Below, piece by piece: positions 1-43,676 of a stretch of 43,676 bases of DNA. The notes under the pieces were generated by a model that saw only the letters and a program-made list of their open reading frames with translations, was not told the DNA's origin and did no database searches. The position numbers and the translations under genes are program-made. Position 1 is the stretch's first letter. Every line of letters starts with the position of its first letter. This DNA is from Planctomicrobium piriforme (GTDB lineage: Bacteria; Planctomycetota; Planctomycetia; Pirellulales; UBA1268). Where the stretch lies: NCBI GenBank assembly GCA_945869735.1, contig CAMBPQ010000023.1:1-43676 (forward strand), written 5' to 3'.

Positions 1-228
1 GGTCGCATCGAGACGGTGCCGGATTGGTTCGCCCGCGGACGCTCAAAGGCCTGGTGGCTCCCGCTCCACAAACCCCGTCCAGACCACAGATGTGATCGCC
101 CTGCGCGGCGGCCGTTTACCGCTCTGCCCATGAAAACCCCGGATGGACCCCTTTTCCTAGGTGCCATCTCGCCGCTCCACCCGAGGGAGATGCGTTCGAA
201 TGGAGGCTCCCGGTAGTATAAAGCAGGG
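1..228. other. Intergenic leader with the right end of a dispersed repeat
   Basis: No convincing gene is visible. Positions about 146-203 match the right end of the roughly 150-bp repeat found elsewhere in the window (shared AGGTGCCATCTCGCCGCTCC followed by GATGCG and TTCGAA). The left part of that repeat is absent here. The stretch just before the kinase start is AT-richer (TAGTATAAAG at about 214-223) and could hold its promoter, but no -35 partner is clear. Confidence 0.45.
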
Positions 229-3200
229 ATGGTCCCCTCCACTTCCGACGGTGAATCCGCTCCCGCAGACGCCTCGCCAGCAGTCCAGAGCAAGGCCTCG
301 TGCCTGAGCGGAGACGATGAGCACTTCGGCCTCCGTTGGAGCGGAGCCGACCCCGACTGGGCAGGCGGAGAACTTCCTCCGGGGTTGAACCTTGGCGGAG
401 TGATCATTGTCAGGCTCCTCGCCGAGGGTGGCATGGGCCGCGTGTACGAGGCGCGACAGGAATCTCCCACCCGCAGCGTCGCCGTCAAGGTGATTCGGGG
501 CGGCCTGGCGTCGGCATCGCTCGTGAGGCGATTCGAGTACGAGGCGCAAGTGCTGGCACGGCTGCGGCACCCGCACATCGCCCAGATCCACACGTTCGGC
601 ATCCACGCAGACGCGCGTGGCGCGGTGCCGTTCTTCGTGATGGAACTCGTCGAGAACGCCTGCACGATTACCGAGCATGTCCAGAGACATGCAGTGTCGA
701 TCCGCGAGCGAGTGGGGCTCTTTCGCAAGATCTGCGCGGCGGTGGCCCACGGTCATCGCAAGGGAGTGATTCACCGCGACCTCAAGCCTGGCAACATGCT
801 CGTCGATGGTGCCGGGGAGCCGAAGGTCATCGATTTCGGCGTGGCGCGTTCGATCGATGCGGAGCAAAGTGAGGCGAGTGTGCTGACACGTGCCGGCGAC
901 GTCATCGGCACGCTGCGGTACATGAGTCCCGAACAGTTTGGCGTGGAGGAGGACGACGTCGATGCCCGGACAGACGTGTATGCGTTGGGGCTTGTGCTTC
1001 ACGAACTGGTCTGCGGCACGCTGCCCTACGACGTGAGCGGTAAGTCGGTCGTGGAGGTCGCACGAATTCTCAGCGACTCCGCCAGTGTGCCGACGAGTGC
1101 GGTCGAATCGGCGGCCCGGGCCGGGCGGATCGGCGGCGTCGATGCCCGCGCGCTGGCAACCATCACCAGCAAATGCCTGGAGAAGCGGCCGGCCAGCCGC
1201 TACTCCACCGCCGTCGAGCTCGAGGCGGAACTCGAACGATGGCTGGCCGGAGAGCCGATCCTCGCGCGGCCGCCGACGTCGTGGGAAACGGCGCTGCGAC
1301 TTGCCCACCGTCACCGCGTGGCCACGCTGGCAGCAGCAGCGGTTCTCCTCTCGCTCGTCGCCGCGGTGGCCGGCATCTCCAGCTTCTATCTGCGATCCGA
1401 ACGGCAGCGTGAACTCGCCGATCGGGCCCGGCGAACGGCGGAACTCCGTGAGGCCGAGGCGGAGCAGCAGGCGGCCTCCGCGCGGAGCCAGCTCTACGTC
1501 TCGAATGTGCTCCTGGCGGCCGAGGCTCGCGACCGCGACAACGTGGACGAGGCCCGTCGGCTGCTCGAGGCGGCGCGCACGCTCGTGGGCGACGCGGGCA
1601 CGTCCCGGCCCATCGAGCTCGACTGTGTTGCGGCAACGCTCGACGAGTCGCTAAGGGTTTTGGGGGGCAGCGGCGGCGTGGTCACGTCTGTGGCTTGGGC
1701 ACGGGACGGCGACCGACTGGCGACGGGGTCAGCGGATGGGCGAATCCGCGTGCAGCCGCGCGAGGCATTGGATGAGGCTGCGCGGGTGCTTGTCCTGACG
1801 GGCCACACCGGCCCGGTGTGGGCGATTACCTTCTCACCGGATGGTGCCATGATCGCGTCCGGGTCCGCCGACGGCCAGGTCCGAATCTGGAACGCATCCG
1901 ACGGTGGATTGGTGAGCGTCCTCGACGCGCACAAGGGGGGCGTTTATGCAGCGAGTTTTTCGCACGACGGCCGCTCGCTTGTGACCGGGTCCCGGGATCG
2001 GACGGCCCGCATCTGGGATGTTGCGACCTGGGAGGAACGGCAGCGATTCGAGGGGCATACAGGCACCGTTTATTCGGCCTGTTTTTCGCCGGACGATGCG
2101 TCGATTGCCACGGCATCGCTCGACCGCACCGCCCGGATTTGGGATGTGGCGCTGGCCACGGTCCGCTGCACACTGGCAGGGCACGAGGGGCGCGTGTTCA
2201 GCGTGGCGTTCGCCCCCGATGGCAAGGGGATCGCGACTGCCAGCGATGACGGCTCGGCCCGCTTCTGGGATGCCGCCGACGGCAGCCAGCAGTTTGAGTT
2301 CAGGCATCCGTTTCGGGTCAACGCGGTGTCATTCGTCGGCGACGGTGGTCGGCTCGCAACGGCGTCGGGTGATGGCGTGCTACGGGTCTGGAGTACTTCG
2401 AGTGGCGGGGAGGTGGCGCGGTTGCGTGGGCACTCGGCGCCGCTCTGGTCGGTGGCCAATGCTTCCGGCAGCGGCACGCTGGCGACCGGATCGGGCGACG
2501 GGACGGCCCGCATCTGGGACGTCGACTTCGCCGTGTCGCCGCGGATGACCTGTGGCGACAAGGTGCTCGCCGTGGACTGTTCACCCGACGGCCGCGTTGT
2601 GGCCACCGGAATGGCCGACTCCGTGGTCCGGCTCTGGGACGCCGCGACCCTGCTGCCACGGGGAGTGCTCGGTGGGGCCGTGGGCCGCGTAAGCGCGGTC
2701 CGATTTTCGGCCGACGGCCGCCGCCTGGCCGGTGGCTGTGACGATGGCGGAGTGCGGGTCTGGAACGTGGAGAGCCTGAAACAGGAGGCCGCGGTCAAGC
2801 CGCACGAGAGACGCATCTACTCGGTCGACTTCTCCCCCGACGGCCGGCTGATGGCCACGGCTGCCGAGGATCGAACAGCCCGCATCTGGGATCTGGAGCG
2901 GGCACTGCCGGTTGGCCCGCCCTTGAAGCATCCGCGACGCACGTTCTGCGCCGCCTTTTCCCCCGACGGCATGCTCCTGGCGACGGCCTGCGAGGACCGT
3001 GTCGCGAGGATCTGGCGCCTCGCCGACGGAACCGAGCACCTACGGTTGAGCGGGCACGAGGGGCCGGTCAACTGGGTGGCGTTCTCCCCAGACGGCAGGC
3101 TCGTGGCGACGGCGAGTTCGGACGGCGCGGTGCGAATCTGGAATATGGACGACGGCACGATGGCACGCGTGCTGACGGGGCCGGCGCACCAGATCTGGAA

Positions 3201-3441
3201 GGTCGCTTTCTCACCCGACGGTCGGCGGATCGCGGCGGTCTCGGCCGACGGCACGGCGCGGATGTGGGACGTCGCGACGGGGCGGGCAACTCCCGCTCTT
3301 CGTGGACACAACGACCAGATCTGGGGCGTCGCATTCGCGCCGGACGGACGGTCGCTCTTCACTGGTTCGTGGGACGGTACGGCGCGGGTGTGGGGCGTAG
3401 CGAACGCGGAGATCGCTCGCCGTCGTGCCGCCAAACGGTAG
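229..3441 (+). CDS. Membrane Ser/Thr protein kinase with C-terminal WD40 repeats
   Basis: Hanks-type kinase, 1070 residues. Visible features in order: glycine-rich loop near 61-72, catalytic lysine K87 in VAVKVI, catalytic loop HRDLKPGN at 182-189, the DFG motif in IDFGVAR, and a MSPEQ activation segment. One transmembrane helix lies at about 364-388, followed by a short charged, Ala/Glu-rich coiled-coil-like stretch. From about 480 to the end there are about 14 WD40 repeats, each of the form FSPDG..ATGS.D..ARIWD, enough for two seven-bladed propellers. The kinase should therefore be cytoplasmic and the propellers on the other side of the membrane. This architecture is characteristic of Planctomycetes; the ligand and substrates are unknown. 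The gene converges on the microcompartment operon with only six bases between stop codons. The start is ATG with no strong ribosome-binding site. The first propeller blade is the most degenerate. Confidence 0.93.
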   Translation: MVPSTSDGESAPADASPAVQSKASCLSGDDEHFGLRWSGADPDWAGGELPPGLNLGGVIIVRLLAEGGMGRVYEARQESPTRSVAVKVIRGGLASASLVRRFEYEAQVLARLRHPHIAQIHTFGIHADARGAVPFFVMELVENACTITEHVQRHAVSIRERVGLFRKICAAVAHGHRKGVIHRDLKPGNMLVDGAGEPKVIDFGVARSIDAEQSEASVLTRAGDVIGTLRYMSPEQFGVEEDDVDARTDVYALGLVLHELVCGTLPYDVSGKSVVEVARILSDSASVPTSAVESAARAGRIGGVDARALATITSKCLEKRPASRYSTAVELEAELERWLAGEPILARPPTSWETALRLAHRHRVATLAAAAVLLSLVAAVAGISSFYLRSERQRELADRARRTAELREAEAEQQAASARSQLYVSNVLLAAEARDRDNVDEARRLLEAARTLVGDAGTSRPIELDCVAATLDESLRVLGGSGGVVTSVAWARDGDRLATGSADGRIRVQPREALDEAARVLVLTGHTGPVWAITFSPDGAMIASGSADGQVRIWNASDGGLVSVLDAHKGGVYAASFSHDGRSLVTGSRDRTARIWDVATWEERQRFEGHTGTVYSACFSPDDASIATASLDRTARIWDVALATVRCTLAGHEGRVFSVAFAPDGKGIATASDDGSARFWDAADGSQQFEFRHPFRVNAVSFVGDGGRLATASGDGVLRVWSTSSGGEVARLRGHSAPLWSVANASGSGTLATGSGDGTARIWDVDFAVSPRMTCGDKVLAVDCSPDGRVVATGMADSVVRLWDAATLLPRGVLGGAVGRVSAVRFSADGRRLAGGCDDGGVRVWNVESLKQEAAVKPHERRIYSVDFSPDGRLMATAAEDRTARIWDLERALPVGPPLKHPRRTFCAAFSPDGMLLATACEDRVARIWRLADGTEHLRLSGHEGPVNWVAFSPDGRLVATASSDGAVRIWNMDDGTMARVLTGPAHQIWKVAFSPDGRRIAAVSADGTARMWDVATGRATPALRGHNDQIWGVAFAPDGRSLFTGSWDGTARVWGVANAEIARRRAAKR

Positions 3442-3447
3442 ACCGCG

Positions 3448-4380
3448 TCACGCCGAGGCAAGCACGTCGCCAAGCGTCTTCTGGAGGACGCCGGCGCTGG
3501 CCTTCAGTCCCTGTACCTCTTTCGGCCAGAGGTCGATTTCCAGCGTCTTCTCAGCGCCCGAGCGGCCCACGATGGTCGGCACGGAAATCGCCACGTCACG
3601 AATCCCATAGCAGCCGGTTTGGACGGTCGACACCGGGAGCACCCGCTTCGAGTCGAGCGTGATGGCGTGGATCACCTCGGCGATCGACACACCCACGGCG
3701 AATCCGGCGCCCGTCTTCTTCTTGATCATCTCGGCGCCAGAGGTCTTCGCCCGCTGGAAGACGTCGGCACCGAGTTTCGGGCTGTAGCCAGGATACTTCT
3801 CCAGCGGTAGGCCGGCGACGCTGGCGCTGCTCCAGACGGGAACCATGCTGTCACCGTGTTCGCCAAGGATCATCGCCTGCACCTGCGTGGCGGGAGCCGA
3901 CAGGTTCATGGCGAGGAGGCTGCGGAAGCGGAGCGTGTCGAGCAGTGTGCCGAGACCGATCACGCGGCCCCGGGGAAGGTTCAGTTCCTTCTCGGCGAGA
4001 TAGGTGAGGATGTCGACCGGGTTGGAGACGACCAACACGATGGCATCGGGCTGCGTGCCCTTCGCCTTGATGTTTCCCAGGATCGAACGAAAGAGCACGA
4101 CGTTGCGGTTGATGAGCGCGAGCCGGCTCTCGTCGGGCTTCCGCCGCAGGCCGGCCGTGATGCAGATCACATCGGCGTCGGCGAGCGCCTCGTAGCCGCC
4201 AGCAGAGATCTTCTGGTCGGCGATCGCCGCGGTGCCGTGGAGCATGTCGAGTGCCTGACCGTCGGCAAGATCCGCGTTGGCGTCGACGAGCACGATCTCA
4301 TGCACAATCCCGCCCACTTGGAGCGCGAAGCCCGCCGACGACCCCACGATGCCACCACCGCCGATGATGCCGACCTTCAT
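3448..4380 (-). CDS. Lactate/malate dehydrogenase family protein of the microcompartment locus
   Basis: NAD-dependent 2-hydroxyacid dehydrogenase of the LDH/MDH superfamily, 310 residues, the usual length. It has the Rossmann loop GGGGIVG near 7-13, the acidic NAD-ribose residue in LVDAN, the catalytic GEHGDS with H175, and the substrate-binding arginine R151 in LDTLRFR. The specificity loop reads AGLRRKPDESR (76-86). The residue equivalent to LDH Gln102 is R80, as in malate dehydrogenases, while the rest of the loop resembles lactate dehydrogenases, so substrate choice is uncertain. It is the last gene of the microcompartment operon, 45 bases after the aldolase. In the planctomycete compartment an enzyme of this kind is thought to recycle NADH made by the aldehyde dehydrogenase. 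I see no clear encapsulation peptide at either end. Confidence 0.9.
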   Translation of the reverse strand: MKVGIIGGGGIVGSSAGFALQVGGIVHEIVLVDANADLADGQALDMLHGTAAIADQKISAGGYEALADADVICITAGLRRKPDESRLALINRNVVLFRSILGNIKAKGTQPDAIVLVVSNPVDILTYLAEKELNLPRGRVIGLGTLLDTLRFRSLLAMNLSAPATQVQAMILGEHGDSMVPVWSSASVAGLPLEKYPGYSPKLGADVFQRAKTSGAEMIKKKTGAGFAVGVSIAEVIHAITLDSKRVLPVSTVQTGCYGIRDVAISVPTIVGRSGAEKTLEIDLWPKEVQGLKASAGVLQKTLGDVLASA

Positions 4381-4425
4381 GCGCTCGTGCTCCTCTTTTC
4401 TCGGGTGGTGTTCTTTCGCGGCCGG

Positions 4426-5328
4426 TCAGGCCGCCGCAATGCCCAACTGCTTGCAGACCTGCTCGGTGACAACCTTGACGAGCGCCTCGGTGTCGAGGCC
4501 GGCCGGTGCCATCGGACGGGTGGCGTTGTCCGGATCAGCACCCATCGGGTGGGGAGCATCGAAGGCCTTTCGTGCCACGCCCGTCGTGCCCCAGCTGTCG
4601 CGAAACACATCGTTGGCGCAGATGTCACAGTTTTCCATGTTCTTCTCGAGCCGCGGGTCGGTGTAGCCCCATCCAGCCTTGAGATCGAGAAGTTCCTTCG
4701 TCTCCTGCTTGGTCAGGTAGGTCACCCGGCCGAGGTCCTTCGAAAGCATGAGAATCCGGCAGTAAGCGTCGAGGATCTCGGTCCACCAGTAGGCCTTCTC
4801 GACCGTCTCGCCGAAGCTGACGGTGCCGTGGTTGGCGAGGATCACGACGTTCGACTGCTTCACGAACGGCTTGACGGTGTCGGCAAACTTCTGGCCGCCG
4901 GGGGTCTCGTACTTTGTGATCGGCACATCGCCGAGAAATACCTCGACCTCGGGGAGCACGCATTGCGGGATCGGCTCGCGGGCCACGGCGAAGGCGGTGG
5001 CGTGCGGCGGGTGGCAGTGAACCACCGACTTGATCTCGGGCCGCTCCTTCATGATCGTAAGATGCAGGAGAATCTCGCTCGACCGTTTGCGGTTGCCACC
5101 GATCTGCTTGCCCTCCATGTCGACGATACAGAGGTCGGAGGGCTTCATGAAGCCCTTCGAGATCATGGTCGGCGTGCAGAGCACCTCGTTGGGGCCGAGG
5201 CGGAACGAGATGTTGCCGTCGTTGCCGGCGGCGAAGCCTTTGTTGTAGATCCGCCGACCGATGTCGCAGATCTCTTCCTTGAGCTGGGAAAGGGACTTGT
5301 CGGACATCTTGGGGGTGATGGTTGCCAT
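4426..5328 (-). CDS. Class II aldolase (fuculose/rhamnulose-1-phosphate type) with C-terminal encapsulation peptide
   Basis: Zinc-dependent class II aldolase/adducin-family protein, 300 residues. Metal ligands are H104 and H106 in HCHPPH and H167 in NHGTVSFG, with the acidic E85 in SSEILLH; the phosphate-binding GNDGNIS is at 36-42. It likely splits L-fuculose- or L-rhamnulose-1-phosphate into DHAP and L-lactaldehyde, the entry reaction of the planctomycete microcompartment pathway. The family is usually about 215 residues. The extra C-terminus has a Cys pair (C234, C237), a Pro/Ala linker and an amphipathic helix LDTEALVKVVTEQVCKQLG (278-296) that looks like an encapsulation peptide. The start has a strong Shine-Dalgarno, GAAGGAG, about five bases upstream. 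The exact sugar cannot be told from sequence. Confidence 0.92.
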   Translation of the reverse strand: MATITPKMSDKSLSQLKEEICDIGRRIYNKGFAAGNDGNISFRLGPNEVLCTPTMISKGFMKPSDLCIVDMEGKQIGGNRKRSSEILLHLTIMKERPEIKSVVHCHPPHATAFAVAREPIPQCVLPEVEVFLGDVPITKYETPGGQKFADTVKPFVKQSNVVILANHGTVSFGETVEKAYWWTEILDAYCRILMLSKDLGRVTYLTKQETKELLDLKAGWGYTDPRLEKNMENCDICANDVFRDSWGTTGVARKAFDAPHPMGADPDNATRPMAPAGLDTEALVKVVTEQVCKQLGIAAA

Positions 5329-5498
5329 GAGTGCTCCTTCGGGTGGCTGGGGGTGATTCGAGTGGGGGGTGAGTCTTGGGGTGGCGGCGGTGTTCGCGTC
5401 CTAACGATTCTTGCCCACAGTGCCGGTCGCGGCCGGTGTGCGGATCCGGGAATCCCGCCGGATTGCGGTGTGGCTTCTGGTAGTGCGGGTCGTGACGG

Positions 5499-5780
5499 TC
5501 ATGACGGGATATCCAGGTGGTCGACGAGGGCGGCGATGGAGGCATCGACGGGCTTCTCCGCGGGAAGAAACGGCTGGGCCGCCTCGCCCCCCTCGCTGAA
5601 CGCGACGAGTTGGCCGTCACCGGCGCCGAGGTCGTCCCAGGCGACGAGCGGTTCAGCCAGGCCGTCACCGGCGGTGAGGTCGCCCGCCGCCAAAGGCACA
5701 ACGAGTCGCAGCACGCCGCCCCGCATCGTGGGATGGGGTTCGACGAGCGTCACCGTACCGATCGTTTTACCGAGTCGCAT
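5499..5780 (-). CDS. BMC-P shell vertex protein (EutN/CcmL family)
   Basis: Pentameric microcompartment vertex protein of 93 residues. It starts MRLGKTIGTVTL, as in EutN/CcmL, and has the typical core ending of VAWDDLGAGDGQLVAFSEG. Five-fold vertex proteins close the icosahedral shell. This is one of three paralogues in the operon and the most divergent in the middle. The ATG at 5780 was chosen because the fold begins there and AGGAG lies about eight bases upstream; a longer in-frame start exists but adds an unrelated 14 residues. A 170-base gap separates it from the aldolase. Confidence 0.9.
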   Translation of the reverse strand: MRLGKTIGTVTLVEPHPTMRGGVLRLVVPLAAGDLTAGDGLAEPLVAWDDLGAGDGQLVAFSEGGEAAQPFLPAEKPVDASIAALVDHLDIPS

Positions 5781-5895
5781 CGTGTCGTCTCCTCTTCTCG
5801 CAGGCTGGATCTGGGACGGCATGAGGTTTCTCGCGGGGGCAGGATAGCCCCATACTCGTCACGCTCACGCCGATCCCTTCGCCTTCATCGTGGTG

Positions 5896-5935
5896 GTGCT
5901 TGTGCTTGTGCTTGTGCTGATGCTTGTGGTGCTGA
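5896..5935. repeat. Short tandem repeat, CTTGTG-type
   Basis: A microsatellite of about six CTTGTG-like hexamers lies between the BMC-P gene and the RpiB-like cargo gene. In the operon mRNA it reads as CAAGCA repeats. It occupies most of the 184-base spacer together with low-complexity flanks. No gene is visible in it. Confidence 0.7.
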
Positions 5936-5964
5936 TAGTGGTTGTTGGTAAGTCTGGTCTTGTG

Positions 5965-6720
5965 TCAGTGGGTGTGGCCTTTGCAGCCGCAGCCCGCGGG
6001 GGCGGCGGCGAGCTCCACCGGCACGGACGTGGAAGGACCGCGATGGAAGTCGCCGCAGAGCCGCTCGAGTGCCCCGGCCGGAAATGCGGCCGGGTCGACC
6101 ACCAGCAGATTCGCGGCGGCGTCGGTGGCCGCGGCAGCGAGGCTTGCAGCATCCCGGGCGGTCACTGCCCGCAGACTCGCGGAGCGGTTCGCCAGGATCA
6201 CGGCGACGGCAGGCCGGCCTGTGAGGAGCACGCCGCGGGCCGCGTCCTTCGAGGCATGAACAGCAAGGGCCGCGATCACGTCGGTGAGCCCCGATGATGG
6301 GAGGTGCTGCGCCTGAAGGATGGCCCGGGAGATCGCGGCGGCACGTCCGGAGGCGTCACCGCGACAGGCGGCCTGAGCGACCATGAACGGTCGGCCGGCT
6401 GTCGCGGCCGGTGTGGCCCCGGAATAGCGAATAAAGGCAATCCCAACCTCTTTGGCGCGATCGCGGGCCGAGGGCGTGATCACCGCGCTGGCATGGATCA
6501 CGACCTGGCTCACGCTTGACGGCACGCGCTCCAGATGGGCCAGCGTGACCACCCGCTCGGTGATGGTGAGGCCAGGCGTCGTTGGGCCTTCGGGCAGGAC
6601 AGCGGGGCCTGGCGTCGAGGCGGGGGTGAGAGGCGAAGCCAACTGCGTTGCACCAATGCGTCGGATGACCTCGGTGACGAGGGCCTGCACTGCAGCGGCA
6701 TCCAGATGCGGAGTGTTCAT
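5965..6720 (-). CDS. Microcompartment cargo protein with encapsulation-peptide-like N-terminus and RpiB/LacA-like C-terminal half
   Basis: 251 residues, not a well-recognised enzyme. Residues 7-23 (AAAVQALVTEVIRRIG) form an amphipathic helix like the N-terminal targeting peptides of the aldehyde dehydrogenase and PduL in this operon, followed by a Pro/Thr-rich linker. A middle segment holds VITPSARDRAKEVGI, a motif that recurs in proteins of other microcompartment loci. The later part (roughly 155-215), with VILANRSASLRAVT followed by AAANLLVVDP, resembles the RpiB/LacA sugar-phosphate isomerase core (IAAN..giRAa..., aNvl). The usual catalytic Cys/Gly loop is not evident, so activity is doubtful. 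The C-terminus is Cys/His-rich (GCGCKGHTH). It overlaps the upstream BMC-P gene by four bases (ATGA), indicating translational coupling. Cargo role is well supported by context; the isomerase likeness is my inference. Confidence 0.75.
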   Translation of the reverse strand: MNTPHLDAAAVQALVTEVIRRIGATQLASPLTPASTPGPAVLPEGPTTPGLTITERVVTLAHLERVPSSVSQVVIHASAVITPSARDRAKEVGIAFIRYSGATPAATAGRPFMVAQAACRGDASGRAAAISRAILQAQHLPSSGLTDVIAALAVHASKDAARGVLLTGRPAVAVILANRSASLRAVTARDAASLAAAATDAAANLLVVDPAAFPAGALERLCGDFHRGPSTSVPVELAAAPAGCGCKGHTH

Positions 6721-6980
6721 GGGTTGTCAACCAAGGCGATGGTGCTCCAGCGGGCGGGTGTCGCGTCGCTCTTGAGGATCTCCCGGAGCAGCCGGCCGTC
6801 ACTCGTGATCACGACCGTGTCACCGATTCCCGCCGCCACCGTGTCGATGGCGATCTGGGGGTCGCCATCGGGCGACCGGCGGTCGGCCATCAGCGGCTGC
6901 ACGACGAGCATACGGCTGCCATCGAGCGAGCGGTGCTTCACCGTCGCCGTCGCCGTACCGATGATCCGGGCCAGTTGCAT
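6717..6980 (-). CDS. BMC-P shell vertex protein (EutN/CcmL family)
   Basis: Pentameric shell protein of 87 residues with the family pattern: MQLARIIGTATATVKH at the N-terminus, a central LVVQPLM strand, then VAAGIGDTVVITSDG (the conserved D.vgAG.GdxVlv region) and ARWSTIALVD at the end. It is the shortest and most EutN-like of the three vertex paralogues here. Its stop overlaps the start of the RpiB-like cargo gene by four bases, and it lies 41 bases after the aldehyde dehydrogenase. The start is ATG without a clear Shine-Dalgarno. Confidence 0.93.
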   Translation of the reverse strand: MQLARIIGTATATVKHRSLDGSRMLVVQPLMADRRSPDGDPQIAIDTVAAGIGDTVVITSDGRLLREILKSDATPARWSTIALVDNP

Positions 6981-7021
6981 GGGTGTGACAGTCGGGTCTG
7001 GAGGTGGGTCGTGCCTGGGAA

Positions 7022-8509
7022 TCAGGAGCGGACGGTGGACGCGCTGCCGAGGATTCGGAGATCGTCGACGAGCGTGCAGCGCCGCTGCCGGGTGAACGTG
7101 AGCGGGGTGGTGACGCCCTCGCCGGTCGGCGTGGCGATCGAGAACGACAGGTAGCCCTCGCCGCCAAGGCCGAGGCCGGCGACGCTCGGGCCGTTCTTCA
7201 CGAACAACGTGGTGTCGAGGAGTCGGCCCATCTTTGTCATGGTACGAACGTCGTTGGAGTGAATGATGGCCGTGTGGCGGAAGCCGTGCTCGCTCTCGTG
7301 GGCCAGGCGGATCGCCTCGTCAGCGTCCTTACAGCGGACGAAGGGTAGGAAGGGCATCATCTGTTCAGTCGGCACGAACGGGTTGTCGTTGTCGGTCTCG
7401 CCAAACACGAGTTCGAGGCCGTCGCGGCTCGCCGCACCAGCCGCCTTGGCGAGCAGCGACGCATCTTGGCCGAGCAGGTCTTTGCAGGGCACCAGGTGAC
7501 GGTGGGCCCCTTCGCCGGCCATCACGATCGCCCGTTTGGTCAGGGTGTCGACCTGCTGGGCATTGAGTCGCAGGCCGCCTGCCCGCTCCATCGCCGCCAT
7601 CATCCGGTCGAACACGCCGGCCACGACGAACACCTGTTTCTCGCCGATGCAGAGCAGGTTGTTGTCATACGCCGCGCCGGCGATGATCGACCGTGCAGCA
7701 TTATCGAGGTCAGCGGTCTCGTCCACGACCACTGGCGGGTTGCCAGGACCGGCCACGATCGCCCGCTTGCTCGATTGCAGCGCCGCCTTGGCGACGGCGG
7801 GGCCACCCGTCACGCAGATCAACTTCACGCCGCGATGGTTGAAGAGCGCGCCGGCCGATTCGAGCGAAGGCTCGGCGATGAGTGAGATGAGGTTGTCGAT
7901 ACCGATGTCGCGGTGGATCGCCGCGTTGAACCGGCGCACGCCCTCCGCCGCGACCATCCGGCCACTCGGGTGTGGGTTGACCACTACCGTGTTGCCACCG
8001 GCGATCATGTTGATCGCGTTGCAGGCGATCGTGGGGAGCGAGTGGGTGACTGGCGTGATGGCGCCGATGACTCCGAACGGGGCGTGTTCGATCACGGCGA
8101 GACCGTGATCGCCGCTAAACACCTCGCTCTGCATGAACTCGACGCCCGGCACCTTCTCGCCGAGAACTTTGAGCTTGCCGATCTTGTGGTCGAGCCGGCC
8201 GATTTTCGTCTCGGCAAACTCCATGCGGCCGAGTTCCTCGGCATCATCGATCGCGATCCGCCGCACGTGGGCGACCGCTTTGCGGCGGCCTTCGACGCCG
8301 AGCCGCTCGAGCTGCTCGAAGGCCTCCGTGGCGGCGCGGACGGCCTCGTCGACGCTGCCGAAGATGCCATTGGCGCCGGCGAACGATCCGGCGGCGGACG
8401 GGGGAGTCGACGGGCTGGGCGCGGCGGCCGGCTTCGCGGCGCTGCTGGTGATTTCGGCGATCACCTGGCGGACGATCGCGGCGATGTCGGGGGCGGAGGC
8501 AGTGCTCAT
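7022..8509 (-). CDS. CoA-acylating aldehyde dehydrogenase, PduP-like, with N-terminal encapsulation peptide
   Basis: Microcompartment-type acylating aldehyde dehydrogenase, 495 residues. The catalytic cysteine is C287 in [12 protein letters not shown], the signature of PduP/EutE-like enzymes; [15 protein letters not shown] and [13 protein letters not shown] are the family cofactor-binding segments. In the inferred pathway it oxidises L-lactaldehyde with NAD and CoA to lactyl-CoA. Residues 8-22 ([15 protein letters not shown]) form an amphipathic helix followed by an Ala/Pro/Ser linker to about 45, the classic encapsulation-peptide arrangement. It sits between two BMC-P genes, 13 bases after the first. 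GGAG lies eight bases before the ATG. Family and localisation are secure; the exact aldehyde is inferred from the aldolase and the operon type. Confidence 0.95.
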
Positions 8510-8522
8510 ATGTTGGGCTCCA

Positions 8523-8831
8523 TCACTTTCGGCTAAAGACTTCGGTGCCCTCGACGCGGACGGTGTCGATCAGGCCGATCACCACGGCGTCGATGGGGAG
8601 AGACTTGGTTTCGGGTGTCAGGCGAGCGCTCGAGCCTTGTGTGACGAGGACGAACTGCCCCTCGCCGGCGCCGAGGGTGTCGACGGCAATGAAGGTGCGG
8701 CCTGTCGAGACGAGCTTCGACCGCGTCTTCTCGTCGAGCCGGTAGGGCTCGACGACGAGCAGTCTGTGTCCGGTCATCGACGCGGTCTTCTGCGTGGCCA
8801 CCACGGAGCCAGTCACCAAGGCGACAAACAT
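8523..8831 (-). CDS. BMC-P shell vertex protein (EutN/CcmL family)
   Basis: Pentameric vertex protein, 102 residues. It starts [15 protein letters not shown], includes [10 protein letters not shown], and has the conserved [24 protein letters not shown] segment (split here as [12 protein letters not shown] plus LVTQGSSAR). The C-terminal tail [11 protein letters not shown] is longer than in the 87-residue paralogue. Its start codon shares one base with the stop codon of ackA, so translation is probably coupled to it. Confidence 0.93.
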
Positions 8832-10069
8832 CAGGCACCTTTCCCATTCTTGTTGTGTTGATCCACCAGCAGGTCACGCGCCTGCCGGGCGACAATCAGT
8901 TCTTCATTCGTGGGGATCACCCACACGGCGACTCGCGACGAGGCAGCGTGGATCGAACGCTCGCCGGATGCCTTGGCCCCGTTCTTCACGGGGTCGATCA
9001 CGATTCCGAGCTCCTCGAGGCCTGCGAGTGTCTCGGCCCGCGTGAGCGGCGAGTTCTCACCGATGCCCCCCGCGAAGCCGATGGCGTTGAGGCCGCCGAG
9101 TTCCACGATGCCCCCGCCGAGCCAGTGCCGGATCGACGCCACATACACGTCGATCGCCGTCCGGGCCCGCTCGCTGCCCGCCGCGGCCGCATCCTCGAGG
9201 TCGCGCATGTCGCCCGACGTGCCTGACATGCCGGCCAGGCCGGCCTGGCCGGCGAGTTCGTCGAGCAGGTCCTCGAATCCGCGGCCGGTCTGCTTCGCCA
9301 TGTGAAGCAAGGCGAAGGGATCGAAGTCGCCGGCCCGATTGTTCTGGGGCAAACCCGACTGCGGGCTCATTCCCATCGATGTTCCCACGCTCTTGCCATC
9401 CCTGATCCAACAGACGCTGCTCGAGCCACCGAGGTGGCAGGAGATCGCCCGCAGAGGCTTCGCCTCCGATGGCACGAGTGCCCCGAGTCGCTCCGCCACG
9501 AAGCGATGACTCGCTCCGTGGAAGCCCCAACGTCGCACGAGATGCTTCTCGGCCCAGTCGGTCGGCACCGCGTAACGTGCGTTTCTGTCGGGAATAGTCG
9601 CGTGGAACCCCGTCTCGAATGACGCGACCAGCGGCACGCCCGGCATCCGTTCCCCGAGCAACCGCATCGCCCGCACATAGGGCGGGTTATGTGCCGGGGC
9701 CACGGCGGCCATCTCCTCCATGGCGGTGAGGACGTTCGGGCCAACCCGCACGACGCCGCTCACGCGGCCGCCATGCACGGCTTTGAAGCCCACCGCCGCC
9801 ACCTCGTCGACGCTCGTCAGAGGTCCGCCCTCGGCCGTCAGTTGCTCGAGCGCCGCCTGGAGGGCGACGGCGTGGTCGGGCACCGGCATCACAGCCTCGA
9901 GCGCACGGCCACCGGCGGTCGAAAAGACACGGCTTTCCCTAGCGCCGATCCGCTCAACGCCACCGCGGGCCAATTCCCGCTCGGCACCGGCTTCGCCCGC
10001 CCTTTCGGGCAGGTCGAAGAGCCGGTACTTGAAGCTCGTGGACCCGAGATTTGCGACGAGGATTTTCAT
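8831..10069 (-). CDS. ackA: Acetate/propionate-type kinase of the microcompartment pathway
   Basis: Acyl-phosphate kinase of the ASKHA fold, 412 residues. Family features: phosphate loop NLGSTSFKYRLFD at the N-terminus, AVHGGRVSG, SFETGFHATIP, RWGFHGASHRFV and CHLGGSSSVC. It would transfer phosphate from an acyl-phosphate (lactyl-phosphate in the inferred pathway) to ADP, the ATP-yielding step. The segment equivalent to the MGTRSGDIDP of acetate kinases reads LPQNNRAGDFDP, a substitution near the active site that could reflect a substrate other than acetate. The start at MKILVANLG was chosen because the fold begins there; an upstream in-frame start adds eight unrelated residues. It lies 82 bases after the second BMC-H gene. 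Confidence 0.93.
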   Translation of the reverse strand: MKILVANLGSTSFKYRLFDLPERAGEAGAERELARGGVERIGARESRVFSTAGGRALEAVMPVPDHAVALQAALEQLTAEGGPLTSVDEVAAVGFKAVHGGRVSGVVRVGPNVLTAMEEMAAVAPAHNPPYVRAMRLLGERMPGVPLVASFETGFHATIPDRNARYAVPTDWAEKHLVRRWGFHGASHRFVAERLGALVPSEAKPLRAISCHLGGSSSVCWIRDGKSVGTSMGMSPQSGLPQNNRAGDFDPFALLHMAKQTGRGFEDLLDELAGQAGLAGMSGTSGDMRDLEDAAAAGSERARTAIDVYVASIRHWLGGGIVELGGLNAIGFAGGIGENSPLTRAETLAGLEELGIVIDPVKNGAKASGERSIHAASSRVAVWVIPTNEELIVARQARDLLVDQHNKNGKGA

Positions 10070-10151
10070 GGTTGAAGCCGTCCGCACGCCCAACGCTTGC
10101 GGTTCGGAACTGCCTGGGGCGGGATGTGTCGATCCGTCTCCAACACCTGAA

Positions 10152-10421
10152 TCACGAGAAAAATGACGCCACGAGAGTGTCGGCCGGACGCGGAATCACG
10201 TGGCTGGCGATGAGTTCGCCGACCTGCTGAGCCGCGTTGGCACCGGCCTCGACGGCCGCACGCACGCTGCCCACGTCACCCTGCACGACCGTCGCCACGT
10301 AGGCGTTGCCGATGCTTACCCGCTTGAGGATCTTCACGTTGGCCGCCTTGGCCATTGCGTCGGTGGCCTCGATGAGGCCCACGAGTCCCTTGGTCTCCAG
10401 TAGCCCGATTGCCGTATTCAT
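10152..10421 (-). CDS. BMC-H shell hexamer protein
   Basis: Single-domain BMC-H protein, 89 residues: MNTAIGLLETKGLVGLIEAT, then KILKRVSIGNAYVATVVQGDVG and a C-terminal VIPRPAD. These are the usual pattern of a facet-forming hexamer with the pore loop near SIGNA. It is one of two hexamer paralogues. The start was placed at 10421 because GAAGGA lies six bases upstream and the domain begins there. The same frame runs further upstream to 10691, but through antisense sequence of the neighbouring BMC-H gene. The 92 bases before it are strikingly AT-rich and pyrimidine-rich in the mRNA sense compared with the rest of the operon. Confidence 0.95.
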   Translation of the reverse strand: MNTAIGLLETKGLVGLIEATDAMAKAANVKILKRVSIGNAYVATVVQGDVGSVRAAVEAGANAAQQVGELIASHVIPRPADTLVASFFS

Positions 10422-10513
10422 CTGATGTCCTTCGAGAGAGAAATGAAACGTGTGAAAGAAACGAAACTGGTCAATAAAGTGAAGAAAACAAGCTTTCTTG
10501 ATCCATCGACCGA
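10422..10513 (-). promoter_or_regulatory. AT-rich leader between the two BMC-H genes, possible processing or internal promoter element
   Basis: In mRNA sense this stretch is T/C-rich (runs such as TTTCGTTTCTTTCAC) and contains a small hairpin, AAGAAA-6 nt-TTTCTT, at 10482-10499. It ends in a good ribosome-binding site (GAAGGA). Base composition differs sharply from the GC-rich surroundings. It could be an internal promoter, an RNase-processing site or a translation enhancer that raises shell-protein output. No clear -35/-10 pair is visible, so the role is inferred. Confidence 0.35.
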
Positions 10514-10798
10514 TCAGCCGCTCACGGGCAGCACGACCTGCAGGTCCTCGTGTGGACGCGCGATCACCTGCACGCTCACGACCTCGCCGATCCGGCCGCC
10601 GGCCGCTGCACCCGCGTCGGTCGCCGCCTTCACCGCAGCCACATCGCCCGACACAAAGGCCGTGACGAGTCCGCTGCCGATTTTGTCCCAACCCATGAAG
10701 GTGACGTTTGCCGCCTTCATCATCGCGTCGACCGCTTCAACAAGCGTGACGAACCCCTTCACCTCGATCATGCCGAGGGCATCGACGTTCTTAGCCAT
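10514..10798 (-). CDS. BMC-H shell hexamer protein
   Basis: BMC-H facet protein of 94 residues from this start: [20 protein letters not shown], a pore-loop region [20 protein letters not shown], and a C-terminal VIARPHEDL. The start at 10798 gives the standard length, with AGGAG about 11 bases upstream. The frame is open without a stop back to an ATG at 10954, which overlaps the pduL stop (ATGA) and has GAGG seven bases upstream. That start would add a 52-residue basic, Ala/Gly-rich N-terminal extension beginning [11 protein letters not shown] kept the short form because single-domain hexamers rarely carry such a tail, but the coupling geometry makes the long form a real alternative. Confidence 0.9.
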
Positions 10799-10950
10799 CT
10801 GTTGCACCGCTCCTGTCTCGAACAACCAACCAGCCTTGGCGGGGCCGCCCCCGCCGACCGCACCGGCACACGCCGGCTGAACGGTCTTGTCTTGTCGTGT
10901 CTGTGACTGCCGCGGCCGGGACGCTTTCGCCCGCGCGGCCTTCTTCTTCG

Positions 10951-11688
10951 TCATGTCTGCCTCACGAGTTCCACGCTCTCGGCGTGGTCGAGGTCGGCGG
11001 CATTGCCCTCGTCGGTGTCGATGTGCACTTCGAGTTTGCTCGTGGCATCGGCCCGCACGAGCAGGTCGCGAAACACCGTGCCGCAGGAGCCCTTGATCGC
11101 CAGACTCATGCGGTCGCCGTTCCTGACGCCGAAATGGTCGGCGTCGGCGAAGCTCATGTGCACGTGCCGTTCCGCTCGGATCACGCCCTCGCCAAGTTCG
11201 ATGGCACCGGCGGGGCCCACGAGGACGCAGCCCGGGGTGCCCGTGATCTTGCCGCTGGCACGAACGGGTAGATCGATGCCGAGGGAAATGCCGTCGGTAA
11301 ACGCGAGTTCGACCTGCGAAGCCTTGCGGGTGGGCCCAAGCACGCGGACCGTCGGCAGCATTTTTCGTTTGGGCCCCACGAGCATTACCGTCTCCTCGGC
11401 GGCATAGAAGCCGTCCTGATAGAGATCCTTCATTGGCGTAAGGTTTCGGCCTGCACCGAACAGCTTTTCGACGTGCTCGTCGGTGAGGTGGCAGTGACGG
11501 GCCGAGATACTCACCACGAGCTTCGGTTCGGCATGTCGCGAGGTGGCGGTGGCCTGTGAAGGAGGAACGCCGGAAGATGCCAGCACGATCTCACGCACGA
11601 TCCGTTCTACCGACGTGCGGTCAAAACTTGTGAATGGGGAGGCGAGCGTGGTCATGGTGGTCATAGAGGTCATGGTGGCGATGGTCAT
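10951..11688 (-). CDS. pduL: PduL-type phosphate acyltransferase with N-terminal encapsulation peptide
   Basis: Phosphotransacylase of the PduL (not Pta) family, 245 residues. It has two PduL half-domains with the zinc-ligand signatures RHCHLT (H65, H67) and RHVHMS (H175, H177). In the inferred pathway it converts lactyl-CoA and phosphate to lactyl-phosphate and frees CoA inside the shell. The N-terminus is Met/Thr-rich (ATGACC repeats), then residues 22-36 ([15 protein letters not shown]) form an amphipathic helix like known encapsulation peptides, joined by a Ser/Thr/Ala linker to the fold near 56. The start overlaps the deoR stop by four bases (ATGA); several later in-frame Met codons (6, 9, 12) are possible starts. 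No Shine-Dalgarno is visible, consistent with coupling. Confidence 0.95.
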
Positions 11689-12506
11689 ACAGGGTGACGT
11701 CGTGTCGGAATGGGGCCGGGAAGCCGCTGGGCCTCATCGCCCTCGGGAATCTGGGTCACGATCAGTTCGGAACCGGCGGCGGCGATTTTCTGCCGCCATG
11801 CCTCGGGCAGTCCCTCGTCGGACACATACATGTCGATGGCATCGAGTCCGGAGACGAGCGTCAGGCTCTTGTGCCCGAACTTGGAACTATCGGCCACGAC
11901 GATCACTCGGCCCGCAGCCTTGAGCATGGCCTGCTCTGTTTCAGCAAGCAGAAGATGGGCGTTGAACAGGCCCTCGTCGGCGATGCCGGCGGCCGACAGC
12001 ACCGTGGTGGTCACATGCAGACGGCCCAGCAGTTCATTGGCGTACGGCCCGAGGCAGACGCCTGTCCGCGGCGAGACGTAGCCGCCGAGCAGCACGAGGT
12101 CGGATCGCGATTCCGATGCGAAAAGGTTGGCGACGGGAAGGCTGTTGGTGACGACCTGGAGCGACCGGCCCACAAGAAGCCTCGCGACCTCGTAGGTGGT
12201 CGTGCCACCGTCGAGGAGGACAGTCTCCCCGTCGCCGATGATCGCGGCAGCCCGGACGGCGATCGCCCGCTTGGCAGCCCAGTTGGCTGGCTGCCGTTCG
12301 TCAAACTCGGCCAGTCGTGGCCTGCCGCCGGCATACAGCACGCCGCCATGAGTCCGCCGCGCGGTTCCCTGCTCCTCGAGAGCGTCCAAATCACGGCGGA
12401 CCGTGGATTCGGAAACGCCGAGTTCCCGGACCAACTCCTCGAGCGGAGCAAAGCCGCGGACGCGGATGAGGTCGAGCAAGCGGCTGCGACGTTCGTGATT
12501 CTGCAC
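11685..12506 (-). CDS. DeoR-family transcriptional regulator of the microcompartment operon
   Basis: 273 residues. The N-terminal winged helix has the DeoR signature [19 protein letters not shown] (about 29-47) followed by RTHGGVLY. The C-terminal sugar-phosphate-sensing domain has [15 protein letters not shown] and the late [13 protein letters not shown]. Regulators of this class respond to phosphorylated sugars, fitting control by fuculose- or rhamnulose-phosphate. It is the first gene of the operon, so it probably regulates its own transcript. The start is GTG, chosen because AAGGAAG lies about five bases upstream and the helix-turn-helix spacing is right. The stop overlaps the start of pduL. 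Confidence 0.94.
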
Positions 12507-12559
12507 GGTTTCTTCCTTTTATCCTTCAGCAGTATGCACGAACAGCGATAGGTTTCAAT

Positions 12560-12613
12560 CTTATAACGTGACGAAAATCGTTCAAAGTGGTGAAAAAAAG
12601 TGGAAATCCACTT
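12560..12613 (-). promoter_or_regulatory. Candidate promoter and operator of the microcompartment operon
   Basis: This is the most AT-rich stretch upstream of deoR. On the minus strand a TATAAG -10-like hexamer occupies 12565-12560. No good -35 lies at the standard spacing (the nearest TTGAAC is 14 bases away). A perfect inverted repeat AAGTGG-AAAT-CCACTT spans 12598-12613, and AAAGTGG recurs directly at 12584-12590. These repeats would lie about 30-60 bases upstream of transcription start, a plausible DeoR-type operator. The binding is inferred. Confidence 0.45.
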
Positions 12614-12647
12614 ATCAACAGTCAGTTTCTGATGGAAAAGGGTGCTG

Positions 12648-12805
12648 AAGCGCATTCGACTTTGACGGTTCGCCGGCTCGGGGGCGGCAAAAGTCTCGTC
12701 GCTATCGGCCGCGGCGGCCCGACGCTCCTCGAGCGTTCGCCGACCCCCGTGCCTCCCTCCTCTAAGGTGCTATCTCGCCGCTTCACCACAGGCAGATGGG
12801 CGCTA
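12648..12805 (+). repeat. Dispersed ~150-bp MITE-like repeat, copy B
   Basis: Nearly full-length copy of the repeat with left end GCGCATTCGAC, core GGCGGCAAAAGTCTCGTCG (about 12683-12701), hairpin ACGCTC-CTC-GAGCGT and right end GCAGATGGGCGCTAG. It fills the space between the microcompartment promoter and the divergent acetyltransferase gene. Confidence 0.8.
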
Positions 12806-12819
12806 GAATCGTCACGCTT

Positions 12820-13329
12820 ATGGGCACTATTCGTCACACGTTCGAGCTTGGATGCCGCAGCGGCCCGGATGATTCGTGGCTGGATATCACCAAGCGGTCA
12901 GCGATCTCGATCGAGTCGTTGGATGTCCACCGCGATGCTGTGATGGTCCGAGTCCTCGTCACCGCCTGCCGAATCAGCCGGCAGGGAATGGCCGGGAAAC
13001 TGACCGCGGCGGGCCTTCTCGGCGAGTGCACATCTCGGCCGGGCCGGAACGTGTCGGCGTGGCTCGCTCGGGCCGACACAATCGATCCGGCAGGGCTGGT
13101 CACCCTGACGGTGGTCACGGTCGGGGTAAAGCGTCGGTTCTCGATCGGTTGGCTTCTCGTCGCTCCGGCTGCCCGCCGCCGTGGCGTCGCCACGGAGCTG
13201 GTCCGTCATGTCCTCGTTCAGGCCCAAGCGGCAGGGGCCTCAGAGGTCCACGTCGAGACGCTGGAGAGTTGGACCGATGCCGATGCGTTTTGGCAAAACC
13301 TGGCCGCCCGATTTACGCCGGAGGGGTGA
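12820..13329 (+). CDS. GNAT-family N-acetyltransferase
   Basis: 169 residues. The acetyl-CoA-binding motif A is clear near the C-terminus: LLVAPAARRRGVATELVRHV, followed by a helix and ASEVHVETLESWTDADAFW, where GNAT proteins place the later strands and the substrate-contacting segment. The N-terminal half is poorly conserved and does not show the substrate. The start at 12820 was preferred because an earlier in-frame ATG (12796) lies within the dispersed repeat; neither has a Shine-Dalgarno. It is divergent from the microcompartment operon and 75 bases before a membrane-protein gene on the same strand. Confidence 0.8.
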   Translation: MGTIRHTFELGCRSGPDDSWLDITKRSAISIESLDVHRDAVMVRVLVTACRISRQGMAGKLTAAGLLGECTSRPGRNVSAWLARADTIDPAGLVTLTVVTVGVKRRFSIGWLLVAPAARRRGVATELVRHVLVQAQAAGASEVHVETLESWTDADAFWQNLAARFTPEG

Positions 13330-13404
13330 TATGCTGAGTGAGGGTGACGATCCGCCGGCGGCATCGGCCACGGCCCGCCACCATCTTGTCATCGAGGATC
13401 CATC

Positions 13405-13923
13405 ATGGCGGAATCACCACGGCAGCAGTTCGACCAGGATATCGACAACGTGCGGTCGCTCCACGAAGGCCTTGTCCGCGGCGCTGGTGGCACGCCGGGG
13501 GGCACGTGGCTCTTTTTCACGGGACTCGTGCTCGCTGCGGCTGGATTGTGGTTTTTTCTGGGCAATGTCCACGTGATGACGAATGCCTTCGGAATGGTCT
13601 CTGGGTTATTTAGTCGTGGTGCGTTCGGAGGCGGTCAGGCCGCGGTCAGCACCGGCATCGTGTTTGTCCCTATTTTCTTGGGTCTTGTGCTGCTCTTCTA
13701 CGACGCGCGATGGAAGTGGGGCTGGGCGCTGTTTTATGTCGGCTTGGCGGTGATCGTCATCGAGATCCTGAGCCGTATTCAATTCCACATGGACATCAGG
13801 ACGAGCAATCTTCTGCTCATGTTGGGCATGATCGCGGCCGGCATCGGGATGATGCTGCGGAGTTTTCGCGACCTGTCGCCAGCCGGCCCACCGCCAGATG
13901 CCGGTGGACGAAACAAGGCCTAA
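13405..13923 (+). CDS. Four-helix membrane protein of unknown function
   Basis: 172 residues. A hydrophilic N-terminus (about 33 residues) is followed by four predicted transmembrane helices at roughly 34-53, 78-96, 102-120 and 128-146 (for example VSTGIVFVPIFLGLVLLFY), then a short Pro/Gly-rich cytoplasmic tail. I do not recognise the family. The start has GAGG seven bases upstream. It converges with the HdeD-like gene; the two stops are 25 bases apart. Confidence 0.75.
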   Translation: MAESPRQQFDQDIDNVRSLHEGLVRGAGGTPGGTWLFFTGLVLAAAGLWFFLGNVHVMTNAFGMVSGLFSRGAFGGGQAAVSTGIVFVPIFLGLVLLFYDARWKWGWALFYVGLAVIVIEILSRIQFHMDIRTSNLLLMLGMIAAGIGMMLRSFRDLSPAGPPPDAGGRNKA

Positions 13924-13948
13924 GTGATTTTTCTTAAAACTTCTGTGC

Positions 13949-14494
13949 TCAGCTGAGTTCGCGTTTGAGCCAGATGCCGGAGGCGAGGAAGGCCGCTCCA
14001 CTCGAGAGCAGGTTGATGCCAATCAGCGTGCCGAGGTAGACGCCTTTTTGGCCGGTCGGGCTTGTGAGCAGAATGCCGCCGAGCACGGCGGTGATCAGGC
14101 CATCGGCTAGAATCCATCCCCAGGGAAATTGTGGCGGCATGGAAAAGGCTGCCGTCAGTTTTGCAGCGGCCTCAAAGAGCAGGACCAGGCCGAGGAACGT
14201 TGCCATCGCGTGGACGCCCTCCACCGGGATCGCAAGCATCGCGGTGCCGGCAACGAGCGAGAGCGCCCCGCAGGCCAGCGTTAACCAGAACCCCCGCCAG
14301 GTGAACGTGCTGGCCGTCATGCCGAGTTGGGTCACCCCCGCTGCGATCAGTGAGCCGCCGACCATGTAGTCGACTACGGTGGATGCCACCCAGGGCGCGG
14401 CGATCGCCAGTATTCCCAGGATGGCGAGAGTGACGCCGAGCCAGAAGAGGCCCGACTTGAGCTGGGAGACCGGTCCGGAGTGGGCGTGGTCCAT
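13949..14494 (-). CDS. HdeD-like (DUF308) integral membrane protein
   Basis: 181 residues with six predicted transmembrane helices in three pairs, the architecture of HdeD/DUF308 proteins. The helices include LFWLGVTLAILGILAIAAPW, YMVGGSLIAAGVTQLG and LGLVLLFEAAAKLTAAF. HdeD in enterobacteria is linked to acid tolerance, but the wider family has no settled function. The start at MDHAHSG was chosen because GCAGGAG lies eight bases upstream; an upstream GTG would add 19 residues with no ribosome-binding site. It is the last of four same-strand genes after ileS, purN and the DinB-like gene. Confidence 0.85.
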   Translation of the reverse strand: MDHAHSGPVSQLKSGLFWLGVTLAILGILAIAAPWVASTVVDYMVGGSLIAAGVTQLGMTASTFTWRGFWLTLACGALSLVAGTAMLAIPVEGVHAMATFLGLVLLFEAAAKLTAAFSMPPQFPWGWILADGLITAVLGGILLTSPTGQKGVYLGTLIGINLLSSGAAFLASGIWLKRELS

Positions 14495-14576
14495 GGCGGG
14501 GACTCCTGCTGCGAAAAAAGGGAGGCCCGCCATGCGAGCCATTGAAGACACCGAAGTGTACCCGATCTCGATCGTG

Positions 14577-15098
14577 TCAGGCCGCGCCGAGGCCCTCCAT
14601 CCGCCGCCAGGCGCTCATCTGACCCAGGTGCATCATCATGTGACCCCCGCAGTAGAAAGTCTGCACCGAACCGATCGTGGGGAAGAGTTCTTTCATACGT
14701 CCCTCAGCCGGGTTCGGCTGATCGAACACGGCTTCCTCCGTGCTGCGGAGGGCGGCCGTGACCATGCGATGCCCTTCCAGAAAAAACGCCACGATCTCGT
14801 CTTTCACCGGATAGAGATCGCAATCAACATCGTCGACACACGTCGCGTCCTTGGAAAACCGCAGCTCGAAGCCCCCGGGGATCGACGGCGCGGGATGCCC
14901 GATGAGCCGGAGGATCTTCGGCGCGTAGAGGCTGAGGTGTCCGTAGATGAAGGACGGGTGGTTTGACTCGACGGTCGTGCCCCCCACGGAGGCGAAGCGG
15001 GCGAATCTGTCAGCGGGGACATTCTTGAGGAGGCGTTCGGCGTAGCTGAGTGAGAGCGTGAGCGTGTCGGCGATCACGTTGCCAATTGAGCGATGCAT
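14577..15098 (-). CDS. DinB-superfamily (DUF1569-like) protein
   Basis: 173 residues predicted to form the four-helix DinB bundle. Potential metal ligands are the His in SFIYGHLSLYAP and the closely spaced His of CGGHMMMHLGQMSAW, which fit the three-His site of the superfamily. Members include thiol-dependent transferases, but this one cannot be assigned a substrate. GGAG lies seven bases before the ATG. It follows purN by 27 bases and is probably in the same transcript. Confidence 0.8.
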   Translation of the reverse strand: MHRSIGNVIADTLTLSLSYAERLLKNVPADRFARFASVGGTTVESNHPSFIYGHLSLYAPKILRLIGHPAPSIPGGFELRFSKDATCVDDVDCDLYPVKDEIVAFFLEGHRMVTAALRSTEEAVFDQPNPAEGRMKELFPTIGSVQTFYCGGHMMMHLGQMSAWRRMEGLGAA

Positions 15099-15125
15099 GA
15101 GGAATCTCCGTGAAAACTACGGTGC

Positions 15126-15722
15126 TCAGGTCAAGGACCCGGAGGCGAATCGGTTGATGGCCTCCGGAAGGGCTTCGCATTCGGCGGCAAAGACACGAGC
15201 GGCGAGTGAATCGGGGGTGTCGTCTGGAAGTACGGGGATGGTCTTCTGCAGGAGGATGCGGCCGTGGTCGTATTCGCTGTCGACGAGATGCACCGTGCAT
15301 CCTGAGACGGTGCATCCCCGCGCGATCACCGCGCGGTGGACATGCATACCGTGAAACCCCCGGCCCCCAAAAGCGGGCAGGAGTGAGGGATGGATGTTGA
15401 TCACGCGGTCGGTGAAGTCAGCGGGGATTTCGACGAGGTGTAAAAATCCTGCCATCACGACGAGATCGGGGTTCGTTTTCCGACACGCCGCGAAGATGTC
15501 GGTGCTCCACTCATGGCGAGGCCGGCCCCTGGGCGGCAAAGTGCTGACAGGGATGCCCGCCGCCGCGGCGATCCGTACGCCGCGGACGTCTTCACGACTC
15601 GACACGACCGTCTCGACGGTTGCCGCGAGCTGGCCCGTCGCAATTCTCTCCAGCAAGTTGTCGAGCGTCCGGCCTGAGCCCGAGAGCAGCACGGCAAGTC
15701 GCAGCGGTGGGTGAGCGTTCAT
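15126..15722 (-). CDS. purN: Phosphoribosylglycinamide formyltransferase
   Basis: GAR transformylase, 198 residues, the usual length. It transfers the formyl group from 10-formyltetrahydrofolate to GAR, the third step of purine synthesis. Conserved features: phosphate loop LLSGSGRTLDNLL near the start, catalytic N109 and H111 in INIHPSLLPAF, and D152 in the DSEYDHGRILLQ segment, with H145 before it. The start codon lies 15 bases after ileS; no Shine-Dalgarno is visible, so it may be translated by coupling. Confidence 0.93.
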   Translation of the reverse strand: MNAHPPLRLAVLLSGSGRTLDNLLERIATGQLAATVETVVSSREDVRGVRIAAAAGIPVSTLPPRGRPRHEWSTDIFAACRKTNPDLVVMAGFLHLVEIPADFTDRVINIHPSLLPAFGGRGFHGMHVHRAVIARGCTVSGCTVHLVDSEYDHGRILLQKTIPVLPDDTPDSLAARVFAAECEALPEAINRFASGSLT

Positions 15723-15737
15723 AAAAAGGTGCGCGGC

Positions 15738-18700
15738 TTACCTCGATTCGGTGCCAGGCACCGTTTTTTGGATGGCGATGGCGAGGGGATGGCCGTCGAT
15801 GTCATGGGGCTCGGCATCAGCAGGCGGGGTGCCGAAGTGGACCGATGCAGCGAGTGTTTCGCCGGAGACGAAGTCGCGGTGCTGCTCGAGCGCCGACCGA
15901 AGTTCAGCCGACTCGGTCGCGAAGAGGACGTCGATGCGGTCCGTGAACTCGAGATCGAGCGCCTTCCGCTGCGTCTGGATCACGTGCACCACCTCGCGGA
16001 CCAGGCCCTCGGCAATGAGGTCCGGCGTGAGTTCCTTGGCGATCACGACCACCGCGCGGGGGCCCTCGGCCGCCGCCCAGCCAGGCTTCGCCGTGGTCCG
16101 CACGAGGACGTCGTCCTTGTCCACCACGGCGGTGCCGCCGCCCGCGAGCGGCAGCACTGCGCGGCCATCGAGCGTCAAGGCAGCAAGCAGGGCTGCAGCG
16201 TCGGCCTCGGCCAGTGCGTCCCGAGCCTTGGGTAGATCCTTGCCGAGTTTGGGGCCAAGTTTTTTGAGATCAGGCAGCACCGACCGCGTGATGTAGCGAT
16301 CGGGCTCACCGCAAACCTCGAACTGCTTCACGTTGAGCTCATCGCAGACGAGATCGGCATGGGCCTCGAGCCAGGCAGCGTCATCAGGCCGCGAATCGGC
16401 GAGAATCACCTCCACCTTCTGAAGCGGCTGACGGACCTTGAGCTTCTCGGTGGCGCGCGCCGCTCGGCCAAGCGAAGCTACGTCACGAACCACCGCCATC
16501 CGCCGGACGAGGTCGTGGTCGATGAGCCCAGCGTGGCCCGCGGGGTAGTCGGTGAGGTGCACGCTCTCTGGGGCCCGGCCTCCGAACGCCGCGCCGACAA
16601 GGTTCCGCCAGATCGCCTCGGTGGTGAAGGGCACGAACGGCGCGGCCAGTTTGATCACGCTCACGAGCGTCTCGTAGAGCGTCCAGTAGGCGTCGAGTTT
16701 TTCCTGGTTGGTCTCCGGGCCGCCGTCGGCCTTGCCCGCGGCCCAGAAGCGGTCGCGGCTGCGGCGGACGAACCAGTTGCTCACCGCATCGACAAGAGCC
16801 GTGAGTTGCTGGGCGGCTCCGAAGTGGTCGTAGGCGTCCATCTTGATGGTCATTCCGGCGGCGACGGCGTTAAGCTCGGAGATCATCCAGCGGTCAAGTT
16901 CGCCACGCTGTGGCACCGGCCTCCAGCCGCGGGCCCCCGCCAGATCGGCGTGGTCGAGCAAGCCGGGGTCGTCGAGCAGAGCGCCCGGATCGAAGCCGTC
17001 GATCCGGGCGTAGATCACGAAGAAGGAGTAGACGTTCCAGAGTCTCAGGAGAAACTCGGGGATACTCTCCTTGATGGCCCGCTCGCTATAGCGGATGCTC
17101 GTCCACGGGGCCTGGCCGGCGAGAAAAAACCAGCGGAGTGCGTCAGCGCCGAACTTGTCGAAGATCTCAGCCGGCTCGCGGTAGTTCCGCTTGCTCTTGC
17201 TCATCTTCTGGCCGTCCTCGCCGAGCATGTGGCCGAGGACGATGCAGGTCTTGAACGGATGCGGCGCGGGGCGGGCCGCGGCGCCGGCGCTCTCCCCGAA
17301 CAGGAGCGTGCTAATGGCGAGTTGGCTGTAGAACCAGCCCCGCGTCTGGTCGATCGCCTCGGAGATGAAATCAGCTGGAAACTGAGCATCAAACTCGGCG
17401 TGCCCGCGGTGTGGCCAGCCCCACTGGGCGAACGGCATCGCGCCTGAGTCAAACCAGCAGTCGATCACCTCCGTCACCCGCCTCATCCGCGCACCCGGGG
17501 CAAACGGCGAGTCGTAGGTGACCGCGTCGATGTAGGGCTTGTGAACTTTGAGGTCGGCGGAGAGATCGGGATTGGCTGCCTTGGCCTTCGCGAACACGTC
17601 GCCCCCCTGCACGCCCGGCTTTGCGAGCAGGTCGGCATACGAGCGGAGCGCCTCTGCCTTTCCAGTCTCGTCACACACCCAGATGGGCAGCGGCGTGCCC
17701 CAGTAGCGTTCCCGTGAGAGAGCCCAATCGACGTTCGTCTCGAGGAAGTTGCCGAACCGGCCGTCCTTGATGTGCTCGGGCAGCCAGGCGATCCGGGCGT
17801 TGTTGGCGAGCATTTGCTCGCGGAACTGGCTGGTGCGGATGAACCAGCTCTGCCGCGGGTATTGGATCAGCGGATCAGCGTCGGCCCGCCAGCAGAACGG
17901 ATAGTCGTGGACATACTGCTCCTGGTGAACCAGCAAACCGCGTGCCCGAAGATCGCGGGTAATGTCGCGGTCGCAGTCCTTCACGAACCGGCCGCTCCCC
18001 ATCCCGAAGACGTCGGTAAAGGTGCCGTCGGGGGCCACGGCGTTGATCAGCTCCGGGCCGCTTCCCGGGGTGAAGCGGGCCTGCTCGGCGATCAGCACGG
18101 TGTAGTCAACCTCGCCGAAGGCGGGTGCGATATGGACAATCCCGGTGCCGGAGTCGGTGGTCACGAAGTCGGCGGCCACCACCCGCCAGGCGATCACCTC
18201 GGTGCCGCCGGTCGCGAGCGGGGCGGTTGCCGGTGGACCGGCTGGGCGAAAAGTGTCGAAGGGCGGCAGGTAGGAGCGGCCGACGAGTGTTGAGCCGGGC
18301 AGCCGCTCGACAACGTCGAACTCCTTCTTCAGCTTCTCACCGAGGCCGGTGGCGAGCGGCTCGGCAACGACGTATTCACGAGCCTCGCTGCTGCCAGTTT
18401 CTCGCAGGACCACGTACTCCAGGTCGGCCTTCACCGCGGCAAACTGGTTGGAGGGAAGCGTCCAGGGCGTGGTTGTCCAAGCGACGAGGTTGCGGGCGGT
18501 CGGCGTGCCATCGTCGTCGAGTAGGGGAAAGGTGACATAGACGCTCGGGTCGGCGACTTCCTTGTAGCCCTGGCCCACCTCACCACTCGAGAGGGCGGTG
18601 CCGCCCTGTGCCCACCACCAGACGATCTTGTGACCCTGGTAAAGAAGTCCTCTGTCGAAGAGTTCGGCGAGCGCCCACCACACGCTCTCGACGTAGGACT

Positions 18701-19157
18701 GGTGGTAGGTGACGTAGGCCTGGGAAAGATCGATCCAGAAGCCGATCCGTTCGGTGAGTGTTTCCCACTCCTTCGTGTACCGCCACACGCTCTCCTGGCA
18801 CTTATGGATGAAGGGCTCGATGCCGTAAGCCTCGATCTCGGCCTTCGAGTGGATGCCGAGTTCCTTGCAGACCTCGACCTCGACAGGGAGGCCGTGCGTG
18901 TCCCAGCCGGCCTTCCGCTCGCAGTACTGACCCCGCATCGTGCGGTACCGCGGATACAGATCCTTGATCGTCCGCGTCAGGCAATGGCCGGGGTGGGGCA
19001 TGCCATTGGCAGTCGGCGGCCCTTCGAAAAACACAAACCGTGGAGCTCCTCGGCGGCGGTCGAGCGATCGTTCATACGTACCGTGCTCACGCCACCAGGC
19101 GGCGATCGACGCTTCAAGGGCAGGGAAGTCGGGCTGGCCGCGGACGGGTTCGAACAT
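15738..19157 (-). CDS. ileS: Isoleucyl-tRNA synthetase, eukaryotic-type (IleS2-like)
   Basis: Class I aminoacyl-tRNA synthetase, 1139 residues. The HIGH motif is HPGH at 55-58, the KMSKS motif is intact at 651-655, and [10 protein letters not shown] marks the Ile/Val/Leu subgroup. The length, the variant HIGH box and the C-terminal extension beyond the anticodon-binding domain fit the eukaryotic-like clade; bacterial members of that clade are often naturally tolerant of mupirocin. The start at MFEPVRG was chosen because the family begins there. The frame stays open for 117 more codons upstream, but those run through the dispersed repeat and look non-coding. It heads the ileS-purN-DinB-HdeD gene string. 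Confidence 0.95.
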
Positions 19158-19273
19158 GGGGCGATGGTGGAGTGGTGGGGCAGGGGGCCGGAAGCGATAA
19201 AAAGCTAGCTTCTGAGAATCCGCAATCCTAACGCGAGGCCCACGGCCCCCACAGGGGCATCCACACAACTGCT

Positions 19274-19432
19274 GGTGCGCATCCGCTTTTGGTGGAGTGG
19301 CGAGATGGCACCTTGGGGGAGGGAGGCAATGGGGTTGGCGAACGCTCACGGAGCGTCGGGCCGCCGCGGCCCATCGCGACGAGACTTTTGCCGCCCCCGA
19401 GCCGGCGATCCACGTGAGTCGGATGCGCTCTC
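19274..19432 (-). repeat. Dispersed ~150-bp MITE-like repeat, copy C (inverted)
   Basis: Full-length copy on the minus strand: core GGCGGCAAAAGTCTCGTCG reads at 19395-19376 complement, with ends resembling GCGCATCCG and GGATGCGCTC. It lies between ileS and gene remnants. Its right boundary meets the first recognisable codons of the PhoD-like fragment, so the element may mark the breakpoint of that gene. Confidence 0.8.
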
Positions 19433-19433
19433 G

Positions 19434-19694
19434 TTCGGCTCGTTCCGCGGCACGCACATGCACCTCACCGTGAAGCGGTATGAGATGCTGAAACGACCGG
19501 GCGGTCATCCTGTTCCCGACAGCCCGCTCCCCTGGACCGGCGACTACGAGGACGGCCTGGGCAACAAGATCTCGGTCGCGGCCGACGCGAACCCCGAGGA
19601 CAGGAACGACGAAAAGAAGCGGGCCGACGGCTACGGGCTCGCCCGGTTCGACTTCGCGAAGAATCTGATCACGTTTGAGTGCTGGCCGCGACCG
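19434..19694 (+). pseudogene. Fragment of a PhoD-like metallophosphatase, C-terminal part
   Basis: About 85 codons match the C-terminal part of planctomycete PhoD-like phosphatases: [15 protein letters not shown], then [15 protein letters not shown] and [20 protein letters not shown]. No start codon or catalytic region precedes it; the upstream sequence is the dispersed repeat. At the 3' end the reading frame is replaced by the sulfatase remnant in another frame. It looks like a deletion relic. Confidence 0.6.
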
Positions 19695-20473
19695 TGGCCG
19701 AGCGGCTTAAGGGGGCGGGCTACGCCACGGCGAGCATCGGCACATGGCATCTGGGCGACGAACCGTATTTCCCGGAGCATCAGGGCTTCGACAGGAATGT
19801 GGGCGGCTGCGACCGCGGACAACTGCCGAGTTATTTTTCGCCGTCCGGAAGTCCGACGCTCTCCGCCGGGCCCAGCGGCGAGTTTCTGACTGATCGCGAG
19901 GCCGCCGAGACCGTGAACTTCATCGAGGCCAACCGCGACCGGCCATTCTTCCTGTATCTCCCCCATCACTGCGTCCAGACGCCGATCCAGGCCAAGCCGG
20001 CCGTGAAGGCGACGTCTGCGGCCAAGGACGCTGGCGGCCTCGTGAGCGTGACCGACAACGCGCCGGCCCGCGCAGGTAAAGGCTCGGCCTACGAGGGGGG
20101 CGTGGGGGTGCCGTTTATCGTGTCGTGGCTCGGGGTGACGAGGCCCGGCACGACGAGCGATGTGCCTGTGATCACTCTCGACACCCGGCGACGATCCTGG
20201 ATCTCACGAAGACGGGCCACGCCCCAGAGCGCGATCCGCTCCGGCAACTGGCGGCTTGTGCATTTTTATGAAGCTGGCCGCAGCGAACTCTACGACCTCA
20301 ACTCCGATCCAGGCGAGACGACGGACGTCGCCGCAAGAGAGCCTTTGCGGACAGCAATGCTCCAGGCAAAGCTCGATGCGCGGCGAGAGGAAGTGAACGC
20401 CCAGTTACCGACGCCGAACGCCGACCACGCCCCCGTCCGCGATGGCCCGAAAAAGGGACGCAGTTCTCGGTGA
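19688..20473 (+). pseudogene. Truncated, internally deleted sulfatase
   Basis: Recognisable sulfatase pieces in one open frame: [53 protein letters not shown], and the C-terminal ELYDLNSDPGETTDVAA. The N-terminal catalytic C/S-x-P-x-R motif that is converted to formylglycine is missing, and central segments are fused by deletions, so the product cannot be an active sulfatase. It is joined to the PhoD-like fragment at about 19690. An intrinsic terminator follows the stop. Confidence 0.75.
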
Positions 20474-20488
20474 GCTGAGTCCCTTTTT
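20450..20488 (+). terminator. Intrinsic terminator after the sulfatase remnant
   Basis: A perfect 10-bp stem AAAAAGGGAC / GTCCCTTTTT (20450-20459 and 20479-20488) with a 19-base loop ends in a T-run. The A/T arms could make it work in both directions. It overlaps the last codons of the sulfatase remnant. Confidence 0.65.
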
Positions 20489-20564
20489 CAGCGACCTGGT
20501 TTCAGCGACCCGGACGATGATTGGGGTATGATGCCGGTCTTTTATCGAAACCAGGAGACGGGTG

Positions 20565-21587
20565 ATGCTGCAATTTCTCGGGATGCTGGCCGCGATCGGG
20601 CTCACTGCCCTGTGTTGGGGCATGTACGGGCCGGTGCTCCACTTCGGCCGTGAGGACATGCACTCGCCGCTGCGGCCTTTCGTCTGTGTCGGTATCGCTT
20701 ACTTCGTGATCGCCGTCGTCGTGCCGCTGCTCCTACTCCTCAAGGGGGAAAAGGGGAGCTGGAAGACGAAAGGCGTGGTCTGGAGCCTGCTCGCCGGTGC
20801 GGCCGGCGCGCTCGGCGCACTCGGGGTGATCCTTGCGCTCCACTTCGGCGGTCGGCCGATCTACGTCATGCCGCTGGTCTTCGGCGGCGCGCCCGTGATC
20901 AACACGCTCCTGACGGCCGCAATGAACCGCAGCTTCAGCCAGCTCAAGGCGCCGTTCCTCGCCGGCCTGCTCCTCGTGGTTGTCGGCGCCGTCACGGTGC
21001 TGGTCTTCAAGCCGCAGTCGTCACCGGTCCCTCCAGCGGCGACCGCAGCCGCGGAGAGGGCGGCCCCGGCCGACGCCCCGCAGCCGACCGTGGAGCAGAA
21101 TGCCGAGCGGCTCGTCGCGGTCCTGCTCTCGATCGCATTGGCCATGGTTTCATGGGGGTCGTATGGCCCGGTGCTGCACCGTGGTCAGGCGGGCATGGAG
21201 GGGAGCAGACTGCGGCCGCTGGTCTGCATCGGCATGTCGTATTTCCTGATCGCCGTGCTCGTCCCGCTGGCCCTGCTTGTGCCGCTCGGCGACACCGGCC
21301 AGTGGCATGCGTCTGGGATCCTCTGGAGCCTCGGCGCTGGCTCGCTCGGCGCGATCGGGGCACTCGGCACCATCCTCGCATTCACGCTCGGCGGCAAGCC
21401 CTTCACGGTGATGCCCGTGGTGTTCGGCTGCGCGCCGGTCATCAACACGCTTACCACGCTGGCTCTCCACGAAGTGCCGCTGTCGAGCGTCAGCCCATTC
21501 TTCCTCGCCGGCATGCTGATCGTGGCGGTCGGCGCGGCCACGGTGCTCGCGTTCGGGCCCCGCGGGCACGCTCCGGCGCTGAAGTGA
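20565..21587 (+). CDS. Internally duplicated drug/metabolite-type membrane transporter
   Basis: 340 residues, about ten hydrophobic helices in two homologous halves (about 5-150 and 188-335) joined by an Ala/Pro-rich linker. The halves share motifs in the same order: W-G-x-Y-G-P-V-L-H, then RP(F/L)VC(V/I)G(I/M)(A/S)YF(V/L)IAV, GALG(V/T)ILA, and VMP(L/V)VFG(G/C)APVINTL. This suggests tandem duplication of a five-helix unit. The fold type resembles EamA/RhaT-like carriers, but I cannot name a substrate. The start at 20565 has AGGAG seven bases upstream; the GTG one codon earlier is less likely. It stands alone between gene remnants. Confidence 0.85.
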   Translation: MLQFLGMLAAIGLTALCWGMYGPVLHFGREDMHSPLRPFVCVGIAYFVIAVVVPLLLLLKGEKGSWKTKGVVWSLLAGAAGALGALGVILALHFGGRPIYVMPLVFGGAPVINTLLTAAMNRSFSQLKAPFLAGLLLVVVGAVTVLVFKPQSSPVPPAATAAAERAAPADAPQPTVEQNAERLVAVLLSIALAMVSWGSYGPVLHRGQAGMEGSRLRPLVCIGMSYFLIAVLVPLALLVPLGDTGQWHASGILWSLGAGSLGAIGALGTILAFTLGGKPFTVMPVVFGCAPVINTLTTLALHEVPLSSVSPFFLAGMLIVAVGAATVLAFGPRGHAPALK

Positions 21588-21999
21588 TCCACAACGCAAC
21601 GGCGGTCGTATCGTACCGCCCGTGTTTGTTTCGACCGCAAGGAGTCGCCGCATGGCCGCTGACCCGATCTCATGAATCCTTTCGCCCCACATAACGCCGC
21701 TCGATGATCGCGGGCTAATCGACGAGGATGAACGTGGGCCTGCGCGGCTTCCGGATGGGTCTGTCGCGACAGCCAACGACGGCTGAGCAGCAAGTCAACA
21801 GCGGAAAACTCGCCGAGCGGCTCGGCGAACGCTCGAGGAGCGTCGGGCCGCCGCGGCGCACAGCGACGAGACTTTTGCCGCCCCCGAGTCGGCGATACCC
21901 GTAGGTCGAATGCACTTTCGTTGCCTTGCACGTGTGTGCGAACACGCGGCTCAAAATGCTGGAGCAGCCGAATCTCACCCACATGGATCTCGCCGCCGA
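21588..21999. other. Gene-poor stretch with a truncated repeat copy
   Basis: Apart from the inverted repeat copy at about 21811-21918 I see no gene, RNA or terminator here. The frames are open because of GC bias but show no recognisable protein. Confidence 0.5.
21811..21918 (-). repeat. Dispersed repeat, copy D (truncated, inverted)
   Basis: The core GGCGGCAAAAGTCTCGTCG is on the minus strand at 21881-21862 with the conserved GC-rich hairpin GACGCTCCTCGAGCG. The end near 21910 (TCGAATGCACT) matches the left terminus; the other end is missing. Confidence 0.75.
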
Positions 22000-22086
22000 C
22001 TATTTCTTGACAGGAGCCTTCGTCTTGTCCTGCTTGGGCTTCTTATTTTTCTTGTCGTTCTTTTGCGAGTTGTTGCCCTTACCCAT
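22000..22086 (-). CDS. Small lysine-rich protein, 28 residues
   Basis: A complete short gene: ATG at 22086, TAG at 22000-22002. The protein starts MGKGNNSQKNDKKNKKPK and ends KAPVKK; about 40% of residues are Lys and none is hydrophobic-core forming, so it is probably disordered and may bind nucleic acid or another polyanion. AAGGAG lies eight bases before the ATG, one of the best ribosome-binding sites in this part of the window, which argues that it is translated. It stands alone; short proteins of this composition are commonly left unannotated. Function unknown. Confidence 0.7.
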   Translation of the reverse strand: MGKGNNSQKNDKKNKKPKQDKTKAPVKK

Positions 22087-22224
22087 GGTCAGATCTCCTT
22101 ATTGATAGCAGGGGAGTGAACGTATCCGGTCGCAGATGCTACCGAGTGAACCTCATTTCCGGCAATGGCGGTGCGGGCGCGATTCCAAATCCGGTTAGTG
22201 CAACATTCTTTCTGTAAATCGCCG

Positions 22225-22365
22225 GTTCGGCACCACTACCTGCACCACCGTTATCCCGACAAGAACTTCAACGTGGCGTTGCTCGCCGGGGACTACGTGT
22301 TTGGCACCATGGCCAAGGCTTCGGACGCCGATTGGCAGGCCATGAAGACAGAAGGAATCGCCTGA
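22225..22365 (+). pseudogene. C-terminal fragment of a sterol desaturase/fatty acid hydroxylase
   Basis: The frame contains HHYLHHRYPDKNFNVALLAG and DYVFGT, the last His-cluster region of the integral-membrane desaturase/hydroxylase superfamily. The N-terminal membrane helices and the earlier His boxes are missing, and no start codon is well placed. It is a relic of about 45 codons. Confidence 0.55.
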
Positions 22366-22604
22366 GCGATCCCTCCGATCGACGCCGGACCACCCCCGGT
22401 TGTTTCCTTTTCACGCGGCACCACCGGGGGGGCGCCCACGATTCGCCCCGGATCCTCTCAGGTGAGCGAAGAAGCGTCGTGGCGAGTGTCTGCTAGGATG
22501 ACGATTCAGGAACCTTCTCGCCCCCCTCTTGCGGGGAAGGCGGTTGGTGGACCGGCGTTGTCTTGGACCGCCGCCAATTCCTCCCTCGAACTGGAGCGGA
22601 CCGG
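22366..22604. other. Intergenic region, nothing recognised
   Basis: GC-rich spacer between the desaturase fragment and the next gene. A G/C-rich inverted segment near 22390-22440 (CCACCCCCGG... CACCGGGGGGG) could form a hairpin but has no T-run. Confidence 0.4.
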
Positions 22605-22991
22605 ATGAGTAGCAACGAGCGAAGCGAGGCCCGCAGTGTGATTCTGCGCCTGCGTCGCTATCGAGACCGGATTGAAGAAATCACGACAGGCGACGACGGA
22701 CGCGTCCCGACCGGTGCCCCTGCCGCGGTTGCTGCCCAACGCCGACTTGCGTCGCTGAAAAGCGATCTCGACCACGACGCCCATGAGTGCGGCATCGGCA
22801 GGAAGCGGTTGGTCCAGACGGAGTGCGAACAGCGGTTTTTGTGGCCGGCGCTTCGGGAAGCGGCCGGAGCGATGAGGGACCAACCCGGCCCCCGTCCGCT
22901 GGATGCCCATGCAAAAGATGAGCTGCGGGCGGCTCGGACGCACATTCTGACCTACCTGGAGCAGTTGGAGGGCCTGTACCCCACCCTCTAG
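22605..22991 (+). CDS. Hypothetical protein, 128 residues, predominantly helical
   Basis: A soluble protein rich in Arg, Glu and Ala: MSSNERSEARSVILRLRRYR, a central DHDAHECGIGRKRLVQTECE with two Cys, and a C-terminal helix THILTYLEQLEGLYPTL. I recognise no family. TGGAG precedes the ATG by eight bases; an earlier in-frame start lacks this. Its stop codon TAG is also the first bases of repeat copy E, suggesting the element inserted at or replaced the original 3' end. Confidence 0.6.
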   Translation: MSSNERSEARSVILRLRRYRDRIEEITTGDDGRVPTGAPAAVAAQRRLASLKSDLDHDAHECGIGRKRLVQTECEQRFLWPALREAAGAMRDQPGPRPLDAHAKDELRAARTHILTYLEQLEGLYPTL

Positions 22992-23118
22992 AGCGCATCC
23001 GCCTGATGGGTATCGCCGGCCCCGGGGCGGCAAAAGTCTCGTCGCCGGGGCAAGGATACGCCCAAGGCTCCGGGAGCGTTCGCCAACCCCCCTCGTTTCC
23101 CCCCGAGGCGATCTGGCC
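22989..23118 (+). repeat. Dispersed repeat, copy E
   Basis: Starts TAGAGCGCATCCG, core GGCGGCAAAAGTCTCGTCG at 23026-23044, then the GGGGCAAGGATACGCCCAAG variant shared with copy G, and a divergent right end. It immediately follows the 128-residue gene and precedes the leader of the RNA-binding-protein gene. Confidence 0.75.
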
Positions 23119-23317
23119 CGGGAGCGGCGTTGCTTTCCGCCGGATTTCGTTCTACAGTACAGGGGTCGGTGTTGGACGACGCTAGAGGTTCCGCGGTGGC
23201 CGATTGGCCGCGTCTGCTGCTTCTTTATCTCCTTTACCCTCTGGCGGGCTGCCATCTCTGGCCCTTTCGATGTGACCCCGAAAGCACATTTGGGTCATCG
23301 GTAGGAGTGTTTTGTCC

Positions 23318-23668
23318 ATGGGTAAGAAATTGTACGTCGGAAACCTCGCTTACAGCGTGACGAGCGAGTCGCTTGAGCAGATGTTCCTCGAGTTCGGCAC
23401 TGTTGTGAGCGCGCAGGTCATCCAGGATCGTGAGACGGGCCGGAGCAAGGGCTTCGGATTCGTGGAGATGCAGGCCGACGACGCCGCGCAGCGCGCGATC
23501 AGCGGCATGCACGAGAAGGAGTTCGACGGTCGGCCCCTCACGGTCAACGAGGCCAAGCCGCGTGAGAGCGGTGGTGGCGGCGGCGGCGGCGGTCGCGGTG
23601 GCTACGGTGGCGGCGGCGGCGGTGGCGGCGGCGGCTACGGTGGTGGCGGCGGCGGACGGCGGTACTAA
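23318..23668 (+). CDS. Glycine-rich RNA-binding protein (single RRM)
   Basis: 116 residues. One RNA-recognition motif fills residues 3-80, with RNP2 LYVGNL at 5-10 and RNP1 KGFGFVEM at 44-51, and ends in NEAKPRESG. The tail (from 85) is almost pure Gly with a few Arg and Tyr (GGYGG units). Proteins of this type in cyanobacteria and planctomycetes are cold- or stress-associated RNA chaperones. The ATG at 23318 was chosen because AGGAG lies ten bases upstream; an upstream TTG is in frame. A 200-base leader precedes it, and a strong terminator follows. The DEAD-box helicase gene comes next. Confidence 0.93.
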   Translation: MGKKLYVGNLAYSVTSESLEQMFLEFGTVVSAQVIQDRETGRSKGFGFVEMQADDAAQRAISGMHEKEFDGRPLTVNEAKPRESGGGGGGGGRGGYGGGGGGGGGGYGGGGGGRRY

Positions 23669-23699
23669 GCCGCAGCGCCTCGAAAAATAACAGGTTGTC

Positions 23700-23743
23700 A
23701 GGGCCGGAGCGCGTCGTGAAGGCGCTCTCCGGCCCTCTTTTTT
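23700..23743 (+). terminator. Strong intrinsic terminator of the RRM gene
   Basis: GC-rich stem AGGGCCGGAGCGC / GCGCTCTCCGGCCCT with a two-base bulge and a short loop, directly followed by CTTTTTT. It lies 32 bases after the RRM stop codon and separates this gene from the helicase. Confidence 0.85.
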
Positions 23744-23828
23744 GCCGCGTCACGGCGGTTGATCCGGCGGACCGGATTCAGTCAGGTGCCCTTCGGTTCG
23801 AGATCCCACCCCGAGAGCAGTTCATCGC

Positions 23829-25301
23829 ATGCCCAGTTCCGCCCCTCCGCAAGCTCGCCCCGGTCACGTGCCCTTCGCCTCTCTGGGACTGTCACCCGAA
23901 GTGATCGAGGCCGTCGCCCGGCTCGGTTTCGAGGAGACCTCGCCGATCCAATCGGCGACGATTCCGCTGATCATGCGAGGACACGACGTGATCGGCCAGT
24001 CGGAGACGGGATCGGGCAAGACCGCCGCGTTTTGCATTCCGGCGATCGAGCGGGTCGACCCGACGAAACCTGTTACGCAGGTGCTGATCCTCGCTCCCAC
24101 CCGGGAGTTGGCCACCCAGGTCGCCGACGAGGTTCACAAACTCGCCGTCTGCAAGAAGGGCGTGCGATCGGTGCCGATTTACGGGGGCGCACCCTACGAA
24201 CGGCAGTTCGTCGAATTGAAGCGGGGCGCGCACATCGTGGTGGGCACGCCAGGACGGCTTGCGGACCATCTGGCCCGCAACACGCTCGACCTGTCCGGGG
24301 TGAAGCTGGTGGTGCTCGACGAGGCCGACCGAATGCTCGACATGGGATTCCGGGAGGATATCGAGAAGATCCTCGCGGCGGCCCCCTCCGAGCGGCAGAC
24401 GGTGTTTTTCTCGGCGACCATTTCCCCGCCCATCCAGTCGCTGGTCCGCGGTCATTCCCGTGACGCCAAGCTGGTGAAGATCGAGCAGCGAGTTGTCGCC
24501 GGGGCGCCGCTGGTCGATCAGATCTATTACGAGGTCCGGCATCACGCAAAGTTTGACGCGCTCGCTCGGCTGATCGATTTTTACGACGTCAAGAGCGGCT
24601 TGATCTTCTGCAACACGCAGCAGATGGTCGAGGAACTCGCCGACTCGCTCGTGGCTCGAGGATGTGCGGCCGAACGCCTCCACGGCGGTATGGCGCAGAC
24701 CCAGCGGACGCGGGTGATGAATAACTTCAAGAAGGCGGCGTTTGCATTCCTCGTGGCGACCGACGTCGCCGCCCGTGGCATCGACGTCAATGACCTCGAA
24801 CTCGTGGTCAACTATGACCTGCCGTATGATGCCGAGGACTACGTCCACCGGATCGGCCGTACAGGCCGGGCGGGCCGAAAGGGTCGGGCGGTAACGCTCG
24901 TGTCGGGTGCGGGCATCTACAAGCTGCAGTCGATCGAGCGATTCACCAAGGCAAAGATTCGTCGGGAACAGGTGCCCTCCGCGGAGGCGGTAGAGAGCAG
25001 GCGGTCCGACGCCCTGTTCGACAAGCTCCGAACCACGCTGGAGGCAGGAGAGTTCCCACGACAGGTGTTGCTCGTAGAGCGATTGCTGGAGCAGGGATAT
25101 ACGCCTACCGAGGTCGCCGCCGCGATCCTGCACCACTTCTCGCCTCCGGTGGCCGCCCGATCTGCTGCGGACGACACACCGCCACCACGCGACGAGCCGC
25201 GGAAGCATCGCCATCCCCCGGCTCGGTTCCAAAACCGCGGCGGTGGCGGGCAGCATGGAAAACCGAGAAAGTTCGCCCCCCGGGGACGGAAGACTTCGTA
25301 G
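23829..25301 (+). CDS. DEAD-box ATP-dependent RNA helicase, RhlE-like
   Basis: 490 residues. Motifs in order: Q motif FASLGLSPEVIEAV...SPIQ, motif I SETGSGKT (58-65; AxTGSGKT is more usual, so Glu replaces the common Gln), Ia PTRELATQ, II VLDEADRMLDMGF, III SAT, the RGID motif of the second RecA domain and VI HRIGRTGRAGRKG. The C-terminal 110 residues are variable and basic, rich in Pro, Arg, His and Gly, as in RNA-binding tails. It unwinds RNA duplexes, typically in ribosome assembly or cold adaptation. The ATG has only a weak GAGAG upstream. A terminator separates it from the RRM gene, so it likely has its own promoter. Confidence 0.95.
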   Translation: MPSSAPPQARPGHVPFASLGLSPEVIEAVARLGFEETSPIQSATIPLIMRGHDVIGQSETGSGKTAAFCIPAIERVDPTKPVTQVLILAPTRELATQVADEVHKLAVCKKGVRSVPIYGGAPYERQFVELKRGAHIVVGTPGRLADHLARNTLDLSGVKLVVLDEADRMLDMGFREDIEKILAAAPSERQTVFFSATISPPIQSLVRGHSRDAKLVKIEQRVVAGAPLVDQIYYEVRHHAKFDALARLIDFYDVKSGLIFCNTQQMVEELADSLVARGCAAERLHGGMAQTQRTRVMNNFKKAAFAFLVATDVAARGIDVNDLELVVNYDLPYDAEDYVHRIGRTGRAGRKGRAVTLVSGAGIYKLQSIERFTKAKIRREQVPSAEAVESRRSDALFDKLRTTLEAGEFPRQVLLVERLLEQGYTPTEVAAAILHHFSPPVAARSAADDTPPPRDEPRKHRHPPARFQNRGGGGQHGKPRKFAPRGRKTS

Positions 25302-25360
25302 CACGCCTTGGGCTTGAAATCTGGGGCTGACGTGCCGCGGGCAGGGGAGGAGGAGCGGTC

Positions 25361-26038
25361 GTGGCACGCAGCGTCGTCCTTGCCGGTACGCCTCGCTGCG
25401 ACGTCTGCCGTCTGCCGCCCCGCTGGTGCATCTGCGGCGTTCTTTCGCCCGTCGAGACGGCGATTCGAATCGACGTCTTGATCCATCGCAGCGAGCAGTG
25501 GAGGCCTTCCAGCACCGGCGGACTCGTCACCCGCGCGGTGGCGGGCGCGAGGTGCCACGTGTATCAGCGTGAGGACCGCTTTCACGTCGGGGCGTTTCAA
25601 CCGACGGCCATCCCGCTCCCCGGCCATGAAGTCTGGATTCTGCATCCTCGCGGCGAGGAGATGCCGGCCCGCGGGGCGGCTCCGCCACCGCAGGTATTGC
25701 TCCTGGACGGCAGCTGGCGGCAGGCAAACGAGATGCTGCGGGTGGTCGAGCGGACCGGTAGGTGCGTGCGTCTCCCTCCAGCCGGTGCCAGCCGGTTTTG
25801 GCTGCGAGATCAATACGCCACAGGGCACCTCTCGACGGCTGAGGCGCTACTTCGCGTCTTCCATGCACTCGGAGACACGCGGGCGGAGGAGCAGCTCCGG
25901 CTACACTTCGAGTTGCACGTCTACGCGACGCTGCGGGCGCGCGGTCAGCGACAACTGGCGGAGGACTATCTCCAGGAATCACCCCTTGGAGCGGCCATTC
26001 CCGGGGTACTTGAGCGGTTGACGACGCCCACTCGGTGA
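25361..26038 (+). CDS. DTW-domain tRNA-uridine aminocarboxypropyltransferase
   Basis: 225 residues. The N-terminal zinc site CDVCRLPPRWCIC (C13, C16, C23, C25) and the core LLDGSWRQANEM, the family's DTW motif with Ser in place of Thr, identify it. Characterised members add the 3-amino-3-carboxypropyl group from SAM to uridines in tRNA (acp3U). The start is GTG with GGAGGAG five bases upstream. It lies 59 bases after the helicase, so the two may share a transcript. Confidence 0.85.
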   Translation: MARSVVLAGTPRCDVCRLPPRWCICGVLSPVETAIRIDVLIHRSEQWRPSSTGGLVTRAVAGARCHVYQREDRFHVGAFQPTAIPLPGHEVWILHPRGEEMPARGAAPPPQVLLLDGSWRQANEMLRVVERTGRCVRLPPAGASRFWLRDQYATGHLSTAEALLRVFHALGDTRAEEQLRLHFELHVYATLRARGQRQLAEDYLQESPLGAAIPGVLERLTTPTR

Positions 26039-26481
26039 CCGCTTCCAAGGAGACGCTTCCTGACTCAGGAAGCCCAATGGCGCAAGCCCGTGCGGCACGG
26101 CGGTGGCCGGGCAGGTGAATCGGCGTCTTGCGTAGGTCGGGGTTGCCCATGCCCTCTCGCCGGACGTTCGCTGCGGCCCTCCAGGCCTTCACTCACTCGG
26201 AGACGGCTGCGCTGCGACATCCATGTCTCCGCTGGCCGTCTACGCCGCTCGAGGGCACGGGCCACCCCTTGCGCATTCTCGATGACGAGGAGCCAGGCGC
26301 GTGGTATCGCTGCTGCGGGAGGTGTTGCCCGTGCCCTCGAGAGTGAGCCTTGGAGGGGGTAGGCGAGAGGGTCGGCGATACACCAAAGTTGAATGCGCTC
26401 GAGATCGATGACCGCGACCCCTGGGAGCCAGAGGCCCGCCAGGCCGGTCATGACCGAGCCTGCCACGAGCCTGCAGACGTG
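26039..26481. other. Non-coding spacer with a large inverted repeat
   Basis: No protein is recognised between the DTW gene and the purine nucleoside phosphorylase, which converge. It contains a perfect 15-bp inverted repeat CTCGAGGGCACGGGC (26248-26262) and its complement (26327-26341), extending to about 28 bp with mismatches, and a related direct copy of TTGCCCATGCCCTC near 26142. The stop of the pnp gene lies at its right edge. Confidence 0.6.
26248..26341. repeat. Inverted repeat pair, 15 bp perfect arms
   Basis: Left arm 26248-26262 and right arm 26327-26341 are exact complements with 64 bases between them. A long hairpin or a small non-autonomous mobile element would both fit. No T-run follows, so it is not a standard terminator. 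Confidence 0.7.
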
Positions 26482-27312
26482 TCAGCCGCGACCGACCGCA
26501 CGGACGGCCGCAATGATGATCGACCGTAGCTTCGGCTCGGCGGAGCGGGCGGTGGCCAGAATGTGTTCGACCGTCGCCACCTCCAACGCATCGGGCAGAC
26601 ACATGTCGGTGATCACGGAGATCCCGAGCACCGCGAGCCCCGAGTGCACAGCCACGATCACCTCGGGCACGGTCGACATTCCCACGACGTCAGCGCCGAT
26701 CGTCCGTAGAAACCGGTATTCGGCCCGCGTCTCCAGGTTGGGGCCGGTCACGGCCACGTAGACGCCGCGATGCGCAACAAAGTTTTCCCTGCGGGCGACA
26801 GCAAGTGCGTCGTCGACGAGGTGGGCCGTGTAGGGCGCCGACATGTCGGGAAACCGCGGGCCCAACCGTTCGTCGTTGATGCCGATGAGAGGGTTATCAC
26901 CGATGAGGTTAATATGATCTTCGATGACCATCAGATCGCCGGTGCGATATTGCGGGTTGAGGCCGCCGCAGGCATTAGTGACGATGAGCATCTCCGCGCC
27001 CAGCCGTTTGAGCACGCGGATCGGGAAGGTGATCTGTGACAGCGGGTAGCCCTCGTAGGCGTGCTGCCGACCCTCCATGACGACGACCGGCACACCCTCC
27101 AGCAGGCCGCACACCAGTTGCCCGGAGTGCCCGTGGGCGGTCGAGCGGGCGAAGTGCGGGAGTTCGTCGTAGGGGATGGCGACCCTGTCGGTGATCGCGG
27201 CCGCAGCGTTGCCCAGCCCGCTGCCGAGGATCACGCCGACCTTCGGGGCGAACTTCCACCTGCCCTGGATAAACGAGGCTGCTTCCGTGATCTTCTCGTA
27301 TTGGTCGAGCAT
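26482..27312 (-). CDS. Purine nucleoside phosphorylase
   Basis: Trimeric-type PNP, 276 residues. Visible are the phosphate-binding VILGSGLGN, the ribose/phosphate segment HGHSGQLV and GRQHAYEGYP, TNACGGLN (purine-binding region), and VGMSTVPEVIVAVHSGL, the family signature with E and M contacting the nucleoside. It cleaves purine nucleosides with phosphate in the salvage pathway. The start at MLDQYEK has GGGAG about five bases upstream; a longer frame adds 12 unrelated residues. Its promoter lies in the 95 bases before the TPR gene, or the two are in one transcript. Confidence 0.94.
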   Translation of the reverse strand: MLDQYEKITEAASFIQGRWKFAPKVGVILGSGLGNAAAAITDRVAIPYDELPHFARSTAHGHSGQLVCGLLEGVPVVVMEGRQHAYEGYPLSQITFPIRVLKRLGAEMLIVTNACGGLNPQYRTGDLMVIEDHINLIGDNPLIGINDERLGPRFPDMSAPYTAHLVDDALAVARRENFVAHRGVYVAVTGPNLETRAEYRFLRTIGADVVGMSTVPEVIVAVHSGLAVLGISVITDMCLPDALEVATVEHILATARSAEPKLRSIIIAAVRAVGRG

Positions 27313-27407
27313 TCGTGCTCCCTGTGGAGGAGTGTGGGGCCGCGGCAACCGGCCGCATGAGCCGCGGAGTCTAGCAGGAGGGGCGGAAGCCGCGATGACC
27401 GCCGGCC

Positions 27408-27863
27408 TCAGTCGCCGAGCAGGGCGAGAAAATCCGGGTGCTTGCGGATCGACTCCAGGTCGGGGTCCGATTCCATGTGGTCGAGGTCGTCGTACCCCAG
27501 GAGGATCGCCCGTGAGAGCGCGTCGATCGCGTCGTCCGAACGCCCGGCCCGTGCAAACGAGCAGGCGAGGTTATAGCGGGCGAGAAAGTCTTCGGGGAGC
27601 AGTTCCACGAGCTTCCGGTCGAGTTCGACTGCACGGCCCACGAGCCCCTTCTTGCTTACCAACTCGGCGAGGATCCGCAGCACCTCGATCGAGTCTGGTT
27701 TGCGGGCGAGCACCCGCTCGAAGAAGTCGATGTCGAAGTCGAGTTGGCCCAGCGTGCCAAACCAGGCGGGCGATGACTGTCCGCGAGCCTTGCGGCCGCG
27801 GGGCTTGCCCGCACCGGCATTGGGGTCGTCGGGAGTTGACTGCGGCTTGTCGATTCCAGCCAT
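27408..27863 (-). CDS. TPR-containing protein
   Basis: 151 residues. A basic, Pro/Gly-rich N-terminus of about 35 residues is followed by tetratricopeptide-like helices: IEVLRILAELVSKKGLVGRA and LARYNLACSFARAGRSDDAI, ending SIRKHPDFLALLGD. The closing motif is common in planctomycete TPR proteins. It is probably a scaffold with no catalytic role. The start at MAGIDKPQ was chosen because the acidic-protein gene upstream ends 31 bases before it; longer starts run into antisense of that gene. Confidence 0.8.
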   Translation of the reverse strand: MAGIDKPQSTPDDPNAGAGKPRGRKARGQSSPAWFGTLGQLDFDIDFFERVLARKPDSIEVLRILAELVSKKGLVGRAVELDRKLVELLPEDFLARYNLACSFARAGRSDDAIDALSRAILLGYDDLDHMESDPDLESIRKHPDFLALLGD

Positions 27864-27894
27864 CGGTGTATCTCTCGATGTCCGCCGCGATCGG

Positions 27895-28170
27895 TCACTT
27901 CTTCCTGCCGGGTGCCTTGCCGGGAGGCGGTGTGTCGGTGTCGCCCTCGCCCGGGTGGTCCCAGTCGGGATCATCCTCGTCTTCTTCGAAGTCGTCATCG
28001 AACTCGTCGTCGAAGTCGTCGAACGTCGATTCCTCGTCGGCGGCCGGCTGCGCGACTACCAGATCCTCCTCGTCGCCGATCTCCTCCTCTTCACCATCCG
28101 GAGGTTTGGCTGCTGCCAGAACGACCACGACTCCCAACTCGGGCGCAGCGGGCGAAGTCCACCATTTCAT
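27895..28170 (-). CDS. Highly acidic hypothetical protein
   Basis: 91 residues from this start. After a short hydrophobic segment (LGVVVVLAAAK) comes a long Asp/Glu run, including DDEFDDDFEEDEDDPDWD, and a basic PGKAPGRKK end. Similar acidic proteins occur beside small TPR genes in planctomycetes, but no function is known. The start is uncertain: the frame is open upstream to 28398 with an earlier ATG at 28242, none with a good ribosome-binding site. Confidence 0.6.
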   Translation of the reverse strand: MKWWTSPAAPELGVVVVLAAAKPPDGEEEEIGDEEDLVVAQPAADEESTFDDFDDEFDDDFEEDEDDPDWDHPGEGDTDTPPPGKAPGRKK

Positions 28171-28414
28171 CGCTGGCGGAAATCCGGCAGCGGGCAGGGG
28201 GGCGTCGAAAAGGGGCGAGAGGCAGGCGGAAATCAAGGGCATCGGCTGGGCTCGGAGGGCTTCGGGATCGACCAGAGCAAACCTTTTTGGACGGTCCGCG
28301 TCAAGGCTCGCGATTCTACGCAACCCCGGGGGAAAAAGCGGGAAAATCATCCCGACACGCGCGGCCGGGCTTTTTTGGGCCGGAGGGGCCCGAAACAACC
28401 GGTCGTGCGGCTCG

Positions 28415-29638
28415 TCAGGTGTGGTAGTCGGCGTTGAGGTGGACGTACTCGGCCGTCAGGTCGCTGGAATGGAACCGGATCCTGCCGGGACCGTCTCCGA
28501 CGGAGAGTTCGATCAGCGTCTCCCGGTTGTCCTTGATCGAGGCCGAGACGACGTCGGCGTCGAAGGCCACCGGGGCGCCGTGCTGGAAGAGGAGCGCGCC
28601 ATTGAGGCGAAGCATCGCCGTTGAAGGGTCGAACACCACCCCCGCATAGCCCGCGGCCGAGACGATCCGCCCCCAGTTGGGATCGGCCCCATGCACCGCT
28701 GTCTTGACCAGGGGGCTGTCGGCGATCGTTCGGGCGATCTGCCGGGCGGCATCGCGGCTCGTCGCACCCGTCACCTCGATCCGCATCACGTGCGTGGCCC
28801 CCTCGCCGTCATCGGCCATCTCGCGGGCGAGCGATTCGCACACGTCGTGGAGTACGCGGCCGCAGGCCTCGAGGCCCGCCCCGTGGAGCGGACCTCCACC
28901 GACGGCGCCGTTGGCCAAAAAAAGCACTGTGTCGTTGGTGCTCATGTGGCCATCGACGCTCACGCAGTTGAACGTCTCTTCGACGGCCTCCGAGAGGAGT
29001 CGCTGGGCGTCTGCGGGGTAGATGGCGGCGTCGGTGATCACGACGCCGAGCATCGTCGCAAGCTTCGGGCCGATCATGGCAGCGCCCTTGGCCATGCCAA
29101 AGACGGTGGAGGTCGAGCCGTCGGCGGTGAAGATACCGCCGGCCATCTTCGGCCGTGTGTCGGTGGTCATCATGCCGCGAGCAGCCGTCAGCGCCGCGGT
29201 GTCGTCGTCGCCGAGTGCTGCAGCCGCGGCCTTGATGCCGGCCGCCAGTTTCGCCATCGGCATAAACTCACCGATGATCCCGGTCGATAGCACGAGGATC
29301 TCGTCGCCGGCCACGCCGAGTTCACGGCCCGCCAGTGCCGCCATCTCGCGGGCATCGTCGAGTCCGCGGCTGCCGGTGCAGGCGTTGGCATTGCCCGAGT
29401 TGATCACCACGCCGCGAAACCCCCGGCCGGGTGTCCGCTCGCGGTCGAGGGCGACCGGGGCGGCGAACACGAGATTCGTCGTGTACACGCCGGCCGCCGT
29501 GGCCGGCTGGTCGCTGGCGATAAGCGTCACGTCCTCGCGGGTGGCGTTGCGTTTGATGCCCGCATGCACGGCCCCCATGCGAAAGCCGCGGGGCAGGGGG
29601 GGGATCGGGAGCCGGACCGGCGTGTCGGTGACTGACAT
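28415..29638 (-). CDS. argJ: Bifunctional ornithine acetyltransferase/N-acetylglutamate synthase
   Basis: 407 residues, normal for ArgJ. The autoprocessing and active-site motif KGAAMIGPKLATMLG has the catalytic T195, so the precursor is cleaved there into two subunits. GAVHAGIK near the start and DPNWGRI are further family segments. It recycles the acetyl group from N-acetylornithine to glutamate in arginine synthesis. The start at MSVTDTP lies two bases after the argC stop, without a Shine-Dalgarno, indicating translational coupling; the long open frame upstream is antisense-like reading through argC. Confidence 0.95.
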   Translation of the reverse strand: MSVTDTPVRLPIPPLPRGFRMGAVHAGIKRNATREDVTLIASDQPATAAGVYTTNLVFAAPVALDRERTPGRGFRGVVINSGNANACTGSRGLDDAREMAALAGRELGVAGDEILVLSTGIIGEFMPMAKLAAGIKAAAAALGDDDTAALTAARGMMTTDTRPKMAGGIFTADGSTSTVFGMAKGAAMIGPKLATMLGVVITDAAIYPADAQRLLSEAVEETFNCVSVDGHMSTNDTVLFLANGAVGGGPLHGAGLEACGRVLHDVCESLAREMADDGEGATHVMRIEVTGATSRDAARQIARTIADSPLVKTAVHGADPNWGRIVSAAGYAGVVFDPSTAMLRLNGALLFQHGAPVAFDADVVSASIKDNRETLIELSVGDGPGRIRFHSSDLTAEYVHLNADYHT

Positions 29639-29640
29639 GA

Positions 29641-30651
29641 TTACAGGAGGCCCATCGATTCGGGGAGATCGAACATCACGTTGAAGTTTTGGACCGCCGC
29701 ACCAGCGGCCCCCTTCACGAGATTGTCGAGGCAACTGATGAGGAGCACTCGGCCGCGGACGACGCGGGCGGTGATGTCGCAGAAGTTGGTGCCGACGGTG
29801 TCTTTCGTACCGGGCAGGTGGTCGACGATGCGGACAAACCGTTCGTCGGCGTAGGCCTCGCGAAGCAGACCCATCACGTCTCCTTCGGCAATCGCCTGCT
29901 TGGGCCGGATGTAGATCGTGGAGAGGATGCCGCGGTCCATCGGTGCGAGCTGCGGCGTGAAGATCACGGCGGGCCGCACCGCGGTATGACGGCCGATGAT
30001 CTGCTCGATCTCGGGTGTGTGCCGGTGACGTCCGATATTGTAGGCCGACATGCTCTCGTTGCACTCCGGGAAGTGCGTCATCAACTTGGGCTGGCGGCCC
30101 GCCCCGCTGAGGCCACTCTTGGAATCAATGATGATGTCGTCGGTCTCGAACAGGCCGCTCTTGATGAGCGGCGCCAGGGGGAGGATGGCAGAGGTCGAGT
30201 AACAGCCGGGATTTGCTACGAGATCCTGGTTCGTGATCGCGGCGCGGAAAAGTTCGGGGAGGCCATAGACCGTTCGCCCGAGGCGGCCCACGTCGGGATG
30301 CTCGTGCCCATACCACTCGAGATAAGTGGCGGCGTCGTCGAGCCGGTAGTCGGCGCTGAAGTCGACCACCTTCGCGCCGGCGGCGAGCACCTTGGGCAGG
30401 ATCTCCGCGCTGGCGCAGTGCGGCAGGCAGCCAAAGACACAGTCGGCCCGCCTGCCGACCTCCTCCGGCGAGAGGTCCTCGAGCAGAAGATCGAGGCGGC
30501 CCACGAGGCTCGGGTGGACGCTGGACACCGGCGTCTTGCCTTCCTGGCGGCTGGTCACCGCCACGATCTCAGCCTGCGGATGCCGCAGCAGGATCTTGAT
30601 GGCCTCGAGCGCGGTATAGCCGGTGGCACCGAGAATCGCGACTTTGACCAT
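29641..30651 (-). CDS. argC: N-acetyl-gamma-glutamyl-phosphate reductase
   Basis: 336 residues. NADP-binding loop GATGYTALE at the N-terminus and catalytic C150 in NPGCYSTSAIL, with the later His of IGRHRHTPEIEQ. It reduces acetylglutamyl phosphate to the semialdehyde in the linear/cyclic arginine pathway. The start MVKVAILG has GGAG seven bases upstream; the 24 residues further upstream are not conserved. It forms a two-gene unit with argJ. Confidence 0.95.
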   Translation of the reverse strand: MVKVAILGATGYTALEAIKILLRHPQAEIVAVTSRQEGKTPVSSVHPSLVGRLDLLLEDLSPEEVGRRADCVFGCLPHCASAEILPKVLAAGAKVVDFSADYRLDDAATYLEWYGHEHPDVGRLGRTVYGLPELFRAAITNQDLVANPGCYSTSAILPLAPLIKSGLFETDDIIIDSKSGLSGAGRQPKLMTHFPECNESMSAYNIGRHRHTPEIEQIIGRHTAVRPAVIFTPQLAPMDRGILSTIYIRPKQAIAEGDVMGLLREAYADERFVRIVDHLPGTKDTVGTNFCDITARVVRGRVLLISCLDNLVKGAAGAAVQNFNVMFDLPESMGLL

Positions 30652-31054
30652 GGCAGGGCTCCGCGGGCGGGAATGAAGATCGGATTGTATAGGGCGGCCA
30701 GCGGGCCAGCCGCTAGTTCGCATCAGACTTCCATGGATCGCCGGCCTAGAGCACGTCGGACTTACGTGTATCGCGGGCTCGAGGGCGGCAAAAGTCTCGT
30801 CGCTCTGGGCCGCGGCGGCCCGACGCTCCTCGAGCGTTCGCCGACCCCTTGCCTCCCGTCAGGAAGCCCCAAGCGCAAGCGCGGGGAATACGCCCGCTAC
30901 CCAAACCGGCTCGGCGCAACCACAACGGTCGCTACCCGGATACCCATCGCTTGCGCTCCGGGCTTCTTGTGGGCATCCGACGCAATGCGTTCGTCGACCC
31001 CTTGCCTCCCTCCGCCGAGGTGCCATCACCCCGATCCACAAAGGCAGATGCGCG
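30652..31054. other. Intergenic region filled by a composite repeat
   Basis: The whole 403-base spacer between argC and coaB is repeat copy F, described separately. Nothing else recognisable remains. Confidence 0.6.
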
Positions 31055-31060
31055 CTAGCC
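30745..31060 (+). repeat. Composite dispersed repeat, copy F, with a second module inserted
   Basis: Left end CTAGAGCACGTCGG, core GGCGGCAAAAGTCTCGTCG at 30785-30803 and right end GGCAGATGCGCGCTAG. Between the usual halves, at about 30863-30993, sits a second module with GGAAGCCCCAAGCGCAAGCG and GGGGAATACGCCCGC, also found at 36565-36700. The right end overlaps the coaB stop codon. Confidence 0.8.
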
Positions 31061-31684
31061 CATGAACCGTGCGGTGAACAGCCGCACGAGCCAGGTCGCG
31101 ACAGCCCTTTTTGTGCCTGCCTTGGACCCGACCGCTGCGTGGGTTCGGTCGTAGACGGTAATGGTCGTCTTCGTGGCCTCGATCGCCGTCACATCGTTGA
31201 CGACGATCAGGTCACAGCGTTTGGCCTCGATCTTCTCGAAGGCCCGTCGCGGGTCGGCCCCCGGCTCCAGGGCGAAGGCGACGAACCACTGCCGCGGCCG
31301 GGCGCGGCGGGCTAGCGTGGCGATCACGTCTTTGGTGGGCTCCAGCTCCAGCATCAGGGCGGAGCCCTGCCGCGGAATCTTGCCGGCAGTCCGCCGCTTC
31401 GGCTCGAAGTCGCAGGGCGCCGCGGCGGCGATCACGCCGTCGCACCGCGGCAGCTCCGCGAGCGAAGCCTCGAGCATCTCCCGCGTGGTGACCACCGGAA
31501 TCACGCGGGCCCCGCCCGGATACGCGATCTGCACGGGGCCGCTGACGATCACCACCTCATGGCCGGCGGCGAGCGCGGCGGCGGCGATGGCAGCCGCCAT
31601 CCGGCCGCTTGACGCATTGCTCAGAAACCGCACGTCGTCGATGTAGGCTCGGGTGGGACCAGCCGTGAGTAGGATCCGTGCCAT
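31055..31684 (-). CDS. coaB: Phosphopantothenate-cysteine ligase (separate CoaB)
   Basis: 209 residues corresponding to the C-terminal half of standard CoaBC: ILLTAGPTRAYIDDVRFLSN with SSGRMAAAIA, the catalytic-region AAAAPCDFEPK and the late VNDVTAIEATKTT. It couples phosphopantothenate and cysteine in CoA synthesis. It is encoded apart from coaC, 23 bases after its stop and in another frame. Some bacteria have this split, so it need not be an error. The start at MARILLTAG is where the domain begins. The stop lies within repeat copy F, so the original C-terminus may have been altered. Confidence 0.88.
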   Translation of the reverse strand: MARILLTAGPTRAYIDDVRFLSNASSGRMAAAIAAAALAAGHEVVIVSGPVQIAYPGGARVIPVVTTREMLEASLAELPRCDGVIAAAAPCDFEPKRRTAGKIPRQGSALMLELEPTKDVIATLARRARPRQWFVAFALEPGADPRRAFEKIEAKRCDLIVVNDVTAIEATKTTITVYDRTHAAVGSKAGTKRAVATWLVRLFTARFMG

Positions 31685-31707
31685 GGAAGCCTCCGCAGTC
31701 GCGACCG

Positions 31708-32277
31708 TCAGGCCTTGGGCCGCGTGGGCCGGCCGTTGAGCACCGACTCGATCGCCGCGGCGATCTCGTGGGGCTCCGCCATGCGGCCCGTTCCCTGCTG
31801 CCGGCAGGAGAGCCAGCCGGTGCCGGGAGGCACGATCCGCACCCCGTCGGCGGCGAGCTGGGCCACGTTCCGCTGCACGGCCGATTTTTCCCACATCGCG
31901 GCGTTCATCGCCGGGGCGGCAAGGATGGGGCACTCGGCACAGAGGACGAGCGTGGTCAGGAGATCGTCTGCAGCGCCCTGGGCCGCCTTGGCGAGGAAGT
32001 CGGCCGACGCCGGGGCAACGATCAAGAGGTCGGCACGCTTCGCGAGTTCGATGTGGGCTCCGAGGGGGTGGGCAGCGGCGTCAAAGCTCCGCGTCGCGAC
32101 CGGGCGACCCGTGAGCGCTGCGAACGTGGCGGCGCCCACGAACCGGCGGGCGTTTTGCGTCATCACGGCCGTGACTCCGGCACCGCCTTGGACCAGCAGA
32201 CTCGCCAGCGCCGCGGCCTTATATGCGGCGATCCCACCTGACACGCCCAGCAGAATTTCCCGGCCCGCAAGGCTCAC
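31708..32277 (-). CDS. coaC: Phosphopantothenoylcysteine decarboxylase (separate CoaC)
   Basis: 189-residue flavoprotein. FMN-binding GVSGGIAAYKA, catalytic His in AHIELAKRADLL, PAMNAAMW, and the active-site-flap Cys in GWLSCRQQGTGRMAEP. It decarboxylates 4'-phosphopantothenoylcysteine, the step after CoaB. The start overlaps the rpoZ stop by four bases (ATGA), so translation is coupled. In most bacteria this is the N-terminal half of one CoaBC protein. Confidence 0.92.
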   Translation of the reverse strand: MSLAGREILLGVSGGIAAYKAAALASLLVQGGAGVTAVMTQNARRFVGAATFAALTGRPVATRSFDAAAHPLGAHIELAKRADLLIVAPASADFLAKAAQGAADDLLTTLVLCAECPILAAPAMNAAMWEKSAVQRNVAQLAADGVRIVPPGTGWLSCRQQGTGRMAEPHEIAAAIESVLNGRPTRPKA

Positions 32278-32537
32278 AGGACGGTCGGGTCAAAGTCGAG
32301 CGGACCGCCGGCTTCCGTCGACGCGCCGGTGATGCGAAGGTTGTGCGACGTGTCGAGGAAGATCTTGTCTTGTTTGATCTCCTCGATGACGATCTGCATT
32401 TTGTCTTTGGTGTCGACGTCGACAAGCGGCCTGCCACCTGCGTTGAGGGCGACAAGTCGCTTCTGGATCAGTGTCGAGAGCTTGAAACGCCCTCCAACCT
32501 TGTTGACAATTTCTTCTTCGCGCAGGTCGTCGATCAT
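32274..32537 (-). CDS. rpoZ: RNA polymerase omega subunit-like protein
   Basis: 87 residues. LREEEIVNKVGGRFKLSTLI with QKRLVALNAG resembles the conserved N-terminal part of the omega subunit (the KVg.RFkLs...kRa.qL pattern), and its place between gmk and the CoaBC genes is the classic gmk-rpoZ-coaBC order. The C-terminal half diverges from proteobacterial omega. Omega aids assembly of the beta' subunit. Four-base overlaps at both ends couple it to gmk and coaC. Confidence 0.8.
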   Translation of the reverse strand: MIDDLREEEIVNKVGGRFKLSTLIQKRLVALNAGGRPLVDVDTKDKMQIVIEEIKQDKIFLDTSHNLRITGASTEAGGPLDFDPTVL

Positions 32538-33181
32538 GTACGGGACTCCTCTGGTGTGGCTTCGGGATGGGATGCGTTTCGGGACGGAGATGAGCGGTCG
32601 GCGGCTGCAGCGAATCCCTCGTCGGCGAGGATCTTCTTTACAGCCACAAGCGCCTCGTCGACATGTTCATTGACGACGCGGTGCTTATAGCGATGGGCCT
32701 CGTGCAGTTCGCGGCGGGCCACCTCCAGACGCCGGGCCATCGCCTCCGGAGACTCGGTGCCCCGGTTTTGGAGCCGCTGGAGCAACTGGTCCGGGTGTGA
32801 TGGCTCGACGAAAATCGTGATCGCCTGAGGGTAGCGTTCGAGGATTGAAAGTGTACCCTCCACGTCGATCTCGAGCACGACCCACTTTCCGGCCGCGATT
32901 CGCGGATCCACCTCGGCCACGAGGGTGCCGTACCAGTGCTGCCGGCCGTAAACCTGGCAACATTCGAGAAACTCGCCCGCCGCCCGCCGGCGCTCAAACT
33001 CCTCGAGCGGGAGGAAGTGGTAGTCGACCGCAGCCTGCTCGCCAGCCCGCGGGGGCCGCGTGGTGGCGGAGATGCTCGGCACCAACGCCGGCAGATCGGC
33101 GAGTAGCTGCCGCAGGAGCGTCGTCTTGCCTACGCCAGACGGGCCGGAAATGACGACAAGTTTTCCCGGGCGGACTTCCAT
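32534..33181 (-). CDS. gmk: Guanylate kinase
   Basis: 215 residues. P-loop GPSGVGKT at 13-20, the GMP-binding TTRPPRAGE segment and the lid region ending in VARRELHEA. It phosphorylates GMP to GDP. The C-terminus has a short charged extension. It overlaps rpoZ by four bases and follows yicC by 57. Confidence 0.95.
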   Translation of the reverse strand: MEVRPGKLVVISGPSGVGKTTLLRQLLADLPALVPSISATTRPPRAGEQAAVDYHFLPLEEFERRRAAGEFLECCQVYGRQHWYGTLVAEVDPRIAAGKWVVLEIDVEGTLSILERYPQAITIFVEPSHPDQLLQRLQNRGTESPEAMARRLEVARRELHEAHRYKHRVVNEHVDEALVAVKKILADEGFAAAADRSSPSRNASHPEATPEESRT

Positions 33182-33238
33182 CCATCTGTTGTACCGTAGG
33201 CTCCGCCCGCTTGAAAAGCGGCGGCCGGCAGCTGGCGG

Positions 33239-34120
33239 TCACTCGATGTTTTGGGCCTGTTCGCGGAGCCGCTCGATCCTGGTCTTGACCTCCACAACGG
33301 CATGGGCGATCTGCACGTCGAGTGATTTCGAGGCGATCGTGTTGGCCTCGCGACCGAGTTCCTGGGCGAGGAAGTCGAGCGACCTTCCGGGGGAGTCTTC
33401 GTCGAGGAGTCGGCCAAACTGGTCGATGTGGCTCGCGAGCCGAACGATTTCTTCGGCGATGTCGGTACGATCGGCGACCAGGACCACCTCACGGGCGATA
33501 TCAGCCTCCCCCAAGGTCGTGCCCCGGTCGGCGAGGAGTTTTGTCACCCGCTCGAAAAGCCGGTCACGGTAGGCGGTGACCACCAGCGGCACGCGTGACC
33601 GGATCTCATCGGCAAGCGACATGATCTCGCCGCACGTGACCCGCATGTCGGCCGCGAGGTTGGCGCCCTCCGCCCGCCGCATCTGGTCGTAGCGATCGAG
33701 CGCGGCTTCGAGTGCCTGAGACACCAGCGGCCAGGCGTTCTCCGCCAAACCTGGATCGGGCGGGGCATCGACGACGGTTCCTGGCAGGCCGAGCAGGGCG
33801 TCGGCCGACTGCGGCAGGGGCAGGTTGCGGGCCGAGCAAAAGGCCTCGAGATCATCGAGGTAGCCGCCCAGTTGACCGCGATCGAGTCGTCGGCCGGTGG
33901 CGGCCGCCGGACCCGAGATGTCGAGCGTGAGTTGCACCGTGCCCCGGCGAATGCGCTGGCGAACGGCCGACTCGATCCGACCCTCGAGCCCTGACAGTCC
34001 CTCGCGAGCGCGGACGGTGAGTTTGAACTGCTTGCCATTCACGCCGCGGATTTCGACGCGGCAGGTATTGCCACCGGCGCCGGCGCTGCCCTCACCACAG
34101 CCGGTCATGCTCAGGGCCAT
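33239..34120 (-). CDS. YicC-family endoribonuclease
   Basis: 293 residues, normal length. The N-terminus MALSMTGCGEGSA and VEIRGVNGKQFKLTVR are the YicC_N signature. The C-terminal DUF1732 half has IAEEIVRLASHIDQF and DFLAQELGREANTIASKS, which carry the conserved acidic/metal residues. YicC proteins are RNases, in enterobacteria linked to small-RNA turnover. It lies three bases after secG and 57 before gmk, inside the tpiA-coaB gene string. Confidence 0.93.
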   Translation of the reverse strand: MALSMTGCGEGSAGAGGNTCRVEIRGVNGKQFKLTVRAREGLSGLEGRIESAVRQRIRRGTVQLTLDISGPAAATGRRLDRGQLGGYLDDLEAFCSARNLPLPQSADALLGLPGTVVDAPPDPGLAENAWPLVSQALEAALDRYDQMRRAEGANLAADMRVTCGEIMSLADEIRSRVPLVVTAYRDRLFERVTKLLADRGTTLGEADIAREVVLVADRTDIAEEIVRLASHIDQFGRLLDEDSPGRSLDFLAQELGREANTIASKSLDVQIAHAVVEVKTRIERLREQAQNIE

Positions 34121-34123
34121 GGG

Positions 34124-34645
34124 TCACTTGGCGGCAGGCGCTGCAGGCGTTGCCGGGACATCGGGAATGGTCGGGGCTGCCGGTGTCGCGGCCGCGGGCG
34201 TCGCCGGTTCAGTGGCGGCCGGCGTCTCGGCCGTGGGTTCCGCGGCAGCGTCTGTCTTCGTCTCCGCCTTCACGTCGTCGGCAGGAGCGGTGGAGCCGCC
34301 CTCGGTCGTGCTCGCGCCGGCCGGCGGAGCAGCCGGCGGGACCGTAGTTTGGGCGGGCACCGCCTGCCCGGCCGTGCCGCCGAGCGTCGGGCTGAAGAGC
34401 GATTCACTGCGTCCGAGCAGATTGATTGCGAGGATGCAAAGCAGGATCCAGACGGCCGCGACGACGACCGTGATCCTGGTGAACACGTCGCCGGCCTTCG
34501 TGCCAAACGCGCTCTGGCCGCCCATGCCGCCGAAGGCCCCTGCCAAACCGCCCCCCCGCCCGCGCTGGATGAGCACCAGCGCGATCAGAAAGAGCGCTGA
34601 GAAGACGAGCATGAAGCCGAGGGAGAAACGAATCAGCGAGGTCAT
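34124..34645 (-). CDS. secG: Protein translocase subunit SecG with long Ala/Thr-rich tail
   Basis: 173 residues. Two transmembrane helices ([20 protein letters not shown] and [19 protein letters not shown]) flank the conserved loop [18 protein letters not shown]. SecG supports protein export through SecYEG. The remaining 80-odd residues are a low-complexity tail of Ala, Thr, Pro and Glu, much longer than in model SecG proteins and apparently disordered. It precedes yicC by three bases. Confidence 0.92.
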
Positions 34646-34744
34646 GGACGGACGAGGCTCCGGGTCGGAAAAAGCCAGGACAGGAATCGCAGAGCGTAGC
34701 CCATCCCCGTCAGGCAGGCTACCCCGACACGCAGCGCGGGAGCC

Positions 34745-35512
34745 TCAGCCCCCGAACGCCTTGGCGATCCCGAGAAAGTCGTCGGCCTTCAGGCTCGCAC
34801 CGCCGACCAGGGCTCCGTCGATGTCAGGCTGGGCGGCGAGGTCGGCCGCATTGTCGGGTTTCACGCTGCCGCCGTACTGGATCCGCACCTTGGCGGCCAC
34901 GGCCGGCGACGCGAGCGAACCGAGCAGCGAGCGGACCAGGGCATGCACCTCCTGGGCCTGCTGCGGCGTGGCCACCTTGCCGGTGCCAATCGCCCAGACC
35001 GGCTCGTAGGCGACCACCACCGTCTCGAGTTCGTTGGGGGCGAGCCCGGCGAGCGAGCCCTTCACCTGCGTCGTCACGACCTGCTCGGTGCGGCTGCCTT
35101 CCCGCTCTTCCAGCGTTTCGCCAACGCAGACGATCGGGATCAGCCCGGCGGCCAGGGCCGCCTTGGCCTTCGCATTGACGAGCGTGTCGGTCTCGCCGAA
35201 GAGTGTCCGCCGCTCGGAGTGGCCAAGGATCACGTAGCGGCAGCCAAGATCGAGAAGCATCGGCGGAGCCACTTCCCCAGTGAAGGCGCCGCTCGGCTTG
35301 TCGTGCATGTTTTGGCCGCCGAGGGCCACAGCCGACGCAGCCGCCTGAAGCGCGGAGCCGACCGTCTCGAGGTAGGCGGCAGGCGGGCAGAGGACGAGTT
35401 CGGTCGAGCCGGCCTCGGCGACCCGGGCGGCCACGGCGGCGGTCAACTCCCGCGCCTTCGCCCGATCGAGGTTCATTTTCCAGTTGCCGGCGACGATCTT
35501 CCTGCGGGACAT
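34745..35512 (-). CDS. tpiA: Triosephosphate isomerase
   Basis: 254-residue TIM barrel. Catalytic K12 in GNWKMN, H98 in ILGHSERR and E170 in [11 protein letters not shown], with the phosphate loop YGGSVKPDN. It interconverts DHAP and glyceraldehyde-3-phosphate and could use DHAP from the microcompartment aldolase, though the genes are unlinked. The start has GGAG six bases upstream. It heads the string tpiA-secG-yicC-gmk-rpoZ-coaC-coaB. Confidence 0.95.
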
Positions 35513-36057
35513 GACAGGCTCCAGGGTGGTGGCCCGGTGCCGTCGACACCGCACGACGGGAGGGCACGGAGGATTATCCTAGCGATTCCGGCCGGGCCCG
35601 TGTCGCGCGACTGAGATTTTGATCCTTCGGGCACCGAAGAGGGCCGAGGCCATCGCCACGTCGTGAACCCAAGGCTCAGGTCCCAGAGATCCTGGGTGGT
35701 CTGCTCAGCGTGCGAGATGACGACAGTGTCGAACCCAAAGAGAAAACCGGCGAGCGCCGACACCAGCGACCAGACGACAATCCTGTTCATGGGATCCCGC
35801 TTCCTCCCGGCAGGGCATGTCTCGGGTAGAGATCTCGAACCATCCCAGCACGCAAAGTGCTGGTCTTCAGTTCGATAGTGCATTCTGCGCCCAGAGGCAG
35901 TTCCATTTCTTGTCGAAGAAGGGCGGTTGGATCCCATTTTCTGGAACTGACCCTCGCTACCGTGGTGGTGCTCCTTCCGGTCACCAATCCCCCTGCATCA
36001 GCGCCCGCCTTACGAGCGCTGACCGAGGGCTCGACGCCACAACACTGCCACCGCCAC
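35513..36057. other. Decayed region between tpiA and the cysteine-synthase remnant
   Basis: Besides the transporter stub at 35660-35790 I recognise no gene. Its mixed content suggests several small deletions. The upstream region of tpiA (promoter) must lie at its left edge, but no clear element is visible. Confidence 0.45.
35660..35790 (-). pseudogene. N-terminal stub of a sugar-porter MFS transporter
   Basis: A good ribosome-binding site (GGAGGAAG) precedes MNRIVVWSLVSALAGFLFGF followed by DTVVISHAEQTTQDLW, the first helix and loop of sugar-porter MFS proteins. Similarity then stops after about 43 residues; the frame runs on into the tpiA leader without further homology. The start and ribosome-binding site are intact, so a truncated peptide may be made. 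Confidence 0.65.
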
Positions 36058-36498
36058 GCCGTCTTGGTGCTAATCGGCAACACGCCGCTCGTGCCGCTCT
36101 TCTTTCCCGAGGAAGAGCTGACGATTCACGCCAAAGCCGAGTTCCTCAATCCCACCGGTTCAATCAAGGATCCGATGGCCGCCATGCTCCAGGGCGAGGC
36201 CCCCTGCTGTCACAGTATCGAGGGCGTGGCCGGAGGCCACCTGCCTCCCCTGCTCGACGGCGGCGCGATCGATGCCGCCGAAAAAGTGGGCTCGGCGGAG
36301 GCACTGCTGATGACGCGACGCTTGGCCCGCGAGCACGGCTTCCTGGTGGGCACCTCGTCGGGCGCCAACGTGGTGGCCGCGCTCCGCGTCGCCCGCAGCC
36401 TGCCCGCCGGCGCGCGGGTGGTGACGATCCGCTGTGATCGAGCAGAGCGTTACTTCTCGACGCGGCTCTTCACCACCGAGCCAAGGGGCTGCCGTTGA
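36058..36498 (+). pseudogene. Internally deleted cysteine synthase/cystathionine beta-synthase
   Basis: The start matches the PLP-enzyme family: IGNTPLVPLFF and LNPTGSIKDPMA, with the PLP-binding lysine in SIKD. After DPMAAML the central cofactor-binding region (about 150 residues) is missing; the frame resumes at IEGVAGGHLPP and continues to LVGTSSGANVVAAL and TIRCDRAERYFST, the C-terminal part. Without the central domain the enzyme cannot fold normally. Confidence 0.7.
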
Positions 36499-36564
36499 AA
36501 TCGCCTGATTCTGCAAGCGGACAGACGACGTCGATGGATCGCCACCTTTGCGCTGGGCGGGGCG

Positions 36565-36700
36565 TCGGGTGCCTTCAAGAAGCTCGGATCGCGAGCGATG
36601 GGAAAGCGGGTGGCGGGCGTGATGGCAGCGCGGATACGAAAGATGTGGCGGGCGTATTCCCCGCGCTCGCGATTGGGGCTTCCTGCCGGCAACTCACCGG
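36565..36700 (-). repeat. Second repeat module, inverted copy
   Basis: On the minus strand this matches the insert of repeat copy F: GGAAGCCCC followed by GCGAGCGCGGGGAATACGCC and, further on, CCCATCGCTCGCG. The copies differ at many positions. It abuts and slightly overlaps the stop end of the sigma-54 activator gene. Confidence 0.65.
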
Positions 36701-37773
36701 GGACGAGGCGCTCGGGCAGAGCGGCTGGCCATGCGTTCCGGACAGGCTTCGGCCACGAGCTTCGTCATCGTGTTGGGGCACACGCCCAGCAGCCGTGCGG
36801 CTTTCGCAAAATGGCCCTGGGTTGCCTCGAGCGCCTCGCGCACGGTGCGTCTGCGGAGCTCACGCAGGTTGAACGTTTTCGCCGCGGCCTCGTGGGCGGC
36901 CGGCATGTCGCCGCGGTCGCCCACGCCGTCAGGCAGCCGCTGTCGTGCGGGCAGTATCCCGAGAACCTCGTCAAGAACGGCTTCCCGCGTGTCGGCGAAC
37001 ACATACAGCTTCTGGATCGTCTGCGAGAGCTGCCGAACGTTGCCGGGCCAGTCGTGCTCCACCAGGCGGGCCAGCGTAGCGGGCCCAGGCACCCAGGGCG
37101 GTTGTCTGTACCGTGTCGCGTAATGGGCCGAGAAGTGCGCCACGAAACGCGGAATGTCATCGGAGCGGTCGCGAAGCGGTGGAACGACGAGGTGGACGGT
37201 GTTGAGCCGATAGAGCAGGTCTTCGCGAAAGGCTCCCTCCGCAACGGCAGCCTCGAGGTGGCGGTTGGTGGCGGCGATGACCATCACGTCGACCGGCTCG
37301 CTCTGCGGGGAGCCGACCGGCGTGACCTCCCGGCGCTCGAGAAACCCGAGCAGCTTTGGCTGCAGGTCGGCCGGCATGTCACCGATCTCGTCGAGGAAGA
37401 TGACGCCGCCATCGGCCGAGCGGATCGCCCCGCGGGCGGGACCGCTGGCCCCGGTGAAGGCCCCCTTCTCGTGGCCGAAGAGCTGGCTTTCGGCGATGGC
37501 CGCTGGGATGCCCGCGCAGTTGACCGAGATGAACGGCTTGTCATGCCGCGGGCCGGCCGCGTGGATCGCCCGCGCAACCTCTTCCTTGCCGCAGCCCGTC
37601 TCGCCGGTGATGAGCGTCGTGCACTCGAACTTCGCCACCCGGCAGATCGCCGTCTCGAGCCGTTGGATCGATGCCGATCCGCCCGTCATTCGCGCCCAGC
37701 GGGGCAGGCTGACGAACGGAGACACTCGCGCCGCCGGTCCGGCTGGCGGCGTATTGAGTTCATAATCGTGCAT
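36694..37773 (-). CDS. Sigma-54-dependent transcriptional activator without a receiver domain
   Basis: 359 residues. The AAA+ domain is complete: Walker A GETGCGKE (57-64), the sigma-54-contacting GAFTGA loop (104-109), Walker B GGVIFLDEIGD, and the arginine-finger segment FREDLLYRLNTV. A Fis-type helix-turn-helix closes the protein (EATQGHFAKAARLLGVCPNT). Only about 30 residues precede the AAA+ domain, so no receiver, GAF or PAS sensor is attached; control must come from another protein, its own expression level or a small N-terminal signal. It is divergent from the PEP-CTERM gene 363 bases away, which has a near-consensus sigma-54 promoter, so that gene is its likely target. Confidence 0.92.
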   Translation of the reverse strand: MHDYELNTPPAGPAARVSPFVSLPRWARMTGGSASIQRLETAICRVAKFECTTLITGETGCGKEEVARAIHAAGPRHDKPFISVNCAGIPAAIAESQLFGHEKGAFTGASGPARGAIRSADGGVIFLDEIGDMPADLQPKLLGFLERREVTPVGSPQSEPVDVMVIAATNRHLEAAVAEGAFREDLLYRLNTVHLVVPPLRDRSDDIPRFVAHFSAHYATRYRQPPWVPGPATLARLVEHDWPGNVRQLSQTIQKLYVFADTREAVLDEVLGILPARQRLPDGVGDRGDMPAAHEAAAKTFNLRELRRRTVREALEATQGHFAKAARLLGVCPNTMTKLVAEACPERMASRSARAPRPR

Positions 37774-38046
37774 GGCTGGTGCCCTTCCTCTGGGCCGGGG
37801 GCGTGGTATCGCCCGCCGAACAGTGACCGGCCCCGTCGAGCCGTTCCCTGCGAAAAAAAAAGTTTACTCGCCGTCGCAAAGTGTGCGAGCCAGGAATCGC
37901 AGTATTTTTGAGCCACTCCCAGTTTCTGCGACGCAAGCGGCCGTCCGTCCCATCTGTGGGCTGCTCTGGGAGTCGCCCCGGGTTGTTTCTGTTTTGAGTT
38001 ACTTGAAACCGCGTTGACGGCCGAAATCACTGCCACCAGGGAGTTC

Positions 38047-38062
38047 GGCACGTGACTTGCAT
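38047..38062 (+). promoter_or_regulatory. Predicted sigma-54 (RpoN) promoter of the PEP-CTERM gene
   Basis: The sequence GGCACGTGACTTGCAT has the -24 GG and -12 GC separated by exactly ten bases and matches the consensus GGCACG-N4-TTGC(A/T) at every fixed position. Transcription would start near 38072, about 65 bases before the ATG of the PEP-CTERM gene. The neighbouring activator is of the matching type. Confidence 0.75.
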
Positions 38063-38136
38063 TTGGGCGGGTGACGACGCAGGGCGGCGTCGGTCATCGA
38101 TTCTCGTGCGATCTTCCCCCTTACCAGGTGTTCATC

Positions 38137-39132
38137 ATGAAACCTTGTCTGCTGACGGTGGCGGCCCTCGTGATTTCGGCATTCCTGGCGCCGCCGGCTT
38201 CGGCTGAGACCACGATCTCGCAGTGGAACTTCAACACGACCGTGAGCGGCTCGTTCAACCGCCCCTGGACGGGAACCGTGCTCTCCGGGACCGTGCTTGG
38301 CTACGGTCAGGGCGCCCCCTCGGCTCCCCTCTCGAGCACCCTCGCCAACGGGGCGGCCGGTGATCCTGGGACCGTCGTCACCGGCACCACGTACAACCGT
38401 TCGGCGACGATCAATCCGCCGCTCCTGACAGCGGCGAACTCTGCGGCGGGCGTGATGTTCCAGGCTCCCACCACCGGCATGAATCCCGGTGAGGCTGTGA
38501 AGCTCTCATGGAGCCAGACGGTGGGCTTCCGATCCAGCCGCTATTGGCAACTGCTCGTGAGCACGAGCGGCACCGCGGGCGCCTTCTCGGCTCCCTCGGG
38601 CGGCACCGGTTCGTCGATTAGCCAGTTCGTCAACGGGCTCTCTTCCGGCACGGCTCCGATCTCCGGCACGGCCACGGTCAACGTGAGCTCGGGCGGCATG
38701 ATGGACTTCCGCACGATCAACGGCAACTGGCTCGCGCAGGGAGTGACGACGACCGGCACGCTCACGGCACCCCTTGCTGCGGGATTCGTGGACGATATCT
38801 CCTACACGCTCCCCACCGGCCAGGGCTACGAAAATAATGCCAACTTCGCGTTTGCGATCGTCGGCCTCTGGGATCCGAATCTATCCGCCACGAGCGGCAC
38901 GACCGGTCTCGTGTCGTCGTTCGCGGGCACCGACTCGACCGATATCACCAATGGCTACAACCGCTCGCTCAGCAGCGGCGGCAGCATGCGGCTCGACCTC
39001 ATGACCGTCTCCGCGGTACCCGAGCCGAGCACGGTGGCCTTGGCAGGCGCTGGTCTGGCATTTGGGGCATGGGCGATCGTGCGACGGCGTGTTCACCGCG
39101 CGTCGCCGGACGCGGCCGGTAGCGGCGTGTAG
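38137..39132 (+). CDS. PEP-CTERM-anchored exported protein
   Basis: 331 residues. Signal peptide MKPCLLTVAALVISAFLAPP with cleavage near PASAE. The mature chain is rich in Gly, Ser and Thr (repeated SGT/TGT) with no enzyme motif; a beta-sandwich surface domain is likely. The C-terminus has VPEPS (294-298), a hydrophobic helix and the Arg cluster IVRRRVHR, the PEP-CTERM sorting signal handled by exosortase. The tail of 14 residues after the Arg cluster is longer than usual. It lies 75 bases downstream of the sigma-54 promoter and starts a three-gene string of exported proteins. The substrate or function is unknown. Confidence 0.9.
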   Translation: MKPCLLTVAALVISAFLAPPASAETTISQWNFNTTVSGSFNRPWTGTVLSGTVLGYGQGAPSAPLSSTLANGAAGDPGTVVTGTTYNRSATINPPLLTAANSAAGVMFQAPTTGMNPGEAVKLSWSQTVGFRSSRYWQLLVSTSGTAGAFSAPSGGTGSSISQFVNGLSSGTAPISGTATVNVSSGGMMDFRTINGNWLAQGVTTTGTLTAPLAAGFVDDISYTLPTGQGYENNANFAFAIVGLWDPNLSATSGTTGLVSSFAGTDSTDITNGYNRSLSSGGSMRLDLMTVSAVPEPSTVALAGAGLAFGAWAIVRRRVHRASPDAAGSGV

Positions 39133-39192
39133 CCCCTCATCTTCGACGGTTACACCCAGAGAACTCGTCTCCCCCACGTTGGAGTCTGCGGC

Positions 39193-41265
39193 ATGGGTCT
39201 GTCTCTAGGGAGCCGTCTTGCGGCGATCGTGTCGGCGGCGCTCATCGCCGTGGCTTTCGCGTTCGACGCGTGCGCCGAGGTCACCTTCGACTGGGCGACG
39301 GTGGGCAACGCCAACAACGCCGCCGACACGCTCACTATGACGAAGGTCAACGGGAGCCAGCCGGGCGACGGCACCAGCGGCTACGGCTCCGTGGCCTACG
39401 ACTATTCGATCGCCAAGCGCGACGTCACCAATGCGCAATATGTTGAGTTTCTCAATAAGGTCGACCCCAGCGGCACAAGCACGACGCTCTACCTTGCGAA
39501 CATGTCGGACGCGGTGATCGGCGGCGTGAGTTATCCAGCCTACAGCGGCGGCATCGACAAGAATCTCGGCGCCGCGGCCGGGAGCCGCTACAGCGTCAAG
39601 TCGGGGCAAGACAATTTCCCCGTCGTGCAGATTAACTGGTCGCGAGCGGCGCGATTCGTCAACTGGCTGGCCAACGGCCAGGGCTCGGGCGGCACCGAAA
39701 GCGGCGTGTACGACATGGCGGTTTTTGCCAGCAACTCCTTCGCCACGCCCCCGCCGCGGGCCGTCGGCGCCCAGATTTTTCTGCCCAGTGAAAATGAGTG
39801 GTACAAGGCAGCCTACTACGATCCGACGCTGGCCGAAGGTGCCGGCGGCTACTGGCAATATGGCACGCGGAGCAACACATCACCCGCATCGGTCGGTCCG
39901 CCAGGTACATCCTACAGTGCGAACATCGGCGCCGGTACCACCGGCGGGTCGGGTGGCACGTCTGCTCTCACGTTTGCCACGACGGGAGCGGTGTTCAACA
40001 AGGACCTCATCTATCTCACAAACGTCGGCGATTATACGACGGCCACGAGCTACTACGACCTCGACGACCTCGACGGGCTGATCTACAACTGGACGGAAGC
40101 GACGAGAGAGAACAGAACCATCGCCGGCCAAATGCTGCCCGTCTATCGTGGCGGCTCGTGGCAGAACAACGAGGGGGCCTCGGGTGCCGCGTTTCGCAAT
40201 TCCGGGAACGGCGCGGGCGTCAACAGCGGCCAATATCAATACTGGGGCATCCGCGTGGGCACCGTTGCGGCCGTGCCCGAACCGGGCGTGGCTGCTTTGG
40301 CATGCTTGAGCCTTGCCTGCGGGTGCTGGCTGCTGCGGCGGCGACGGTCTGGTTCCCACAACCGAGTCGAGCCGCGACGGGGGTTTACGTTAGTCGAACT
40401 GCTCGTCGTGATCGCGATCATCGCCACACTCATCGGCCTGCTCTTGCCCGCGGTCCAGGGCGCCCGCGAGTCCGCGCGGCGAACGTCATGCATGAACAAC
40501 CTCCGGCAGATCGGCCTCACGATCCATGCCTACGCCACCGCCCAGCGGGAACGGCTCCCCGACGCCCTGAGCAACATCAACTCCGCGCTTGTGGGGTCGG
40601 GGACCGCGACCTACCCGCTGCACGTCGTGATTCTCGCCTATGCGGAGGATGAGAAGCTCCGCAGCCTGTTCAAGTCGAGTTCAACGTTTCTGGACACGCA
40701 AGTACCCGCGGTGGCCATGTTCAACTGCCCGAGCGATCCTTCGAAGACTACGGTCAACTCGACCACGAAGGGCACGAGCAGTTACCTGAGTAACGGCGTC
40801 TTGTTCTATCTCAAGCCCAAGCTCTCGAAGGTGGCTGACGGAACCTCGAAGACGATCGCGATCGCCGAGAGCTACACGCAGACGACGTCGGGCTCGGCAG
40901 GGCCTGTGGTCATGACGCAGTACAACAGGCGGACGAGCGACAGGGCGCCGACGTTTGCTCACCCCACGAACGATACCGCGACCGTGGGGCGTTCCAACCG
41001 GCCTGGCTCCGCGACCGCGGGCGCCTGGAAAGACAGCTACAACTGCCAGGCTCCCAACGCGCTTGCCGATGCGACGTCGCCGCCGATTCAGTCCGCGCCG
41101 TCCGTCAACGCGGCCGATAGCAAACTACTCCAAGCATGCCATGGCGACACGATCAACTTCTGCATGATTGATGCTAGCGTGCGGTCGGCATCCGCCTCCG
41201 GCGACTCGGTCGTCTTCTGGTCGGCGGTGACGCCCGCGGGACAAGAACAGGTCGACCTCCCGTGA
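39193..41265 (+). CDS. Fusion of a PEP-CTERM SUMF1-like protein and a DUF1559 pseudopilin
   Basis: 690 residues in one frame. Signal peptide ([20 protein letters not shown]), then a formylglycine-generating-enzyme-like (SUMF1) domain from about 60 to 355: [40 protein letters not shown] and [11 protein letters not shown]. The VPEP motif is at 361-364 with a hydrophobic helix and RRRR at 382-385, a complete PEP-CTERM signal. Only nine residues later comes [17 protein letters not shown] (395 on), a type IV prepilin signal with Glu at mature +5, then a DUF1559 domain ([16 protein letters not shown] to the end). No stop or ATG lies between the parts. This may be a stop-loss fusion of two neighbouring genes, an annotation-like artefact of a sequencing error, or a real fusion. 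TGGAG lies eight bases before the ATG. Confidence 0.85.
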
Positions 41266-41320
41266 CACTCCTGCCCCGGTCGTGCTCACGTCTGTAGTCT
41301 TACCCGTCGAGGCTCTCTTC

Positions 41321-42715
41321 ATGCCTGCTCGTCCCATGGTTTCTCGTGCGTTGGCGTTCGCCCTCGCCGCCGCGTCGGCCTGCCGAGCCCACAGTGCTCA
41401 GGTCGAGCCTGCGGGGAGTCCCGTCGATCCGGTCACCGTGCGGCTCACGCTCAATCCGACGGCGCTCGACATGGATCGTCTGAGAGCCAGCAGGATGGGC
41501 TATATGCCTGCAGTGTTGAAGGCCATCGACACCAAACCGCCGGGCGTGGTCAAGGAACCCGCGTATGAGGGCACGCCGAGATACGGCGTCATCCGAGTGG
41601 GCAATGGCCCGAAATGTGACACGCCAGTCGTGATCGACGTGCTCAAGTCCGGAAGCCGGCTCTATGTCGACAGCAACCACAACGGCGATCTCTCGGACGA
41701 CGGCACGGGGAAATGGGATCTCACCAAGGAGATCAGCGGGGCAAACGTCGAGTTTGCCACCCGCTCCGTTCGGGCATCGTGGGGCACGCCTTCGGAGGAG
41801 ACCGAGACCGGGGAATACCGGATTTTCATCTTCCGGCGGCCCGAGGCGAGTGGGTTCTCGTTCGCCAAGATCTCAGGCCGCGAAGGCACCGTGACGCTCG
41901 GGGCAGGTGACGAGCGGGAGGGAAAGGAATACGCCATCGTGCTCGCCGAAAACACGAATGACGCCTTGTTCACCGTGCCGGTGAAGGGTGACCTGACCCG
42001 GCGGTTCGTCGAACTCTGCATCGATCTCGACGGCGACGGGACGTTCAAGGGGCTCATGACCAAGGAGGGGGACAAGGAACTTCGTGCACCGGAACGGTTC
42101 AACCTCGCCGACCCCTTCCAGGTCGACGGGCAGTGGTATATCGCCCGGCCGTCGATCAGCGGCGCCACCCTGACAATCACGCCGACGGCGCCGCCCGGCA
42201 GCGATGTGGCGTCGCTGCAGAAGCCTGTCGAGGTGCGGCCGCTGCTCGAACCGGGCGTGGTCGCTCCGGCCTTCACGGTCGAGACGCCCGAGGGCAAGCC
42301 GCTGAGCCTCGCCGACTTCAAGGGCAAGGTGGTAATTCTCGATTTTTGGGCGACATGGTGCGGCCCCTGCTTGGCCTCGATGCCCGGGCTCGAGAGTGTG
42401 TACCAGCGAGTCAAGGATCAGAACGTGGAGGTGTTGAGCGTCAACGTGTTCGACGATCGTGACACGTTCGGCGAATGGATCGCGGCCAACCGGGGCAAGA
42501 ACTACAATTTCACGTTCGCGTTCGATCCGGCGGCCAAGGATTCGCCCGAGAGCGTCGCCCGGCAAAAATACAACGTGCCTGGTTTGCCGACTCTCTACCT
42601 CATTGACCGTGAGGGCAAGGTGGCGGCGGCGTTCGTCGGAGTCAGCGAGGCCCGGCTCATCGAGGCCCTTGCGAAAATGGGCATTGAGGTCGCAGAAGAA
42701 AACGATGCCGAGTGA
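41321..42715 (+). CDS. Exported TlpA-like thioredoxin-domain protein
   Basis: 464 residues. Signal peptide ending near HSAQV. The first 300 residues have no known fold but include Asp-rich, EF-hand-like loops DSNHNGDLSDDG and DLDGDGTFKG. The C-terminal 150 residues are a TlpA/AhpC-TSA-type thioredoxin domain: GVVAPAFTVETPEGKPLSL, active site WATWCGPC with C347 and C350, and GLPTLYLIDREGKV. It would act as a periplasmic or surface disulfide reductase. GAGG lies eight bases before the ATG. It is the third gene of the exported string, 55 bases after the fusion gene. Confidence 0.9.
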   Translation: MPARPMVSRALAFALAAASACRAHSAQVEPAGSPVDPVTVRLTLNPTALDMDRLRASRMGYMPAVLKAIDTKPPGVVKEPAYEGTPRYGVIRVGNGPKCDTPVVIDVLKSGSRLYVDSNHNGDLSDDGTGKWDLTKEISGANVEFATRSVRASWGTPSEETETGEYRIFIFRRPEASGFSFAKISGREGTVTLGAGDEREGKEYAIVLAENTNDALFTVPVKGDLTRRFVELCIDLDGDGTFKGLMTKEGDKELRAPERFNLADPFQVDGQWYIARPSISGATLTITPTAPPGSDVASLQKPVEVRPLLEPGVVAPAFTVETPEGKPLSLADFKGKVVILDFWATWCGPCLASMPGLESVYQRVKDQNVEVLSVNVFDDRDTFGEWIAANRGKNYNFTFAFDPAAKDSPESVARQKYNVPGLPTLYLIDREGKVAAAFVGVSEARLIEALAKMGIEVAEENDAE

Positions 42716-42750
42716 TCGCCTCCCCGCCGCAGCGCTCCGAGAGCCTGGCC

Positions 42751-42912
42751 TAGAGCGCATTCGACTTACGTGGAACGCCGGCTCGGGGGCGGCAAAAGTC
42801 TCGTCGCCGGGGCGAGGATACGCCCAAGGCTCCTCGAGCGTTCGCCGACCCCCTTGCCTCTCTCCTCCAAGCTGCCATCTCGTCGCTCCACCCAAGGCAG
42901 ATGCGCTCGAAC
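42751..42912 (+). repeat. Dispersed ~150-bp MITE-like repeat, copy G
   Basis: The most complete copy: left end TAGAGCGCATTCGAC, core GGCGGCAAAAGTCTCGTCG at 42788-42806, GGGGCGAGGATACGCCCAAG, hairpin GCTCCTCGAGCG, and right end GGCAGATGCGCTCGAA. It occupies the space between the TlpA-like gene and pxpA, which converge. Confidence 0.85.
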
Positions 42913-42926
42913 CCACACAGCAACGG

Positions 42927-43673
42927 TCACCGGTCCGCGGTGACGGTGATCCCGGCGGCGGCGAGCGCTACCCGTACGGCTCGGGCCGTGGCCACGGGAT
43001 TGGGGCCGTCGCCGTGAATGCAGAGCGTGTCGGCGGTCACCCGAATCTCGCTGCCGTCGATCGCCCGCACCCGGCCGCGGGTCGCAAGCGTGACTGCCCG
43101 TGCGGCAGCTTCGGAGGGTTCGCCGATCAAGCCGCCAGGCCACGACCGCGGCACGAGCGAACCATCGACCGCATAAGCCCGGTCGATGAACGCCTCCTCG
43201 GCCACGACCAGCCCCGCCGCCCGCGCGCGGGCCGCCAGCACGCTCCCCGCGAGGGCATACAGCACAAGGTGCGGCCAGCGGGCGGCGATGGCCGTCGCCA
43301 CGGCGTCGGCGTCCGCGACGTCTCGAGACACCTGGTGATAGAGACCGCCGTGGAGCTTGACGTGATGCAGCATGGGGCCGGCGCACTCGGCGAGGCGGGC
43401 GATCTGGGCCGTGACGAGCGCGGCAGCAGCGGCGCTCCCCATCGCGATCTCCCGGCGGCCGAAGTGCTCGCGGTCGGCATGACCGGGATGCGCACCGATC
43501 GCTACGGAGTGCCGTCGGGCGAGGGCTACGGTGGCCGCCATGAGTGCGTCGTCGCCCGCATGCGCTCCGCAGGCGATGTTGACGCTCGTGATCAACGGCA
43601 TGACCTCGGCGTCGTGGCCGGCCCCTTCACCCAGATCACTGTTGAGATCGATGCAGATCGGTCGGCCGCTCAT
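42927..43673 (-). CDS. pxpA: 5-oxoprolinase subunit A (LamB/YcsF family)
   Basis: 248 residues, the usual length, and complete within the window (ATG at 43673). DLNSDLGEGAG at the N-terminus, ITSVNIACGAHAGDD, VKLHGGLYH and EAFIDRAYAVDGSL are the family signatures. With PxpB and PxpC, which would lie outside the window, it converts 5-oxoproline to glutamate using ATP. The start lies only three bases from the window edge, so its promoter and any upstream partner are not visible. Confidence 0.93.
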   Translation of the reverse strand: MSGRPICIDLNSDLGEGAGHDAEVMPLITSVNIACGAHAGDDALMAATVALARRHSVAIGAHPGHADREHFGRREIAMGSAAAAALVTAQIARLAECAGPMLHHVKLHGGLYHQVSRDVADADAVATAIAARWPHLVLYALAGSVLAARARAAGLVVAEEAFIDRAYAVDGSLVPRSWPGGLIGEPSEAAARAVTLATRGRVRAIDGSEIRVTADTLCIHGDGPNPVATARAVRVALAAAGITVTADR

Positions 43674-43676
43674 CTC

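Follow-up and report, generated by a model that had tools for sequence, protein, structure and literature searches.

Genes at the locus

The window, that is, the whole stretch of 43,676 nucleotides that was analysed, is a complete contig (C23) of a genome of 3.17 Mb, and its gene content is planctomycete-like, with DUF1559, PEP-CTERM and microcompartment-like genes. The locus of interest comprises a gene on the reverse strand for a sigma54 enhancer-binding protein (hereafter EBP; ORF 36694-37773, 359 aa), a gap which, as originally predicted, measures 363 bp, and three genes on the forward strand which form a putative operon. The first of these (38137..39132, 331 aa) encodes a protein with a signal peptide and a PEP-CTERM signal (PF07589, 5.4e-06, residues 293-317), and an exosortase is encoded in the genome. 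The second (39193..41265, 690 aa) is a single ORF which fuses an FGE-sulfatase-like domain, a weak PEP-CTERM signal, an in-frame type IV prepilin N-methylation motif and DUF1559. The third (about 41321..42715, start uncertain) encodes an exported protein with a C-terminal TlpA/ResA-like thioredoxin domain. In the closest species the same join of FGE-sulfatase-like, PEP-CTERM and prepilin parts is visible, followed by a break in the frame (locus L076), and at another locus (L116) a PEP-CTERM gene overlaps a DUF1559-like gene.

Elsewhere in the window, the region between tpiA and the EBP gene (35473-36498) holds apparent remains of genes: a short beginning similar to that of a sugar transporter, with no Pfam match, where the closest species has a transporter-like ORF of 675 aa, and a fragment of a PALP (cysteine-synthase-like) gene. 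Judged by eye from the ORFs, a bacterial-microcompartment-like cluster lies at 3448-11688, with shell proteins, an aldehyde dehydrogenase, an aldolase, a lactate/malate dehydrogenase and a kinase.

The activator has no sensor domain

The description of the EBP draws on Pfam, NCBIfam, an alignment of its close relatives (group A, see below), a structure model and a tree. Pfam recognises Sigma54_activat (4.2e-62, residues 30-195), AAA_lid_14 and HTH_8 (2.4e-05, residues 309-337, above the cut-off of that family). In the group alignment the Walker A, GAFTGA, Walker B, sensor and arginine-finger segments are all intact; an AAA+ domain with Walker A and B, GAFTGA loop and arginine finger, followed by a Fis-type HTH at the C-terminus, is the architecture of the PF00158 class of sigma54 EBPs, and it is from this anatomy that we assign to the protein a probable function as sigma54 activator. 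In fold and in sequence it resembles ZraR, NtrX, FleQ and NtrC1, and the matches listed in a scan of named organisms are other EBPs only, at 35-49% identity.

Only about 28 residues stand ahead of the AAA+ core, in agreement with the original prediction of about 30 residues before an AAA+ domain with intact Walker, GAFTGA and Fis-type HTH segments. The open frame extends at most 30 codons upstream of the ATG, hence no receiver domain is possible. We rejected the idea of a larger activator that had been truncated: the frame is too short both in the window and in the closest relative, and no sensor domain was recognised in group A. In the structure model, which is of modest quality (mean pLDDT 66.6), residues 1-23 are predicted to be disordered (pLDDT below 50), the AAA+ elements start at residue 34 and the HTH occupies residues 303-343 approximately. 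The N-terminal segment, SPF...W-x-R, is conserved though it forms no domain: W26 is nearly invariant and R28 is invariant in the group alignment.

A predicted sigma54 promoter and a dyad array in the divergent gap

A putative sigma54 -24/-12 promoter, CGGCACGTGACTTGCA, lies at 38046..38061 on the forward strand, with a predicted +1 near 38072 and 75 bp before the ATG of the PEP-CTERM gene. The element GGCACG-N4-TTGCA which had been predicted upstream of the exported-protein genes is present at 38047-38061 exactly, with the exact GG-N10-GC spacing, and the sole departure from the longer sigma54 consensus is a C for T before the GG. As +1 is predicted around 38072, the GTG at 38071 should not be the start codon of the first gene, and the ATG at 38137 is the likely start. 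Our sigma54 scoring matrix is approximate, being built on the general consensus; the following shuffle test, which uses the exact consensus, is independent of it. Among 4000 dinucleotide shuffles of the 363 bp gap, a perfect forward core (11/11) appeared in 2, a perfect TCGCA-N5-TGCGA dyad in 2, and both in the same shuffle in none. Over the whole genome, the promoter 15-mer occurs no more often than a control pattern. Hence, the weight of the promoter comes from its position and its conservation and not from the motif alone. In the alignment with the closest species the promoter is identical at 16/16 positions, against 46/111 for the spacer which separates it from the third of the dyads described next.

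Three tandem dyads precede the promoter and constitute the likely activator site. Dyad 1 (37874..37888, TCGCA-AAGTG-TGCGA) matches the motif at 10/10 positions; dyad 2 (37897..37911, TCGCA-GTATT-TTTGA), 23 bp from the first, matches at 8/10; dyad 3 (37917..37931, TCCCA-GTTTC-TGCGA), 20 bp from the second, matches at 9/10. The dyads are thus about two helical turns from one another, and the array lies 124-167 bp upstream of the -24 element. When dyad 1 is compared with its counterpart in the closest relative, all 10 half-site letters are kept while all 5 spacer letters are changed. The binding site had been sought among two pairs of inverted repeats. The letters of the first, GTCGCA/TGCGAC at 37873-37932, turned out to be the outer edges of the three-dyad array, so that the guess came near but paired the repeats wrongly. 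The second, GTTTC/GAAAC at 37985-38009, falls in the spacer of which just 46/111 positions are shared with the closest relative, and we rejected it as activator site since it is not conserved.

The motif has a strict geometry. Upstream of group A EBPs, TCGCA-N5-TGCGA occurs 13 times, always with a spacing of exactly 5, while the same palindrome with spacings of 0-4 or 6-12 does not occur there at all; tandem arrays in these regions mostly have their dyads about 20-24 bp apart. In 2.07 Mb of related DNA (overlapping copies of one place being counted once), a triple array of the quality found in the window exists at three places only: the window, the orthologous locus of the closest species, whose EBP is 87% identical to that of the window, and a further locus, L228. 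Counts of the exact dyad per genome are modestly above control and most matches lie in coding DNA, hence such matches are meaningful only through their context.

Conservation of the arrangement among relatives

We searched 60 related genomes for relatives and obtained group A, the close relatives of the EBP, and a sister group B. Each is monophyletic in the tree (support 99/95 for A, 98/93 for B and 100/100 for A and B together), and the EBP of the window is a member of a monophyletic sensorless family. These genomes are fragmentary, the gene calls come from a home-made scorer and the regulon was sampled. A significant sigma54 site (p<=0.02) pointing away from the EBP is found at 12/24 group A loci, and 11 of these 12 sites lie 338-382 bp from the start of the AAA+ domain; no site points back toward the EBP at any of the 24 loci. 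In group B, a significant site is found at 1/15 loci. At most of the group A loci with a sigma54 site, a PEP-CTERM gene stands behind it.

About half of the group A loci have no linked sigma54 site, and several keep the dyads with no adjacent PEP-CTERM gene. This fits targets in trans or decay; it also fits a dyad which is mainly autoregulatory. One separate case is the second group A copy of the closest species (L080), where GAFTNA replaces GAFTGA and no sigma54 site is linked, as expected for a decaying copy.

The A/B family (best E <= 1e-85) is present in 38 of the 52 genomes with PEP-CTERM and in none of the 8 genomes without (Fisher p 1.2e-4, a test which ignores the shared ancestry of the 60 genomes).

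Putative unlinked targets

At two loci (L227 and L228), dyads, a sigma54 site and a PEP-CTERM gene are found together on contigs other than that of the EBP, and at a third (L229) dyads and site are found at a contig end. The original prediction had suggested looking for the same element before other PEP-CTERM genes. We scored the upstream regions (420 bp) of 59 sampled PEP-CTERM genes of the genus with the approximate sigma54 matrix: a site with a score >=13 is present in the forward orientation in 10 of them, in the reverse orientation in none. Both the conservation at related loci and the unlinked targets support the proposed pairing in which a sensorless EBP goes with a PEP-CTERM gene and its sigma54 promoter. 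In the window's own genome, we found no second target with intact dyads of the first type.

Other dyads were found in these regions. TCACC-N5-GGTGA dyads with a spacing of 5 number six in 11 regions picked for their sigma54 site (one of which scored just below 13) and none in 49 others. Within group A, TCACC dyads are found close to the start of the EBP itself at two loci of the subclade whose recognition helix is VHLNTMTRLVEE. Since such a dyad also occurs at one locus in the other subclade, the correspondence of helix and half-site is no more than suggestive. A third type of dyad, resembling GGGCGAATCGCCC, is seen upstream of the sigma54 sites of other PEP-CTERM genes (L253, L256, L259).

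We also noticed three loci, one in contig C13 of the same genome as the window (L123, about 380-860) and two others (L282, L298), where a sigma54 site lies far ahead of the PEP-CTERM gene. A strong hairpin comes after the site at L123, and the loci have a short similar ORF, M-VV-A-GLTSEEV..., of 18-24 aa, followed by TCACC-N5-GGTGA-like dyads; the element is possibly a sigma54-driven leader or a small RNA. Lastly, in contig C3 of that genome (position 60879, L119), a PEP-CTERM gene with stops and a change of frame keeps a near-consensus sigma54 site upstream.

Proposed mechanism and alternatives

Taking these results together, we consider it very probable that the sensorless EBP, the three dyads and CGGCACGTGACTTGCA form one sigma54 circuit driving the PEP-CTERM operon; this degree of confidence applies to the wiring (EBP, dyads and promoter) and leaves aside the mode of switching. 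The EBP, encoded divergently, would bind the three tandem dyads (centres at 37881, 37904 and 37924) and, by looping of the DNA, would contact RNA polymerase-sigma54 at 38046-38061, whereupon the operon would be transcribed. The sigma factor itself is available, as RpoN, whose absence would have spoken against the original prediction, is encoded in the genome (E 6e-60). With respect to the EBP gene itself, the dyads are about 100 bp upstream of the start, a position that would suit autoregulation. In relatives, EBPs of the same family may also act through such sites on PEP-CTERM genes to which they are not linked. As these unlinked genes carry the sites, the EBP would control in trans a small regulon of PEP-CTERM genes.

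The switching is a separate matter. Since the EBP has no sensor, it is probably either active by default, its own level then setting the activity, or controlled by a partner in trans. That a separate protein holds or switches the EBP, the wiring being the same, is quite conceivable by analogy with PspF-PspA and HrpS-HrpV. In one subclade, the candidate for this role is a MEKHLA (PAS-like) protein encoded just behind the PEP-CTERM gene; genes for standalone MEKHLA proteins (1.2e-49) and glutathione peroxidases are present in the divergent clusters of many group A relatives, and the conservation of SPF...W-x-R in a segment which forms no domain also agrees with a partner. However, the window's own operon has no MEKHLA gene, and no conserved neighbour of the EBP spans all of group A. 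More doubtful is the wider picture in which clade-specific sensorless EBPs are dedicated regulators of PEP-CTERM genes throughout this planctomycete-like order, the recognition helices and dyads of paralogues (TCGCA versus TCACC) having changed together and MEKHLA or another sensor in trans, its gene lying with those of the targets, setting the activity.

The wiring itself could be questioned in another way: the promoter would be real but activated by some other, sensor-bearing EBP, and the adjacent EBP would use the dyads for its own regulation only. The genome has about ten EBPs, and the dyads, close as they are to the start of the EBP gene, are retained at loci with no sigma54 site. We nevertheless find this improbable, for PEP-CTERM genes which are unlinked and have no EBP in their neighbourhood bear the same dyads together with a sigma54 site, and some dyads of a subclade whose recognition helix differs have the form TCACC-N5-GGTGA, the spacing being unchanged. 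As for chance matches of the -24/-12 element and of the repeats in GC-rich DNA, the genome-wide count of the consensus speaks for them but position, orientation, shuffle tests and conservation contradict them, so that we regard this origin as practically negligible and rejected it on the conservation tests.

We come back, then, to the single circuit of EBP, dyads and promoter. The best reading of these data is that sensorless activators control a regulon of PEP-CTERM genes which is separate from PrsK/PrsR.

Comparison with known systems

The PEP-CTERM sigma54 motif and PrsK/PrsR were described in Proteobacteria only, and more regulators of PEP-CTERM genes were expected to be discovered (Haft et al. 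2006, PMC1569441). That system consists of a receiver-domain activator, a histidine kinase and a 17-nt upstream motif ending in TTTACA (PrsK/PrsR/PrsT, PMC1569441). RpoN dependence was shown for pepA, a PEP-CTERM gene of the betaproteobacterium Aquincola (PMC9850573), and PEP-CTERM is absent from the main text of a 2025 survey of sigma54 regulons including Planctomycetota (PMC12316311).

Our locus shares with PrsK/PrsR a sigma54 -24/-12 promoter, an upstream motif, in some cases repeated, and an AAA+ activator of the Fis type, all before PEP-CTERM genes. It differs in several respects: the EBP of the window has no receiver domain, unlike PrsR; the motif is TCGCA-N5-TGCGA and not the 17-nt one; and the activator gene is divergent to its target. 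Against the PrsR model (TIGR02915) the EBP scores 257.8 bits, well below the cut-off of 502.6, with a match beginning only at model position 143, and no PrsR above the cut-off was found in the 22 genomes of the genus. A search for PrsK gave no match in these 22 genomes either, though it matched nowhere and had no positive control. TTTACA is absent from both strands of the 363 bp gap. The failure of the PrsR test and the absence of TTTACA lead us to conclude that sigma54 control of PEP-CTERM genes is here probably exerted by a different, sensorless family, as the original prediction had anticipated in calling for a control other than PrsK/PrsR.

Among the best matches to the AAA+ core, in sequence and in fold, are EBPs of the ZraR/NtrC type (PDB 1ojl, 1ny5); these are response regulators with receiver domains, unlike our EBP. 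The EBP shares with PspF and HrpR/HrpS of Proteobacteria an AAA+ domain and an HTH with no N-terminal sensor. The gene of PspF is also divergent to its target operon. The EBP scores 205.5 bits against the PspF model (TIGR02974), below the cut-off of 443.55, and it differs from PspF and HrpRS in having PEP-CTERM targets and in that no counterpart of PspA or HrpV was identified. The locus thus supplies a candidate regulator, a candidate binding site with a precise motif and a candidate promoter for a gap in PEP-CTERM regulation, and the comparison suggests that PEP-CTERM genes entered sigma54 control in two lineages by way of different activators.
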